Origin: Campylobacter sputorum subsp. sputorum | GTDB taxonomy: Bacteria > Campylobacterota > Campylobacteria > Campylobacterales > Campylobacteraceae | Assembly (NCBI RefSeq): GCF_008245005.1 | Contig: NZ_CP043427.1 | Location: 868,001 to 932,000, forward strand | Direction: 5' to 3' | DNA length: 64,000 nt | In this document: piece after piece, positions 1 to 64,000 of the stretch | Position numbering within the stretch: the first letter of the stretch is position 1 | Layout of the letters: each line of letters opens with the position of its first letter | Notes under the pieces: model-generated | Seen by the model: the letters and a program-made list of their open reading frames with translations, nothing else | What the model was told of the DNA's origin: nothing | Databases searched by the model: none | Made by a program: the position numbers and the translations under genes

Positions 1-63
1 AATTTAAAAGAATATGATATCACCAAAGATCCAAATTTCGGTAAGGATTTTGGAGAAAATTAA
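1..63 (+). CDS. C-terminal end of an unidentified protein (partial)
   Basis: A reading frame open from base 1 ends at TAA 61-63 and encodes 20 residues ending in NFGKDFGEN. The rest lies upstream of the window, so no family can be named. It converges with lolA, and the two stop codons overlap by 4 nt. No independent support beyond the open frame and the close convergent spacing. Confidence 0.45.
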   Translation, partial: NLKEYDITKDPNFGKDFGEN

Positions 64-572
64 TTTTTAACTATATCGTAGTTATCTGGAATATTTGGAA
101 TAAAATCATTCCTATCTATAGAAATATCTTTTTGTGTATTGCTTAGCTTTATTTCTACAAAATTATCTAATTTATCTTTATATGTGATAACGCTTGGAAG
201 TGAGTTTTGAAATTTAACTTTATAAGTTATTCCATCGTGGATTGCTTGATATTCATCTGCTGATATTTTTTTTGCACTTTTTAAAATTTTAGTTAAATTT
301 GGACTATCTTTTAAGCTTGAAACTATAACTTGCTCTAAATCAGGTTCAACAATCATAACTTTATCATAACCAAAATATATCGTTTTATTTGTTGGTTCTA
401 TGTAGTTCCAAACAGCTTTATTATCATCTGTTGCACTAAAGCTTCCTTTATAAATAATCTTTGCTTTACCACTTGTTACTGTTTGTATAAAGTCGCTTTT
501 TAAGCTCATAAAATCAAGATCATTTGCAAAAACCATAGCACAAAATACAAATAAGATAGATATTTTTTTCAT
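60..572 (-). CDS. lolA: LolA, periplasmic lipoprotein carrier
   Basis: A 170-residue protein with a short Sec signal peptide (about residues 1-16, MKKISILFVFCAMVFA). The mature part has the LolA pattern: an early L..DF.Q block, a W.Y..P segment near residues 55-60 and repeated short beta strands. LolA accepts lipoproteins from the LolCDE complex and carries them to the outer membrane. It is slightly shorter than the E. coli protein, as is usual in this phylum. It is divergent from secA, with about 110 bp between the two starts. A LolC/FtsX-type permease follows secA, which fits a lipoprotein-sorting neighbourhood. The LolA call rests on the pattern and the context. Confidence 0.85.
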   Translation of the reverse strand: MKKISILFVFCAMVFANDLDFMSLKSDFIQTVTSGKAKIIYKGSFSATDDNKAVWNYIEPTNKTIYFGYDKVMIVEPDLEQVIVSSLKDSPNLTKILKSAKKISADEYQAIHDGITYKVKFQNSLPSVITYKDKLDNFVEIKLSNTQKDISIDRNDFIPNIPDNYDIVKN

Positions 573-639
573 TGTAGATGCCTTTTAAATTTGAAGCAAA
601 TACTATCATTAAAAATTAAACAATAAATAAAATAAACTA

Positions 640-648
640 TGATAGAAT
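640..648 (+). promoter_or_regulatory. Extended -10 promoter of secA
   Basis: TGATAGAAT at 640-648 is a TGN plus TAGAAT extended -10 box, about 33 nt upstream of the secA ATG. There is no clear -35 box, as is usual for Campylobacter sigma-70 promoters. An AAAAAAAGG ribosome site follows near 664-671. Confidence 0.5.
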
Positions 649-681
649 ATTAGCTTAAATTTAAAAAAAGGTGTTTATATA

Positions 682-3294
682 ATGATTTCAGCAATTAGAA
701 AAGTTTTTGGAACAAAAAATGATAGAGAAGTAAAAAAATATTTTTCAAAGATAAAAGCCATTAATGCTTTAGAATCAAAATATCAAAATTATAGCGATGA
801 TGAGCTAAAATCAACTTTTAATGCTTTAAGAGAAGATATAAAAAATGGTAAAAAAACTCAAAATGAAGTTTTAAATGATGTTTTTGCCATAGTTAGAGAA
901 TCATCAAAAAGAGTTTTAAATATGAGGCATTTTGATGTTCAACTCATCGGAGGCATGGTTTTAAATGACGGAAAGATTGCTGAGATGAAAACAGGCGAGG
1001 GTAAGACTTTGGTGGCTACACTTCCTGTTGTTTTAAATGCAATGAGTGGCAAGGGCGTTCATGTTGTTACTGTAAATGATTATCTTGCCAAAAGAGACGC
1101 ACAGCAAATGGGTGTTTTATATAACTTTTTGGGGCTTAGTGTTGGTGTTGTATTAAATAGTATTCACGATGACAAAAGTAGGCAAGAAGCTTATGGTGCT
1201 GATATAACTTATGGAACAAATAACGAGTTTGGTTTTGATTATCTCCGTGATAATATGAAATTTTCAGCAGATCAAAAAGTCCAAAGAGAACACAATTTTG
1301 TAATAGTTGATGAAGTTGATAGTATTTTAATAGATGAAGCAAGAACACCGCTAATAATATCTGGTCCAACAAATAGAACTTTAGATGGATATATAAGGGC
1401 AAATGAAGTTGCAAAACAAATGATAAGGGGCGAAGCTCCCAAAACTCCAGAGGAAAAAGCAACTGGGGATTTTACTATAGATGAAAAAAACAAAACCGTA
1501 ATGATAACAGAAGAAGGCATTACAAAAGCAGAAAAACTTTTTGGGGTAGAAAATCTTTATAGTTTAGATAATGCAATCTTAAGCCATCATTTAGATCAAG
1601 CATTAAAAGCTCATAATATATTTCACAAAGATGTTGATTATGTAGTAAGAAACGGGGAAATAGTAATAGTTGATGAATTTACAGGAAGACTTAGTGAGGG
1701 GAGGCGTTATAGCGAGGGTCTTCATCAAGCACTAGAAGCAAAAGAGAGTGTTAAAATTCAAGAAGAAAGCCAAACTTTAGCTGATATTACTTTTCAAAAT
1801 TATTTTAGACTTTATGAAAAACTTTCTGGCATGACAGGAACAGCACAAACCGAAGCTACTGAGTTTTCTCAAATTTATGGATTAGATGTTATATCCATTC
1901 CGACAAATGTGCCTGTTATAAGAAAAGATCAAAATGACCTTATTTATAAAACAGAAAGAGAGAAATTTGAAGCAGTTATAAAAGAGATAAGAAGGGCAAA
2001 TTCAAACGGGCAGCCGGTTTTAGTAGGAACTGCTTCTATTGAAAAAAGTGAAAAACTTCATGAACTTTTGGTTAAAGCGAAAATTCCTCACTCAGTTTTA
2101 AATGCTAAAAACCATGAAAAAGAAGCCGAGATTATAATGGATGCAGGTGCAAAAGGTGCTGTAACTATAGCTACAAATATGGCAGGACGCGGTGTTGATA
2201 TTAAGATAAGTGACGAAATAAAAGCTCTTGGCGGACTTTATATCATAGGAACAGAAAGGCATGAAAGTAGAAGGATAGATAATCAACTTCGAGGTCGTTC
2301 CGGTCGTCAAGGTGATCCGGGAGAGAGCAGGTTTTATCTAAGCTTAGAAGATAATTTGCTTAGAATTTTTGGAAGTGATAAGATAAAAAACATCATGGAA
2401 AGACTTGGTATCAAAGATGGAGAACATATAGAATCAAAAATGGTTACAAGAGCTGTTGAAAATGCTCAAAAGAAAGTTGAAAGTTTGCATTTTGAGTCAA
2501 GAAAACATATATTAGAATATGATGATGTTGCAAATGAACAAAGAAAAACCATATATAGATATAGGAATGAACTTCTTGATGAAAACTATGATTTAAGTGA
2601 TAAAATAAAATTAAACAGATCAGAGTATATAGCCAATGTTTTAGATAACTTAGAAATTTTCCATGGAAGCATAAAAGATAATTTTGATATAGATGGTGTT
2701 GTAAGTATAATAGAAAATGATTGTGGCACACATATACAAAAAGAAGATTTGTTGGGACTTGATTATGATGATTTAGCTCAAAAAATAAATGAAATTTTAG
2801 AACAATCTTATGAAGCAAAAATGAGCTTTATTGATATGGAGCAAAGAAAACATATAGAAAAAGTGCTTTATTTGCAAGTTGTTGATACAGCTTGGAGAGA
2901 ACATTTGTATCAAATGGATGTTCTAAAAACTGGCATAGGTTTGAGAGGATATAATCATAAAGATCCTTTAGTAGAGTATAAAAAAGAGAGTTATAATCTT
3001 TTTATGGAGCTTGTTAATAGGCTTAAATTTGATAGCATAAAATCTCTTCAAATAGTTCAGTTTAAAACAAGAGAAGATATAGAAGCAGAAGAAGCATTGA
3101 GAAAACTTGAAGAAAAAAATGAAGATATCAAATTTAATAAAGACGAAGAACAGCAAGAAACTAACTCAAAAAGACAGCCAATTGTAAATAAAGAAAGAAA
3201 AATTCGCAGAAATGAGCCTTGCCCTTGTGGAAGCGGCAAAAAATATAAAGATTGTTGTGGAAAAAGTGGTCCTAAAAAAGGTCTTTTTGCTTAA
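682..3294 (+). CDS. secA: SecA preprotein translocase ATPase
   Basis: This is the full-length 870-residue motor of the general secretion pathway; it drives unfolded preproteins through SecYEG. Visible motifs are Walker A ([11 protein letters not shown], about residues 103-113), the DEVD Walker B box in [18 protein letters not shown] (about 208-225), the second RecA domain with NMAGRGVDI and the [11 protein letters not shown] arginine finger region (about 530-550), and the C-terminal zinc tail [13 protein letters not shown] (about 850-862), which binds SecB or ribosomes in other species. The stop overlaps the start of the next gene by one base, so the two are translationally coupled. Confidence 0.98.
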
Positions 3295-4484
3295 TGGTAA
3301 AATATCTTGTTTTTAAATATTTAAGATTTGATAAAACCCAGCCTTTTATAATGCTTAGTGCATTACTCGCTTTTCTTGGTGTTGCTATAGGGCTTATGGT
3401 GTTAATAATAGCAATGGCTATAATGAATGGTTTTGATAAAGAATTTGAGAGAAAACTTTTTACCATGAATTATCCCATAACTATAATTAGCCTTACAAAA
3501 GGCGGTATAAATGATGAAAATGTCAATGAGTTAAGAAGTAAATTTACAAATCTCAAATTTAGTCCATATATCACAACTCAAGGTGTTGCAAAATACGGCG
3601 ATAGACTAGAAGGGGTTGCAGTATTTGGCGTAGATTTCAAATACGAAAAAGATATAAATAAAGTTGTAAATGATGCTATAAAAGATATAAAATTTGACGA
3701 ATTTGATGCACTTATAGGTAAAGGGCTTAGTGATATGTTTTTATTATCGCAAAATGATAAAATCACGCTAATTTTTACCAAAGCCGATGCTGGTGGATTT
3801 TCTATCATGCCAAAGATAAAAAGGTTTGATGTAAAATCAACATTTAGATCAGGTCTTATAGCGTATGATAAAAGCTATGTGTATGTTACAAATCAAGCTT
3901 TGCAAAAAGTTTTAGGATATGAAAGTGGAATTTATGATGGAATTCATGTTTATTCAAAAGATCCATTTAATGATATAAAAACTATAAAATCACAACTTCC
4001 TCAAAATGCAAGGGCTATAGGTTGGTGGGAGCAAAATGGCAACTTTTTTTCAGCCCTAAAGCTTGAAAAGAGGGCACTTTTTATAGTTTTAATGCTTATA
4101 ATACTAGTTGCTTCTTTAAACATAATAAGTTCTCTTCTTATGACAGTTATGAATAGAAGGCAAGAAATCGCTCTTCTTTTAGCTCTTGGCGCAAGTAAAT
4201 CTGAGATAAAAAAAAGCTTTTTTTTTCTTGGTAGTGTAATAGGGGGCGGAGGTATAATCATAGGCGTTTTACTGGGACTTTTTGGAGTTTGGTTGCTTGG
4301 AAGTTTTGATATAGTAAATTTGCCAGCAGATGTTTATGGAAGTTCAAAATTACCTATGGAGCTTTCTATTTTGGATTTTGTTATGATAGTTGTTGGAGCC
4401 ATAATAATAGTAGCTGTTTCATCGTATTATCCTGCAAAAAAAGCAACACAAGTCGATGTTTTGCAAACTCTTAGAAATGAGTAA
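3294..4484 (+). CDS. LolC/LolE-type ABC transporter permease (FtsX family)
   Basis: A 396-residue membrane protein with one N-terminal transmembrane helix (about residues 17-45), a large periplasmic domain and three C-terminal helices (about 260-385). This is the LolC/E and FtsX/MacB topology. The ending SSYYPAKKATQVDVLQTLR matches the conserved permease tail (YPA.KA...P...LR). It probably pairs with a LolD ATPase encoded elsewhere to release lipoproteins to LolA, encoded just upstream. It is coupled to secA by the ATGG/TAATGG overlap. A single permease gene is usual in this phylum, suggesting a homodimer. Confidence 0.88.
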   Translation: MVKYLVFKYLRFDKTQPFIMLSALLAFLGVAIGLMVLIIAMAIMNGFDKEFERKLFTMNYPITIISLTKGGINDENVNELRSKFTNLKFSPYITTQGVAKYGDRLEGVAVFGVDFKYEKDINKVVNDAIKDIKFDEFDALIGKGLSDMFLLSQNDKITLIFTKADAGGFSIMPKIKRFDVKSTFRSGLIAYDKSYVYVTNQALQKVLGYESGIYDGIHVYSKDPFNDIKTIKSQLPQNARAIGWWEQNGNFFSALKLEKRALFIVLMLIILVASLNIISSLLMTVMNRRQEIALLLALGASKSEIKKSFFFLGSVIGGGGIIIGVLLGLFGVWLLGSFDIVNLPADVYGSSKLPMELSILDFVMIVVGAIIIVAVSSYYPAKKATQVDVLQTLRNE

Positions 4485-4778
4485 TAAAAGATAAAATAAT
4501 TTATCATATTAAGATAAAAGTATCTTATTTTCAAGCACTAGAGTAAAATACTTCATTTTTAAAGAGTGATGATAAAAGAAATTATTTAAGATATTTTATA
4601 ACAAATCGATGCCCCGCCAAGAAACAAAAATATTTTTATACAACTAAAATATAAATAACGATGAATCTGTTGTTTTAGACTAGCAAGGGTTTTTCTATTT
4701 TTGTATTTATTTAAGTTTTTTAAATTTTAAAAGTAAAATATATATTTTGGCGGGTAGGGTAGGCTAAAAGTTTATTAA
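4485..4778. other. 294-bp intergenic region with a GC-rich inverted repeat
   Basis: This lies between the convergent permease and CPBP genes. It is AT-rich and I see no coding frame. An 8-bp inverted repeat, CCCGCCAA at 4613-4620 and TTGGCGGG at 4747-4754, stands out against the base composition. No transposase or RNA gene is recognisable. Confidence 0.4.
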
Positions 4779-5471
4779 TTAGTTTAAAAGCATAAAAAAC
4801 CACATTGATACTCCTATCATATCACCAATAGAGTGGGCTACAAAAAATGGAACCAAATTTTTAATCCTGCCATATAAAAGATAAAAGATATATCCTAAAA
4901 CAAATCCTATTACAAAAGCTGTTTCAACTCCTTGATAAGTGTGAAAACTAAATCTAATAATTAAGCTATATAAAAAAGCAAATTTAATATACTCTTTTTT
5001 AACAAAAAGGCAAATTCCTAAGAAAAAAATCTCTTCAAAAAAACCATTTATCAAAGCAAACAAAATGATAGACATATCAAATTTAACTAAATTTACAGCA
5101 TCAGCTTTTAAATTAATAGGCTCCAAAAAACAACTAATTAAAATAAAATATAAATCAAAAATAGTAGCTATAAAAATAAAAATTAAAATACCTTGAAATA
5201 GAGCTTTTAGGTTAAATTTAATCCTATTTGTGAAAACACTAAAATCAAATTTCCTAAATTTAAGATAAAAATAAACTAAAACTAGATAGAAAAATTCAGT
5301 TAAAATGGCTATATAGTTATCACTTGGTGAAAAACTTAAATTTTCATCTAAACTAACCATTTCATTTGATAGGGCAAAATACTGCAAAGTTGAGCTATAA
5401 ATCGCGAGAAAAAACATAATAAAAGTGATGATTAAAATATCAAACCATCTAAGAGTAGTAATTTTATTCAA
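4779..5471 (-). CDS. CPBP (CAAX-type) intramembrane protease family protein
   Basis: 230 residues with about six hydrophobic helices. The CPBP motifs are visible in order: a paired glutamate (FFEEIFFLGICLF, about residues 145-157), FHTYQG (about 176-181) and HSIGD (about 214-218). These supply the metal and catalytic Glu/His residues. The arginine usually four residues after the EE pair is absent, replaced by Leu, so activity is uncertain. Family members are membrane proteases, often of unknown substrate or linked to bacteriocin immunity. It stands alone in a region with large flanking gaps, which fits an accessory gene. Confidence 0.75.
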   Translation of the reverse strand: MNKITTLRWFDILIITFIMFFLAIYSSTLQYFALSNEMVSLDENLSFSPSDNYIAILTEFFYLVLVYFYLKFRKFDFSVFTNRIKFNLKALFQGILIFIFIATIFDLYFILISCFLEPINLKADAVNLVKFDMSIILFALINGFFEEIFFLGICLFVKKEYIKFAFLYSLIIRFSFHTYQGVETAFVIGFVLGYIFYLLYGRIKNLVPFFVAHSIGDMIGVSMWFFMLLN

Positions 5472-5675
5472 ACAAATTCCTTAAATTTTTCGAAGCATTT
5501 TATCAAAAATTTAGTAAATAAATTCTCCAATCTTAAATTTATTTAAATTATTTTATACATATTATTAACATTAAATTTATATGGATAAGTTTTTATAATT
5601 CAAAAAGTAAAGTTTCAAATTTACCTAAAATAAGAGCTTTGAAAATTATCAAAAGAGAGTAAATTTACAAATATA

Positions 5676-5710
5676 AAAAAGTTTGAAAATTATAGTTTTC
5701 AATATAAAAT
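5676..5710. repeat. difH: Putative XerH recombination site (difH-like)
   Basis: TTGAAAA (5683-5689) and TTTTCAA (5696-5702) form inverted arms around a 6-bp centre, TTATAG. This is the architecture of a Xer crossover site: two recombinase half-sites and a short spacer. It lies 170 bp upstream of xerH, and difH sites are known to lie near xerH in this phylum. The match to published difH sequence is from memory and not verified. Confidence 0.6.
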
Positions 5711-5836
5711 ATAAAATAAGTTACGATTTTACCTTTTATCTAATTATAAATAGTAAAATAAAATGTATTAAAATACTGATATCATATAAGATAAATTTCT
5801 ATGCACTTTTCAAAACAAATTTAAAGATATTTAATG

Positions 5837-5842
5837 TATAAT
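5837..5842 (+). promoter_or_regulatory. -10 box of xerH
   Basis: TATAAT, directly preceded by TG, lies 27 nt upstream of the xerH ATG. An AAGG ribosome site lies at 5859-5862. Confidence 0.5.
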
Positions 5843-5868
5843 ATTGTTTAAATTTAACAAGGTGTTTT

Positions 5869-6933
5869 ATGAAGTTTAAATTAGATTGCAAAGAGGATTT
5901 TAACTCATCCCTACTCTTTTGGCTTACAAGATATGTTAAATTTAAGATAAGCTCTCTTTCTAATAAAGACTTAAGGGATCAAAAAGCTTTAGCATCAGTA
6001 AATTACTCTCTTACAAAAGGTGTTGAAAATATACACGAGCTTGATGGGCTTGTAAAAAAAGCAAGAAATGCTGGCATTGGCGGCGTAAATACTTATTTTA
6101 ATCCACTTAAAAAGATATATGAACAACTTTTGATTTACAATTTAGATAGTTTAAAACAGATTGATGAAGAGTTATTAAGTGAAATTCTAGCAAGTGCAAC
6201 AGGAGCATTAAGCGATGCTAGTAAAAAAAACTATAGGATAAGCGTTATAAATTTTTTTAGTTTTTTAGATAAACAAAATGAAGAAAATGGCTCTGCTCAT
6301 ATTTTTGATATAGAGCTTAAAAACTGGGGTGGTATTAGTGGAAATAGTGGCAATAAACTGCCTGAATATATGAGCGAAGATGAAGCCAAAAGATTTTTAA
6401 ATGCAATCGATGAGAGTGATTTTAAAACAAATACCCCTAGAAACAGATGTATCATAAAACTTATTTTATTTACTGGAATTAGGGTTAGTGAGGCTTTAAA
6501 TTTAAAAAGAAAAGATATCGTAGAAGATGGCGATCTTTTTGTCATAAGGATAAGAGGCAAAGGCAATAAATACCGCATTGTTATGATAAAACAACACTTG
6601 ATAAGTGAGTATTTAAATTTACTTGAAACAAATTATAACAACAAAGAAGGTTTTCTTTTTATAAATAAAAATGGCGGTCGTTTAACACAAGCTTATGTAA
6701 GTAGGATTGTAGAGCAAATTTTATTTAAAGCCGGCATTAGAAAAGAAAAAAATGGCGCTCATATGCTTCGCCACACTTTTGCTACAATGCTTTATAAAAA
6801 ACAAAAAGACTTAGTTTTGATACAAGAAGCTTTGGGACATGCTAGTTTAAATACATCTAGAATTTATACCCATTTTGACTCACAAAAGCTAAAATTAGCA
6901 GCAAAAATTGCAGAAGATTTAAATGAACAATAA
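5869..6933 (+). CDS. xerH: XerH tyrosine recombinase
   Basis: 354 residues. An N-terminal SAM-like DNA-binding domain (about 1-150) is followed by the tyrosine recombinase catalytic domain. Visible catalytic residues are Arg in FTGIRVSEAL (about 205), Lys in RGKGNKYR (about 232), HMLRH (about 298-302), His in LGHASL (about 325) and the nucleophile Tyr in IYTHF (about 334). It resolves chromosome dimers alone on a difH site, replacing XerC/XerD in this phylum. The length exceeds classical XerC/D (about 300) and matches XerH. The dif-like palindrome just upstream supports the assignment. Confidence 0.93.
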   Translation: MKFKLDCKEDFNSSLLFWLTRYVKFKISSLSNKDLRDQKALASVNYSLTKGVENIHELDGLVKKARNAGIGGVNTYFNPLKKIYEQLLIYNLDSLKQIDEELLSEILASATGALSDASKKNYRISVINFFSFLDKQNEENGSAHIFDIELKNWGGISGNSGNKLPEYMSEDEAKRFLNAIDESDFKTNTPRNRCIIKLILFTGIRVSEALNLKRKDIVEDGDLFVIRIRGKGNKYRIVMIKQHLISEYLNLLETNYNNKEGFLFINKNGGRLTQAYVSRIVEQILFKAGIRKEKNGAHMLRHTFATMLYKKQKDLVLIQEALGHASLNTSRIYTHFDSQKLKLAAKIAEDLNEQ

Positions 6934-6995
6934 ATATAAAATAAAGTTAAATTTATATAAAATATCAAATTCATTTTACTATGTAGGTTTTAAAT

Positions 6996-8180
6996 TTGAG
7001 TCCAGATAGATCACTTTTTTATGTTTGCTCTTTGCTTATTACAATAGGTATAATTTTTTCTTTTTCTTTGCCTATATATTTTGTTGCAAGAAATGATTAC
7101 CCGATGTATCACTTTTTATTAAGGCAGTTTGTAGCTGGAAGTTTATCTATATTTATAATGTGGTTTTTATCTAGGCTTGATCCAGATAAGTGGCTTTTTA
7201 GGATAGGAGTTTTATTTTTTATAATTTTTACTATTTTAATGATTTCGATGCCTTTTATGCCCTCTTCTATCGCTAGAGTTGTAAATGGTGCAAAAAGATG
7301 GATTCATACTCCATTTTTTGCCATATCACCTGTTGAATTTTTTAAAATAGGTTTTATATATTGTCTTGCATGGAGTTTTTCAAGAAAGATTGATGGTAGT
7401 AAAAAAAGCTTTAAAACCGAGATAAAAATTTTGATACCTTACATACTTTTATTTTTATTTTATGTATTTTTAATAGCTTTTATGCAAAATGATCTCGGAC
7501 AAATTGCCGTTTTAGCCGTTATACTTATATTTTTGGCACTTTTTGCAGGAACTAGTTTCAAGCTTTTTATGATGGGTTTTATCCTTTCTATTGGAGTTGC
7601 AGTTGTTGCGATATTATCCACAAGCCATAGGCTTAATCGTATAATAAACTGGTGGGCTTATGCTCAAGATATTTTTTTAAAGTTTTTGCCTGATGATTTG
7701 GCCAGTCATTTAAGAGTGGAAGTTGTATTAGAGCAAACCGGACAAGTTGCAAATTCACTAAATGCTATCAAATATGGCTCTATTTACGGACAAGGTTTTG
7801 GTTTTGGAAGTTATAAACTTGGTTTTTTGCCAGATGTTCATACAGACTTTGTGCTTGCTGGGATTAGCGAAGAGATAGGATTTGTTGGTTTTAGCTTTAT
7901 TGCTTTTTTAATGTTTATAGTTATATTTTTGATACTTAAAATTTCTGCAAGAAGCGAAAATAAGGTTTATCATCTATTTTCTTTGGGTATTGCTCTTATG
8001 ATTTTTACAGCTTTTATAATAAACTCTTATGGTGTAAGCTCTATAATCCCGCTTAAAGGAATTCCTGTGCCATTTTTAAGCTATGGGGGTAGCTCACTTC
8101 TTGCAACAAGTATTGGTATTGGAATGGTTTTGATGCTTGCAAAGAAAACTTCAAAAAAGGTTAGAGATGATAGCAATTAG
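6996..8180 (+). CDS. ftsW: FtsW, SEDS-family septal peptidoglycan glycosyltransferase
   Basis: 394 residues with about ten membrane helices, typical of SEDS proteins. The C-terminal signature VPFLSYGGSSLLAT (about 358-371) and the PVEFFKIGF segment (about 112-120) are characteristic. FtsW polymerises lipid II at the division septum with its cognate transpeptidase. Adjacency to murG, which makes lipid II, favours FtsW over RodA. The start is a TTG at 6996. No strong ribosome site is seen, so the start is moderately certain. The 3' end overlaps murG by 14 nt. Confidence 0.92.
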   Translation: MSPDRSLFYVCSLLITIGIIFSFSLPIYFVARNDYPMYHFLLRQFVAGSLSIFIMWFLSRLDPDKWLFRIGVLFFIIFTILMISMPFMPSSIARVVNGAKRWIHTPFFAISPVEFFKIGFIYCLAWSFSRKIDGSKKSFKTEIKILIPYILLFLFYVFLIAFMQNDLGQIAVLAVILIFLALFAGTSFKLFMMGFILSIGVAVVAILSTSHRLNRIINWWAYAQDIFLKFLPDDLASHLRVEVVLEQTGQVANSLNAIKYGSIYGQGFGFGSYKLGFLPDVHTDFVLAGISEEIGFVGFSFIAFLMFIVIFLILKISARSENKVYHLFSLGIALMIFTAFIINSYGVSSIIPLKGIPVPFLSYGGSSLLATSIGIGMVLMLAKKTSKKVRDDSN

Positions 8181-9171
8181 CGGTGGCGGAACTGGCGGGC
8201 ATTTGATTATAGCTAAAACTCTTTGCGAAGAGTTAAATAAAAGAGGCGAAAAAACTATTTTTATAGGTTCGCAAAACGGACAAGATAAACTTTGGTTTGA
8301 AAATGACAATGGTTTTAGGCATAAATATTTTTTACCAAGTAGTGGAGTTGTGGATAAAAAAGGCTTTTCTAAGCTTTTTTCTTTATTAAATACTATAAAA
8401 CTTTCATTTAAATGTATGAGTATTTTTAGAGAGCATAGCATAAAAAAAATAGTTTGTGTTGGTGGATATAGTGCCGCTCCTGCTGCATTTGCTGGAATTT
8501 TAACAAAAAAAGAAATTTATATACACGAGCAAAACGCAGTTACTGGAAAGTTAAATAAATTTATAAAAAAATTTGCCAAAAAGTTTTTTAGTTCTTATGA
8601 GGGTAAATTTTATAGTTATCCTGTAAATTTGAAGTTTTTTGAATCCGCAAGAGTGCGAAATGAGCTAAAAACTATAATGTTTTTAGGCGGCTCTCAGGGG
8701 GCTAAATTTATAAATTCTCTAGCATTAGAATTAGCTTTAAGCCTAAAAGAAAAAAATATAAAAATAATCCATCAGTGTGGCTTGAGAGAATTTGATGAAA
8801 TAAAACAAAAATACGAAAAACTTGGAGTAGAAGCTGAAGTTTTTGCTTTTTCCAAAAATATAGAAGAAAGTATGAAAAAAGCAGATCTTTGCATAAGTAG
8901 AGCTGGGGCAAGTTCGCTTTGGGAACTTTGTGCAAACAGGCTTCCTTGTATTTTTATACCTTTTCCATTTGCCGCTAAAAACCATCAGTTTTATAATGCC
9001 AAGTTTTTATATGAAAAAAATCTTTGTGTTTTAATAGAGCAAAAAAATGTAGATAAAAACACTGTTTTACGACACATTGACAATATAAATTTAGCCAAAA
9101 TTTCTAGCGGATTAGCAAATATTATAGAAAAAAATGGAGCCAAAATAATAGTTGATGAAATTTTGGCTTAA
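8167..9171 (+). CDS. murG: MurG, lipid II synthase
   Basis: UDP-GlcNAc:undecaprenyl-pyrophosphoryl-MurNAc-pentapeptide transferase, the last cytoplasmic step of peptidoglycan precursor synthesis. The start is the ATG at 8167 (MIAISGGGTGGH), preceded by AAAAAAGG at 8153-8160; an in-frame TTG at 8137 would add a non-conserved tail inside ftsW. GT-B motifs are GGGTGGH (about residues 5-11), HEQNAVTGK (about 121-129), FLGGSQGA (about 178-185) and the C-terminal UDP-binding RAGASSLWEL (about 248-257). It is 334 residues long, slightly short for the family. It is coupled to ftsW by overlap. Confidence 0.96.
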   Translation: MIAISGGGTGGHLIIAKTLCEELNKRGEKTIFIGSQNGQDKLWFENDNGFRHKYFLPSSGVVDKKGFSKLFSLLNTIKLSFKCMSIFREHSIKKIVCVGGYSAAPAAFAGILTKKEIYIHEQNAVTGKLNKFIKKFAKKFFSSYEGKFYSYPVNLKFFESARVRNELKTIMFLGGSQGAKFINSLALELALSLKEKNIKIIHQCGLREFDEIKQKYEKLGVEAEVFAFSKNIEESMKKADLCISRAGASSLWELCANRLPCIFIPFPFAAKNHQFYNAKFLYEKNLCVLIEQKNVDKNTVLRHIDNINLAKISSGLANIIEKNGAKIIVDEILA

Positions 9172-9176
9172 CTTAG

Positions 9177-10775
9177 CTAAACGCTAAATTTATTTAAATC
9201 ATCTTCTAAATTTTTAGTTACTAAGTTTAGTTTGTTTGCTATATCAACTAGTTGTTTTGAAATGGCTTGATTTTTGTTGCTTATTTCAACCGAATTTTTA
9301 GCTTCTTGTAAAAACTCTTTTATAAAAGATGATATTTCTATAATCTTTGATTCTATTTCTTTTGCTATCTCTATGGCATTTTGAGTAGTTTGTTCAGATA
9401 TTTTAGCTTTAGATGATAGCTCATTTGCATTTTCATTTAATTTATTCATTCCATCTACATTTTCCTGTAACGATGAATAAAGCGAATTGATATTTTTTAT
9501 GATACTTTGTGTATTTGTATTTATATTTATTATGGATTCTTGCGTTTTTTCGGCTAATTTTCTAACTTCATCAGCAACTACCGCAAACCCTCTACCCTCG
9601 CTTCCGGCACGAGCAGCTTCTATGGCAGCATTAAGTGCTAACAACTCAGTTTGCTCTGCGATATCGCTTATTATATCTATTATATTTTTCATATCATTTG
9701 TTTGAGAAACTATGACTTGCAAGCTATTTGATATGTCTTGTTCTTTTAAACTTGCTAGGTTTATGTGATTATTTACTACCAAGAGTAAATTTAACATATT
9801 TGATAACTCATTTAATGAATCTTTATTTAGTTTATCTGCTTTTTTTGCAAGCTTTGATGAAGTAACTAGAGTTTCATCTATATTTTTAGCTATATCATAT
9901 GATGCTTTGCTCTGCTCTCTTCCTTTATTTGAGCTAACAAGTAGAGTATTTGAACTATCATTTAACAATAATGTTTGATCTTCTACATCTTTTGCACTAG
10001 TTTTGGCAGTAGAAATGATTTTTTGGATGCTGGATATAAAAGAGTTTATATTTTGGCAACTCTGCCCTATTTCATCACTACTTTTTATACTTATTCTAGC
10101 ACTTAAATCGCCATTTCCACTTGATAAATTTTTTGCCTTACTAAGAAGTTCTAGTATCGGTTTTATAACAACTTTTTTCAAAACAAAAATCAAAATGGCT
10201 ATTGTGATAACAAAAGCTATTAATATTATTAATATAAATTTATATGAGTTTTTTGCTATATCATCATCTATTTTATCATAAGAATATGATAAATCCATAA
10301 CCCCTAAAACATCTCCTTTTTTAGAAGATGTATGACACATAAGACACTCATCTTTTGCCAAAAATGGTCTTACAAGCCTTAAATGAGAGCTTCCATTATC
10401 ATCTTCGGATTGTAAATTTAGATTATTTGGCTTGATAAACTGATTTTTTATTATTTCATCATTTAATACAATTTCTTTTAATCCAAAAGTTTCTATAACT
10501 GCTTTTGATGGGTATATGTTTAAATTTTCAACACCTTTTATACTACTAGCTTCATTTACAGTTTTTTCTATGATGGCTGGATCTCCTGTATTCATAGATG
10601 TTTTTACTGTTTGATATATGGACATACTTAACATATTTAAGTTATCCTCACTAGCATTTCTAGTAAAATTATAAAACTCTCTTTGTATCATAATAAAAAG
10701 AATAAAAAAGCTTACAAAAAGAACAATAACCATACTAATGATAATTTTTTTATTAATTGTGTTTAACTTAAACAA
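9177..10775 (-). CDS. Methyl-accepting chemotaxis protein with a c-type haem-binding sensor motif
   Basis: 532 residues. Order: transmembrane helix (about 12-31), periplasmic sensor (about 32-180) containing [16 protein letters not shown] (about 140-155), second helix (about 183-203), HAMP (about 204-256), then a coiled-coil signalling domain with the conserved hairpin tip [18 protein letters not shown] (about 377-394). The CxxCH motif implies covalent haem c attachment and so a redox, gas or electron-acceptor input, as in DUF3365/Tll0287-like sensors. It is monocistronic. The output partners CheW/CheA are not in the window. The haem assignment follows from the motif only. Confidence 0.9.
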
Positions 10776-10892
10776 ATTTTTACCTTATATTAATTTTTTA
10801 TAAACCATTATCTTATCAAAAGTATTCTTAATTTTAAATTGTAGTGTAATAAAAACAGAACTTATTTAAATGAAATGTAGTTTATTTTGGGT

Positions 10893-10930
10893 ATTTTAAT
10901 TACAATATAAATAAATATTGTAATTAAAAT
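10893..10930. terminator. Perfect 16-bp inverted repeat downstream of luxS
   Basis: Arms 10893-10908 and 10915-10930 are exact reverse complements around the loop AAATAA. It lies 26 nt after the luxS stop and before the MCP gene, a terminator position. The stem has only one GC pair per arm and no strong U-run. It could instead be an operator upstream of the MCP gene. Confidence 0.45.
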
Positions 10931-10955
10931 AATTCATTTATAAATTAAACTAAAT

Positions 10956-11450
10956 TTAAATGATATTTAGTTTAATTTCTTCGTTATTTATAATGCAAAT
11001 TTTTGCATCTAAAATATTTTTTGCGATATTTTTTGCCTCACTAAGAGAGTGCATTTCGTAGCTACCGCATTGATATTTGTTTAGCTCGGGTATATCATTT
11101 TGTGTTTTTACATCTAAAACATCTTTCATACTTTTACTCCAAGCATTTATAACTTCTTCTTCACAAGGTATGCCTATAAGACTCATATAAAAGCCAGTTC
11201 TACATCCCATAGGCGAAATATCTATAATTTCAACACTATTTGAATTTAAATGCTCTCTCATAAAACCTGCAAAAAGATGCTCTAATGTATGCATTCCTTT
11301 TGGTGGCAAAATATCTACATTTGGTTTGCAAAATCTAAGATCAAAAACACTTATATCATCACCTTTTGGCGTTTTCATTGTTTTAGCAAGCCTAACTCCT
11401 GGTGCATTCATTTTTGTGTGATCAACTTTAAAACTATCTAAAAGTGGCAT
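10956..11450 (-). CDS. luxS: LuxS, S-ribosylhomocysteine lyase
   Basis: 164 residues. Cleaves S-ribosylhomocysteine to homocysteine and the AI-2 precursor DPD in the activated methyl cycle. The metal site is visible: HTLEH (His54 and His58 type ligands, about residues 55-60) and the Cys in YQCGSYEMH (about 130). The active-site stretch GCRTGFYM (about 83-90) is intact. It follows upp closely (12 nt gap) and may share its transcript. Confidence 0.97.
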
Positions 11451-11462
11451 TTTTTATCCTTT

Positions 11463-12089
11463 TTATAATGTATTAAATATCCTATCTCCAGCATCGCCAA
11501 GTCCAGGAACTATGTAACCTTTTTCGTTTAATTTTTCATCAATAGCTGCCAAATAAACATCAACATCTGGATAAATTTTGCTAAATTTCTCAATTCCTTG
11601 CGGTGCTGCTATTAAAGATATAAATTTAATGTCTTTAACGCCTTGCTCTTTTAAGTGCTTAACTGCACTTATAGCAGTAGAACCTGTTGCAAACATAGGA
11701 TCTATTATGATGACTATATTTTTTTCAACATCTTTTGGCAATTTTGAGTAGTAAAATTCAGCTTGTAATGTTTTTTCATTTCTTTGAAATCCTAAAAAAC
11801 CAACACTAGCATCTGGAATAAGCCTAAATACACCATCTAGCATACCAAGTGCAGCTCTTAAAATAGGACAAATAGTTACTTTTGTTTTTAGTTTTTTTGA
11901 TTTTGTTTCGCAAATTGGAGTTTTTATAGTTGTGTCTTTTAGTTCAAAATCACTACAAGCTTCAAACAACATCAAATAAGTTATCTCATCAACTAATAAG
12001 CGAAACTGAAAAGGATCTGTGTTTTTATCTCTTAAAAAACTTAGTTTATGTTCAATTAATGGATGTGATATAAGTTTAATATTTTTCAT
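11463..12089 (-). CDS. upp: Uracil phosphoribosyltransferase
   Basis: 208 residues. Converts uracil and PRPP to UMP (pyrimidine salvage). The PRPP-binding loop IIDPMFATGSTAISA (about 130-144) and the uracil-binding C-terminal YIVPGLGDAGDR (about 193-204) are intact. The length is typical. The ribosome site AAGG, 9 nt before the ATG, lies inside a perfect 14-bp palindrome that also abuts the -10 box, suggesting expression control. Confidence 0.97.
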   Translation of the reverse strand: MKNIKLISHPLIEHKLSFLRDKNTDPFQFRLLVDEITYLMLFEACSDFELKDTTIKTPICETKSKKLKTKVTICPILRAALGMLDGVFRLIPDASVGFLGFQRNEKTLQAEFYYSKLPKDVEKNIVIIIDPMFATGSTAISAVKHLKEQGVKDIKFISLIAAPQGIEKFSKIYPDVDVYLAAIDEKLNEKGYIVPGLGDAGDRIFNTL

Positions 12090-12092
12090 TTT

Positions 12093-12130
12093 ATACCTTA
12101 AAATTTAATAAATTTTAAGGTATTATATCA
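12093..12130 (-). promoter_or_regulatory. upp promoter with a palindrome covering the ribosome site
   Basis: On the minus strand, TGATATAAT (12122-12130) is an extended -10 box. A perfect inverted repeat, arms 12110-12123 and 12093-12106 with a 3-nt loop, begins at the end of the -10 and reaches to 3 nt before the upp ATG. Its 3' arm contains the AAGG ribosome site. It could be an operator, an RNA hairpin hiding the ribosome site, or the terminator of the upstream cytochrome gene. Confidence 0.55.
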
Positions 12131-12167
12131 AAATTTAAATTCGCTTTGACTGAAAAATATTCAAAGT

Positions 12168-12728
12168 TTATTTTAAATAACTTCCTTGTGGAGTAGGCGT
12201 TGTTTGTATATCTTTATTTTCGTTTTTTGCACCACTTTTTTGCAAAGCATTTGGACCTTTTAGATAAGCGATTATAGAACCAAGTTCTGGATTTGAAGTT
12301 TTAAATGCAACTGGTCTCATAAGATCTCTATAATTTCCGCCATGATCGCTATCTACTTGATAGGCTCTAAAAGAAGATTCTATCTCTTCTGCACTTATTT
12401 GGCTTAATTTCTTAGATGTTCCCATAGCTCTTTTTGTGCCTTTTTCTCCATGACAGCTAAAACAGTTTGCTTTATATAGCTCTTCTCCCCTATTAACATC
12501 GTATGCATAGTTTGTATTTACACCAAAACTAATCCCGCCGCCAGTAGATGCCGGTGCTTGTGAGCGTTCATAAGTGTTTATGCTTACATTTTGATCTTTA
12601 GCATATTTTTGTATCAAATTTTGAAGCTCTTTTCCAAATTCACCTTTAGCTTCTATAACATAAGTTTCTGCAGCAAAAACAATGTTTGATAAAAGCAACA
12701 AAGAGGCAATATGTAAAATTTTTTTCAT
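12168..12728 (-). CDS. Periplasmic monohaem cytochrome c
   Basis: 186 residues with a signal peptide (about 1-19, ending VFAAE). There is one haem motif, CFSCHG (about residues 88-93), and a likely distal Met ligand in LMRPVAF (about 135-141). A Gly-rich linker (STGGG, about 62-66) separates an N-terminal extension of unknown role from the class I cytochrome fold. The C-terminal tail is Asn/Lys/Thr-rich and probably disordered. It would carry electrons between respiratory complexes in the periplasm. The exact partner cannot be told. Confidence 0.85.
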   Translation of the reverse strand: MKKILHIASLLLLSNIVFAAETYVIEAKGEFGKELQNLIQKYAKDQNVSINTYERSQAPASTGGGISFGVNTNYAYDVNRGEELYKANCFSCHGEKGTKRAMGTSKKLSQISAEEIESSFRAYQVDSDHGGNYRDLMRPVAFKTSNPELGSIIAYLKGPNALQKSGAKNENKDIQTTPTPQGSYLK

Positions 12729-12778
12729 ACAGTAAATCCTTTTTTAAATTTAAAAAGTAAGATTATATCAAAAAAAGG

Positions 12779-14074
12779 CTAATAATTAGAAATATCATTT
12801 AAAGCACCAAGTAAATAATCCAGATCATCTTTATTGTGCGTGTAATGTAATCCTATCCTAACAAAGCCGGGACGCTCTTTAAAATATCCATCATCTTGTA
12901 AATTTAATAAATCATGACCATATGGACCAGCACAAGCACACCCTGCTCTTGCTTGGATGCCAAATTTATTGCTTAAAATTTCTGTTATATCATAAGGAGA
13001 TTTATCTTTAAAATTAAAAGAATAAATAGGCAATCGTGATTGATTTTTTGGATAATATGTAATGATATTTTTTATACTTTCAAATTTTGGCTCAAAATAA
13101 CTTTTAAGTTCTAACTCTTTATTTTTTATATTTTCAAATCCTAACTGATTTCTTATCCTATAAGCAAGATGAGCCCTTATAAGCTGTATTATACCAGGTG
13201 TTCCGCCCTGCTCTAGTTGCTCTTTATCATGAATAAAACTTTGCGAAATTCTACTTACATATGAAACAGTGCCGCCTCCTGCAAAAGTTGGAAGATTGCT
13301 TTTGCAAAGTTCTTTTTTTATTATAAGCAAACCAGAGCTTCCAATGCCTCCTATTAATTTATGAGGAGATAAAAACATAGCATCATAAAAATTACAATCT
13401 AAATTTCCATATGGGCTATAAGTAGAGCTATCAAGAGCCAAAATGCCGTTGTATTTTTTAACAAGCCTATATATTTCTTTATAGTTACTAAAAATTCCAG
13501 TAACATTTGAAGAGACATTAAAACTCGCAATTATCTCTCTATTTTGATTTTTTTTAAGCACATCTTCAAGCATATTCATATCGACATTTTTATTATTATC
13601 AAATTTTATTCTAACACACTCACAAAGTGCCAATCTCGCACTCACTTCATTTGAATGATGTTCATAAGGGCCAACTATAAAAAGAGGTATATTTTTTATG
13701 TCGCTATTTTTTAGATTTAGTCTATTTCTTAGCATTGGTGGAATATAAATTCCAAGCAATTCTTGAAATTTTTTCATAGCCCCGCTTGAGCCGTATCCAC
13801 AAGGCATAAGGTAAAATTCATCATTTAACTCAAGTAGTTTTTTAAGCTCTCTTCTGGCTTTTTCATAATGCTGTGTTGTGGTTCTTGCACAACTTGAACA
13901 TTCAGAGTGTGTGTTTGCATATGTTAAAAGTATCGATGAAATTTGCTCTTCTACGCTTTTACAAGCAAGTCCGGAGGCCGTAAAATCAAAATAATAAATT
14001 CCATCTTTTAAAATAATATCTTTTTTTAAATCTTCAAAAGTCAATATCTTTTCCAATCTTTTTAAAAATTGCAA
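12779..14074 (-). CDS. Class V aminotransferase / cysteine desulfurase-like PLP enzyme
   Basis: 431 residues. The PLP lysine lies in LSPHKLIGGIGSSGLL (about 230-245). The cofactor Asp in ILALDSSTYSP (about 207-217) and the C-terminal RAGCACAGPYGHDLL segment (about 378-392), a SufS/CsdA-like cysteine loop, are present. The family removes sulfur or selenium from cysteine, but the substrate of this long form is not established. In C. jejuni the same gene type (Cj0791c) sits divergently beside a DUF234 gene and flgS, and that order is kept here. Confidence 0.85.
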   Translation of the reverse strand: MQFLKRLEKILTFEDLKKDIILKDGIYYFDFTASGLACKSVEEQISSILLTYANTHSECSSCARTTTQHYEKARRELKKLLELNDEFYLMPCGYGSSGAMKKFQELLGIYIPPMLRNRLNLKNSDIKNIPLFIVGPYEHHSNEVSARLALCECVRIKFDNNKNVDMNMLEDVLKKNQNREIIASFNVSSNVTGIFSNYKEIYRLVKKYNGILALDSSTYSPYGNLDCNFYDAMFLSPHKLIGGIGSSGLLIIKKELCKSNLPTFAGGGTVSYVSRISQSFIHDKEQLEQGGTPGIIQLIRAHLAYRIRNQLGFENIKNKELELKSYFEPKFESIKNIITYYPKNQSRLPIYSFNFKDKSPYDITEILSNKFGIQARAGCACAGPYGHDLLNLQDDGYFKERPGFVRIGLHYTHNKDDLDYLLGALNDISNY

Positions 14075-14112
14075 AATTATAACAAAAATATGTTAAAATA
14101 CACGAAAGGAGT

Positions 14113-14982
14113 ATGAAAATTTATACTTTAAAATCCACTTATCAAACACATAAACATTTAGATATATATTCTTTGATAGAATTTCATTTTGTATTTGATG
14201 CATATGAAATAACTCCAAAGTATTATGATGTATTTGAGGCTATTAGATATGAAATTTTATATAAAGTTGATGAGCTAAAAAAAAGATTTTATTTTGATAG
14301 CAAACATCAAAAACTTATATCAAAAGCACTTTATAAGTTATCCAAAAACGATAGAAAACAAAACTATGTTTTTAAGCTTTTTCCAAGAGGATTAGCTCAT
14401 ATTATCTATACAAATATTTTATTTAGTGATCTTATTTACATAGAAAAAAGTAGCGAAAAACCTATCATAAAAGATAAAAAAGAAAAGATAAAAAAAGAAC
14501 TAAGAAGATACACCATACAGGATAAACTCCATTTTAAAAATAATTTTACAAGATTTTGGTTTAGATTTATAGAGCCAAATTTAAAATTAATAGAGCTTGG
14601 TAAATATGATTTGATGATGGAAATTATAATGGAAGATTTTGATAATTACGCAAGTTTGCCATTTGAACTTCTTGCTAAAGAAATCATAGCAAGTAGGCTT
14701 AAAATCCCACCATTTGAGATAGTAAGTTACTGGGATAAAGATATCGAGATAGATATATTTATAAAATCCAAAATTGGCTATATAGTTGGCGAAGTAAAAT
14801 ATAAAAATAAAAAAATTTGTAAAAATGTTATAAATGTTTTACTTAAAAAATGCGATAAACTTGGCATAAAACCAGCAAAAATAGTTTTGATTTCAAAAAG
14901 TGGTTTTAGCAATGAGCTTTTAAAAGAAAAAAATGAAAATATTACACTTTTTAGTATAGAAAATTTTAAGGAATTGCTATGA
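14113..14982 (+). CDS. DUF234 / PD-(D/E)XK nuclease-like protein upstream of flgS
   Basis: 289 residues. The C-terminal half has the DUF234 hallmark FTRFWFRFIEPN (about 142-153). A PD-(D/E)XK-like core follows: FELLAKEI (about 182-189), D in DKDIEIDIFI (about 206-215) and E-V-K in VGEVKYKNK (about 224-232). DUF234 is normally the C-terminal domain of archaeal-type AAA ATPases; here no ATPase domain is present, so it is a stand-alone form. Its stop overlaps flgS by 4 nt (ATGA). The same pairing occurs in C. jejuni (Cj0792-Cj0793). Function unknown. Confidence 0.75.
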   Translation: MKIYTLKSTYQTHKHLDIYSLIEFHFVFDAYEITPKYYDVFEAIRYEILYKVDELKKRFYFDSKHQKLISKALYKLSKNDRKQNYVFKLFPRGLAHIIYTNILFSDLIYIEKSSEKPIIKDKKEKIKKELRRYTIQDKLHFKNNFTRFWFRFIEPNLKLIELGKYDLMMEIIMEDFDNYASLPFELLAKEIIASRLKIPPFEIVSYWDKDIEIDIFIKSKIGYIVGEVKYKNKKICKNVINVLLKKCDKLGIKPAKIVLISKSGFSNELLKEKNENITLFSIENFKELL

Positions 14983-15965
14983 ATAACAACAAAGATATAA
15001 AAAATAGTTTAGAAAATCTTATAGAACAAACTTATTTGATAGAAAAAGAGTATAAAGCGTTAAATGAATCATATATTAGTTTGCAAAGTTTTATAAAAAG
15101 CATAGTAGAAGCACTTCCAACTGCCCTTTGGGTTATAAATCAAGATGGAAGTGTATTTTTGCAAAATAGCGAAGCTGAGAGTTTGGGATTTTTGCTTGAA
15201 CTTATAAATTTAAAAGAACCAAGGCAAGAAATAAATTTAAAAGCGTCATATTTTCAAGTTATTATAAAACAAAAAGATGACAAAACTATAATCTCTGCAA
15301 ATGATATAACAAATGAAAAAAGAAGCGAAAGGCTAGCATCTATGGGGCAAGTTTCAGCTCATCTTGCTCATGAGATAAGAAACCCAATAGGTTCAATTGC
15401 CCTACTTTCATCAACTCTTTTAAAAAGAATTGATGATAAAAATAAACCGATATTAGAAGAGATGCAAAAGGCTATTTGGAGAGTTGAGCGTATCATAAAA
15501 GCAACACTGCTTTTTACAAAAGGTGTTGTGCCAAACAAATATAAATTTGATCTAATTTCTTTAAAAAACGAGTGTGAAGATGTTGTTAAATTATACACAT
15601 ATTCAAAAGATATATCATTTGAATTTAAATTTGAAAGTTGTCCTTATGTTGGCGATAAAGACTTGCTTTCTATGGTATTTCAAAATTTAATTTTTAATGC
15701 AATTGATGCTATAGAAAGTGATGATAACGATAGTGGAAAAGTTGAGATAAATTTTTATAAAACTAATACCACTTATGAGTTTGAAGTGTATGATAGCGGT
15801 GTTGCCATAGAAGACGACAATATACTTTTTGAGCCATTTAAAACAACAAAATTAAAAGGAAATGGGCTAGGATTAAGCCTTTGCAAACAGATAATAAAAG
15901 CTCATGATGGAGAGATTTGTATAAAAAACTCTCCAAAAAGATTTTGTGTTAGTTTAAAAATTTAA
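14979..15965 (+). CDS. flgS: FlgS-type sensor histidine kinase of the flagellar sigma-54 cascade
   Basis: 328 residues with no membrane helix, so a cytoplasmic kinase. A coiled coil and PAS-like region (about 1-115) precede the DHp box SAHLAHEIRNPIGSIA (His about residue 129). The HATPase motifs are NLIFNAIDAIES (N box, about 234-245), VYDSGVAIEDD (G1, about 268-278) and GNGLGLSLCK (G2, about 293-302). In C. jejuni FlgS phosphorylates FlgR when the flagellar export apparatus is in place, turning on RpoN-dependent rod and hook genes. Gene order supports the name. The FlgR partner is outside the window. Confidence 0.88.
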   Translation: MNNNKDIKNSLENLIEQTYLIEKEYKALNESYISLQSFIKSIVEALPTALWVINQDGSVFLQNSEAESLGFLLELINLKEPRQEINLKASYFQVIIKQKDDKTIISANDITNEKRSERLASMGQVSAHLAHEIRNPIGSIALLSSTLLKRIDDKNKPILEEMQKAIWRVERIIKATLLFTKGVVPNKYKFDLISLKNECEDVVKLYTYSKDISFEFKFESCPYVGDKDLLSMVFQNLIFNAIDAIESDDNDSGKVEINFYKTNTTYEFEVYDSGVAIEDDNILFEPFKTTKLKGNGLGLSLCKQIIKAHDGEICIKNSPKRFCVSLKI

Positions 15966-15966
15966 T

Positions 15967-16833
15967 TCACATAATGCGTGGAGCTAAGATATCCATCATT
16001 AATTTTGTGCTTTGTTTTGAAAGTGAGTCTATAAATTTATCATAATTTGATTTTTCTTTCCAAGATGGATTACTAACCCCACTCATTTTTGCAAGTTCAT
16101 TCCTTGCTTCATAATAGCTTGAAATTTTATCTATAAGCCCAAGTTTTAGTGCGTCAGCCCCTAAAAAAACTCTAGCATTCGCCCACTCATCTTTTTTATT
16201 TATATCTAATTTTCTAGCATTTGCAACCTCATTAACAAAAAAATTATAGCTTTTATCCACCAATTCTTGAAGTGCTGCTTTTTCTTTTTGATTCCATTCA
16301 CGCATAATTGTGCCGCTTTGCTTGTATTCTCCCGCACTTATCGTCTGATCGCTAACGCCAACTTTTTTTGCTAATTCGCTTATATTAAATCCTTGCATAA
16401 TAACGCCAATTGAGCCTATAAAACTACCTGGATTTGCATAAATTTTACTAGCCCAAATACTGCTTAGATAACTTCCACTTGCCATAGTTCCTGTTGCATA
16501 AACTAAAACAGGTTTTGTTTGGTTTAGTGATTTTATGGCTAGTGATATCTCTACACTCGGACTTAATGCACCGCCTGGACTATCAACTATGAACAAAACG
16601 CCTTTTATATTTTCATCATCTTGTGCGTCTTTAATCTCTTTTAATATATCAAAACTTGATATTATCGCACCTTGCAATGATATCTCTTTTAGATTTGCGT
16701 TTGTTATGTCTTTATTTTCTCCACTATAAAACACTAGATAAACAATAAATAAAAAAACAAATGTTTTAAAATATTTGTTTATAAATTCAAAAATCCATCT
16801 AATAGGTGCAAAAATAGCCTTTAAAAACTGCAT
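15967..16833 (-). CDS. sppA: SppA signal peptide peptidase (S49 family)
   Basis: 288 residues with one N-terminal membrane anchor (about 20-38). This is the short SppA form seen in this phylum rather than the duplicated E. coli type. The nucleophile Ser is in GTMASGSYLSS (about 114-124) and the general-base Lys in SAGEYKQSGT (about 165-174). It degrades cleaved signal peptides in the membrane. The start codon and GGAGG ribosome site lie in a 43-bp segment whose second copy ends the neighbouring hydrolase gene. This implies the two genes once overlapped and were separated by an insertion. Confidence 0.92.
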   Translation of the reverse strand: MQFLKAIFAPIRWIFEFINKYFKTFVFLFIVYLVFYSGENKDITNANLKEISLQGAIISSFDILKEIKDAQDDENIKGVLFIVDSPGGALSPSVEISLAIKSLNQTKPVLVYATGTMASGSYLSSIWASKIYANPGSFIGSIGVIMQGFNISELAKKVGVSDQTISAGEYKQSGTIMREWNQKEKAALQELVDKSYNFFVNEVANARKLDINKKDEWANARVFLGADALKLGLIDKISSYYEARNELAKMSGVSNPSWKEKSNYDKFIDSLSKQSTKLMMDILAPRIM

Positions 16834-16856
16834 TCATCTCCTCCTATGAAAAGTTT
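16814..16856. repeat. 43-bp direct repeat, copy 1 (sppA start)
   Basis: Identical to 17645-17687. It contains the sppA ATG (16831-16833) and its ribosome site. The two copies bound a 788-nt unique segment. Confidence 0.95.
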
Positions 16857-16873
16857 ATAAATTTTTTACTTAA

Positions 16874-17615
16874 TTACGCTAATTTATTTATTCTAATTTT
16901 CGCAATTTTTTCTAAAATATCAAATGTTTCTTTGCCGTTATCAAATTCTTGTTTAATGATTTTATAAAGCTCTCTTAATTCACTGGTAGCTTCGTCTTTT
17001 AGAGCTTCTTTAATGCTTACTGCTTCAATAGGTTTAAAATTTGTCTTTGATTCTTCTTTTGGATTATATTCTTGTGTTTCTTCTTTTAATTTATCTAATA
17101 TTGAAATGGCATTTTTTGCATCATCTTTTGATAAAACAAGGTTAAACCTTTCTTTTAATGCATAAATTGCCAATTCATCTATACTTAAATTTTTATCAAA
17201 AATTTCTAAACTTGTTTCTCCTACAAGTAGTTTTTTTAAACTTATAGAGTTAAATTTTTGCATAAATTCATCTACATAATATGGCTTTGAGACTATTTGT
17301 CCATTTTTATCTAATGTAGCTTTATCTAAAGAGACTGGAAATTTTAAGTCAATACCTAAAACTTTACTAGAATCAATAAAATCTTTTAGCTCCCTAATTT
17401 GTTTTGTTGTAAAATTTTTATCAAACCCCATAAGCTTTCCCCAGATACTAATTTCTGGTTTTTCATCTCTTGTATATCCACTTAAAGGAGATACAAAACG
17501 ATCATAAGCTTTGGCTTTATCTTGCTTATTTAATCTCATATAATCATCCAAAGAAAGATTTTTTGATATATTTTGATTAAAGCTTATTATTATTAGACAC
17601 ATTGTTAATATTCAT
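16874..17615 (-). pseudogene. Unidentified gene on a repeat-bounded insertion, probable N-terminal frameshift
   Basis: The main frame (16874-17602) encodes 242 residues with no recognised domain. It is Lys/Glu/Asp-rich, helical and soluble, with no signal peptide. A better start is the ATG at 17615 (MNINNVSNNNKL), whose frame stops after 12 codons. Removing one T from the run at 17579-17581 (plus-strand AAA) joins it to NQNISKNLSLDDYMRL without a break. The gene is therefore read here as carrying a 1-nt frameshift. It sits wholly inside the insertion between sppA and the deaminase gene. No function is proposed. Confidence 0.6.
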
Positions 17616-17644
17616 ATTTAATGTCTAATTGCTTTATGCTTTGG

Positions 17645-17687
17645 ATAGCCTTTAAAAACTGCATTCATCTCCTCCTATGAAAAGTTT
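17645..17687. repeat. 43-bp direct repeat, copy 2 (deaminase 3' end)
   Basis: Identical to 16814-16856. It contains the last codons and stop of the deaminase gene and a vestigial sppA start (MQFLKAI, then divergent). Confidence 0.95.
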
Positions 17688-18869
17688 TTTTGCCTCTTTT
17701 GTTTGTAAGATAAGTTGAAGTAGAAGTTCACTATCTTCGCACTTTAAATTTTCATAAACAGCAATATCAGCTAATCTTCCAACACTAATTAAGCCGCTGT
17801 TTAAATTTAGCGCATTTGCTGCGTTTATTGTCGAACTTATCCATAAAATTTCAGCCAATTTATGTAAATCAAAACTATCGTGTATTAGCAAATTTGCTCT
17901 TAGTTCATCAAAAAAATTTAAACTTATATTTGAGCTAAGTCCGTCTGTGCCGATATTTAGTTTAATTCCACTTAAAATTAATTTTTTTAAATTTAGTGTT
18001 TTTTTGCTAAGAAGTCTATTTGAAAAGGCGCAATGCGTTATAGAGTGCATTTTTTTATCAAATTTAGAAAAATCATCCACATAAACACAGTGTGTGAAGA
18101 GTGTTTTTATATCTTTAAAATATTTTAAAAAACTATCTATATTATACATAGGCTCTAGATTTTTGTTGAAATTTAAAAGCCATTTTTTAAATCCGCCACT
18201 ACCTTTTGTTAGCCAAATTTTTTCATGATTGCTTTCTAAGAAATGCGCAGACATTAAAAGAGAGTTGTTTTTAGCAAATTCGCACGCTTTTTTTGTAAGT
18301 ATCGGATGTGTAGAATATGGCGAATGAACCGAAATGGCTGGTATAAATTTATCATTTTTGTATTTTACACTAGCATTAAATCTTTTTATAAATTTATCCC
18401 AATTATCATCACAAATTTTATCACTCGCACCTAAAATTTCATTAAAAAATACAATTCTAGCTTGTGAGTTTGCACAAATTTCCAAATCTATACCAAAACT
18501 TGAAATTTCACCTATCGTGCAAACACCACTTTTCATCATAGATTTTATAGTTTTTTCTATAAGTTTGTCATTTGCTTCTTTGCTTAAATTATCTCTAGAT
18601 TTTACGATACTTTCGACCCATTTTAAAAAATCTCCATAAACAAGGGAAGTTTTATTTGAGCTAAACTCTAAATGAGTGTGAGTATTTATAAAACCTGGTG
18701 CTATTATATCATTTGAGCAATCTATGATGGTTGCGTTTTTGTATTTGTTTTTAAGTTTTTCAAAATCATCAATTTGTATTATGGTTTTTTCAAAAGCTAT
18801 GGCTTTATCTTGCAAAATTTTAAAAGCATTTTCAAAATTTAGTATTTTTTTTGCTTTTATTATCTTCAT
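17652..18869 (-). CDS. Aminofutalosine deaminase-family metallohydrolase (menaquinone futalosine pathway)
   Basis: 405 residues, amidohydrolase superfamily. Metal-binding motifs appear in order: NTHTHLEFS (HxH, about 61-69), SVHSPYSTHP (about 180-189), AHFLESNHE (His, about 208-216), FTHCVYVDD (about 262-270) and IGTDGLSSN (Asp, about 307-315). C. jejuni Cj0067 and H. pylori HP0267 are homologues proposed to deaminate 6-amino-6-deoxyfutalosine. Cj0067 is also adjacent to the sppA-type gene Cj0068, as here. Its 5' end overlaps pglD by 4 nt. Confidence 0.85.
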   Translation of the reverse strand: MKIIKAKKILNFENAFKILQDKAIAFEKTIIQIDDFEKLKNKYKNATIIDCSNDIIAPGFINTHTHLEFSSNKTSLVYGDFLKWVESIVKSRDNLSKEANDKLIEKTIKSMMKSGVCTIGEISSFGIDLEICANSQARIVFFNEILGASDKICDDNWDKFIKRFNASVKYKNDKFIPAISVHSPYSTHPILTKKACEFAKNNSLLMSAHFLESNHEKIWLTKGSGGFKKWLLNFNKNLEPMYNIDSFLKYFKDIKTLFTHCVYVDDFSKFDKKMHSITHCAFSNRLLSKKTLNLKKLILSGIKLNIGTDGLSSNISLNFFDELRANLLIHDSFDLHKLAEILWISSTINAANALNLNSGLISVGRLADIAVYENLKCEDSELLLQLILQTKEAKKLFIGGDECSF

Positions 18870-19459
18870 ATTTTTTCTTTTATAATTTTAGCTGGAATTC
18901 CAACAGACACTACATTATGAGCTATATCTCGCACAACAACGCTTCCAGCTCCTATTGTTGTATTATCGCCTATATTAATTTTTTGTATGACGCTAGAGCC
19001 TATTCCTATATGAGTAAATTTGCCAACTTTTACTCCGCCTGCTAGACTTGCATTTGGACTAAGATGAGCAAAATCTCCTATAATGCAATCATGCTCAACC
19101 ACACAACCTGTATTTAAAATAACGCCGTTTCCAATGATAGCATCTGCATTTATTACTACATTTGGCATTATTACAATTCCTGTTTTTAACTTAACACTGG
19201 GTGAAATTATGGCACTTGGATGTATTAAATTTACTACATCAAAACCGCTTTCTTGCACTTTTTCTTGCAATTTTTGGCGAGTTTTATTATCTCCTATAGC
19301 AATTATGATATCAAATTTTTCTAAGTTTGAGTTAAATTTATTATCACTTGCATCATCTAAAAAAATGATATTTTCATATCCACAAGATCTTGCTATGTCT
19401 GCGACAACTTTGCCATGTCCGCTTGAGCCATATATATAAATATTTTTAGTTTTGTCCAT
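18866..19459 (-). CDS. pglD: PglD, UDP-4-amino-sugar N-acetyltransferase
   Basis: 197 residues. An N-terminal Rossmann-like sugar-binding domain starts [15 protein letters not shown] (about 7-21). The left-handed beta-helix follows, with the catalytic His region [16 protein letters not shown] (about 118-133) and hexapeptide repeats ending [14 protein letters not shown]. It acetylates UDP-4-amino-4,6-dideoxy-GlcNAc to UDP-diNAc-bacillosamine. PglE and PglF, which make its substrate, are not in this window and must be encoded elsewhere. It overlaps pglC by 14 nt. Confidence 0.93.
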
Positions 19460-20051
19460 TAAATTTTTCCGTTGTAGCCATACCTTCTTTACTTATACCA
19501 TCTTTAATTATAACTTTTTTTATGGTTAAAAGTGCTATTTTTATATCTAAAAAAAAGCTTAAATTTTTAGCATAATAAACATCATATTCAAATTTTTTAG
19601 CCCAAGAAATCGCGTTTCTACCATTAACTTGTGCAAGTCCCGTGATACCTGGGCGGACATTGTGTCTAAGTTTTTGTTCATCGTTGTAGATATTTAGATA
19701 TTCTATCAAAAGCGGTCTAGGGCCAATGAAACTCATATCTCCTTTTAATACATTAAAAAGTTGCGGTAATTCATCTAGGCTTAAAGAGCGAATTTTTTTG
19801 CCACAACTATTTAAACGCATATCATCTGGCAAAAGCTCTCCGTTTGAGTCTTTTTCATCACTCATTGTTTTAAATTTATAAATTTTAAAAATTTTTTCAT
19901 TTAAACCTGGGCGAGATTGTGTAAAAATAGCATTTTTACTTATATTTTTTTTGATAATTATATATGTTATTAACATTATTGGCGATGTTAAAATTATAAG
20001 AAAAACTGAGCCGACGATATCAAAAAATCTTTTAAAAAATAGCCTATACAT
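19446..20051 (-). CDS. pglC: PglC, phosphoglycosyl transferase initiating the N-glycan
   Basis: 201 residues, small monotopic phosphoglycosyl transferase. An N-terminal re-entrant helix (about 5-32) precedes the catalytic core with the Asp-Glu dyad in [10 protein letters not shown] (about 89-98), then FIGPRPLL (about 108-115) and [13 protein letters not shown] (about 133-145). It transfers phospho-bacillosamine from UDP to undecaprenyl phosphate on the cytoplasmic face. It overlaps pglA by 8 nt. Confidence 0.95.
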
Positions 20052-21162
20052 CTAAAAAATTCCTATAATACTCTATATATTGCTTGGTTATAATGTTTTG
20101 ATCGTATTTTTCAAGCACTAAATTTCTACCATTTTGCCCCATTTGTTTTGCTAAATTTTCATTATCTAGTAAAGTTTCTATCTTGTTTGCTAAATCTTTA
20201 CTATCTTTAACATTGCAAATTAGCCCATTATATCCATCTTTGATAGCTTCATTGCAACCACTGACATTGCTTACAACACAAGGCAAACTCATACTCATAG
20301 CTTCTAAAACCGTTCTTGGAAAACCCTCTTTATAGCTTGGTAAAACATAGATATAAGTGCCTTTTAATAGCTCTTTTACTCTATCACTCCATTTTATCCA
20401 CAAGACATTTTGGTTATTTAAAAAAGATTTATCAGCACTACTTTTATTTCCCTCATATCCATCTCCAACAAAGACAAATTTAGTATCGCTTCTATCTTTT
20501 AAAATCTTTGCGGCTTCATAAAATTCCCTTATGCCCTTATGCCAAAGTGCCCTACCCATCATCAAAACTATTTTTTTATCAGTTTTAAAATCATACTTAG
20601 TTACTAAATTTGGATTAAATTCATTTGCATTCACACCAACGCTTTTTATTCTTTTTACTTTATCTTTTTTTATTATATTGTGTTTTATCATATAATCAGG
20701 GTCGCTATCATTTACAAAAATAGTTCCGTTACTTAGAGCAAATGATTTTTTATACAGCATTTCTATGGTAAATCTTACAATTTTTGACTTAATATCATTA
20801 TCTATATAAAAGCTTCCAAGACCTTCTACTAAATTTAAAACAACTTTTATACCAGCTTTTTTTGCTGCAAAAGTTCCAAAAACATTGCTTTTATGTGCCG
20901 CAGTTTGAAGCATATCTAAATTTAGAGTTGATAAAATAGAAGCTAAATTTTGTGTGTCTTTTTTAACTTTTAGTGGATTTAAACTAGCTTTGTCTATCTC
21001 ATATATAATTGTTTTAAATTCTTCTTGTATAGGCTTTGTATAAGCTCCGTATGGCTCGATGGCTATAACTTCGTGTCCAAGCCTTTTTAATTCACGCATA
21101 ATTGGAGCTCTAAAATAATAAATACTCATATCAGAATGAGATAAAAAACCGATTTTAGCCAT
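20044..21162 (-). CDS. pglA: PglA, alpha-1,3-GalNAc-type glycosyltransferase
   Basis: GT4 (GT-B) enzyme of 372 residues. The start is taken as the ATG at 21162 ([11 protein letters not shown]), preceded by AAAGG with good spacing; a TTG three codons upstream is less likely. The C-terminal donor site has [19 protein letters not shown] (about 271-289), the E-x7-E motif. In C. jejuni PglA adds the first GalNAc to undecaprenyl-PP-bacillosamine. Its position between pglC and pglB matches the conserved locus. Confidence 0.92.
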
Positions 21163-21195
21163 ACTTAACAACCTTTAAATTTAAAAGTAATTTTA

Positions 21196-23328
21196 TCATT
21201 TTTTGAGTTTATAAATTTTAGTTGATCCGTTTAAAATCACTGGTTCAAATAAATTTTTATCATAATTTTCTAATACAAAAAGTTGAATATACGCACTATC
21301 ATACAAAGTTTTATCTAAAACCAAAATTCTCAAATAATCTTTCATAAAAATCACATAAAAATTGCTATTTGGATCTATGTTAAAATAATTTACATTTAAT
21401 TTTTCGTTTTGATCATAACTTGTTTCAACATATGTATTTACACTATAAGAGTTGCCATTTATCGATAATTTAGTGCCATCATTACTTAATATGACATTGT
21501 TATTTAACATTATTTGATTATCATTTGTAGCTGAAAATCTCTCACTAACCATAAAAAACGGCTGGGCAAATTCTTGCCCTGTTGTCAAATCAAGTCTAGA
21601 AAAATCTAGCACTATCGGATATATGTATATCATTCTATCTGGTAAATAGTAATAAATATCTCTTGTTTGCTTTGGCAGAGTTAAATTTTCATCTTTTAAT
21701 GATAATAAAAACTCATTAACATTTGTAGCATTATAATCTTTCATCATCTTTTTTAAATTTAATCCAAATTTTTCTTCATAATTTTTTTCTGTATATTCAA
21801 CTTCTAATCTTGCCATATTTGCAGAGCTATTTTGATCGCTTCCAAGTGCAAAGCTAACGGCGAAGTTATCACTTCCAAGATGTTTTCCTCCATCTATGAG
21901 AGTTTTTACATCTGAATAATATCTGATCGGATAACCATAATCCCACCAAGAAAGCACATAATCTTCTCTTTTTGCAATATTTTTTAAATTATCCAAACTT
22001 TCAACTTCGCTATGTGTAAAAACAGGAAATACTTTATAATCATAAATATGTTTTAAAGATGGATATAATGCACTAAATGTTACAACAAATAAAAACACAT
22101 AACCTAAAAAACGATCTTTTATATCTATTTTTGCAAAACAATACATAACAAAATAGCCAAAACCAAGAGCCATTACTGGAACTGAGTATATTGTAAATCT
22201 TAAACCACTTTTAAATGACATAAGACCCAAAAACAGAATCGGTAAAGTTAGTAGTAAAATTTTATTGTTTTTTATAAATAAAATATATCCTATAATAGAT
22301 ACCAAAAATACTATTAAATGCCCGCTAATCCTAGTTACAACTGTGTTAAAATCTATCGCAGAACTTTCTCTTATTGTTTGATTTACATTGAAAAATTTAA
22401 AAACAGCATCACCGCTATCTGCAATGTCTCTAAATATATAAAATTTAATGTTAAAAAGTATAGGGTTTAGCCCGCCAAGCCATATAAAGCATATTAACGA
22501 AGCCATAATTAATGCAAATATTACTTTTTTATCAAAAAATCTTTGGTAAAAATAGATTAAAGCATACAAAACAATAACTATAATAAATTTAATTTGTATA
22601 GAAAAGCTTGTGATTGCTAAAATCATAAAAACCATAGCTTCATAGTTTAGTTTTTCGTATCTTTCAAAAACAATGGTATATAAAAAAAACATTCCAATCA
22701 TGGCAAGTAATAGTGAGTAAGAAGATGGATACCACCATCCATATATCGCCATAAAAACCGGAATAAATATTAAATTTACTCTCTCTTTTCTTTGAACAAG
22801 TCTTGTTATGCTCCAAAAAACCATCATAGGAAGAGTGATATTTAGCATATCCGTATCGTAATATCCACTCATTGTTCTATTATAATAACTATTTGCAATA
22901 ATAGCTAGAAGTGCAGCTATAAAACCCGCTTTTGAAGCGTTTAGTTCTTTACCTATAAGTATCAAAGGCACAGCTAAGAGTGGAGATAAAAATGTACTCA
23001 TATACAAAAGTATAGTTTCTAATGAAAATGGCAAAATGTTATATAACCACATGCTAAGCGTCGAAAGAGATGAGCCATAGTAAGAAAGATCGTTTGGTTG
23101 ATGAAAACCAGCTATCATATCTCTTGTGCCCTCAGCAAATGCATATCCGTCATTTGTGCTTATCATAAGCTGATCATTCCATATAAAATGCGGATAAGCA
23201 CTAGCCCAAACTACCCAGTAAAATCTGCAAAATATCCCAAAACAAACAGCTAAAACAATCATTAAAATAGTATGTTTAGAAAGTCTAGGTAATTTATTTA
23301 GAAATTTAGCGAAATTAAAATTTGACAT
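21196..23328 (-). CDS. pglB: PglB oligosaccharyltransferase
   Basis: 710 residues, STT3 family, with about 13 N-terminal membrane helices and a C-terminal periplasmic domain (from about 430). Conserved acidic metal-site motifs are seen: NDGY (about 53-56) and GYYDTDML (about 151-158). The sequon-reading signature WWDYG is at about residues 458-462 (SWWDYGYPIRYY). It transfers the completed heptasaccharide-type glycan en bloc to Asn in D/E-X-N-X-S/T sequons. Length is typical of Campylobacter. This is the functional centre of the locus. Confidence 0.98.
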   Translation of the reverse strand: MSNFNFAKFLNKLPRLSKHTILMIVLAVCFGIFCRFYWVVWASAYPHFIWNDQLMISTNDGYAFAEGTRDMIAGFHQPNDLSYYGSSLSTLSMWLYNILPFSLETILLYMSTFLSPLLAVPLILIGKELNASKAGFIAALLAIIANSYYNRTMSGYYDTDMLNITLPMMVFWSITRLVQRKERVNLIFIPVFMAIYGWWYPSSYSLLLAMIGMFFLYTIVFERYEKLNYEAMVFMILAITSFSIQIKFIIVIVLYALIYFYQRFFDKKVIFALIMASLICFIWLGGLNPILFNIKFYIFRDIADSGDAVFKFFNVNQTIRESSAIDFNTVVTRISGHLIVFLVSIIGYILFIKNNKILLLTLPILFLGLMSFKSGLRFTIYSVPVMALGFGYFVMYCFAKIDIKDRFLGYVFLFVVTFSALYPSLKHIYDYKVFPVFTHSEVESLDNLKNIAKREDYVLSWWDYGYPIRYYSDVKTLIDGGKHLGSDNFAVSFALGSDQNSSANMARLEVEYTEKNYEEKFGLNLKKMMKDYNATNVNEFLLSLKDENLTLPKQTRDIYYYLPDRMIYIYPIVLDFSRLDLTTGQEFAQPFFMVSERFSATNDNQIMLNNNVILSNDGTKLSINGNSYSVNTYVETSYDQNEKLNVNYFNIDPNSNFYVIFMKDYLRILVLDKTLYDSAYIQLFVLENYDKNLFEPVILNGSTKIYKLKK

Positions 23329-23415
23329 ACAAAACCTTGTTTTTACAAAAATTTATCCCAAAGAAAACTACAATTTTATCTTATTTTATATAATAGATAT
23401 ATAAATAACATTTAT

Positions 23416-24543
23416 TTAAGCCATATTTTTATGAGTTTCTTCTATTTTTTGGATTAACTCATTTGTGATTTTAACTTTATCAAAAAACATAGCCCTTGTT
23501 TTAGCTTTTTGCTCATAAGTTTTAACAAAACTCTCATCATCTATTGCTTTTTGCATAGCATTTTGTGTAGAAAGCTCATCATTAACAGGAACCAACACAC
23601 CCCATTCGTCATCGCCTAAAAGCTCCCTTGCACCACTTTTATGATCGCTTGATATGATAAATTTTCCGCACGCAAGTGCTTCTATCAAAGCATTTGAAAA
23701 GCCCTCAAAAAGACTAACAAATACAAAAGCATAACATTTGCTCATATATTTATAAGGATTTTTTTCAAAGCCCATTAAATGCACCCTATTTTCTAAATTT
23801 AACTCTTTTATAAGGTTTTGAAGTTCGTTTTTTAATACACCCTCTCCTAATATAACCAAATCAAATTTATCATTTTTAAGTTTAGAAAAAGCTCTTATTA
23901 AAAGAGAATGATTTTTACCACTATCAAGCCTACCAACGCTTAAAAAAAATGGTTTATTGAGATTTTTATCTATTTCTTCATTTGAAAGTTTGGTTATGGT
24001 TTGCATATCAATAGCATTATATAAAACCCACATTTTGTCTTTTTTTATACCAAAATTTTGCTCTAAATCAATCAAATTTCCAAGTGAATTTGGCATTATT
24101 AAATCAGCTTTTGGATACAAAAATTTAAGCAAAGTTTTACTTATAAATGATTTTAAATTTTTTTCTTTATAAAGCACTGATGGTGTTGAGCATTCGTTAA
24201 ATATCATAGCTCCTTTTAATCCAAAAATTCTAGCAAAACCAGCAATGTAACAAGGGCGATTCATCCATACAAAATGTATGTCAATTCCAAGTTTATTACA
24301 AAGTTTTTTATATTTTAAGCCCAAAAATGGAAGTTTTAATAATTTTTTTATGCCATTTTCAAATGGTGCGGATTTTTCTATAAAATGAGTATTTACTTCA
24401 TTTGGTATATCATAATACAACCTATCATTCATAATAATTAAATGAACTTCGTATTTTTTTATAAGCTCACCTAGCAAATTACTTACAACTCTCTCAGCCC
24501 CACCACCAGCCATAGAATAGATAAAAACAGCTATTTTTTTCAT
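23416..24543 (-). CDS. pglJ: PglJ-like GalNAc transferase
   Basis: GT4 enzyme. The ATG at 24543 (MKKIAVFIYSMAGGGAERVV) overlaps the previous gene's stop as ATGA and has a GGAG site, so it is preferred to an in-frame upstream start. Resemblance to C. jejuni PglJ is visible in the GGAERVV N-terminus, the KLPFL..KYKK segment and ECSTPSV.YK (about 120-130). The donor motif FVSLFEGFSNALIEALACG is at about residues 278-296. It probably adds the next GalNAc to the lipid-linked glycan. Orthology is judged by eye. Confidence 0.75.
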   Translation of the reverse strand: MKKIAVFIYSMAGGGAERVVSNLLGELIKKYEVHLIIMNDRLYYDIPNEVNTHFIEKSAPFENGIKKLLKLPFLGLKYKKLCNKLGIDIHFVWMNRPCYIAGFARIFGLKGAMIFNECSTPSVLYKEKNLKSFISKTLLKFLYPKADLIMPNSLGNLIDLEQNFGIKKDKMWVLYNAIDMQTITKLSNEEIDKNLNKPFFLSVGRLDSGKNHSLLIRAFSKLKNDKFDLVILGEGVLKNELQNLIKELNLENRVHLMGFEKNPYKYMSKCYAFVFVSLFEGFSNALIEALACGKFIISSDHKSGARELLGDDEWGVLVPVNDELSTQNAMQKAIDDESFVKTYEQKAKTRAMFFDKVKITNELIQKIEETHKNMA

Positions 24544-25583
24544 TTTTTCTCCACCAAATTTTCTATAAGGTTTTCCCATTTTTTTGTTATATTTTCAGTT
24601 TTAAAATTTTCTAAAGTAGCTTTTGTATTTTTAATTATTAATTTGCCTAAATCCTCTTTTAGTATAGCCATTTCAAGTTTTTTAGCAAGTTCATCGCTAT
24701 TTCCTATATCAAATAAAAATCCAGTTTTGCCATCTTCTATAAGCTCAACTCCCCCAGCTGTTTTGCTAGAAATCCTAACACATTCATAAAATGCACTTTC
24801 TATTAGCACATTTGAAAGTCCTTCACTATATGAAGCAAGCACAAAAATTTTAGCTTTTTTATAAATTTCTTTTATATCTGTTATATGACCTAAAAATTCG
24901 ATATTTAAGCTTAGTTTTTTAGCTTTTTTTTCTAAAACATCTCTTAAAGAGCCATCTCCTGCTATTAAAATGCGGTAATCTTTGAGTAAGCTTTTATCTG
25001 TTTTTGAAAGAGCGTCAAAAAAAACATCGTAACCTTTTACTTTTTCAAGTCTTGCTACGCTTAAAATTATATTTTCTTTTTCTGATATTTCTGGAAAATC
25101 TGCGAAAAATGGATTATACATTATGACGCAATTTTTTACAAATTTTGAGTAGTAATTTAAATCACTTTTTGTAAGCAGTGTTAATGCATCAACTCGCCTG
25201 TAAGCTACATTTCTTATAAAAGTAAAAATTTTGCTTTGTAAAAATTCATGAGAATTATGCTCTGTTGCTATGAGTTTATAGTTTAGCCCAAAATTTGCTA
25301 TAGCGCAAGCTACGTTTGTCCAGTCTATAAAGCTTATTATGACATCTGGATTTTCATTTTTAAAACATTTTCTTAATTTTATATATTTATCAAATTTACT
25401 ACTATTTTCATAAACATTTAAATTTATAAATTTTACAGACTTATCAAATTTATAAAGTCCATCATCTTTTTCTAAAATAGCTATGCAAACTTCACTATTT
25501 TTTATGAAATAATTTGCTAAAACTTGAAGCACCCGCTCTGCTCCACCATTTCTAAGAGCTGCTATGACAAATAAAATTTTCAT
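24540..25583 (-). CDS. PglH-like GT4 glycosyltransferase (first of two)
   Basis: 347 residues. The GGAERVL N-terminus (about 13-19), SFIDWTNVACAIANFGL (about 83-99), TEHNSHEFL and donor motif LASYSEGLSNVLIESAF (about 257-273) resemble C. jejuni PglH, which adds several GalNAc units processively. A second PglH-like gene at 26536 is its paralogue, so which one carries the polymerase role cannot be told. It overlaps both neighbours by 4 nt. Confidence 0.75.
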   Translation of the reverse strand: MKILFVIAALRNGGAERVLQVLANYFIKNSEVCIAILEKDDGLYKFDKSVKFINLNVYENSSKFDKYIKLRKCFKNENPDVIISFIDWTNVACAIANFGLNYKLIATEHNSHEFLQSKIFTFIRNVAYRRVDALTLLTKSDLNYYSKFVKNCVIMYNPFFADFPEISEKENIILSVARLEKVKGYDVFFDALSKTDKSLLKDYRILIAGDGSLRDVLEKKAKKLSLNIEFLGHITDIKEIYKKAKIFVLASYSEGLSNVLIESAFYECVRISSKTAGGVELIEDGKTGFLFDIGNSDELAKKLEMAILKEDLGKLIIKNTKATLENFKTENITKKWENLIENLVEKK

Positions 25584-26560
25584 CTCAAGCCTTTGTAAAT
25601 TTTAAAAACTACCTTTAATAAAAGCGGATGAATGGCTAAAAGTATAATCAAAATCTTTTTTTTAAAATATTTTGTTTTTACCATAAAAACACTAAATAGT
25701 TTTTTTTTGATAAGATTAGAAAATTCATAAATTTTAGGATAAAACTCGCTTGATTTGCTTCTTAAGATACCAATACTTGTATCAAACATAGACGAACAAA
25801 GTGCGTAATTAGCTTCGTTTGTAAGCTCTTTATAATTTTGCTTAATCAAATTTGTAAATCTTTGCACACTATCAACAGCTATTAAGTTTTTTTGACTAAA
25901 TGAATGCACGGTTGAGCCTTCTCTAATGCGGTAAAAGTAGTATTTTGTATCGCTATAAGCTATGTTTTGAGCTTTATGTATAACATCAAAAGATATGAAA
26001 ATATCTTCGTAAATTCTACCCTCAGGAAAACGCAAATCATCAAAAATTTCTCTTTTATATAAAAAAATACATGGCGAAAAAGAAAGATGAGCCGTGCAAA
26101 TTGCCTTTAAAAGCTCTTTTGAACTTAAAATCTTTTCAGAGCTATTTGTTTGTGCTATATCGGTATTTAGTCGATTTTGACTAAATGCTTGAAAGCTTAT
26201 CATACTCATTTTTGTTTGAAATTTACTTGCCATATCATAAAGTTTTTGTATGAAATTTTCTCCCAACACATCATCGCTATCAACAAAACTTATAAAATCC
26301 CCTTTTGATTTATCAAGACCTAAATTTCTAGCACTACTTTGACCACCATTTTGCTTGTGAAAAACTTTTATGCGACTATCATTTTTTGCAAACTCATCGC
26401 AAATTTCGCCACTTTTATCGCTTGAACCATCATCTATAAGTAAAATTTCCAAATTTTTATAAGTTTGGTTTATGATGGAATTTAAGCACTCTTTTAGATA
26501 ATCTTCAACATTATAAACAGGAACTATAATGCTTATTAGGCTTTTATCAAATTTATCCAT
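25580..26560 (-). CDS. GT2-family glycosyltransferase
   Basis: 326 residues. GT-A fold with ISIIVPVYNVEDYLKECL (about 9-26), LLIDDGSSDKSGEIC (about 39-53) and the DXD-like FVDSDDVLG (about 92-100). The C-terminal third is hydrophobic and basic and may touch the membrane. It sits where pglI (branching glucosyltransferase) lies in C. jejuni, but similarity to PglI is only that of the family. It probably adds a side branch to the glycan. Confidence 0.75.
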   Translation of the reverse strand: MDKFDKSLISIIVPVYNVEDYLKECLNSIINQTYKNLEILLIDDGSSDKSGEICDEFAKNDSRIKVFHKQNGGQSSARNLGLDKSKGDFISFVDSDDVLGENFIQKLYDMASKFQTKMSMISFQAFSQNRLNTDIAQTNSSEKILSSKELLKAICTAHLSFSPCIFLYKREIFDDLRFPEGRIYEDIFISFDVIHKAQNIAYSDTKYYFYRIREGSTVHSFSQKNLIAVDSVQRFTNLIKQNYKELTNEANYALCSSMFDTSIGILRSKSSEFYPKIYEFSNLIKKKLFSVFMVKTKYFKKKILIILLAIHPLLLKVVFKIYKGLR

Positions 26561-27585
26561 TTTTTTCCTATATTTTCTACTAAAAAATCATCTCTTCTAA
26601 GATTTGCATTTTGCACAAATTTATCTCTTAAATCTTCATCTTTCATCAAATTTTCTAATCTATTTGCTATCATATTTTCATCATCAACTTCGCATAAATA
26701 ACCATCAAAATTATCTTTTATAAGCTCACTTGGTCCTGCTATACAATCAGTAGAAATTCTTGCACAATCAAAAAATATACTTTCCATAAGTATATTGCAA
26801 AACCCCTCGGCTCTACTAGTTACAACAACTATCTTTGATTTTTCATAGTAAGTTTGTATATCTTTTACAAATCCCAAAAATTCAACTTTTAAATTTAGCT
26901 CTTTTGCTAAATTTTCTAATTCATCTCTTAAAACTCCATCTCCTGCTATTATAATTTTCCAGTTTTTAAGCAAATTTTTATCAATCAAACTAAGCGATTT
27001 TAAAAAAACATCAACACCTTTAAAAATTTCTAATCTACCAGCAGCTAAAATGATATTTTCTTTTTTTAAATCTCTTTTTTGAAACTCAAACATAGGATTT
27101 TGTATAATCTCAACATTTTTTACAAATTTTTTATAATAAAGCAAATCATAACTCGTTAAAACAGACAATGCCTCTGATTTTGGATATGTTAGTCGCTTTA
27201 AAATTTTCCAAATTTTTGATTTTAAAAAGCTATGATTTGTGTGTTCGCTTATAAAAATTCTTTGATCTTTATTTGCTAAAAGTGTCAAAATATTCATATA
27301 ATCCAAAAAACTAATCACAGCATCAAATTTATTTTCTTTTAAAAATTTCCTTAAAACGATGAATTTCTCAAATCTTTTTGTTAAATTTTTAAAAAAACCT
27401 AAATTCTCAACACTCAAATTTGCACTCACAACCTTAACATCTGGCAAAATATCATAAAATGGTGGCATAGAGTCAAATTTAAAAATGGTAATATCAAATT
27501 CTTTACTCAAATGATTTGCTAAGACACTCATTACTCTCTCAGCTCCACCTTTTGAAAGCGTAGAGATTATAAAACAAATTTTCAC
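26536..27585 (-). CDS. PglH-like GT4 glycosyltransferase (second of two)
   Basis: 349 residues, paralogous to the product of 24540-25583. It has KGGAERVMSVLANHL (about 12-26), ISFLDYMNILTLLAN, ISEHTNHSFLKSKIW, and the donor segment VTSRAEGFCNILMESIF (about 258-274). By memory it resembles C. jejuni PglH slightly more than the other copy (ISEH, RLTYP...LSVL). It presumably extends the N-glycan with GalNAc. It overlaps its neighbours. Confidence 0.75.
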   Translation of the reverse strand: MKICFIISTLSKGGAERVMSVLANHLSKEFDITIFKFDSMPPFYDILPDVKVVSANLSVENLGFFKNLTKRFEKFIVLRKFLKENKFDAVISFLDYMNILTLLANKDQRIFISEHTNHSFLKSKIWKILKRLTYPKSEALSVLTSYDLLYYKKFVKNVEIIQNPMFEFQKRDLKKENIILAAGRLEIFKGVDVFLKSLSLIDKNLLKNWKIIIAGDGVLRDELENLAKELNLKVEFLGFVKDIQTYYEKSKIVVVTSRAEGFCNILMESIFFDCARISTDCIAGPSELIKDNFDGYLCEVDDENMIANRLENLMKDEDLRDKFVQNANLRRDDFLVENIGKKWINLIKA

Positions 27586-28325
27586 TATTTTCCCTTTGTG
27601 ATTTTTTTATAATCACTAAATAGCGATATAATGCGAGTTTTGAGTATGTATTTTAAAATTTCATATCTCTTAGCAAGGCTTATTTTAATTTTAGCAAAAT
27701 CTCTCTCGCTTTGTATATTGCTACTACTTAAATCTTTTGGATGTGAAAAAATATCACAAAAACAGAGCTTAATGTCTGCTAAAAGCCTAGTCCAATCATC
27801 AGCAACATACAAATAATCATTTTGTAAATCTAAAATTTTTTTAGCAGCTATTTTATCTAGAGCATAGCAGCAAGCTCTTGTAAAACACCCCTTAGATAGG
27901 TCATTTACTAAAAAAAGTTCATCTTTTATATTTTTTGCAAATGCACTATAGCTATCTTGACCACCGCAAATCATAAGAGAATTTTTAGGTAAAATTTCCA
28001 AAAAACTCTCCACTTTTTCTATCATTTCATCATCGCCAATAATATCATCTTCAAAAATAAGTGCGATATCGTTGTTGCTTTTTAAAAAAGTCTCATAAAC
28101 TAACTTATGACTTAAAGCACACCCTACTTCAGCTGGACTTAAAATTTTACCCGCTTTATAAAATGTCGGTGCTATATTTTTATAATAACTTAAAGCATCA
28201 AATTCACGCCCATCTATAGCTTCTATAAGTTTAAATTTATCATAAAATTTAGGAAATTCATTCTTTAAAAATTCCCTTCTTTTTTTATCTTTTTTTAAAG
28301 ATATGAGATAAATTTCATATTTCAA
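27585..28325 (-). CDS. GT25-family (LPS-type) glycosyltransferase
   Basis: 246 residues. Family 25 signatures are IYLISLKKDKKRREFLK (about 4-20), EAIDGRE (about 38-44), LSPAEVGCALSHKLVYE (about 61-77) and LIFEDDI (about 88-94). GT25 enzymes usually add galactose or glucose to LOS. Its presence inside a pgl operon is unlike C. jejuni and suggests a species-specific sugar on the N-glycan. It overlaps the flippase gene by 4 nt. Confidence 0.85.
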   Translation of the reverse strand: MKYEIYLISLKKDKKRREFLKNEFPKFYDKFKLIEAIDGREFDALSYYKNIAPTFYKAGKILSPAEVGCALSHKLVYETFLKSNNDIALIFEDDIIGDDEMIEKVESFLEILPKNSLMICGGQDSYSAFAKNIKDELFLVNDLSKGCFTRACCYALDKIAAKKILDLQNDYLYVADDWTRLLADIKLCFCDIFSHPKDLSSSNIQSERDFAKIKISLAKRYEILKYILKTRIISLFSDYKKITKGK

Positions 28326-29845
28326 TTCTTTGTCCTTTTAAATTTCATAAAAATTTTATTTAAAATAATGGATTTTTCACTTTTGTTAAACAATATTATG
28401 AAGTTTAAAGTATATCCAAATAATAAAAATATAGTTGTAAATTTGATAAAATCTAACCAAGAATTTATGGAAATAAATTTTTTAAAAAAATAAAAAATAA
28501 TCAAAAAAATAGCAAAAATAGCTATATTTATAAAAATGGGTTTATAAAAAGTAAAGATGTTTAAGCTTAAATTCAAACTCGCATTTATAATATCAAAAAT
28601 CAAAATTCTCAAACTATAAAGCACAGCAGCTACGATAACAATACCAAAAAGCCCAAATTCAGTGTATTTTAAAATCAAAATTTGAGATAAAATCGTGCTA
28701 ATTCCTAGCACTAAATTCGCCATAGCTGGTCTTTTAAGCTTATTTGTAACACTATCAATGTTAAACAAAACAAAAACATAAGAGATAAAAATGATAGGAA
28801 CTAGTGAAATCATACAAAGCTGGTATATTTCTAAAATTTCACTTTTTTCTTTAAAATTTAGCCATAAAGTAAAAAAATCTATCCCCAAAATAACAAAAAT
28901 AACACACGGCGTAGTTATGATAAAAGCTACAACTTTTATGTAAAATTTGGTCTCACTTATAAGGGCGGTAATATTTTTTTTAGAATAAATCTCAACAAGT
29001 TTTGGAAAAAAAGTAGAACAAATAGTAGCGACAAAAGACTCAATTATAAGTGGTCCGGTTTTTGATACAGATAAAATTCCCATAGCTACAGGCGATATAA
29101 AAAGATTACAAATAAGCAGATCAAGTCCTGTTAAAAGCACCCTATTTAGAGCATTAAAACTATTCCATATGCCTGAATTTAGAAGTTTTTTTACCATTTT
29201 AAAACTAAAATTTGAAATGTTAAATTTGATATCTGGGGCGATTTTTTTTGAAATACTAACAGTGCTAAAAAATACAAAAAAACTAGAAATCAAAGCACAA
29301 ATTGCAACATAATATAGTTTTGGTGAAAAAAAATAAAAAAACAATATAATGCTAAGACCAAATATAATGCTAGAAATCGCATTTCTAATAGATATGATAT
29401 AAATTTTATTTTTTACAAAAGCGGTGATTGTAAAGATTGTATTAAAAAGACCTAAGCAAAAATTTAAAAAATATACTAAAAACATAAGCTTTACATCACT
29501 AGTTAAATTTTGTGATATGTTTAAGAAAAATTCCAAATTTAAAGTAAAAATAACGGATAAAATAGCAACCAAAATAGTAAAAAATATATTTACAATAACA
29601 ACAGTTGAAAAGTAGTAATTGGCTCTAATGCTATTTAATTTATGGTATTCTAATGCTACAAAACGCCCAGCTACGGAGTTTATAGCCACACTTAAAATAT
29701 AACCATAACTTACTATGCTATTTGCTAAATTTAAAAAGCCAAAAGCTTCATTTCCCAAGCTTTTTAAAATAAATGGTGTTAAGAAAAAATTTATGCCCAT
29801 TTGGACGATAAAAACTATAATGCTGCTTATTAAATTTATGCCCAT
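28322..29845 (-). CDS. Wzx-like polysaccharide flippase (MOP superfamily)
   Basis: 507 residues with about 12-14 membrane helices and no ATPase domain. The N-terminal layout (FLTPFILKSLGNEAFGFLNLANSI region, about 22-45) is that of Wzx/RfbX exporters. It occupies the place held in C. jejuni by pglK, an ABC-type flippase. It therefore probably flips the undecaprenyl-linked N-glycan to the periplasm for PglB. The substrate is inferred from context. Its start lies 1 bp after the frame-corrected stop of the ecotin gene. Confidence 0.85.
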   Translation of the reverse strand: MGINLISSIIVFIVQMGINFFLTPFILKSLGNEAFGFLNLANSIVSYGYILSVAINSVAGRFVALEYHKLNSIRANYYFSTVVIVNIFFTILVAILSVIFTLNLEFFLNISQNLTSDVKLMFLVYFLNFCLGLFNTIFTITAFVKNKIYIISIRNAISSIIFGLSIILFFYFFSPKLYYVAICALISSFFVFFSTVSISKKIAPDIKFNISNFSFKMVKKLLNSGIWNSFNALNRVLLTGLDLLICNLFISPVAMGILSVSKTGPLIIESFVATICSTFFPKLVEIYSKKNITALISETKFYIKVVAFIITTPCVIFVILGIDFFTLWLNFKEKSEILEIYQLCMISLVPIIFISYVFVLFNIDSVTNKLKRPAMANLVLGISTILSQILILKYTEFGLFGIVIVAAVLYSLRILIFDIINASLNLSLNIFTFYKPIFINIAIFAIFLIIFYFFKKFISINSWLDFIKFTTIFLLFGYTLNFIILFNKSEKSIILNKIFMKFKRTKN

Positions 29846-29846
29846 T

Positions 29847-30234
29847 TTATTTTATAAGTCTGTAAATTTCAAATTTCATACTAAAATCTTTTGAAATATA
29901 AAGATTTTTCTAAATTTGAGTTATAAGGTAGGATTAAATTTGAATCAAATTCTACAAATTTAGTAGTTTTTTTAACATTTCCGTAAGCCATATCGGTGTT
30001 TCCACTTAATTCGTAGTAATCATAACCAATAAGAGTTTTTTTGTCTAAATTTAAATCAGTAAAACAATGATGATTACAATCAAGTTCTAAATTTTTACCA
30101 AATTTAACTTGAATTAGATATTCGTTTTTACTATCTAATTTTAATATCTCTTTTTTTTGCCCATATTTAGGATTTGGGGAAATACCCCAAAACAGCGTCG
30201 TTAAAAATAGGCAAAAAATCAGTAAAATTTTCAT
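29847..30234 (-). pseudogene. eco: Ecotin-family serine protease inhibitor, 1-nt frameshift near the 3' end
   Basis: The ATG at 30234 overlaps the galE stop (ATGA) and has an AAGGAAA ribosome site. A signal peptide (about 1-17) is followed by ecotin-like sequence: SPNPKYGQKKEILKL, LELDCNHH, DKKTLIGYDYY, KKTTKF and LPYNSNL, in the same order as E. coli ecotin. The frame as written stops at 29881. Dropping one base from the A5 run (plus-strand T5, 29905-29909) continues it as MKFEIYRLIK, matching the ecotin C-terminal dimer strand. It then stops at 29847-29849, 1 bp before the flippase ATG. The E. coli Cys87 position is Tyr and the P1-loop is shorter. About 128 residues when restored. Confidence 0.82.
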
Positions 30235-31217
30235 TTTCCTTCCCAAGCAAGAGCTGAAGAGATGATAAGTTTTAAGTCATCTTTCTTTGGTTTCCAGTTA
30301 GTTAATTTTCTTAATTTATCACTATTTGCTATAAGCATAGCAGGATCGCCATCTCTTCTTGGAGCGATTTGGGCCTTAAAATCAACACCGCTTACCTCTT
30401 TAGCAGTATTTACTACTTCTTTTACGCTAAATCCTCTACCATATCCTACATTAAAAATAGAACTTCCATTTTTACTAACATAATCCAAAACGCTCAAATG
30501 TGCATCAGCTAAATCCTCTATATGTATATAATCCCTTATGCAAGTTCCATCTTCTGTATCATAATCATCGCCAAAAATAGACATTTTTTCTCTTTTTCCA
30601 AGTATAGTTTGAGTGGCAACTTTTATAAGGTGTGTTGCATTTGGATAGTTTTGTCCGAGCATTCCATCACTACTTGCACCAGCAACATTAAAATATCTCA
30701 TAATTCCGTATTTAAAATTTGGATTTGCAAGTGCTGTATCTTTTAAAATCCACTCGCTCATCAACTTGCTTCTACCATAAGGATTTATTGGTTTTTGCCC
30801 TGTTTCTTCTGTAACTTCGCCATTTTTTGGCTCTCCATAAACAGCGGCAGTTGAACTAAATAAAAATATATTTACACCGTATTTTAGGCATAAATTTGCT
30901 AAATTTATAACATTGCTAGTATTGTTTTCATAGTATTTAAGTGGCAATTGCGTACTTTCAAAAACCTCTATAAATGCCGCAAAATCAATAATAGCATCAA
31001 ATTTTGACTTGGCAAAGAGTCCATCAAGATCTTCTAAATCTTCTAAGCTCATTTCTATAAACTCAAATTCTCTTATGGTTTTTAGCGAGTTTATGGCTTT
31101 CATTGAACCTTTGCAAAGATTATCTATGATACAAATTTCGTGTTTTGTCTGCTCTAAAAGTGCTTTTGTTACATGAGAGCCTATATATCCAGCTCCACCA
31201 GTTATTAAAATTTTCAT
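30231..31217 (-). CDS. galE: UDP-glucose/UDP-GlcNAc 4-epimerase (GalE/Gne)
   Basis: 328 residues, extended short-chain dehydrogenase. The NAD site is GGAGYIGSHV (about 7-16). The catalytic residues are the Ser/Thr in FSSTAAVYGEP (about 120-130) and Tyr-Lys in NPYGRSKLMSE (about 145-155). In C. jejuni the equivalent Gne makes UDP-GalNAc for the N-glycan, LOS and capsule. Here it heads the pgl operon, so the same role is likely. Specificity for glucose versus GlcNAc cannot be read by eye. Confidence 0.95.
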   Translation of the reverse strand: MKILITGGAGYIGSHVTKALLEQTKHEICIIDNLCKGSMKAINSLKTIREFEFIEMSLEDLEDLDGLFAKSKFDAIIDFAAFIEVFESTQLPLKYYENNTSNVINLANLCLKYGVNIFLFSSTAAVYGEPKNGEVTEETGQKPINPYGRSKLMSEWILKDTALANPNFKYGIMRYFNVAGASSDGMLGQNYPNATHLIKVATQTILGKREKMSIFGDDYDTEDGTCIRDYIHIEDLADAHLSVLDYVSKNGSSIFNVGYGRGFSVKEVVNTAKEVSGVDFKAQIAPRRDGDPAMLIANSDKLRKLTNWKPKKDDLKLIISSALAWEGK

Positions 31218-31226
31218 TTTTTCTCC

Positions 31227-32042
31227 TTAAATTTCGTTTCTAAATCGTAAAAATACCGGAAATCTTGGTTTTTTATTTTTAGTTAAATTTTGATATTTGT
31301 ATGTTATGATTTGATTTATTTGTGGTGGATTTTTACGCAACTCATCGCTAAAACCAGAACCTATTTTAAAAATAACGCCAGTTTTTATGTCTTTACAATC
31401 AAGAGAACCCATCGCATTTTTATACTTTCCGTTTCCTTTATTTATTTTTAAAACTTTGCACTCACTATCTTTAAATTTTTTAAGTTTTAAAATTTTGTTT
31501 GAACGGGTATTTTCGTATATTAAATTTGTCTCTCTTGCTACAACTCCTTCTCCGCCATTTTTTACTATATCATCTAAAAATTTAAAAACTTCATCATTAT
31601 TTTTTGCAACTCTTTGCTCTATTGCCTTTATGTTTTCACATTTATTGGCAATTTCTTGCATTTTTTGATATTTTTTATCAAAACTTACATTCATATCTGG
31701 TATATCAAAAATGTAAAATTTTATCTCTTTCCAGCCGTTGTTAGTTTCACTTTTTGATGTTATAGAAGAGATATTTTCAAAATCCCCTCTTTTTGTATAA
31801 AGCTCACCATCAAGTGCGAAATTTGGAAAACAAGCCGTGAAATTTGAAGGATAGGCAAATTTATACCCATTTCTTGATTTTAACTCTTTACCATCCCAAA
31901 CACCCCTAACTCCATCTAGCTTTTCGCTTATATACCAGTTGCTTAAATTTTCATCATCATACTCGCTTAAAAGCATTATTTGTCTGCTTTGTGCATTTAT
32001 AAAATTTATAAAAAAAATCAATAAAATGCAAACTCTAAGCAT
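31227..32042 (-). CDS. ATP-dependent DNA ligase with signal peptide
   Basis: 271 residues. A hydrophobic N-terminus ending INAQS (about 1-18) reads as a Sec signal. The adenylation motif is EKLDGVRG (Lys about residue 41), followed by DGELY, GEGVVAR (about 158-164) and an OB-fold with KLKKFKD. It is a minimal ligase like C. jejuni Cj1669c. It probably acts in the periplasm, perhaps on imported DNA. It overlaps the exonuclease gene by 8 nt, suggesting linked expression. Confidence 0.88.
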   Translation of the reverse strand: MLRVCILLIFFINFINAQSRQIMLLSEYDDENLSNWYISEKLDGVRGVWDGKELKSRNGYKFAYPSNFTACFPNFALDGELYTKRGDFENISSITSKSETNNGWKEIKFYIFDIPDMNVSFDKKYQKMQEIANKCENIKAIEQRVAKNNDEVFKFLDDIVKNGGEGVVARETNLIYENTRSNKILKLKKFKDSECKVLKINKGNGKYKNAMGSLDCKDIKTGVIFKIGSGFSDELRKNPPQINQIITYKYQNLTKNKKPRFPVFLRFRNEI

Positions 32043-32838
32043 CGTTTTTAACTCTTTTTAACTCATCATTTATATACTCTTTAAAAACGGCAGTATAACT
32101 CATGCCCTGTTTTTCTTTTTGCAAATACTCACTCATTGTAGATATGTTGTTTGCATAATCTTGTATAGTAATGTTTCCTCTTAAAAGTTCATATTTTAAA
32201 AACAGCCAGTATGTATTTAATGTGTCGCTTTCGCAATATTGATAAATTTCATCAAGTTTATCATCATAAAAAAGCTCAGTTACTTGATCCCCGTGAGTAT
32301 CGTATTTGCCTGGTAAATTTAAAGTTTTACAAAGCATATCCAAGCTTAATCCACTAACTGCCCTAAAATCACTAATATGATCTAGCAAATCTAGATGAAA
32401 AACTCCATCATATCTACTTCTATAATTTTCCCATTTAGTTTTGTTAAATTCTTTATTATTTATTTCAAAATAAGCCGGGGCTTGAATGTTGTATTTCATA
32501 GCCCTAATCATAAGCATAGGAAGATCAAATCCACGCCCATTAAAGCTAGCTAAACGGGGATTTTTTTTATTTATAAAATTAATAAAATCACTAATTTTTT
32601 CTTTCTCATTACTACCTGAAATTGTATTTACCCTTATAAATTTACCAAAATCATCGGCTAAAACAGCACTGATTGCTACAACTTTATGAAAATTTACAGG
32701 CAAAAATTCACTTCCGGTTTTTTCTTTTTGAGCTAAAAAGGCTAAATTTGCAACTTCTTTATCGTCTCCTTCATATCCATAAGCTTTTCTTAAACTATCA
32801 CTATCTGGAATTGTCTCACAATCAAAAACACATATCAT
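32035..32838 (-). CDS. Predicted 3'-5' exonuclease (PolB-type DnaQ-like)
   Basis: 267 residues. DEDD exonuclease motifs are FDCETIPD (Exo I, about 5-12), LASFNGRGFDLPML (Exo II, about 96-109) and YCESDTLNTYWLFLKYE (Exo III, about 201-217). It lacks a polymerase domain and matches the PolB-related exonuclease family often found alone in proteobacteria. Its coupling with a ligase gene suggests a repair or DNA-processing pair. It is cytoplasmic, as no signal peptide is seen. Confidence 0.85.
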   Translation of the reverse strand: MICVFDCETIPDSDSLRKAYGYEGDDKEVANLAFLAQKEKTGSEFLPVNFHKVVAISAVLADDFGKFIRVNTISGSNEKEKISDFINFINKKNPRLASFNGRGFDLPMLMIRAMKYNIQAPAYFEINNKEFNKTKWENYRSRYDGVFHLDLLDHISDFRAVSGLSLDMLCKTLNLPGKYDTHGDQVTELFYDDKLDEIYQYCESDTLNTYWLFLKYELLRGNITIQDYANNISTMSEYLQKEKQGMSYTAVFKEYINDELKRVKNDA

Positions 32839-32843
32839 TTTGT

Positions 32844-34088
32844 TTAAAGCCTCTCATCTGCTTTTTCTAAAACACCTTTTATATCAAAAGTTACAGCATT
32901 TACGCTGTTTAAATCAAGATTTTTAAACTCATTATGGGCAACTGCCAAGATTATGGCTTCGTATTTTTCTAAATCAAATTTATCTAACAAATTTATATTA
33001 TATTCTCTTAAAACATCGTTTTTATCAGCCCACGGATCAAATACATCAACAACGCAGCCAAAATCTTTTAACTCATTTATAACATCAATTACCCTTGAGT
33101 TTCTTATGTCGGTGCAGTTTTCCTTAAAAGTTATGCCAAGAACCAAAACATTTGCATTATTTATCTTTTTGTCATGCTTTATCATTAGTTTTACTACTCG
33201 GTTTGCGACATATTTTCCCATATTGTCATTTATGCGTCTTCCAGCTAGAATGATTTCAGGATGATAGCCAAGTTCTTGGGCTTTATGCGTTAAATAATAT
33301 GGATCAACTCCTATACAATGCCCACCAACAAGACCTGGGCTAAATTTTAAGAAATTCCATTTTGTTCCAGCTGCTTTTAAAACTTCATTTGTATCAATGC
33401 CTATTTTTTCAAAAATCATAGCAAGTTCGTTTACAAAGGCTATATTTATATCTCTTTGCGTGTTTTCTATAACTTTTGCTGCTTCTGCAACTTTAATGCT
33501 GCTTGCTTTAAAAGTGCCAACTTCGATTATACTTGAATAAGTTTCATCAACTTTATCTGCAGTTTGTGGCGTAGAACCAGATGTAATTTTTTTGATTTTT
33601 GTAATGGTATGCTCTTTATCACCTGGATTTATACGCTCTGGTGAATATCCACAAAAAAAGTCTTGATTAAATTTCAAATTTGAGTATTTTTCTAAAACTG
33701 GCACACACTCTTCTTCTGTTGCTCCTGGATAAACCGTGCTTTCATAAACTACGATATCTCCTTTTTTAAGCACATTTGCCACACTCTGACTTGCTTTTAA
33801 AAGTGGCGTTAAATCAGGACGATTATTTTTATCAACAGGCGTTGGAACGGCGATTATAAAAAAGTTGCACTCTTTTAAATCATCTAAATTTGAGCTAAAT
33901 TTTATACCATTTTTAAGTGAGTTTTTTAATTCATCATCATTTATCTCAAGTGTTTTATCAGATCCATTTTGTAGCTCTTTTATCCTATCTTTATTTATAT
34001 CATATCCTATAACTTCAAATTTATTTGAAAATGCTACTGCTAATGGAAGTCCAACATATCCTAATCCTATAACTGCGATTTTTGTCAT
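32844..34088 (-). CDS. UDP-N-acetyl-hexosamine/UDP-sugar 6-dehydrogenase (WbpO/TviB type)
   Basis: 414 residues. N-terminal Rossmann site [13 protein letters not shown] (about 8-20); [11 protein letters not shown] (about 82-92); catalytic Cys in [16 protein letters not shown] (about 252-267); C-terminal UDP-binding [16 protein letters not shown] (about 316-331). The family oxidises UDP-GlcNAc, UDP-GalNAc or UDP-Glc to the uronic acid. The LPLAVAFS and NRPDL features fit the WbpO/VipA-type HexNAc group. Lies between the pgl and LOS clusters and could serve either. Confidence 0.88.
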
Positions 34089-34170
34089 ATTTGCTCCAAA
34101 TTTTTAAATTGCGTTATTTTATCAATTTTTTAATTAAAATAGCTATAATTACTTGATTGAAGGAGAAAAT

Positions 34171-35046
34171 TTGAGAGAAAAATTTGAGTATTTTTTGGTT
34201 TTGCTTTTGATTAAAATAGCAAAAATCATCCCAAATCGTTTTGTTTATGTGCTTTTAGATAAAATTTCAATACTTTTTTTCTATACATTAAAGTCGCGCA
34301 GAAATTTGGCTATTTCAAATTTATCTTATGCTTTTAAAGATTTAAATGAAGATGAGATTAAAAATTTAACAAAAGAAACTTTTATAAGCTTAGGAAAAAC
34401 TACTGCTGATTGTTTACTTTTAGTAAATAAAAAAATTGAATTAGAAAGCCTTTTTGATGAGCCACAAAAATATGAAGATTTGATAAAAAATACTTTAAAT
34501 AATGGAAAAAATGGCATTTTATTTTTCACTGCACACTTTGGAAACTGGGAAATTTTAACTAAATATGTCGCTAAAATCGGCTTTCCGCAACTTGTTATTT
34601 CAAGAGAGGGAAATAATACCTTAATAGAAAAAAATATCACTATACCTTTTCGCGATGAGTTTGGAAACAAATTTGCTTATAAAGATGAAGCAATGAATAA
34701 GATTGTAAAAGCTTTAAAAAAAGGCGAAATTGTTGGAATTCTAACGGATTTAAAATTAAACAATAGTATTTTAGTTCCATTTTTTGGGCGTGAATGCTAC
34801 ACTGCAAAAACTGTTGGTTCACTTTATTTAAAATATCATCCAAAAATAATTCCAATCTTTGCAAGAAGACTTAAAAATGGCAAATATGAAATTGTTGTAA
34901 AAGAATTCCCTAATCTAAACTTAAGTGGCGATAAAGAAGAAGATATAAAGCTAATTACTAAAACTTGCAATGAAATTTATGAAGATATCATTAAACAAAG
35001 CCCAGAGCAGTGGTTTTGGATGCATAATCGCTGGAAATTAAATTAA
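34171..35046 (+). CDS. htrB: Lipid A lauroyl/myristoyl acyltransferase (HtrB/WaaM)
   Basis: The start is taken as TTG 34171 (LREKFEYFLV), with AAGGAG at 34160-34165 at good spacing; an upstream TTG would place this site inside the gene. About 291 residues. The HX4(D/E) catalytic motif is in TAHFGNWEIL (about 122-131). LTDLKLNNSILVPFFG (about 193-208) is also family-typical. It adds a secondary acyl chain to Kdo2-lipid A at the inner membrane. It heads the LOS-type cluster and overlaps the next gene by one base. Confidence 0.92.
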   Translation: MREKFEYFLVLLLIKIAKIIPNRFVYVLLDKISILFFYTLKSRRNLAISNLSYAFKDLNEDEIKNLTKETFISLGKTTADCLLLVNKKIELESLFDEPQKYEDLIKNTLNNGKNGILFFTAHFGNWEILTKYVAKIGFPQLVISREGNNTLIEKNITIPFRDEFGNKFAYKDEAMNKIVKALKKGEIVGILTDLKLNNSILVPFFGRECYTAKTVGSLYLKYHPKIIPIFARRLKNGKYEIVVKEFPNLNLSGDKEEDIKLITKTCNEIYEDIIKQSPEQWFWMHNRWKLN

Positions 35047-35933
35047 TGAAAGCTTTAATTATAAGCGATAAAAGAGTAGGACACGAAAGTCAAAGCGTAG
35101 CATTTTGCCGTTTGTTAGGGTTTGAATTTGAAATAACTAGTATTAAATTTAAAAACAAATTTTTAAAAATTTTAAGCTATATTTTAGATTTTTTAAGAAT
35201 TTATAAGAATATTTTTGAGTGTGAGCTTAAAAGTGGCTATGACTTGGTTGTTTCGGCTGGATCAACTACTTACTATGCAAATAAATACTACGCAAAAAAA
35301 AATGGAATTAAAAACATAGCTTTGATGATGCCAAAGGGTTTTAGAAAAGATTTTAGTTATATTTTTGCAACTAAAAATGATGCTAAAAAAGAGCTTTTAA
35401 ATTTGGTAGTTTTACCTGTAAATTTAAATTTTTTAGAAAAAAAAGAATTTTATACACCACAAAAAAAGGCTATTTCTTTTATAATAGGTGGAGAAAATAA
35501 AATTTACAAAATATTACCTGATATTTTAAATAAAATAGATGAAATTATGTCTAAATTTAGTGATTATGAGTGTATGATAACCACTTCTCCACGCACTCCA
35601 AAATGGCTAGAAAACGAGCTTAAAAAACGAAATTTTAGTTTTAGTGTTTGGTTTAGTGAAAATAAAATAAATCCAATTTATGATTTTACTCATAAAAGTG
35701 AGTTTGTTTTTATAACCCAAGATAGCGTTTCTATGATAAGTGAAGCGGTTTGTAATGGAAGTGCGAATGTGTGTATTTTGGAGCTTTGTAAAAATAAAAC
35801 TTCAAAATTTGATGAGTTTTTACTAAATTTAAAAGAGTTAAATTTAGTTCAAATTTATGATAGCAACGCCAGATTAAAACAGACAAAAAAATTTAATTTA
35901 AAAAAAGTTTTAGAAAGTATAAATTTATGTTAG
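35046..35933 (+). CDS. ELM1/GtrOC1-family putative glycosyltransferase
   Basis: 295 residues beginning MKALIISDKRVGHESQS, typical of the family named after the mitochondrial fission protein ELM1 but found in bacterial LPS loci. Further features are VVSAGSTTYYANKYYA (about 73-88), SFIIGGENKIYK (about 143-154) and FITQDSVSMISEAVCNG (about 224-240). The family has a GT-B-like fold and is thought to act on LPS core, but no reaction is established. It is coupled to both neighbours by overlap. Confidence 0.78.
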   Translation: MKALIISDKRVGHESQSVAFCRLLGFEFEITSIKFKNKFLKILSYILDFLRIYKNIFECELKSGYDLVVSAGSTTYYANKYYAKKNGIKNIALMMPKGFRKDFSYIFATKNDAKKELLNLVVLPVNLNFLEKKEFYTPQKKAISFIIGGENKIYKILPDILNKIDEIMSKFSDYECMITTSPRTPKWLENELKKRNFSFSVWFSENKINPIYDFTHKSEFVFITQDSVSMISEAVCNGSANVCILELCKNKTSKFDEFLLNLKELNLVQIYDSNARLKQTKKFNLKKVLESINLC

Positions 35934-36982
35934 TAGTGCAGTTATTACCAGAGTTAAACGAAGGTGGTGTAGAGCGTGGAGCAGTAGATATTTCCAAGCT
36001 TTTAGATAAAGATGGGATTAAAAGTTATGTAATTTCAAATGGCGGAAAGCTTGAAAAAGAGCTTAAAAATCACATTAAATTTGATGTATGTTCTAAAAAT
36101 ATTTTTACCCTCATCTCACGAATTTTTAAACTTCGTAAAATTTTAAAAGAGTTAAAGCCTGATATAGTTCATGTAAGAAGCCGTGTTCCTGCGTGGCTTG
36201 TGTTTTTTGCTAAAAAAGGCTTAAATTTAAATATCATAAGCACGGTGCATGGGCTAAATTCAGTGAATTTTTATAGTTTTATAATGGTAAAATCTGATAA
36301 AATAATAGTTCCAAGTAACTGCGTAAAAGAGTATATTTTAAAAAATTTTCACGCAGATGAGACTAAAATTTCAGTGATTTTTAGAGGCGTAGATTTTAGT
36401 GATTTTAATCCTTCAAATTTTAATGGTGAAATTTTAAGGACGAAATTTAATTTAGCAAAAGATGATTTTATCATATCTTGTGTTGGGCGAATAACAAATT
36501 TAAAAAATATAGAAACTATCATAAAAGCACTTAAATTTTTACCAAATGCCAAGCTTTTAGTTGTTGGCGGTGTGCATAAAAAAAGACAAAAATATTTTGA
36601 GTTTTTAAAAGTTTTGGTTTGTAAGCTAGATTTAGAAAAAAAAGTAATTTTTACAGGCAGTATTAGCAAAATCGCTGAAATTTACGCACTTAGCGATGTT
36701 GTAGTGAGTGCTTCGATTAAGCCTGAGAGTTTTGGTAGGAGCGTGGCTGAAGCGATTTCGCTAAATACGCCAGTTGTTGCAAGTAATCACGGAGGCGTAA
36801 AAGATATCATAATAGAAGGCGTAAATGGTTACTTTTTTGAGCCACTTGATGAAAAAGAGTTAAGCCAAAAAATATTAATGGCAAAAGAGCTTAAATTTGA
36901 TGGATTTTCCTATATAAAAAGCAAATTCTCAGTAGAAAAAATGTATAATCAAACCTTGCAAATTTACAAGGAGTTAGTTTAA
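35927..36982 (+). CDS. GT4-family glycosyltransferase (LOS cluster)
   Basis: 351 residues. N-terminal QLLPELNEGGVERGAVD (about 5-21) is the acceptor-side GT-B signature; HVRSRVPAWL (about 84-93); donor side CVGRITNLKNIETIIKAL (about 185-202) and IKPESFGRSVAEAISLN (about 264-280, the E-x7-E motif). It overlaps the ELM1-like gene by 7 nt and abuts the ligase-like gene. Probably adds a core or outer-core sugar; linkage not readable. Confidence 0.85.
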   Translation: MLVVQLLPELNEGGVERGAVDISKLLDKDGIKSYVISNGGKLEKELKNHIKFDVCSKNIFTLISRIFKLRKILKELKPDIVHVRSRVPAWLVFFAKKGLNLNIISTVHGLNSVNFYSFIMVKSDKIIVPSNCVKEYILKNFHADETKISVIFRGVDFSDFNPSNFNGEILRTKFNLAKDDFIISCVGRITNLKNIETIIKALKFLPNAKLLVVGGVHKKRQKYFEFLKVLVCKLDLEKKVIFTGSISKIAEIYALSDVVVSASIKPESFGRSVAEAISLNTPVVASNHGGVKDIIIEGVNGYFFEPLDEKELSQKILMAKELKFDGFSYIKSKFSVEKMYNQTLQIYKELV

Positions 36983-38161
36983 ATGAATGAGTATATTTTG
37001 AGCTTAAAAGCTGATAAAACCAAATTTGCTTTTAAGTTTTTGCTTTTTGTGTGGCTTTGTAGTGTGCCTTTTAAAAATTCTATTTATCAAATTTCAACTA
37101 TTTTATTATTGGTTTTTTGTATATGGCATTTTGTGTATTATAAAAATTATTTTATTTTAAAAGAAAATTTTAAGAAAACTAAGATATTAAGCTTTTTTGT
37201 AGGGCTTATAATTTTAAGTATGTTTCTCTCAAATCTGCTAAATTTAGAGCTTTTAACAAAAGATTCGTGGAAAAATACGCTTTCTTTTATATATAGATAC
37301 GCTTTTGTTTTTATAGCTTTGGCATATTTTTATAGTTTAAAATTTTTTAGTAAAAAAGAGATAATCTTTATGCTTTTGTTTGGAACTATGATTTTAGCAC
37401 TTAATGGAATATTTGAAGCAGTTTTAGATCCTAAAATAATTACTGCTTCCGTTGGACTTACTGGACCTCTTAATAATCGCAATGCAATGGGACTTATGAT
37501 GAGTGCAAGTGTAGTTTTTTCTCTATTTATACTTAGAAAAAATTTACTCTTTGGTTTTATTTTGTTAGCGATTTATGGCTTTTGTATGATTTTTTCATTT
37601 TCAAGATCTGGCTGGGTGGCTAGTGGAGTGGCATTTTTGATTTTCTTAGCACTAAATTTTAAAAAATTTGATAAGAGATTTTTTATTGCAGCGATTTTAT
37701 TTATAGTTGCTTTGGTTTTGATTTATTTAAATGTTGATAGCTTTCAAACTAGATTTAATCAACTTTTAGAAGGTTATTCAAGTTACCGAACTGAGTTATG
37801 GAAATACGCTTTAAGTCAAATTATAAATCAGCCATTTTTTGGTCATGGCAATAGTGTCTGGAGAAGTCTTGATTTGCCACCAGATATCGCACTTCACACA
37901 GGAGTTCATAACTCAACCATAGAAATTTTACTATTTACCGGTATTTTTGGTCTTATTGTATGGATAAGTGCCGTTTTAGTTGTGTTTTTTGAGATACTAA
38001 AAAGTAAAAATTTTATATACTTACCACTACTTACATATTTTATAGTTATAACTCAGTTTGATTTTAGCGTGTTTGACTCAAAAGAGCTTTTTAGTTATGT
38101 AAGTATGTTTTTATTTTTAGTTTATAGTGATAAATTTAAGGAAAGTTTTTGCAAACACTGA
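36983..38161 (+). CDS. O-antigen ligase-like membrane protein (WaaL/Wzy family)
   Basis: 392 residues with about 10-12 membrane helices. The large loop contains SSYRTELWKYALSQI and FFGHGNSVW, then HTGVHNSTIEILLFTG (about 305-320). The conserved Arg and the H-x(n)-H pattern are those of the Wzy_C/O-antigen ligase superfamily. It could ligate polysaccharide to lipid A-core or polymerise repeats. The family does not separate the two by sequence. It starts one base after the preceding stop. Confidence 0.82.
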   Translation: MNEYILSLKADKTKFAFKFLLFVWLCSVPFKNSIYQISTILLLVFCIWHFVYYKNYFILKENFKKTKILSFFVGLIILSMFLSNLLNLELLTKDSWKNTLSFIYRYAFVFIALAYFYSLKFFSKKEIIFMLLFGTMILALNGIFEAVLDPKIITASVGLTGPLNNRNAMGLMMSASVVFSLFILRKNLLFGFILLAIYGFCMIFSFSRSGWVASGVAFLIFLALNFKKFDKRFFIAAILFIVALVLIYLNVDSFQTRFNQLLEGYSSYRTELWKYALSQIINQPFFGHGNSVWRSLDLPPDIALHTGVHNSTIEILLFTGIFGLIVWISAVLVVFFEILKSKNFIYLPLLTYFIVITQFDFSVFDSKELFSYVSMFLFLVYSDKFKESFCKH

Positions 38162-38964
38162 TTTTTATATCTATTTTTTTAGCCATCATTTGTTTTGTGA
38201 TTTTTTCTATTCGCCTTAAATGGTGGCTAAAAGACATTGATTATAAAATTCCAAGAGTTTTGATGTATCATATGATAGCAAATCATCTCCCAAAAAACAA
38301 AAGCAAATTTAACCGCCTAAGAGTTAGCCCAAAAAGCTTTGAAAAACAACTCATTTGGCTTAAAAAAAATGGTTTTAAAAGCTATTTTTTAAGTGAGCTT
38401 TCGCCAAATTTAGAGCCAAAATCGGTTGTAATAACTTTTGATGATGGATACAAAGATAACTTTACAAACGCTTTGCCGCTTCTTAAAAAATATGGTTTTA
38501 AAGCTACTATTTTTATAGTTTGCAACCGCTTTGATAACAACTGGGCAAGCGATAAAGATCTGAAAAAACCAAGCCCAGAGTTAAATGCTGAAGAGATGTT
38601 AAGCGATGATGAAGTTAAAATGATGATAGAAAGTGGTTTTATAGAAATTGGCTCGCATACGCTAAATCACGCAAATTTACCATCTTTAAGCTTAAAAGAA
38701 AAAGAGATGGAAATTAAAAACTCAAAATCTTTAATAGAAGAAAAATTTGGTATAACTTGCAAAAGTTTTGCTTATCCTTTTGGGTTTTATGATAAAAATG
38801 ACATTATTTTGGCAAAAAATTCAGGCTACAAATTTGCCACTACAACAACACCGGATGTTGTAAGAAGTAAATACTCAAATTTTGAAATTCCACGCCTTAT
38901 GATAAGTGGTCGTGGAAATTTGCTTCATTTTATACTAAAAATTAAAAAAGGAAGAAGTAGATGA
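38149..38964 (+). CDS. Polysaccharide deacetylase (NodB domain), copy 1
   Basis: 271 residues with an N-terminal membrane anchor (about 4-22) and a TTG start preceded by AAGGAAAG. NodB motifs are YHMIANH (about 42-48), VITFDDGYKDNF (about 95-106) and GSHTLNHANLPSL (about 163-175), followed by FAYPFGFYD (about 203-211). It would N- or O-deacetylate a surface glycan at the membrane. It is a clear paralogue of the gene at 43797, and the two bracket the glycosyltransferase array. Confidence 0.88.
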   Translation: MQTLIFISIFLAIICFVIFSIRLKWWLKDIDYKIPRVLMYHMIANHLPKNKSKFNRLRVSPKSFEKQLIWLKKNGFKSYFLSELSPNLEPKSVVITFDDGYKDNFTNALPLLKKYGFKATIFIVCNRFDNNWASDKDLKKPSPELNAEEMLSDDEVKMMIESGFIEIGSHTLNHANLPSLSLKEKEMEIKNSKSLIEEKFGITCKSFAYPFGFYDKNDIILAKNSGYKFATTTTPDVVRSKYSNFEIPRLMISGRGNLLHFILKIKKGRSR

Positions 38965-39923
38965 AAATTTGTTATTTTTCTTGCTCAAATATCTTTGGTG
39001 GAGTTGAAAATATCATACTTCAAACATTAAACGAGCTTTGCAAAAACGATGAAGTTAGTTTGATACTACCAAAAGGAGCAAAATTCTTAGATAAATTTGA
39101 CAAAAGAGTTAAGATTTATGAGTATAAAAGTTACGATAAAAGATATAATCCATTTTTATACATGGAAGTTTTAAAAATCATAAAAAATTATGATATCATT
39201 CATACACACGGAAGTAAAGCTACTCAAATTTGCTATATTTTAAGTAAATTTTATGATTTTAAATTTGTATCAACAAAACATAATGATAGAAAAGGTAAAA
39301 TTTTTAACAGAGTGAAAAATGTCATTGCTGTTTCGAATAAAGTTGCAAGAAGTATAAAAAATAGAAGCAAGATTATATATTTTGGCATAAAAGCTAAAAA
39401 TGTTACACCAAATTTACCACAAAAATTTACAATAACAGCTGTTGGCAGACTTGATTTCATAAAAGGTTTTGACATTTTGATAAATGAAGCAAGTAAGCTT
39501 AAATTTGACTTTATTTTGCAAATTGTTGGTAGTGGAAAAGAAAAAGATAGTTTAGAAAAACTCATAAATGAGCTAAATTTAAATCAAAAAGTAAAGCTTT
39601 TAGGGCATAGAGATGATATCGCTGAGATTTTAGCAAATTCTCATTTACAAGTCATTAGTTCAAGAAAAGAAGGTTTTCCACTAATCTTAATAGAAGGACT
39701 ATTTTACTCAAATGTTTTAATATCATCAAAAGTTGGCGGAATAGATGAAGTCTTAAACTGTGAGTTTTTTTATGAAAATTTGAGTGAAAAAATAGACGAA
39801 ATTCATAAAAATTATGAAATTTACAGAGCTAAATTTAGAGATTTGCATAAAAATGCTAGAAAAAATTTAGATTTTTATAATTACATATCAAATTTAAAAG
39901 AGTATTATAAAGGTATTTTATGA
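38961..39923 (+). CDS. GT4-family glycosyltransferase, intact member of a paralogous series
   Basis: 320 residues. N-terminal CSNIFGGVENIILQTLNEL (about 8-26) and YNPFLYMEVLKIIKNYDIIHTHG (about 61-83); donor side AVGRLDFIKGFDILI (about 159-173) and SSRKEGFPLILIEGLFY (about 232-248). It has the same plan and spacing as the broken genes at 40960 and 41941 (NPF.LYK...IK..DIIHT, GVGRL.., E.F.L.LI.GIYY), so it probably represents their undamaged form. Overlaps both neighbours by 4 nt. Confidence 0.85.
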   Translation: MKICYFSCSNIFGGVENIILQTLNELCKNDEVSLILPKGAKFLDKFDKRVKIYEYKSYDKRYNPFLYMEVLKIIKNYDIIHTHGSKATQICYILSKFYDFKFVSTKHNDRKGKIFNRVKNVIAVSNKVARSIKNRSKIIYFGIKAKNVTPNLPQKFTITAVGRLDFIKGFDILINEASKLKFDFILQIVGSGKEKDSLEKLINELNLNQKVKLLGHRDDIAEILANSHLQVISSRKEGFPLILIEGLFYSNVLISSKVGGIDEVLNCEFFYENLSEKIDEIHKNYEIYRAKFRDLHKNARKNLDFYNYISNLKEYYKGIL

Positions 39924-40963
39924 GAATAGTTCATTGTGGAATTTTTAACGAATATGATGATGGAAATTTCTTTTATGGTTTAGAGCGAAAAATCAGCCAC
40001 GGACTTCATCAAAATGGGCATTTTGTTTATGATTTTAGTTATAGAGACTGGGAGAGAAGTTTAAGAATTTTTGGTATTAAAAATAGCGGATTAAAAAATA
40101 TGAATCAAAAACTCATAAATATTTGTAAAAATATAAATGCCGATGTTTTACTTATCACAAAAGCCGAAAAAATTGCAAATGAAACTCTTTTAGAGATAAA
40201 AAAAGCTTTGCCAAATATAAAAATTGCTATGTGGTATGTAGATCACCTTAAAGAAAAAGCTGAATTTTTTGAAAAATTTAAGATAATTGATGTGTTTTTT
40301 TATGCTAATGCTCTTCGTTTAAAAGAATTTTCTACTAAATTTAAAGATACTATTTTTTCATTTTTTCCAAATATTTCAGACCCTGCTTTTGAGGTGGATT
40401 TAAATTTACAAAAGTCAAATGATATTATCTATATCGCAAGGGATTACAAGGAAGATAACCGCTATAAATTTGCTACTTTGCTTGATGAATTTTGTAAAAA
40501 AAATAGCTTAAAACATAAAATTTATGCAAGTTTGGGAAATGAACCTATTTTCGGATTTGATTTTTTTAGAGCTATAAATGAAAGCAAAATCGCTATAAAT
40601 TTTAATAGAGATGATGATTTAGAGTGTGAAAAATCAAATAAACTGCTTGGAGCAAGTGATAGGATGGCACAGTTTTTAGGGTGTGGAGTTTGTGTTTTTA
40701 GCCCAATGATAAAAGGCTTTGAGAAGCTTTATGAGACTGATAAGGAGATTATTTATTTTAAAAATCCAAACGATTGTTTTGATAAAATTTTGCAAATTTT
40801 ACAAAGCAAAGAATGGCAAGAAATCTCAAAAAATGGGCGAGAAAAAACATTTAAAATAGCAAATGCCGCAAGAGTAAGTAAATTTATGCTTGAAGTTTTA
40901 TTTAATATAAGCCAAAATTATGAGTGGAGTGAGTTTGTATATAAAAACGGAGAGAGAATTTGA
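39920..40963 (+). CDS. CgeB-like putative glycosyltransferase
   Basis: 347 residues starting MRIVHCGIFNEYDDGNFF. There is no classical E-x7-E block, but LLGASDRMAQFLGCGVCVFS (about 241-260) and the following FKNPNDCFDKI resemble the C-terminal donor region of CgeB/GT-B spore-type transferases. An N-terminal Rossmann-like half is predicted from the strand-helix pattern. Its place in an unbroken overlapping run of LOS genes supports a transferase role. The family call is tentative. Confidence 0.6.
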   Translation: MRIVHCGIFNEYDDGNFFYGLERKISHGLHQNGHFVYDFSYRDWERSLRIFGIKNSGLKNMNQKLINICKNINADVLLITKAEKIANETLLEIKKALPNIKIAMWYVDHLKEKAEFFEKFKIIDVFFYANALRLKEFSTKFKDTIFSFFPNISDPAFEVDLNLQKSNDIIYIARDYKEDNRYKFATLLDEFCKKNSLKHKIYASLGNEPIFGFDFFRAINESKIAINFNRDDDLECEKSNKLLGASDRMAQFLGCGVCVFSPMIKGFEKLYETDKEIIYFKNPNDCFDKILQILQSKEWQEISKNGREKTFKIANAARVSKFMLEVLFNISQNYEWSEFVYKNGERI

Positions 40964-41944
40964 AAATTTTACAGACACTTCACTGGGTGCAGTTTGCTGG
41001 AACTGAAAAAGTTTGTGTTGATTTATGCAATGAAATGAGTAAAAATAACGAAGTAATTTTGCTTTTAAACAAAGATATTACAGCATATTTAAGCGAAAAT
41101 GTAAAATTTATAGAATTTGACTTTGAAAAAAATTACTATAATCCATTTTTTTATATAAAACCGCAAAACTAATTAAAAAAATTTCACCAGATATAATTCA
41201 TGCACACAATACTAAAGTTATAGAAATTATTCATAATTGCAAAATTTTTTTAAATAAAAAATTCCGCTCATTGCTACAAAACATGATTTAAGGTCTAAAA
41301 AACACTATAAATATGCTGATTTATGTGTTGCCATTTTAGATGATGCTTTTAAAATTTTACCAAAACATACAATTTTAATAGAAAATGGTATGGCTTATAA
41401 AATGCCAAAAATAGTAAAAAAAATAGATAAATTTCATATAATCTCATCTGGTAGGTTAAGTCCTGAAAAAGGTCATCAAGATATTATCAAAGCTTTATCA
41501 AATGTAAAATTTGATTTTTTACTTGATATTTATGGTTGTGGAGAATATGGGCAGGAGTTAAAAAACTTAGTAAATGAGTTAAATTTAAATAATAAAGTAA
41601 GATTTTGTGGCTTTAGTGATGATATTGCAACTGTTTTAGCAAGCTCTGATTTGCAAATTATTGCTTCACATATAGAGCCTTTTGGACTTGTTGCGATTGA
41701 TGGGATTTATTATTCGCCACTTTTAATTTCTACAAATACCGGAATTTGCACTAAAATTTTACCAAATGAGCTTATTTTTAAAACTTCAAATTTAAGTGAA
41801 AAGCTAAATGAAATTTATGAAAATTACGATAAATTTGTGGAAATTTTTTCTAAAATCAAGGCTAAAAAAGATGATTTTAGTATAGAAAAAATGACTGAAA
41901 AATATTTAAAAGCTTATGAAAGCTTAATAAAGGAAATTGGATGA
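40960..41944 (+). pseudogene. GT4 glycosyltransferase with two frameshifts (tandem copy A)
   Basis: Opens at TTG 40960 (MKILQTLHWVQFAGTEKVC) and breaks at IKPQN, stop 41170-41172. The next piece, AKLIKKISPDIIHAHNTK, is in another frame, and the final piece, running PLIATKHD then GLRSP-like SSGRLSPEKGHQD (from about 41390), in a third. One extra T in the T7 run near 41145-41152 and one extra A in the A6 run near 41256-41261 would restore a single protein similar to the products of 38961 and 41941. The donor motif IASHIEPFGLVAIDGIYY is intact. Off-phase or decayed; adjacent copy overlaps by 4 nt. Confidence 0.8.
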
Positions 41945-42985
41945 AAATTATACATATTTTATATCTTACAGAATTTGCCGGAACTGAGAAAGTTTGCGTT
42001 GATTTATGCAATGAAATGAGTAAAAAAATGAAGTGTATTTACTATGTAATAAAAATGGTTTTAATGGCGAAGTTATTACTGATTATTTAGACAAAAGAGT
42101 AAATTTTATAGAAATTCCAACGAATAAAAATCGTTTTAATCCTTTTTATTTATATAAATTAGCAAGAATTATAAAACAAATAAAACCAGATATAATTCAC
42201 ACACGCAATACTAAATTTTTAGAAATTAGCAAATATATGCAGGTATTTTTAAAGCGTAAAATCCCACTTGTTTTTACAAAACACAACTGGTTTTTTAAGA
42301 AAAAAAATGAAACTTGCTGATTTGTGTGTTGGAATTTCTCCAGAAACTTTGTTGCTTTGTAAACAAGCAAATGGGGGGGGGTAGGAACATTTTGATACCA
42401 AATGGAATTTGTTTTAAAACTCCAAATAAAATTTTAAATGAAAGCGATTTTAATATAGTTGGCGTCGGAAGACTTGAAGAGCATAAAAACTTTCAACTTG
42501 CCATTAGGGCTTTAAGTAAAGTTAGGTTTGATTTTAAATTGTATATTTTAGGTCAAGGTGTTTATGAAAATGAGCTTAAAAATTTGATAAAATCTCTAAA
42601 TTTAGAAAATAAAATAAAACTCGTAGGCTATGTAGATAATCCTTGGGATTACATAAATAGTTCAAATTTACAAGTTTTGTTTTCAAGATTAGAGGATTTT
42701 TCTTTGGCTTTGATTGAAGGGATTTATTATGGTAAAATGGTTTTTGCACTCGATACTGCAAATCATAAGGAAGTTTTAGGAGACGATTTTATAGTACAAA
42801 ACGATGATGAAATTGTTGCTAGAAAACTAGATGAAGTTTATGAAAATTATGATTTTTACAAAACTAAATTTGAAAAAATAAAAGAAAATTCACAAAAATA
42901 CAGCATAGAAAATGTAGCAAATAAATATATAAAAGCGTATGAAAGTTTAATTAAAGTAAATTATTTATATTTTAGAAAATGCTAA
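41941..42985 (+). pseudogene. Phase-variable or decayed GT4 glycosyltransferase with a G9 tract (tandem copy B)
   Basis: Begins at ATG 41941 (MKIIHILYLTEFAGTEKVC) with AAGGAAAT upstream. Three breaks separate it into frames: A7 at 42022-42028 (A8 would restore), A8 at 42300-42307 (A7 would restore) and G9 at 42373-42381 (G8 would restore the frame as NGGGRNILIPNG). When joined it runs through NPFYLYKLARIIKQIKPDIIHTRNTK, KHNW, GVGRLEEHKNFQLA and LFSRLEDFSLALIEGIYY. The G run is the kind of contingency tract that varies in Campylobacter surface genes. Confidence 0.82.
42373..42381 (+). repeat. Poly-G contingency tract (G9)
   Basis: Nine consecutive G residues in a region otherwise almost free of long G runs. 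It lies inside glycosyltransferase copy B at the linker between the GT-B halves. Slipped-strand changes here would switch the downstream half in and out of frame. Confidence 0.9.
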
Positions 42986-43095
42986 AAAATATTTTAATCA
43001 CAAATGGCGTGAGCGAAATTTCTCCAAATTTTATAAAAAATAGTGATAAGTTTACGATTTTAGGTGTTGGAAGATTTGCAAAAGTTAAAGATTAG
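42979..43095 (+). pseudogene. Remnant of a third tandem glycosyltransferase (copy C)
   Basis: A 38-codon piece beginning MLKNILITNGVSEISP and ending GVGRFAKVKD. It matches the linker and first donor strand of copy B (ILIPNGI...GVGRLEEHKN). The N-terminal and C-terminal halves are missing, and the reading stops at TAG 43093-43095. It overlaps the copy B stop. Confidence 0.7.
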
Positions 43096-43130
43096 GATCT
43101 TTTAAATCTGACTTTTAAAAGTTAAATTTT

Positions 43131-43706
43131 TTAATTTTCAGCTAAAATTTTCTTAATTCCGAGTCGTTTTTTAAGTCTTAAAGAGCGTCTAAAAAGTTTA
43201 AATTTTGATATAAATGGCAATTTAAAACAAAAATTATTTTCTTTGTCGGTGCTATTTAGTCTTTTAAAATCTATAAAAAACAGATTTTCTTCGCCGTTTT
43301 TGATTTGCACTAAGAAATTTTTCATATTTATAATATCAAAAAGATTTATATTGTATTTTCTTATAAGTTTTAAAAATATATCGATTTGAGTAGCTAAATT
43401 TTTACTTAAAGTGTGATTTTGTATATAAACTTCTAAATTTTGGCTGATTTGTGAATTATCGTCTCTTATAATCTCGCAAATAAGGGCTTTTCCTTTATCT
43501 GTTTGAATTAATTCATTTTCAATTTTTGGTAAGAATTTCTGAATTTCCACACATAGAGCTAAAATCTTTTTGTAATTTTGCAAATCAACTAACAAAAGCT
43601 CATCTTTGCCATCTTTTTGAACTTTTAACATTTTGTTTTTATCATTTGGGTGCACATAGCAATCGCGATACCAACCACTATCTAAGATTTCTTTAAGTTC
43701 TAACAT
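43131..43706 (-). CDS. YrbL-family protein kinase-like protein
   Basis: 191 residues. GWYRDCYVHPNDKNKMLKV (about 11-29) is the N-lobe of the YrbL/PhoP-regulatory-network family, with the ATP-binding Lys in LKV; INMKNFLVQ (about 146-154) and FFIDFKRL (about 160-167) correspond to catalytic and metal loops. Related proteins sit in LPS core loci and are thought to phosphorylate core sugars. It runs opposite to the surrounding LOS genes. Function inferred from family and place. Confidence 0.75.
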   Translation of the reverse strand: MLELKEILDSGWYRDCYVHPNDKNKMLKVQKDGKDELLLVDLQNYKKILALCVEIQKFLPKIENELIQTDKGKALICEIIRDDNSQISQNLEVYIQNHTLSKNLATQIDIFLKLIRKYNINLFDIINMKNFLVQIKNGEENLFFIDFKRLNSTDKENNFCFKLPFISKFKLFRRSLRLKKRLGIKKILAEN

Positions 43707-43796
43707 TTACAACTCCTAGATTTTAATTCTATCGTAATTCATTTTATAAAACAATAAAGCAAATTATGATATCATCTAGCTTTACTTTAACTCAAT

Positions 43797-44588
43797 GTGG
43801 AATTCTTTATGATTTTTGTCTGTATTTTTTTGTTTATAATTTTAGTGGCATTTTCACTTCGGTATAACTGGTGGCGAGTTTGCATAAGCGATAATCACGC
43901 AAGAGTTTTAATGTATCATTCGATAGAACGACATTTCGGCGATAAATTTGATAAATGGCGAGTTTTACCAAAAGATTTTGAAAAACAAATTGCTTGGATT
44001 GCAAAAAATGGTTATAAATTTTATACCCTCTCTGAACTTTGCGAATTATCGGAAAATATGCCCAAGAAAGCAGTTTGTATAACTTTTGATGACGGATATG
44101 CTGATAATTTCACAAATGCCTATGAAATTTTAAAAAAATATGGTGCAAAAGCCACGATTTTTTTAATTCCTAATCAAAAGGAAAATCACTGGGAAAAGTC
44201 AAATACAACGCATCTTTCAGCTATGCTTAGTAGCGAACAAATCACTAAAATGAGCGATATTGTAGAGTTTGGTTCACATACGATAAATCACGCGAATTTG
44301 CTTCAAATACCGCTTGAACAAGCTAGGATAGAAATAGAAAATTCCAAAAAAGAGGTTGAAAAAATCACAGGTAAAATTTGCGAGAGTTTTGCTTATCCAT
44401 ATGGAAAATATGACGAAAAAATCTTACAAATAACTGGGAAATGCGGTTTTAAAAATGCTGTGATTGTTAAGCGTGGAGTTTTTAAATCTGGTGAAAATAG
44501 GCTTAAAATCAAGCGAATAGGAATTCTTGGCACTGAGAGTTTTTTTGACTTTTGGCTAAAATTTAAGAAAATAAGGAATAAATTATGA
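43797..44588 (+). CDS. Polysaccharide deacetylase (NodB domain), copy 2
   Basis: 263 residues from GTG 43797; an ATG at 43809 is an alternative start, with GGA at a better distance. It has an N-terminal membrane anchor (about 5-22). NodB motifs: MYHSIERHFG (about 39-48), VCITFDDGYADNF (about 93-105), FGSHTINHANLLQI (about 161-174) and FAYPYGKYDEK (about 200-210). It aligns with the product of 38149 over its whole length (WW..., RVLMYH, FEKQ..W..KNG), so it is a duplication. Overlaps the next gene by 4 nt. Confidence 0.87.
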   Translation: MEFFMIFVCIFLFIILVAFSLRYNWWRVCISDNHARVLMYHSIERHFGDKFDKWRVLPKDFEKQIAWIAKNGYKFYTLSELCELSENMPKKAVCITFDDGYADNFTNAYEILKKYGAKATIFLIPNQKENHWEKSNTTHLSAMLSSEQITKMSDIVEFGSHTINHANLLQIPLEQARIEIENSKKEVEKITGKICESFAYPYGKYDEKILQITGKCGFKNAVIVKRGVFKSGENRLKIKRIGILGTESFFDFWLKFKKIRNKL

Positions 44589-45328
44589 TAAAAGCGTCTG
44601 TTTATGTGATTTGTCAGGATGAAGAAAAACATATAGAGCGAATGTTAAAATCTGTTGCGGATTTTGATGAAATCATAGTTGTAGATAGCGGAAGTAAGGA
44701 TAAAACGCTTGAAATTGCGGCAAAATTTACAGATAAAATTTATCACCACGACTGGCAAGGCGAAGGTTTACAGAAAAACTATGCATTTTCACTTTGTAAA
44801 AATGAATGGGTGTTAAATTTAGACGCGGATGAGGAAATTACAGCTGAGCTTAAAACTGAAATTGAAAATTTTATGAAACAAAGCGAATATGATGGGCTTG
44901 ATATAAAATTTCATGAGTATTCTTTGGGGCGAATTTGTTCGCCTTTTGTTCGTAAAAATACTCACATTAGATTTTTTAAGAAAAGCTGTGGAGAGTATAG
45001 AAATCTAGGAGTTCACGCACAAATTTCAATCAACGGCAAAGTAACAAAAAGCAAACACTCAATTCATCATTTTAGTGATAAATTTATAAAAGAACTTGTT
45101 ATGAAAAATAATAATTATTCAAGCCTTAGAGCCCAGCGTGATTTTGAAAAAGGCAAAAAGCCAAATTTTTTAAAGCTAATTTTTATTTTTCCACTCGTAT
45201 TTTTCAAATCTTACATTTTAAGACGATCATTTTTTGATGGCAAAAAAGGCTTTATAACTTCAATGATAAATGCTTTTTACGCATTTTTAAAAGAAGCAAA
45301 ACTTTATGAGTTAAATTTAAAAAAATAA
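44585..45328 (+). CDS. GT2 glycosyltransferase, WaaE/KdtX-like LOS core glucosyltransferase
   Basis: 247 residues. ASVYVICQDEEKHIERMLKSV (about 4-24), IIVVDSGSKDKT (about 30-41), HDWQGEGLQKNYAF (about 54-67) and LNLDADEEIT (about 76-85) are typical of the WaaE/KdtX group, which adds beta-1,4-Glc to heptose I. A C-terminal membrane-proximal hydrophobic stretch (about 196-215) fits. It ends the LOS-type cluster. Confidence 0.85.
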   Translation: MIKASVYVICQDEEKHIERMLKSVADFDEIIVVDSGSKDKTLEIAAKFTDKIYHHDWQGEGLQKNYAFSLCKNEWVLNLDADEEITAELKTEIENFMKQSEYDGLDIKFHEYSLGRICSPFVRKNTHIRFFKKSCGEYRNLGVHAQISINGKVTKSKHSIHHFSDKFIKELVMKNNNYSSLRAQRDFEKGKKPNFLKLIFIFPLVFFKSYILRRSFFDGKKGFITSMINAFYAFLKEAKLYELNLKK

Positions 45329-45376
45329 AAGCAAAAAAAATATATAATTCAAATCAATCTTTATTTAAGGAATAAA

Positions 45377-46369
45377 ATGCAAAAGATAAAAATAGGCATA
45401 GTTGGTTACGGAAATTTAGGTCGTGGAGTTGAAACAGCTTTACAAAAAACAGATGATATGGAGCTTGTAGGCATTTTTACAAGGCGTGATCCAAAAAGCA
45501 TAAAAACTCTTTTTAACTCTAAAGTTTATAATCAAGATGAATGCTTTGATATGAAAGATAAAATAGATGTTTTGATTTTATGTGGCGGAAGTGCAAATGA
45601 TTTAATGGAGCAAAGTCCGAAATTTGTCGAGAGTTTTAACATCATTGATAGTTTTGATACTCACGCAAAAACGCTAGAACATTATAAAAATGTAGATAAA
45701 ATTGCTAAAAAAAGCTCAAAAATAGGCATTATTTCTATCGGCTGGGATCCGGGGCTTTTTTCTCTAAATAGACTTATAATGCAAAGCGTATTACCTCAAG
45801 GAAAAGATTATACTTTTTGGGGAAAAGGTGTTTCGCAAGGACATTCAGATGCAATTCGTAGAATCTCTGGTGTTGCGGATGCAAGACAATACACAATTCC
45901 TTCACAAAAAATTCTAGATGATGTAAGAAATGCTAAATTTGGAGATTATACAACAAGACAAAAACACACAAGAGAGTGTTTTGTAGTGCTAGAAAACGAT
46001 ACGCAAAGCGAAAGAAAAAGAGTTGAGAAAGAGATAGTTTCTATGCCAAATTATTTTAGTGATTATGATACAACTGTAAATTTTATAACTAAAGATGAGC
46101 TAGATAAAAATCACGCAAATTTACCGCACGGCGGAAATGTTTTTAGGGGCGGTAAAACTGGAAAAAATTTAGAAAATAATCATGTTATGGAGTTTTCTTT
46201 AAAACTTGATTCAAATCCTGAGTTTACATCAAGTGTTATGGTCGCATATGCAAGAGCTGCTTTTAGACTTCAAAAATCAGGTCAAAGTGGTGCTAGAACT
46301 ATATTTGAAATACCTCCGTTTTTACTATGTACAAAAAGCATAGAAGATATCATCCACGATACTTTGTGA
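45377..46369 (+). CDS. ddh: meso-Diaminopimelate D-dehydrogenase
   Basis: 330 residues. NADP-binding Rossmann start IGIVGYGNLGRGVETAL (about 6-22), GIFTRRDP (about 33-40), LCGGSANDL (about 55-63), SIGWDPGLFSLNRL (about 119-132) and WGKGVSQGHSDAIRRI (about 145-160) are hallmarks of Ddh. It reductively aminates tetrahydrodipicolinate in one step to meso-DAP for lysine and peptidoglycan. This bypasses DapD/C/E/F. The enzyme is scattered among bacteria and not general in Campylobacter, so transfer is possible. It has its own AAGGAA site. Confidence 0.92.
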   Translation: MQKIKIGIVGYGNLGRGVETALQKTDDMELVGIFTRRDPKSIKTLFNSKVYNQDECFDMKDKIDVLILCGGSANDLMEQSPKFVESFNIIDSFDTHAKTLEHYKNVDKIAKKSSKIGIISIGWDPGLFSLNRLIMQSVLPQGKDYTFWGKGVSQGHSDAIRRISGVADARQYTIPSQKILDDVRNAKFGDYTTRQKHTRECFVVLENDTQSERKRVEKEIVSMPNYFSDYDTTVNFITKDELDKNHANLPHGGNVFRGGKTGKNLENNHVMEFSLKLDSNPEFTSSVMVAYARAAFRLQKSGQSGARTIFEIPPFLLCTKSIEDIIHDTL

Positions 46370-46401
46370 TAATTTTGCCCTTTTTAGGGCAAAAAAACAA
46401 T

Positions 46402-46878
46402 ATGATAAACAACATTTCTCCATTTTTTAACAAACATTCAAAAATCCTCATACTTGGAAGTTTTCCATCAGTTATTTCAAGGCAAAATGAATTTTTCTAT
46501 GCTAATAAACAAAATAGATTTTGGAAAGTATTAAGCTTTGTATTTGATGAAAAAGAACCAGCAAGCTTAGATGATAAAAAATCGCTACTATGTAACCATA
46601 ATATCGCTTTATGGGATATAGTAAAGAGTTGCGATATAAAAGGTTCAAGCGACTCAACTATAACAAATTTAAAAACAAATGACATAAATCAAATTTTAAA
46701 AAATAGCAATATTTCGCACATATTTACAAATGGTAGCAAAGCCTCGTCTTTATATAAAAAATACATTTTAAAAGATACTTTTATACAAAACTATCCTCTT
46801 GCCTCAACTAGCCCAGCAAATGCTAGATACTCTTTAGAAAGACTTATAAAAGAGTGGAGCATTTTATCTAGAATTTAG
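46402..46878 (+). CDS. DNA-deoxyinosine glycosylase (UDG superfamily)
   Basis: About 158 residues from ATG 46402 (MINNISPFFNKHSKIL). An upstream in-frame ATG lies inside ddh and adds unrelated sequence. Conserved UDG-superfamily motifs are ILGSFPS (about 17-23), NRFWKVLSFVF (about 36-46), LWDIVKSCDIKGSSD (about 70-84) and the C-terminal LASTSPANARYS (about 134-145). It removes hypoxanthine from deaminated DNA. It converges with the phosphoribosyltransferase gene, overlapping by 15 nt. Confidence 0.85.
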   Translation: MINNISPFFNKHSKILILGSFPSVISRQNEFFYANKQNRFWKVLSFVFDEKEPASLDDKKSLLCNHNIALWDIVKSCDIKGSSDSTITNLKTNDINQILKNSNISHIFTNGSKASSLYKKYILKDTFIQNYPLASTSPANARYSLERLIKEWSILSRI

Positions 46879-47964
46879 CTTCACTTCTTTTAGTCTATTG
46901 CTTTTAAAATTATGTCTGCCGTATTTAGCTTCTTCTTTTCCGTTTAATTCTACCAAATCAGCTGTAAATCCGCAAGTTTGGTTTATAACAGTATATGTTC
47001 CAACTCCATACATATCAACAGGTGTACTCACATCTTCAAATTCTTTGATAATTTTGGGCGTAAAAGACGAACTTACCACTATCTTAACATAAGAAAAACC
47101 ATTTTCATCTAAAGCTTTTCTTAAAGCAAATACCAACTCTTTGCAAACTCCATGCGGATCAAAACCGCTCGTATCTTTATCGTTAAAATATTTATCTATC
47201 AAATTTTTTGAAGTATCAGCTCTAACAGCATAAAGTCTATCTCCCAAAACACTTGCCGCTTTTAATGCATCGTTAATTACATCGTTATTATAATCAACCA
47301 AAGCTGTTATTTTTTCATCTGGAAATGTTTTTGCATAAATTTCACATGCTTTTACGATGTCTCCTTTACACATTTGTATAAGTGCGTGCGGCATAGTTCC
47401 CATACCTTTTCCATCCCACCATAAACCTTGTGCGTCAGTTGAAACTTTATTTATACCAGCTATAAAAGTAGCGTATCCATCGCCAATTTGTGTTAAAATG
47501 TCATCTTGTCTATCTGCCATAGAAAAAACTATTTTTCCATTTGCTGCTTTTAAAACTTCACTCACATTTGTGCAAACAGAACTTCTTCTTGCCAAAGTTG
47601 CATCTATGATATTTTCTAAAAAACCAAAATCCTCATATTTTCCACTAACTTTTAAAACAGGCTCGTATCCTTTGACTATATCTCCATCATTTAATGCGAG
47701 AATTTTTAAATTTTGAGGACTATTTGCAAAAGTTTGTAAAATTGCTATAGCTTCGTCTATACCACATAAAGTATATTCATCCTTTCTGCAAAACCATTGT
47801 TGGGTTACATTTTGATTTGGCAAATTTTCTTTAATGATTTTATTTGTTTTCAAAAAATAATTAGCCGAAAAAAAGCCGTCTTTTATCCTATCATCAAATT
47901 TAAAAGTTTTATTTGTAAGACGAGATATCTTACCGGATTTTTTTAGTTCTATTTCTGTTTGCAT
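46864..47964 (-). CDS. Nicotinate phosphoribosyltransferase-family protein
   Basis: 366 residues. Type II phosphoribosyltransferase fold with LARRSSVCTNVSEVLKAANG (about 124-143), FSMADRQDD (about 147-155), TMPHALIQ (about 190-197), VDYNNDVI and the GVGTY phosphate loop (about 322-326). It would convert nicotinate and PRPP to nicotinate mononucleotide in NAD salvage. No other NAD gene is adjacent. A short member; specificity not proven. Confidence 0.82.
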   Translation of the reverse strand: MQTEIELKKSGKISRLTNKTFKFDDRIKDGFFSANYFLKTNKIIKENLPNQNVTQQWFCRKDEYTLCGIDEAIAILQTFANSPQNLKILALNDGDIVKGYEPVLKVSGKYEDFGFLENIIDATLARRSSVCTNVSEVLKAANGKIVFSMADRQDDILTQIGDGYATFIAGINKVSTDAQGLWWDGKGMGTMPHALIQMCKGDIVKACEIYAKTFPDEKITALVDYNNDVINDALKAASVLGDRLYAVRADTSKNLIDKYFNDKDTSGFDPHGVCKELVFALRKALDENGFSYVKIVVSSSFTPKIIKEFEDVSTPVDMYGVGTYTVINQTCGFTADLVELNGKEEAKYGRHNFKSNRLKEVKLNSR

Positions 47965-48019
47965 AAAATTTCCTAATTTTAAATAAATTTATAAAATGAG
48001 CACAAAAGCTCATTTTATA

Positions 48020-49108
48020 CTAATGACAGTGTGCTTTACCGCTCATATCGGGTTGAATTGCAGAGTTGTCTGCTCCGCCTTTGGAGTTTATATCTTCTAT
48101 AATTTTTATAAGCTTCTCAGCTCCATCTAAATATCTTTTAGCACTTACTGAATTTGGCTCATAAAAACTTATAGGTTTTCCACTATCTCCACCCTCTCTT
48201 ATGGATGGTTCTATTGGAATTTCTGAGAGAATTTCAGTTTTATATCTTTCGCATAGTTTTTTTGCACCGCCTTTTCCAAATATATCATATTCTTTTCCAG
48301 TATCTGGTGCTATAAAACCACTCATATTTTCTATAACTCCAGCTATAGGAATATGAAGTTTTTCAAACATATCAAGAGCTCTAGCACTATCATCAAGTGC
48401 AACAGTTTGTGGAGTTGTTACGCAAATTCCAGCAGTTACTGGCACGCTTTGAGCAAGACTGATTTGTGCATCTCCTGTTCCTGGAGGCATATCAAATAAA
48501 AGCACATCTAAATCACCCCAAGCAACATCTCTTAAGAGTTGATCTATAACTTTCATAATCATAGCACCTCTCCATATCAAAGCAGAGCCACTGTCCATTA
48601 AATTTCCCATGCTTATCATCTCTATGCCATGAGTTTTAATCGGTTCTATTTTATTACCAATGGCATATGGTTTTTCATTTTCAACACCAAGCATTCTTGG
48701 TATATTTGGACCATAAATATCTGCGTCCATAAGACCAACTTTTTTACCGAGTTTTGCTAAAGATATAGCTAAATTTAGCGTAGTTGTGCTTTTGCCAACA
48801 CCACCTTTTCCACTACTTACCATTACAAAACTTTTGATTTGTGGTGCTAAGTTTTTACCACTTCTTGTGTTGCTTTGCTCTTTTGGAATTTCTGGTTGAG
48901 CTATATTTATAACAACTTCTCCTAAAAGTGCTTTTATATCATTTCTTATTTTGTCTGCAACTTCTGGATTTGATGATACTATTTGCAAATTTATACTAAT
49001 ACTATCATCAGTTTTAATCTCTTTTACAAAACCAAAATCAACTATACTTTTTTCAAAACCAGGATAAATAACCTGTTTTAACTTTTCTAAAATTTCATTT
49101 TTATCCAT
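48020..49108 (-). CDS. mrp: Mrp/ApbC iron-sulfur carrier P-loop ATPase
   Basis: 362 residues. An N-terminal MIP18-like domain (about 1-85) precedes the deviant Walker [19 protein letters not shown] (about 98-115), [13 protein letters not shown] (about 124-136) and [11 protein letters not shown] (about 193-203). The family loads Fe-S clusters on apoproteins. The C-terminal tail ends GKAHCH. It overlaps thiC, itself a 4Fe-4S radical-SAM enzyme, by 8 nt, so it may mature ThiC. Confidence 0.93.
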
Positions 49109-50432
49109 TTGGATACTCCTTGCACTCTTTTTTTGCTATCTCTTTGCTTATCTTATAAGCACAAAATTTTGGTCCACACATTGAACAAAACTCAGCTTCT
49201 TTAAATACATCTTGAGGAAGAGATTCATCATGATACTCTCTTGCTCTATCTGGATCTAACGCAAGTTCAAACTGTTTATTCCAATCAAAATTATACCTAG
49301 CATCACTCATAGCATGATCTCTTTGTATAGCACCTACTCTATTTCGTGCTATATCTGCTGCGTGTGCTGCTATTTTATGAGCAATAAGCCCCTCTCTAAC
49401 ATCTTTTGCATTTGGCAAACCTAAATGTTCTTTTGGCGTAACATAACAAAGCATACTAACGCCATGATATGCTGCCAATGCACCGCCAATCGCACTTGTG
49501 ATATGATCATACCCAGCACCAATATCGCTAACAAGTGGACCAAGAACATAAAATGGTGCATTATTGCAAAGCTCTTGCTCTAACTTGACATTATACTCAA
49601 TTTGATTTAACGGAATGTGACCAGGACCTTCTATCATAACTTGAACATCTTTTTCATAAGCTCTTTTTGCAAGCTCACCTAAAACTTTTAATTCACTAAT
49701 TTGAGCCTCATCACTAGCATCATAAAGACAGCCTGGACGCAAACTATCTCCAAGAGATAACGAAACATCATATTTAGCACATATTTCACAAATTTCATCA
49801 AAAGCGGTATAAAATGGATTTTCTTTGTGATAGTGCATCATCCACGATGCCATCAAGCTTCCTCCTCTACTTACTATACCCATCTTTCTTTTTGAAACAA
49901 GTGGCATAAATTCTAGCTTAAACCCAGCATGTATAGTAAAATAACTAACGCCCTGCTTTGCTTGATTTTCTATGACATTAAGCATAGTTTTTATATCTAA
50001 ATTTTCAATATTTCCAACATCGTGGATGATTTGATACATTGGAACCGTGCCTATTGGAACTGATGATGCTTTTATGATAGCTTCTCTAATAGCGTTTAAA
50101 TCGCCACCAGTTGAAAGATCCATAACAGTATCCGCTCCGTATTTTATAGAAATATTAAGTTTTTCAACCTCTTCATCTATATTGCTAGCTAAACTAGATG
50201 AGCCGATATTTGCATTTACTTTGCATTTTGTTGCAACGCCTATACCAATTGGTTTTAAATGGGCATGATTGATATTTGCAGGTATTATCAAAGAACCTTT
50301 TGCAATTTCTTGCATAACTAAATTTTCATCCAAGCTTTCAGCTTTTGCAACATATTTCATTTCATCAGTTATTATGCCGTTTTTAGCGTAATAAAGCTGT
50401 GTTTTTCCAAAAGTATTTTTAGTATCTCGCAT
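49101..50432 (-). CDS. thiC: ThiC, HMP-P synthase
   Basis: About 443 residues. The ATG at 50432 ([10 protein letters not shown]) has AGGA 8 nt upstream; the ATG at 50438 lies too close to it. Radical-SAM enzyme converting AIR to hydroxymethylpyrimidine phosphate for thiamin. The cluster motif CSMCGPKFC is at about residues 420-428; FTIHAGF, RGGS and GPGHIPL blocks are intact. This is the short bacterial form lacking the long N-terminal domain. No TPP riboswitch is recognisable in the 106-bp divergent spacer. Confidence 0.96.
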
Positions 50433-50537
50433 ATACATTTTCCTATAAAAAAATAACTATCAAATATATCAATAAAAAGCTAAAAAACAGCTTTTGTAAT
50501 GTATAATAATTATTTGTTAATATATAAAGGAATGATA

Positions 50538-51680
50538 ATGCTTGATATATCTTTAATAATGCTTGGCGCAGGCTCATCAAGTAGATTTGCTCTACCTGTA
50601 AAAAAGCAGTGGATAAGGCTAAACGATACTCCTCTTTGGCTATATGCAACTCAAAATTTATGTAATTTTTACCCTTTTAAAGATGTTTTTATAGTAAGCA
50701 ATGAATGCGAATATATGAGTAAATTTACAAATAATTTTAAATTTATAAAAGGTGGCGAAACTAGACAAGATTCATTAAAAAACGCACTAGATCAAGTAAA
50801 TAGCGAATTTGTTTTGGTAACTGATATAGCAAGACCTTGCATTAGTAGAGAACTATTTTTAAAACTTATTGAAGGATTAAATAACGCTGATTGCGTTGTT
50901 CCGGCTCTAAAAGTTAGCGATACTGTATATTTTGAAGAAGAAAGCATAAATAGAGAAAAATTAAAACTCATTCAAACGCCGCAATTATCAAAAACAAGTA
51001 TGCTAAAAAAAGCTTTGCAAAGCGACACAATATACACAGATGATAGCTCAGCCATAAAAGCAGTTGGCGGCAAAATTTGGTATGTTGAGGGAAATAAAGA
51101 CGCAAATAAAATAACATATTATGATGATTTGCTAAACTTAAATTTGCCAAAACCATCAAACGATATATTTAGTGGAAATGGATTTGATGTGCATAAATTT
51201 AGCCAAAATAATGATAAAACATTAGTGATTTGTGGAGAAAAAATACCACATGAAAAAGGCATAATAGCTCATTCTGATGGAGATGTTGGAATTCATGCAT
51301 TAATTGATGCTATGCTCGGAGCAGCATCTTTAGGAGATATTGGGGAGCTTTTTCCAGATAATAATGATAAATTTAAAGATATAAGCTCAATAAAGCTTTT
51401 AGATATCGCAAATACTATGATAAAAAAAGTTGGATTTGAGATTATAAATTTAGACATAACTATAATAGCACAAGAGCCAAAACTATCATCTTATAAAGAT
51501 AAAATGGAAAAAAATATAGCAAATACTTTAAATTTAACACAAAATAGAGTTAATATCAAAGCAACAACAACAGAACATTTAGGATTTATAGGAAAAAAAG
51601 AAGGGATTGCAGCATTAGCAAATGTAAATTTAAAATTTTTTGATTGGACAAAGTATGAAAGTTTTAATAGTAGAAAATGA
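50538..51680 (+). CDS. ispDF: IspDF, bifunctional MEP-pathway enzyme
   Basis: About 380 residues from ATG 50538 (MLDISLIMLGAGSS), chosen because AAAGGA at 50526-50531 is 6 nt upstream; earlier in-frame starts leave no ribosome site. The N-terminal IspD cytidylyltransferase has LGAGSSSRF (about 9-17) and TDIARP. The C-terminal IspF cyclase has GFDVHKF (about 217-223) and HSDGDVGIHALIDAMLGA (about 247-264). Makes CDP-ME and then MEcPP for isoprenoids. Fusion is the rule in this phylum. The next gene begins within its end. Confidence 0.96.
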   Translation: MLDISLIMLGAGSSSRFALPVKKQWIRLNDTPLWLYATQNLCNFYPFKDVFIVSNECEYMSKFTNNFKFIKGGETRQDSLKNALDQVNSEFVLVTDIARPCISRELFLKLIEGLNNADCVVPALKVSDTVYFEEESINREKLKLIQTPQLSKTSMLKKALQSDTIYTDDSSAIKAVGGKIWYVEGNKDANKITYYDDLLNLNLPKPSNDIFSGNGFDVHKFSQNNDKTLVICGEKIPHEKGIIAHSDGDVGIHALIDAMLGAASLGDIGELFPDNNDKFKDISSIKLLDIANTMIKKVGFEIINLDITIIAQEPKLSSYKDKMEKNIANTLNLTQNRVNIKATTTEHLGFIGKKEGIAALANVNLKFFDWTKYESFNSRK

Positions 51681-52539
51681 GATATATTTAGCACAAAGCA
51701 TAGCTTCGAAACTCAGTAAATTTGGGTTTGAATGTAAAATTTTAGAAAGCGAAAATGATTATGATAAAAATGAATTTTTTGATATAATTTTATTATCAAC
51801 AAGTTTTTCAAATAAAAAATTTGAGCAAATTATAACAGAAAACAAAGACTCAATTATCATAATAATGATAACATATATTAGCAATGATACTGTTTTAAGA
51901 CCAATAGAACTTGGAGCACATGATTATATACAAAAACCTTTCATAATGGAAGAACTTATTAGAAAAATAGAGTATTTTATAAATTATCACAAACTAAAAA
52001 TGCTAAATACAACATATAAAAATTATTTTAAAAATAATTTAATATCACCATATTTAAAAGAACATGAATTAAAAAAACTAAAACTACCTGTTTTAATTCG
52101 CAGTATAAAAACTCAAAACTCAGATAGTTTTGCGCTATTTTATACAATAAATTTAGATATAGCTTTTGAGCAAATTGATTTAAAAAACAACAACTCTTTA
52201 GAAAAGCTTAAAAGTCGTATTGGTAAAAATTTGTTATATCTAATAAATTTTCAATCTTTAAAAGATAAAGAAAAGATGGAAGTTTTAGAAATTTGTGCAA
52301 AAAAACAAGTAATTATATCAACTACAAATTTACTTGAAAAAGCAGATTGTCAAATCATAGATATACCCGTAGAAGATAGTAATTTAGATATAAATGAAAT
52401 TTTAAGCATTGATGATTACACAAAACTTGCTATATCAAAATATCAAAATAAATATAGTGATACAGACCTTGCAAAAAAACTAGGAATGTCAAGAAAATCA
52501 TTATGGGAAAAGAGAAAAAAATATGGAATCCAAAAATAA
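51655..52539 (+). CDS. HP1021/Cj1608-type orphan response regulator
   Basis: 294 residues from ATG 51655 (MKVLIVENEIYLAQ), overlapping ispDF by 26 nt. The receiver domain (about 1-120) keeps the YIQKP lysine segment, but the usual phospho-Asp in DIILLSTSF is Ser. The C-terminal helix-turn-helix is at about residues 265-294 (YSDTDLAKKLGMSRKSLWEK). Gene order ispDF-regulator-sat-pgpA matches C. jejuni Cj1607-1610. H. pylori HP1021 acts as a phosphorylation-independent regulator that also binds oriC. Confidence 0.9.
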   Translation: MKVLIVENEIYLAQSIASKLSKFGFECKILESENDYDKNEFFDIILLSTSFSNKKFEQIITENKDSIIIIMITYISNDTVLRPIELGAHDYIQKPFIMEELIRKIEYFINYHKLKMLNTTYKNYFKNNLISPYLKEHELKKLKLPVLIRSIKTQNSDSFALFYTINLDIAFEQIDLKNNNSLEKLKSRIGKNLLYLINFQSLKDKEKMEVLEICAKKQVIISTTNLLEKADCQIIDIPVEDSNLDINEILSIDDYTKLAISKYQNKYSDTDLAKKLGMSRKSLWEKRKKYGIQK

Positions 52540-53689
52540 ATCCATAAATATAAATAAAACTGAGTATGGCATACTATCACTCATAGAAAACGGAATTTTA
52601 GGTAAATTTACTAAGCTAATGAATGAAGATGAGGCAAAAATTGCTATAAGCGGTAAATTTAAAGATGAACCAAGTCCATTTACTTATGTTTTTGCGCCAA
52701 GTGGGTGTGAAGATGAATTGCAAAATTTAAAAAGCAAAGATACGCTAGAGCTTGTTTTAAATGATAAAAAAGTAGGGTATATAAAAGTAGAAAGTGTGTA
52801 TAAAACAAAAAAAGAAATAGCCGATAAGTCGATATTTTTAGTAGATACACTTAAAGCAAATAAAAATTTAAAATATGGAAAATACGCAGTAAGTGGTGAA
52901 ATACGGGTATTTGATACCTCACTAGAAGAGACAAAAGATAAAATTTTTAAAAAAATCAAAAATAACAATCTTAAAAAAATCAGTGCAGTTATGCTAAGGG
53001 CAAATCCGATTCATAGAGCCCACGAAAGACTTATAAGAATCATGATAGACAAGGCAGATCTTGTAATAATATTTTTAATAAGAACTTTATCAGAAGATAA
53101 ACTTGAGTTTGATTTAAGAGTAAAAACACTAAAATATTTTGCAAGAAAATATCTACCGGCAGATAAAATAGAAATAGTAGCTTTTGAAAATACATTTTTT
53201 TTCAAAGATCATGTAGATCCAGCATTAGAGTGCATTGCAGCGCATAATTTTGGTGCAAATAAACTTGTAGTTGGACAAAATCATGGTGGTATAGGTATGT
53301 TTTATGATGGCAATACACCACATACAGCCTTAGATATATATAAAAAAGAATTAAATATAGAAATCATCGTTATGCCAGAGTTTGTATATTGCAATGAGTG
53401 TAAATGTTTAGTTAGCACAAGAAGTTGCCCGCATGGTGCACATCATCATATAAAATATCGCACAAAAACTTTAAGAGATTTGCTTTATAATGGAATTATG
53501 CCGCCATCTATCCTTATGAGAAGTGACATTTCAGCACTCATACTAAGTGAGCTTTTTCCAAATAGATTTAAAGATATACAAAAAATTTACGATAATTTAT
53601 TTGCAAACAAGGGTATTTTAGAAAAACACGATGAAAAAGATTTTTATATAGCACTTATGAAGCTTTATCAAACACCAATAATGAACTAA
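52523..53689 (+). CDS. sat: Sulfate adenylyltransferase (ATP sulfurylase)
   Basis: 388 residues, monofunctional form. ANPIHRAHERL (about 159-169) is the nucleotide HxxH region, and FGANKLVVGQNHGG (about 248-261) is the second substrate loop. A Cys-rich stretch, YCNECKCLVSTRSCPHGAHH (about 292-311), may bind zinc, as in other bacterial Sat proteins. It makes APS from sulfate and ATP. No APS reductase or cysH-type gene accompanies it, so its role here is unclear. It overlaps the regulator gene by 17 nt. Confidence 0.88.
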   Translation: MESKNKSININKTEYGILSLIENGILGKFTKLMNEDEAKIAISGKFKDEPSPFTYVFAPSGCEDELQNLKSKDTLELVLNDKKVGYIKVESVYKTKKEIADKSIFLVDTLKANKNLKYGKYAVSGEIRVFDTSLEETKDKIFKKIKNNNLKKISAVMLRANPIHRAHERLIRIMIDKADLVIIFLIRTLSEDKLEFDLRVKTLKYFARKYLPADKIEIVAFENTFFFKDHVDPALECIAAHNFGANKLVVGQNHGGIGMFYDGNTPHTALDIYKKELNIEIIVMPEFVYCNECKCLVSTRSCPHGAHHHIKYRTKTLRDLLYNGIMPPSILMRSDISALILSELFPNRFKDIQKIYDNLFANKGILEKHDEKDFYIALMKLYQTPIMN

Positions 53690-53699
53690 GGATTATTAT

Positions 53700-54173
53700 A
53701 TGAGAAAACTATTTCTTACATTTTTTTATAGCGGTTTAGTACCTTTTGCACCAGGAACTTTTGGAACACTGGCTGGAGCTGTGGTAGCGTATTTTATACT
53801 TAAATTTTTAGGTGCTAATACACTAGCTCTTTTATCTATTCTAGTATTTGTTGCTGCTATTAATCCGATAAAAGAATATGAAAAAGAGACAAATTCTCAT
53901 GATAATTCTTGCATAGTTATAGATGAAGTTGCAGGTATTTGGCTAACTTTATCAATGTGTGGTCTTTCTTTGTTTGGTTTTATACTTGGTATTATTTATT
54001 TTAGACTTTTTGATATTTATAAACCATCTGTTATAGGACGCATAGATAGAGAGGTAAAAGGCGGTTTGGGAGTAATGGGAGATGATATGTTAGCTGGATT
54101 TTTTGCTGGGCTTAGTGTTTTAATAACACTTAAAGCACTAATATATTTTGGCATTATTTTACCAGCTATATAA
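53700..54173 (+). CDS. pgpA: Phosphatidylglycerophosphatase A
   Basis: 157 residues with about four membrane helices. FAPGTFGTLAG (about 17-27), IVIDEVAGIW (about 71-80), FRLFDIYKPSVIGRIDR (about 100-116) and GVMGDDMLAG (about 123-132) are diagnostic. Dephosphorylates PGP to phosphatidylglycerol. It converges with gpmI, overlapping by 8 nt. Confidence 0.94.
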   Translation: MRKLFLTFFYSGLVPFAPGTFGTLAGAVVAYFILKFLGANTLALLSILVFVAAINPIKEYEKETNSHDNSCIVIDEVAGIWLTLSMCGLSLFGFILGIIYFRLFDIYKPSVIGRIDREVKGGLGVMGDDMLAGFFAGLSVLITLKALIYFGIILPAI

Positions 54174-55641
54174 GAGGCTCATCCATAACTTTTGGGCAAG
54201 TAATTCCCATTATTTTAAGAATACTTGGTGCGACATTACTTAAGCCGCCGTTTTTTACAGTTTTTACTCCATTTGCTAAAATGAAACAAAATACATCAAA
54301 AGTTGTATGGTTTGTAAGGGTATTTAAATTTTTATCTTTTATAGCTTCGCAATTACCATGATCACTTATTTGCACATAAGCATAATTTTGTTCTTTTGCA
54401 AGTTTAATTATCTTTCCTAAGCACTCATCAACAGCTTCAACAGCTTTTATAGATGCTTCATAATTTCCAGTGTGACCAACCATATCACCATTTGCAAAAT
54501 TTACAACTATAAAATCAAATCCATCTTTTATAGCTTTTAGCGTAGCTTCACAAACTTCATAAGCACTCATTTGCGGCATTTCATCATATGTTTTAACCTT
54601 TGGACTAGGAACTAAAATTCTAGTTTCATTTGGCAAAACATCTTCTTTTCCACCATTAAAAAAGAATGTCACATGTGCGTATTTTTCCGTTTCTGCACAA
54701 TGAAATTGTCTAAGACCATTTTTGGATATAATCTCGCTTAATGTATCTTTGATATCATCTTTATCAAAAATAACTTCAAAATCAAAACTATCATCGTAAT
54801 TTGTCATAGTTATTAAGTTTTTAACCACAAATTCTCTTTTAAATTCGCTAAAATTTTCATAAGCTAGAGCTGAGCAAATTTCCCTTGCTCTATCATTTCT
54901 AAAATTTATAAACACAACCCCATCATCTTTTTTTATGCCATCAAAACCATTAAAACTTGCTGGCTCTATAAACTCATCTGTGATATTGTTTTCATATGAT
55001 TTTTCTAAATATTTACTTGGCGATAAATTTGAATGATTATTAACAAAAATCATATTTTCATAGGCTTTTTGCACTCTATCCCATCTTTTATCTCTATCCA
55101 TTGCATAAAACCTGCCACAAATCGTGGCTATTTTTTTATTTTTACTCTGCTTTTGCTCTAATTTTTTTATAAATTTAGCCCCACTTGTTGGAGAGACATC
55201 CCTACCATCTGTTATTGCATGTTCCCATACTTCAAGTCCAAAACTTTCATAAATACTAGCTATCTCATCGAAATGATTATCCATACCATGGACACCGCCA
55301 TCACTATAAAGACCTATAATATGCACTCTTTTGCATTTTTTTGCTATCAAATTTAAAGCAGTATTTTGTTTTAACGATCCATCTTCTATAGCCATATTTA
55401 TCTTTACTAAATTTTGATATAAAACTCTACCACTTCCTATTGTCATATGCCCTACTTCGCTATTTCCCATCTGTCCATCGGGAAGACCTACACTCTTGCC
55501 GCTTGTTTTTAAAAGAGAATTTGGAACATTTTTAAAAAGATAATCATAAGTAGGTTTTTTAGCATTTGCAAACGCATTAAATTTGTTTTTAGGATTAAAT
55601 CCTATACCATCTGTTATTATTAAAATTGTTTTTTGATTCAT
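54166..55641 (-). CDS. gpmI: 2,3-Bisphosphoglycerate-independent phosphoglycerate mutase
   Basis: 491 residues, alkaline phosphatase superfamily. ITDGIGF (metal Asp, about 8-14), the Ser in MGNSEVGHMTIGSGRV (about 58-73), HAITDGRDVSP (about 141-151) and NFANGDMVGHTG (about 395-406) with SDHGN (about 437-441) hold the two Mn sites. Interconverts 3- and 2-phosphoglycerate in gluconeogenesis. Divergent from mraY. Confidence 0.97.
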   Translation of the reverse strand: MNQKTILIITDGIGFNPKNKFNAFANAKKPTYDYLFKNVPNSLLKTSGKSVGLPDGQMGNSEVGHMTIGSGRVLYQNLVKINMAIEDGSLKQNTALNLIAKKCKRVHIIGLYSDGGVHGMDNHFDEIASIYESFGLEVWEHAITDGRDVSPTSGAKFIKKLEQKQSKNKKIATICGRFYAMDRDKRWDRVQKAYENMIFVNNHSNLSPSKYLEKSYENNITDEFIEPASFNGFDGIKKDDGVVFINFRNDRAREICSALAYENFSEFKREFVVKNLITMTNYDDSFDFEVIFDKDDIKDTLSEIISKNGLRQFHCAETEKYAHVTFFFNGGKEDVLPNETRILVPSPKVKTYDEMPQMSAYEVCEATLKAIKDGFDFIVVNFANGDMVGHTGNYEASIKAVEAVDECLGKIIKLAKEQNYAYVQISDHGNCEAIKDKNLNTLTNHTTFDVFCFILANGVKTVKNGGLSNVAPSILKIMGITCPKVMDEPLI

Positions 55642-55682
55642 TGCTTTTTTCTTTATAAAATTTAATTATTTTTTAGCATTAT

Positions 55683-55688
55683 TATACT
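55683..55688 (+). promoter_or_regulatory. -10 box of mraY-murD
   Basis: TATACT at 55683-55688 lies 32 nt upstream of the mraY ATG, in the divergent spacer with gpmI. There is no convincing -35 box. Confidence 0.4.
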
Positions 55689-55719
55689 AAAATTTAACTT
55701 TTTATCAATAAAGGTTATT

Positions 55720-56781
55720 ATGTTTTATTATTTATATACATTTTTAAATATAAATTTATTCCAATACACCACAGTTAGAGCCGGATTTGCTTTTTTTATA
55801 GCTTTTGTTTTTACAATCTTTTTTATGCCTAAATTTATAAGATGGGCAAAACAAAAACATGCAGATCAGCCTATATATGAACTTGCACCAAAAACACACC
55901 AAACAAAAAATAAAACTCCGACCATGGGTGGACTTGTTTTTATATTTTCAACCATAATTGCTAGTTTACTTTGTGCAAGACTTGATAATTTTTATGTAAT
56001 AGCTTCTATTTTATGTCTATTTTTATTTTGTTCTATAGGCTTCATTGATGATTATAATAAGATCATAAAAAACAGCAATCACGCTGGCTTAACACCAAAA
56101 GGTAAATTTACACTTCAAATACTTTTTGCTTTTGTGGTAAGCATTGTGCTGTTTACAAATGGTGCAAATACGGAACTTTTCATACCATTTTACAAATACC
56201 CTATATTAAATATAGAGTTCTTTTCAGTTGTTTTTTGGGTAGTTGTAATAGTCGCAAGTTCAAATGCTGTAAATTTAACAGATGGACTTGATGGACTTGC
56301 AACGGTTCCTAGCATATTTGCACTTTTAAGCCTAAGCGTATTTTCATATCTTAGCGGACACATAGTTTTTAGCAATTATCTATTTTTGCCAAGTATTCAA
56401 GGTCTTGGAGAGGTTATCATAGTTACTTGTGCATTAATGGGTGCTTTGATAGGATTTTTATGGTTTAATTGCTATCCAGCTGAGGTTTTTATGGGGGATA
56501 GTGGGAGTCTTAGCATGGGTTCATTCATAGGACTTGTTGGTATTATGAGTAAAAATGAGTTTTTGCTAATAATCATAGGATTTGTTTTTGTAATGGAAAC
56601 GGTTTCTGTGATATTGCAAGTTGGAAGCTTTAAAATATTTAAAAAACGTATATTTTTAATGGCTCCAATACACCATCATTTTGAGATAAAAGGTTGGGTT
56701 GAAAACAAAATAATAATTAGATTTTGGCTAATTGCCCTACTTGCAAATTTAGTTGCACTTACTGCATTAAAGCTTAGATAA
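55720..56781 (+). CDS. mraY: MraY, phospho-MurNAc-pentapeptide translocase
   Basis: 353 residues with about ten membrane helices. [15 protein letters not shown] (about 62-76), GFIDDYNKI (about 107-115), [13 protein letters not shown] (about 180-192), [11 protein letters not shown] (about 256-266) and APIHHHFE (about 309-316) are all present. Forms lipid I from UDP-MurNAc-pentapeptide. Its stop overlaps the murD start by one base (TAATG). Confidence 0.97.
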
Positions 56782-57977
56782 TGAAAAAATCACTATTTGG
56801 ATACGCACTAACTACAAAAGCACTCGCAAAAACTGGTGGGTGGGATATTTATGATGATAAGTTTAAGGAAATTTCTCAAGACGAATATAGAAATTTGCTT
56901 TTACCAACAGATAAATTTGACGCATCAAAAAGTAAGCTTGAAATTCCGAGTCCGGGATTTCCGCCTACTCATAATTTAGTTAAAAATGCTAGAAATTTAA
57001 TAAGTGAATATGATTATTTTAAAGATATTATGCCAGTAAGCGTATGGATAAGTGGAACAAATGGCAAAACAACTACTACAAAAATGACTCAGTTTTTACT
57101 AGAAAAATATGGCTCAGATATGGGCGGAAATGTAGGAAATCCACTTGCTACATTAAACAAAAATGCAAAAATATGGATTTTAGAAACAAGTTCTTTTACG
57201 CTTCATTATACAAAGCTTGCTTCACCTAATGTATATGTTTTGTTACCAATTACGCCAGATCATATAAGTTGGCACGGAAGTATGCAAGAGTATGAAAAAG
57301 CCAAGTTAAAACCAGTTTTATCTATGAAAGAAGGTTCTGTTGCAATTTTGCCTAAAAAATACAAAGGCATTGAAAGTTTGGCACAAATTTTATACTACGA
57401 AGACGAAAAAGATTTAGAGAAAATTTGTGGCGTAGAAAGTAAAAATTTAACCTTTAAAACACCATTTTTAATGGACGCTTTAATGGCACTTTGTATAGAA
57501 AAAATACTTTTTGATAAAGCAGATTTTGAATTTTTAAATAATTTTATAATAGAACCAAATAAATTAGAAGAAATTAAAGATAAGTTTGGCAGACTTTGGG
57601 TAAATGATACAAAAGCTACGAATATCGACGCAGCCTTGCAAGCTTTTAAACGATACAAAGAATTTAAAATTCATGCAATAATTGGTGGCGATGATAAAGG
57701 CGTGGATTTAAGTGAAATTTTCGAAATTTTGAGCAAACAAAATGCTGTAATTTACGCCATAGGCTCAAATACAAATAAAATTATAAATTTATCGGCTAAA
57801 TTTAACTTAAAAGCTTTTAAATGTGAATTTTTAGATATAGCTGTAAAAGAGATATCTAAAACTATGAAAAAAGAGAATGAAGTTGGTCTGCTAAGCCCTG
57901 CTTGTGCTAGTTTAGATCAGTTTAGTTCATACGCACAAAGAGGCGATGAATTTAAAAAATTTATCAATTTACTATAA
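56781..57977 (+). CDS. murD: MurD, UDP-MurNAc-L-Ala:D-Glu ligase
   Basis: 398 residues, a short form common in this phylum. IPSPGFPP (about 54-61), P-loop SGTNGKTTTTKM (about 90-101), GNVGNPL (about 116-122), PDHISWHGSM (about 160-169), NDTKATNID (about 274-282) and GGDDKGVD (about 298-305) are intact. Adds D-Glu in peptidoglycan precursor synthesis. The prophage remnant begins just after it. Confidence 0.96.
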   Translation: MKKSLFGYALTTKALAKTGGWDIYDDKFKEISQDEYRNLLLPTDKFDASKSKLEIPSPGFPPTHNLVKNARNLISEYDYFKDIMPVSVWISGTNGKTTTTKMTQFLLEKYGSDMGGNVGNPLATLNKNAKIWILETSSFTLHYTKLASPNVYVLLPITPDHISWHGSMQEYEKAKLKPVLSMKEGSVAILPKKYKGIESLAQILYYEDEKDLEKICGVESKNLTFKTPFLMDALMALCIEKILFDKADFEFLNNFIIEPNKLEEIKDKFGRLWVNDTKATNIDAALQAFKRYKEFKIHAIIGGDDKGVDLSEIFEILSKQNAVIYAIGSNTNKIINLSAKFNLKAFKCEFLDIAVKEISKTMKKENEVGLLSPACASLDQFSSYAQRGDEFKKFINLL

Positions 57978-58003
57978 ATTTGATATTAAATATAAAAAAT
58001 GCT

Positions 58004-58906
58004 TCAAAATATTTTTACATCTACATTTACTTTTATGCGGTCTATTAGTTGGAAATAGCTTTCATTAAACCAGTGAAGTTCGTTTTTTAACACATCTCCT
58101 TCAATTAGTGCTTTATAAAGACTTTCATCCACATATTTACCAGCCAAAGCACCATATTTATATATCCCGCCACCAACACTCTCATCACTTACTCTTATTG
58201 CACCATCAAACATCTCGTCTTTGCCAAATTTATCGGCGATACTTTTTAGAGTATTTGCTATGAGTAGTTGTTCTTTTTGCTCTTTTATCGTATTTGCTAT
58301 TGCAAAATCCCCATCTTCAAGCATACCAAGAGCTATTTTTTCATCATCTGTTAGATTTTTTCTAGCAAAAAGCTTATTATGAGCTATTTTCATCGCATTT
58401 CTTTTATCTTGCACTGATTTATGAAAGTAGTGTTTTATATAGTCTTGTATCACATTTTCACTTTTTAACGCACCAGCTTCGACTAGATCACTCGCATTTT
58501 TGTCTATTATGGCTCTTATTTTTGTATAAGTATCCTTTAAATGCTCACTTAACTCATCTTTTTTTATCATTCCATCAAGTGCTTTTACGAGCTGTGCATT
58601 ATCATCTTTACTTAGTGAGCTAAGTGCGTCTTTAATGCTATTTACCTTTGAATATATTGCAGATTTTGTGGTTTTAAAATCATATATTAGCTCATCTAAT
58701 TCTTTTGTATATGAACGCAAACTTAGCCACTCTTTTGCCCTAGGGCTATTATTTGCTAGTTTTTCTTCGCCTTCTCTTAGCTTATCAGCTCCTTTTTGCC
58801 ACAAATCATCTATGAAGTTATCGTATTTATCGCTTATATTTTTAAAAGTATCAAAAACGCTGTCTGTTTTTTCTTTTGTAATTTTTCCAGGACATTTCAT
58901 TAGCAT
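58004..58906 (-). CDS. Prophage-type protein, unidentified, probably 3' truncated
   Basis: 300 residues, Lys/Asp/Glu-rich and largely helical, with coiled-coil stretches (about 10-120) and no signal peptide. It resembles segments of very large phage polyprotein-like proteins rather than a defined enzyme. The ending KVNVDVKIF is abrupt, with the murD gene 27 nt away, so the 3' part may be lost. It overlaps the upstream gene by 7 nt and was probably co-transcribed or part of one protein. No function proposed. Confidence 0.5.
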   Translation of the reverse strand: MLMKCPGKITKEKTDSVFDTFKNISDKYDNFIDDLWQKGADKLREGEEKLANNSPRAKEWLSLRSYTKELDELIYDFKTTKSAIYSKVNSIKDALSSLSKDDNAQLVKALDGMIKKDELSEHLKDTYTKIRAIIDKNASDLVEAGALKSENVIQDYIKHYFHKSVQDKRNAMKIAHNKLFARKNLTDDEKIALGMLEDGDFAIANTIKEQKEQLLIANTLKSIADKFGKDEMFDGAIRVSDESVGGGIYKYGALAGKYVDESLYKALIEGDVLKNELHWFNESYFQLIDRIKVNVDVKIF

Positions 58907-60157
58907 ATCTCCAAATCACTTATTATTTTTCCATCATCATTCATATTTTTTAACTCAAATTCTTTTATGTTTTTTGCCATATCTTTTAACTCTATATTTG
59001 CTTTTTGCAAATCTTTTTCATTTTTGATTTTACTTAACTCTTTTTGTTTTTTTGTGAAATCATCTTTTAGTTTTTCATAAATGATCTCTTTTTTTAAAAT
59101 CTCTTTTTTGATAGGATCTATCTCATTTTTTAGTGCATATTGTTCTACTTCAGAAAGCGGCACTTTTTTGCCATTTATCTTTAAAGCAGTGCTATCTTTT
59201 TTGCCATATAACTCATCACTCCAAGTCTTTTTAGTGTTTTGAAGTGTTATATCATCATCTTTTAGTTTCATATCTGCTAAAAAGTTATTTTTAACATCAT
59301 CAAAAGTTTTTATGTTTTCAAAGTCATTTTTCAATAAAACTTCATTTGTAGCTTTTTGTGTTACAATATTTTTATCGGAATGCTGTAATAAATCGCCTCC
59401 CATAGAAGCTTTGCTTTGAGTGGTTGCAGGAAGTGGCGTCCCTGTCAGCATTTCGTTATTTCTGCGTTGTAATCTCTCTAAATCTTTAGTTTTATTTTTA
59501 TTTGCGTGTATTATCTCACCGTTTTCTTTTTTTATCCCAATGTTTGCAAATTTATCATCTATATTTTTCCCCATTAAAGCAACTTCATCATCATAATTTT
59601 TAAAAAAATGCGTAGGATTGTCTTTAATTTCTTTTATCACTCTAAAAACATCTGCTTCGCTTTTAAACATTTCGGGGTGTTTTTTGGCTAGTTTTGTTAA
59701 ATTTTCCACCCATTCACCGGGTAAAATCTCTGAAAGTTTGTTTATCCATTCGTCGGGCGTAAATGTTTGCATAATATTTCTTTGTGGTTCTTGTGAGGCT
59801 TCTCTCATCACAAAGTTATCGTCGCTTATATCATCTATAATCTGTGATTTAGTTTTTTGTGGTATACTTTCATTAGTAGCTAGGGAATGTGCTTTTGCAC
59901 CAGCCCCGTCAGGGTAGGTATTTTTATCTAGATCTGAGTGTAGAGCAGGGGGCAACTCTACCCCTAGCTCCCTAGCTTTACTGCCATCTTTCATCACAAA
60001 GTTATCACCGTTTATATCTTCTCCTGCCACATCACTAAATTCACTTTGTTTTGATACCATCTGCTCCCCTCTAGCCCTGGCATCGCTAAGCTCATCGCTA
60101 TTAATGGCTTTAGATCCTATATAGAAACCCCCCCCCCTTTTTTTTTGGTATAAACAT
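58900..60157 (-). pseudogene. Prophage-type protein with a 5' A9G10 contingency tract, off-phase
   Basis: The clear frame (58900-60060) gives 386 residues. The open frame extends upstream without stops through FYIGSKAINSDELSD to a plus-strand C10T9 run (60128-60146). An ATG at 60157 (MFIPKKKGGG) enters the same frame only if the G run is 9 or 12; with the observed G10 it stops just after the tract. Internal repeat: NGDNFVMKDGSKA and SDDNFVMREASQE. The middle (about 115-190) with VFRVIKEIKDNPTHFF and ENGEIIHANK resembles phage-associated PBECR-type nuclease domains; this is tentative. C-terminal coiled coil. Confidence 0.55.
60128..60146 (-). repeat. Poly-A9/poly-G10 tract (minus strand)
   Basis: Plus strand C10 (60128-60137) followed by T9 (60138-60146). 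It lies 11 nt after the candidate ATG at 60157, the typical place for a translational contingency tract. Confidence 0.85.
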
Positions 60158-60611
60158 ATATCTTGAAGTAGTTTTTGTAATAAAACTTAAGCATTTTGAT
60201 ACAAAAATAGCTTTTTAAGCTTAAATAACTCATTATTCTTATTTTAATCTTATGTATTATTATTTTTTGCTAGTTAAAATAAATAATTTAACCATTTTTT
60301 TTTGATATTTAAACAAAAAATATAAACTACAATAAAATGCAAAAATGGGCTGATTTTTTCTAAAAATCCCACGCACTCAACCCACACCGACATCATTCTC
60401 AGTATTTGCTATTTTTTTCCGTTGTGTTAGTGCTTAGAGCTTATTTTTCAAATCTTTGTCTGATTCCGCATTTGCACATATCTTTTTCCACTTGCTTTTT
60501 TTCTAGTCCAATGATATATCTCACGAAAATTGTTAAAGATTTTCTCATTTTTCACCATAATTTATCCAAAAATGCAAAAAATGAGAATTTTTAAAACATG
60601 AAAATTTAAAA
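60158..60611. other. 454-bp non-coding region of the prophage remnant
   Basis: Very AT-rich to about 60345, with slightly more GC around 60340-60420. Short frames here have no coding character. No RNA gene, attachment site or terminator is convincing. Confidence 0.5.
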
Positions 60612-60827
60612 TTATTTTTCTTCTTCTATGTCTAACACTGTATTCTTTATTATATTATATTTTTTAGCTTCTATATAATTATCCATCCAGCTATCCACCC
60701 ATTTTGGTGTTTCTCCTTTTGAATTCCAGTTTATAATACCATTATACGCAGCACCAACAATATTAGCAAAGTCTTTTTTTGTTATACCAATATCATCTAG
60801 CTTTTTTTCAAAGTCTTTTATTTTCAT
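60612..60827 (-). CDS. Small HTH (Cro/CI-like) phage-type regulator
   Basis: 71 residues. A helix-turn-helix at about 16-35 (ITKKDFANIVGAAYNGIINW) followed by KWVDSWM fits the short single-HTH repressors found in Campylobacter prophages. It is divergent from the gene at 60996. The shared spacer has repeated TGTATTTTA elements that could be its operators. Preceded by AAGGAA. Confidence 0.65.
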   Translation of the reverse strand: MKIKDFEKKLDDIGITKKDFANIVGAAYNGIINWNSKGETPKWVDSWMDNYIEAKKYNIIKNTVLDIEEEK

Positions 60828-60880
60828 TTTATTCCTTGTTTTTTATTTATTTTATCATAAAAAAGCAAAAACTTAATTAA

Positions 60881-60923
60881 AAATGTATTTTATTTTAAAA
60901 AAATACAATATAAATGTATTTTA
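60881..60923. promoter_or_regulatory. Repeated operator-like elements in the divergent spacer
   Basis: AAATGTATTTTA occurs at 60881-60892 and 60912-60923, with an inverted AAATACA between them at 60901-60907. Regular spacing of about 31 bp (three helical turns) between the direct copies suggests repressor binding sites upstream of the 60996 gene. Confidence 0.4.
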
Positions 60924-60926
60924 CTC

Positions 60927-60955
60927 TTGACAATAGCTAATTTTTTATGTATAAT
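60927..60955 (+). promoter_or_regulatory. Consensus sigma-70 promoter
   Basis: TTGACA (60927-60932) and TATAAT (60950-60955) with an exact 17-bp spacer. A perfect -35 box is unusual for Campylobacter, where most promoters lack one. It would drive the 60996 gene. Confidence 0.75.
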
Positions 60956-60995
60956 TACAGCATAAAAATAAATAAAAAATGTATAAGGAGTATAA

Positions 60996-61244
60996 ATGAG
61001 ACAAATAAACATCGAAGCAACAAAAGACTTGCTAAAAGAAATGAGAAAATGGAGCTACAATAATGATTTTCTAATCGTAGCATGGGAACCAATATATAAG
61101 GATGAATTTCAAGGAAAATATATCAACAATGAAAAATTAGACGAATATACTGATTGTATAATAGATGAATGGTTTAAAAATGATGAACCATCCAAAGTAG
61201 ATGAAGATGGAGAATATCACTATTTCAAAAGCGTAGATGAATAA
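60996..61244 (+). CDS. Small acidic protein of unknown function
   Basis: 82 residues, Asp/Glu-rich (strongly acidic C-terminal half), Trp in RKWSYNND, VAWEP and DEWFKND. It has no signal or membrane segment. It has a strong ribosome site (AAGGAG, 60985-60990) and a consensus promoter, so it is likely expressed. It could be an anti-repressor, DNA mimic or other small prophage protein; no family is recognised. The 3' end overlaps the convergent MuF-like remnant by 20 nt. Confidence 0.65.
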   Translation: MRQINIEATKDLLKEMRKWSYNNDFLIVAWEPIYKDEFQGKYINNEKLDEYTDCIIDEWFKNDEPSKVDEDGEYHYFKSVDE

Positions 61245-61895
61245 TTTCTTGCTCTAGCGTTTTAGAGTTGCCTTTAAAATATTCATTTAAATTTCTTGAA
61301 GGCTTATACATGCTGACTAGCTTTTCGCCATCAAATACTATAAAATAGCCATTTTGACTGACTGCATTTGTATATAGCGGTTTTTCTTTATTTGGTGCTA
61401 TTTTTGTTATACTATTTAATGCTTTTATTGCCTCACTGGGTTTTATTTGATGTTTATCTTTTATGTGAGTGTTTGATTTTTTCCAAACTCTCTCCACTCC
61501 CATTTTATCAATGTGCTTTAAGCTCTCATCCCTGCTTAGTGGCGAAGTGTTTTTCATCTTTACACCATCTATTTCAACACCCTCCACCCACACAGGCACA
61601 ACCTCCGTGCGACAACGAAAATGATATGGCGGTAAGCCAAAGTTTGACGCTAGCTTATCGCTTCTACCATTGTATGCTTTGCTTTGCCAAGTTGCAGCAG
61701 CTTTCTTTTGAGCCATAGTTTTTGCATTTATTATTTTATCTGCTTGATTTTCTAAATGCCCAGCTGGTATGATTCGCCCATGCATATACCTACAAATTTC
61801 GCTAGTTTTTTATCCATCATGGCTAAACCTTTATAATATTTTACACCGTATTTAGAGCCCTGCATTACGATTAATACATTACTACTTTTTAATAT
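61225..61895 (-). pseudogene. Truncated, frameshifted phage MuF-like head protein with C-terminal extension
   Basis: The clear frame (61225-61785) has 186 residues including SNFGLPPYHFRCRTEVVPVW, the MuF/SPP1 gp7 C-terminal signature. Upstream, GVKYYKGLAMMDKK continues into TSEICRYMHGRIIPAGH if one base is added to the A6 run (plus-strand T6, 61806-61811). The open frame starts after a stop near 61895, so the N-terminal half is gone. The C-terminal 80 residues (IKDKHQIKPSEAIKALNSI, then NGYFIVFDGEKLVSMYK) look like a small nuclease or toxin domain of the kind fused to MuF proteins; inferred. Confidence 0.65.
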
Positions 61896-62091
61896 TTAAT
61901 CAGTAAAAAATATAAAACTATAGATTAAATTTAATTATTTATATAAATATGATGAAATTTACTTAAGGAGATAAAATAGAAATATTTTTTATTTGGAATT
62001 ATAAATTATTTACGAGATAAAATTAAAGCATATAAATATGATAAACATTTTTATTACAACAATGCACTAAAAAAATTAATTAATGATATAA
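61896..62091. other. Spacer between prophage remnant and tRNA-Ile
   Basis: AT-rich. The first part of a 23S rRNA gene would be expected within a few hundred bases of tRNA-Ile on the minus strand; none is present. An AAGGAG at about 61964-61969 precedes no intact frame. Confidence 0.6.
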
Positions 62092-62168
62092 TGGTGGGCC
62101 TAATAAGACTTGAACTTATGACCTCACCCTTATCAGGGGTGCACTCTAACCAGCTGAGCTATAGGCCC
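62092..62168 (-). tRNA. tRNA-Ile (anticodon GAT)
   Basis: The minus-strand sequence starts GGGCCTATAGCTCAGC, has anticodon loop CTGATAA within a CCC/GGG stem (anticodon GAT), T-arm GTTCAAGTC, and ends TAGGCCC-A with an encoded CCA (62092-62094). The cloverleaf pairs fully. Confidence 0.97.
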
Positions 62169-62208
62169 TTTACGGATAACGGATATTTGATTAATTATGT
62201 TATCTGAA

Positions 62209-62284
62209 TGGTGGAGAATAGCGGGATCGAACCGCTGACCTCCTGCGTGCAAAGCAGGCGCTCTCCCAGCTGAGCTAATTCCCC
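62209..62284 (-). tRNA. tRNA-Ala (anticodon TGC)
   Basis: The minus strand starts GGGGAATTAGCTCAGCTGGG, with anticodon loop TTTGCAC between CTGC.../...GCAG arms (anticodon TGC), T-arm GGTTCGATCC, acceptor end ATTCTCC-A and an encoded CCA (62209-62211). It is the usual tRNA of a 16S-23S spacer, 40 bp from tRNA-Ile. Confidence 0.97.
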
Positions 62285-62368
62285 GTCTTTATATATATTA
62301 TTATGCAAATAAACTAAATTGCACGCAGTATGCTTACTGGTTCGCTCTGCTCACAACAGTAATCACTT

Positions 62369-62392
62369 AAAAAGCAAAGCAGTTTGCTTTTT
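62369..62392 (-). terminator. Perfect 10-bp hairpin with U-run in the 16S/tRNA spacer
   Basis: AAAAAGCAAA (62369-62378) pairs exactly with TTTGCTTTTT (62383-62392) around a 4-nt loop. Read on the minus strand it ends TTTGCTTTTTAAG, terminator-like, lying between 16S and tRNA-Ala. It could instead be an RNase processing stem. Confidence 0.45.
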
Positions 62393-62395
62393 ATT

Positions 62396-62434
62396 GTGCA
62401 AAGCCCACACTCTCCCAGCTGAGCTAATTCCCCA
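62396..62434 (-). pseudogene. Duplicated 5' half of tRNA-Ala
   Basis: The segment ending CTCTCCCAGCTGAGCTAAT then TCCCC (plus strand) repeats tRNA-Ala residues 1 to about 37 exactly across the acceptor strand and D-arm. It diverges in the anticodon stem (CCCACA in place of AGGCGC). There is no 3' half, T-arm or CCA, so it is not functional. Confidence 0.85.
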
Positions 62435-62698
62435 ATACATATTATGCAAAACTGAGAATAGATAACGGAATAAAGCTCACATATTCTGTTTTAGATAGCT
62501 TTAAACAATAAAATAAATTATTCTTTTATTTTTTATTTAAGTAAAATCTAAATTATATAATTTCTTTTTAGCACTATATATCTTTATTAACATCAATCTC
62601 TGAAAACTAAACAAGGATGATTGAGTAGATTAGTTTATATACTAATCTAAAATTTTCCTTTGATGAATATTTTGTGAGAAATATTCATTGTACTCTAG
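62435..62698 (-). other. 16S rRNA 3' spacer
   Basis: 264 bp between the 16S 3' end and the half-tRNA. AT-rich; no gene. Inverted TGAATATTT/AAATATTCA elements at about 62663-62688 just beyond the 16S 3' end are probably part of the 16S processing stem. Confidence 0.5.

Positions 62699-64000
<1,302 letters not shown>

What the first reader, a model, noticed from the sequence alone, without database searches (positions are those of the whole stretch)
29847..30246. Ecotin-family protease inhibitor gene inside the N-glycosylation operon, carrying a 1-nt frameshift
The sequence shows an ecotin-like protein (LELDCNHH, GYDYY, KKTTKF, LPYNSNL in order) between galE and the flippase gene. The reading frame ends early, but removing one base from the A5 run restores MKFEIYRLIK, which corresponds to the ecotin dimerisation strand. 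It also places the stop 1 bp before the flippase ATG. That gene fit argues the frameshift is recent or switchable. An ecotin in a pgl operon is unexpected. The loss of the Cys87 equivalent and the short reactive loop suggest changed specificity. It could protect PglB or glycoproteins from host proteases.
Basis: partly seen in the sequence, partly recalled or inferred. Interest (0 to 1): 0.75.

Follow-up and report, generated by a model that had tools for sequence, protein, structure and literature searches.

The report
Decaying ecotin gene in glycosylation cluster
A gene for a known bacterial protease inhibitor (ecotin) sits, as already published for related Campylobacter, inside the protein-glycosylation gene cluster, but in this genome it has lost its active loop and its tail and is most likely dying.

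Summary
The 117-residue frame at 29881-30234 (-) matches Pfam Ecotin (52.6 bits, cut-off 22.2), between galE and a flippase gene of an N-glycosylation (pgl) cluster, and its frame ends early. The one other held genome of its genus has an uninterrupted 137-residue ecotin at the same place, whose last residues match what the window carries out of frame. The pgl location is not new: Thomas et al. 2020 (PMC7773321) report ecotin between gne and pglK in C. rectus and upstream of pgl in C. showae and C. curvus. The window copy is decayed beyond the frame loss: its loop is 5 codons shorter and lacks the T-x-M-x-C motif with Cys87 that 29 of 29 relatives read keep. It is 71% identical to its sister, 16 neighbouring genes 82-98%. 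dN/dS is 0.37, against 0.04-0.30 for those genes and 0.12-0.20 for ecotin in three other genome pairs. Best reading: an ecotin gene being lost, probably in Campylobacter sputorum bv. sputorum. Retained activity of changed specificity is possible but less likely. 'Switchable' is unsupported: 666 five-base A/T runs occur in the window.

The parts
29881..30234 (-). ecotin-family gene, 117 codons in frame (ATG at 30234; a TTG start at 30246 would add 4 residues)
   Evidence: Pfam Ecotin 52.6 bits; solved ecotins, best E 7.6e-6
29974..30000 (-). remnant of the primary reactive-site loop (residues 79-87, NTDMAYGNV); 5 codons fewer than the sister; Cys87 equivalent gone
30076..30078 (-). codon of the Cys50 equivalent (retained, without its partner Cys87)
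29847..29880 (-). out-of-frame remainder corresponding to the C-terminal (dimerisation) arm of the sister's ecotin
   Evidence: 3 of the last 51 bases to the sister's stop differ (those 51 bases begin 17 bases inside the window frame); alignment
30231..31217 (-). galE/gne (UDP-glucose 4-epimerase family), stop overlaps the ecotin ATG
   Evidence: TIGR01179 454.5 bits, cut-off 262.3
28322..29845 (-). Wzx-like polysaccharide flippase gene downstream
   Evidence: PF01943 28.0 bits, just under its cut-off of 28.2; no NCBIfam match; 97.6% identical in the sister
21196..23328 (-). pglB, oligosaccharyltransferase
   Evidence: three STT3/PglB Pfam domains over cut-off; NF050801 833.9 bits, below its cut-off of 1300

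Best explanation
It is the orthologue of the published pgl-linked Campylobacter ecotin, a periplasmic inhibitor of host-type serine proteases, in a lineage that is losing it. First the reactive loop was remodelled and shortened in frame and Cys87 was lost (older, frame still open); later the frame was lost near the end, removing the C-terminal arm that makes the dimer. Shown: homology, location, loop and tail changes, intact sister copy, raised dN/dS. Inferred: order of events, loss of inhibitory function, species (Campylobacter sputorum bv. sputorum; sister = subsp. bovis).
For: Intact sister copy at the identical place. Ecotin pair 71% identical; the 16 neighbouring genes compared are 82-98%. 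dN/dS 0.37 against 0.04-0.30 in those 16; 0.39 without the tail. Control: intact ecotins in three other genome pairs have 0.115, 0.154 and 0.198. Where window and sister differ, 19 of 29 sites are derived in the window, 5 in the sister, 5 unclear; without the tail 15, 5 and 3, p = 0.04. T-x-M-x-C in 29 of 30 ecotins read, the window being the exception. C-terminal arms hold the dimer, and a C-terminally shortened monomer with the native P1 no longer measurably inhibits MASP-2 or MASP-3 (PMC9136129, passages).
Against: Both internal length differences from the sister (9 and 15 bases) are in frame, so the frame was kept open for part of the time. dN/dS is still well under 1, though it is a pairwise average over both lineages; without loop and tail it is 0.32, only just above the highest of the 16 neighbours (0.296). 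Only 3 of the last 51 bases differ. A shortened monomeric ecotin keeps some activity on MASP-1. One genome only; no protein assay.
Confidence: 0.7

Rival explanations
1. A working inhibitor of changed specificity: the shortened loop without Cys87 is an adaptation to another protease (in the protein alignment Asp stands at P1), and the protein acts without the C-terminal arm.
For: In-frame indels. Amino-acid changes are concentrated in the loop: 6 of 9 loop codons against 17 of 100 others, p = 0.003, loop chosen after seeing the data. Most of the fold is still encoded.
Against: Loss of a cysteine kept by 29 of 29 relatives read leaves the Cys50 equivalent without that partner. At DNA level MAFFT places the deletion over the P1 region itself, so P1 = Asp is not secure. 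The C-terminal arm is out of frame.
Confidence: 0.12
2. The frame loss is an error of this assembly; the real gene is uninterrupted, with an altered loop.
For: One single-contig genome only; the tail is nearly unchanged (3 of 51 bases).
Against: The 16 neighbouring genes compared are matched over nearly their whole length; the loop changes and raised dN/dS do not depend on the frame loss.
Confidence: 0.13
3. Phase-variable ecotin, switched by slippage.
Against: 666 five-base A/T runs in the window; contingency-type tracts G9 and C10 lie elsewhere; no isolate data.
Confidence: 0.03

Closest known systems
pgl-linked ecotins of Campylobacter rectus, C. showae and C. curvus (Thomas et al. 2020, PMC7773321)
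   Same: Ecotin family; in C. rectus between gne and pglK, in all three upstream of the pgl operon as the paper puts it
   Different: The paper reports Cys50 and Cys87 conserved in the Campylobacter homologs it aligned, and inhibition of trypsin, factor Xa and neutrophil elastase by the C. rectus and C. showae proteins; the window copy lacks Cys87, part of the loop and the tail in frame
Ecotin of the sister genome G132 (L011:1450-1863), probably C. sputorum subsp. bovis
   Same: Same position, overlapping the galE stop and ending one base before the flippase gene; 71% identical
   Different: 137 residues, uninterrupted, loop STLMDC with Cys87, C-terminal arm in frame
Escherichia coli ecotin (PF03974; solved structures such as 1ecz, 7pqo)
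   Same: Core motifs around LDCNHH, GYDYY and the KFV strand align
   Different: E. coli ecotin has the Cys50-Cys87 disulfide, P1 Met84 and a dimer-forming C-terminal arm (PMC7773321, PMC9136129)

Membership tests
Ecotin (PF03974) | Match over the curated Pfam cut-off | tested here: met
   52.6 bits against 22.2
Ecotin (PF03974) | NCBIfam equivalog NF002987 (PRK03719) cut-off | tested here: not met
   49.3 bits against 162; the intact sister protein was not scanned against it, so this may say nothing about the damage
Ecotin (PF03974) | Cys50-Cys87 pair | tested here: not met
   Cys50 equivalent kept, Cys87 replaced; Cys87 present in 29 of 29 relatives read
Ecotin (PF03974) | Reactive-site loop T-x-M-x-C of normal length | tested here: not met
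   Five codons fewer than the sister, motif absent
Ecotin (PF03974) | C-terminal dimerisation arm in frame | tested here: not met
   Frame ends at 29881; profile match stops at 109 of 122
Ecotin (PF03974) | Signal peptide / periplasmic location | tested here: inconclusive
   Hydrophobic N-terminus seen in the sequence; no predictor was run
Ecotin (PF03974) | Serine-protease inhibition | not testable with these tools
   needs an assay
pgl-linked ecotin locus | Lies among N-glycosylation genes next to gne/galE | tested here: met
   galE, ecotin, flippase, glycosyltransferases, pglB in one run; same order in the sister

The most novel reading that the evidence does not exclude
A pgl-linked ecotin that has been re-tooled: loop shortened in frame, disulfide abandoned, P1 changed to an acidic residue and dimerisation given up, so that a monomer binds a protease with acidic P1 preference or has taken a role other than protease inhibition.
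Probability: 0.06. Interest if true: 0.55.

Novelty: new member of a known kind. Interest (0 to 1): 0.2.

Why it matters
It suggests that the second line of protease defence proposed for oral Campylobacter (ecotin beside the N-glycan genes, PMC7773321) is being lost in one lineage while its close sister keeps it. That gives a natural comparison for asking which hosts or sites require ecotin. It also corrects the impression that a pgl-linked ecotin is new.

Tried and rejected
Rejected: programmed or phase-variable recoding (a short run of a kind that occurs 666 times in the window). Rejected: N-glycosylation of the ecotin itself: no D/E-x-N-x-S/T sequon in the window or sister ecotin (sequon recalled). 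Led nowhere: genome-contig scan with the window ecotin, 99 pattern matches and no relative confirmed; scan with PglB, 3 loci (Campylobacter gastrosuis, a Helicobacteraceae and a Sulfurovum MAG), which name neither genome of this genus, so species names rest on inference. Urease family search: sub-cut-off matches only, in both genomes. A wider ecotin search drew 398 genomes of the order: 14 of 398 positive, 9 of them already known, 5 in another family of the order, not followed. No structure was predicted: the relatives came from the genome search, which is not on the fold tool's list of permitted sources, and a fold of the window frame alone was not run.

Paper searches: ecotin + Campylobacter, 11 papers; ecotin + pgl + N-glycosylation, 1 paper; ecotin + pseudogene, 5 papers, none on Campylobacter by title or start of abstract; Campylobacter sputorum + genome, 48 papers, 10 listed; sputorum + RM3237, 3 papers; sputorum + N-glycan + PglB, 1 paper; ecotin + dimer + monomeric + C-terminal, 14 papers, 8 listed. 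In these listings, and in the passages opened, I saw no account of this ecotin in C. sputorum; the C. sputorum subsp. bovis paper holds neither 'ecotin' nor 'glycosylation' in its main text. The ecotin review PMC9904509 and the Salmonella ecotin paper PMC11977995 were seen as listings only. PMC11019964 was opened for one passage, an entry of its reference list.

Dropped before counts: 8 of the 38 ecotin-positive family genomes had no locus and were not read. Of the 30 ecotins read, 13 (L018-L030) are very alike, so 29 of 29 overstates independence. L004 and L010 were read from a non-ATG point because my script found no near ATG. The first extraction script misread minus-strand loci and was replaced (then 22). 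One search took frames of 90 residues or more and printed only pairs of 60% identity or more; only pairs of at least 50% identity aligned over 80% of the longer protein, and one of its genes had no measurable dS. The loop of 9 codons was chosen after seeing the alignment.

Full report
What is there. On the minus strand a frame of 117 codons (29881-30234) lies between galE (30231-31217) and a Wzx-like flippase gene (28322-29845). It matches Pfam Ecotin at 52.6 bits, cut-off 22.2, profile positions 6-109 of 122, and is the only match in the genome at E <= 0.001. Eleven distinct solved ecotin sequences are matched, best E 7.6e-6. Its ATG overlaps the galE stop as ATGA, and its stop lies 35 bases before the flippase start. 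Downstream follow several glycosyltransferase-type genes, pglB and a gene of the undecaprenyl-phosphate sugar transferase kind (pglC-like is my label; TIGR03025 244.6 bits, below its cut-off of 295.55).

Which organism. Names are withheld, so this is inference. The genus has two held genomes. Their 16S genes are 1744 (window genome) and 1742 (sister G132) bases long, three copies each. PMC12453555 (passages read) reports 1742-base 16S genes with an intervening sequence for six C. sputorum subsp. bovis strains, catalase-positive and without urease. It describes bv. faecalis as catalase-positive, urease-negative and bv. paraureolyticus as catalase-negative, urease-positive; a table column that I take for bv. 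sputorum (its header was not in the passage) is negative for both. G132 has a catalase gene and the window genome has none; neither has a urease match over the cut-off. Identity between the two genomes over the long matches of this region is 90-97%, too low for two of the old biovars (ANI about 98-99%) and compatible with bovis against a biovar (94.5-95.5%). So the window is probably C. sputorum bv. sputorum and G132 subsp. bovis.

Comparison with the sister. G132 has an uninterrupted 137-residue ecotin in the same place. The two ecotins are 71% identical. Of 39 sister frames (90 residues or more, 40 kb), each with a partner of at least 60% identity in the window, only one pair (63.6%, in the neighbouring glycosyltransferase locus) is less alike, and the 16 genes around ecotin compared are 82-98% identical. 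Ecotin has dN/dS 0.37, the 16 neighbours 0.04-0.30. Without the tail it is 0.39, without tail and loop 0.32, the last only just above the highest neighbour. As a control, intact ecotins in three other genome pairs, 74-88% identical, have 0.115, 0.154 and 0.198 (synonymous sites of many neighbouring genes in two of these pairs are near saturation). In two of those three pairs ecotin is the highest of the genes with a value, so the family runs somewhat fast, but not at the window's rate. Using 12 relatives to polarise, 19 of 29 differing sites are changed on the window side, 5 on the sister side and 5 are unclear. Without the tail the counts are 15, 5 and 3, p = 0.04. The sequence has thus been changing faster in the window lineage.

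What was lost. Ecotin was found in 38 of 153 genomes of the family and 30 of these were read, the window included. T-x-M-x-C, holding P1 and Cys87, is present in 29 of the 30; the exception is the window. Thirteen of the 29 (L018-L030) are very alike. The window loop is 5 codons shorter than the sister's. Protein alignment gives T-D-M-A-Y (Asp at P1, Tyr for Cys87); DNA alignment places the deletion over the P1 region itself, so the P1 residue is not secure. The amino-acid changes are concentrated in the loop (6 of 9 codons against 17 of 100, p = 0.003, region chosen post hoc). The frame then ends before the C-terminal arm. The bases of the arm are still there in another frame: 3 of the last 51 differ from the sister. 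With an assumed neutral divergence of 0.20, 0.18, 0.15 or 0.12 per site the chance of 3 or fewer is 0.005, 0.01, 0.04 or 0.12, so a recent frame loss is favoured but not proven, and constraint from the flippase start could contribute.

Mechanism. Ecotin dimers are held mainly by the C-terminal arms, and each dimer grips proteases with a primary loop and a secondary site. A C-terminally shortened monomer with the native P1 no longer measurably inhibits MASP-2 or MASP-3, while inhibition of MASP-1 falls but remains measurable (PMC9136129, passages). A protein that has lost loop length, the disulfide partner and the arm is unlikely to inhibit (inference). The two in-frame length differences (9 and 15 bases) show that the frame was kept open for a time, so relaxed or altered selection probably came first and frame loss later. 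Changed specificity is kept as a rival at 0.12.

What is already known. Thomas et al. 2020 (PMC7773321; abstract, passages, Results section 23 and Discussion read) report ecotin between gne and pglK in C. rectus, and upstream of the pgl operon in C. rectus, C. showae and C. curvus, with inhibition of trypsin, factor Xa and neutrophil elastase by the C. rectus and C. showae proteins but not of HtrA or DegP, and partial rescue of a C. jejuni pglB mutant. So the location and a protective role are published. They say the pgl linkage occurs only in those three species of the seven in which they found ecotin. I laid out 18 of the 37 other ecotin-bearing genomes (19 stretches): galE lies within about 2.5 kb of ecotin in 12 and a pgl-type flippase in 2 more, 14 of 18 in all; in 4 of 18 (L040, L044, L046, L051) neither was found, though L051 has a pgl-like glycosyltransferase about 5 kb away.

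Switching. The window has 666 A or T runs of exactly five, so such a run is no contingency tract; G9 at 42373 and C10 at 60128 are of that type (type recalled). Without other isolates, assembly error at the frame loss cannot be excluded (0.13), but it would not explain the loop or the substitution rate.

Verdict. A real gene of an already understood kind, in a decaying copy. Interest is low, mainly as a natural loss beside an intact sister.

Noticed in passing
window 40960-41944 (+): A glycosyltransferase gene of the neighbouring sugar locus is broken: its pieces lie in different frames with stops between, and the stretch matches the sister genome poorly.
   Followed up: partly
window 42373-42381 and 60128-60137: G9 and C10 tracts, the kind used for phase variation in Campylobacter (recalled); the first lies within the 42314-42985 frame.
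   Followed up: no
   Followed up: partly
G000 and G132, 16S genes (L059-L064): 16S genes of 1744 and 1742 bases, consistent with the intervening sequence described for C. sputorum (PMC12453555).
   Followed up: partly
window 28322-29845 (-): The flippase gene beside ecotin is Wzx-like (PF01943 just under cut-off), unlike the ABC-type PglK of C. jejuni (recalled).
   Followed up: no
window 24540-25583 (-): Glycosyltransferase-type gene with the highest dN/dS (0.296) of the 16 neighbours compared with the sister.
   Followed up: no
G341, G373, G454, G469, G494 (same order, another family): Five further ecotin-bearing genomes of one genus outside this family; context not examined.
   Followed up: no
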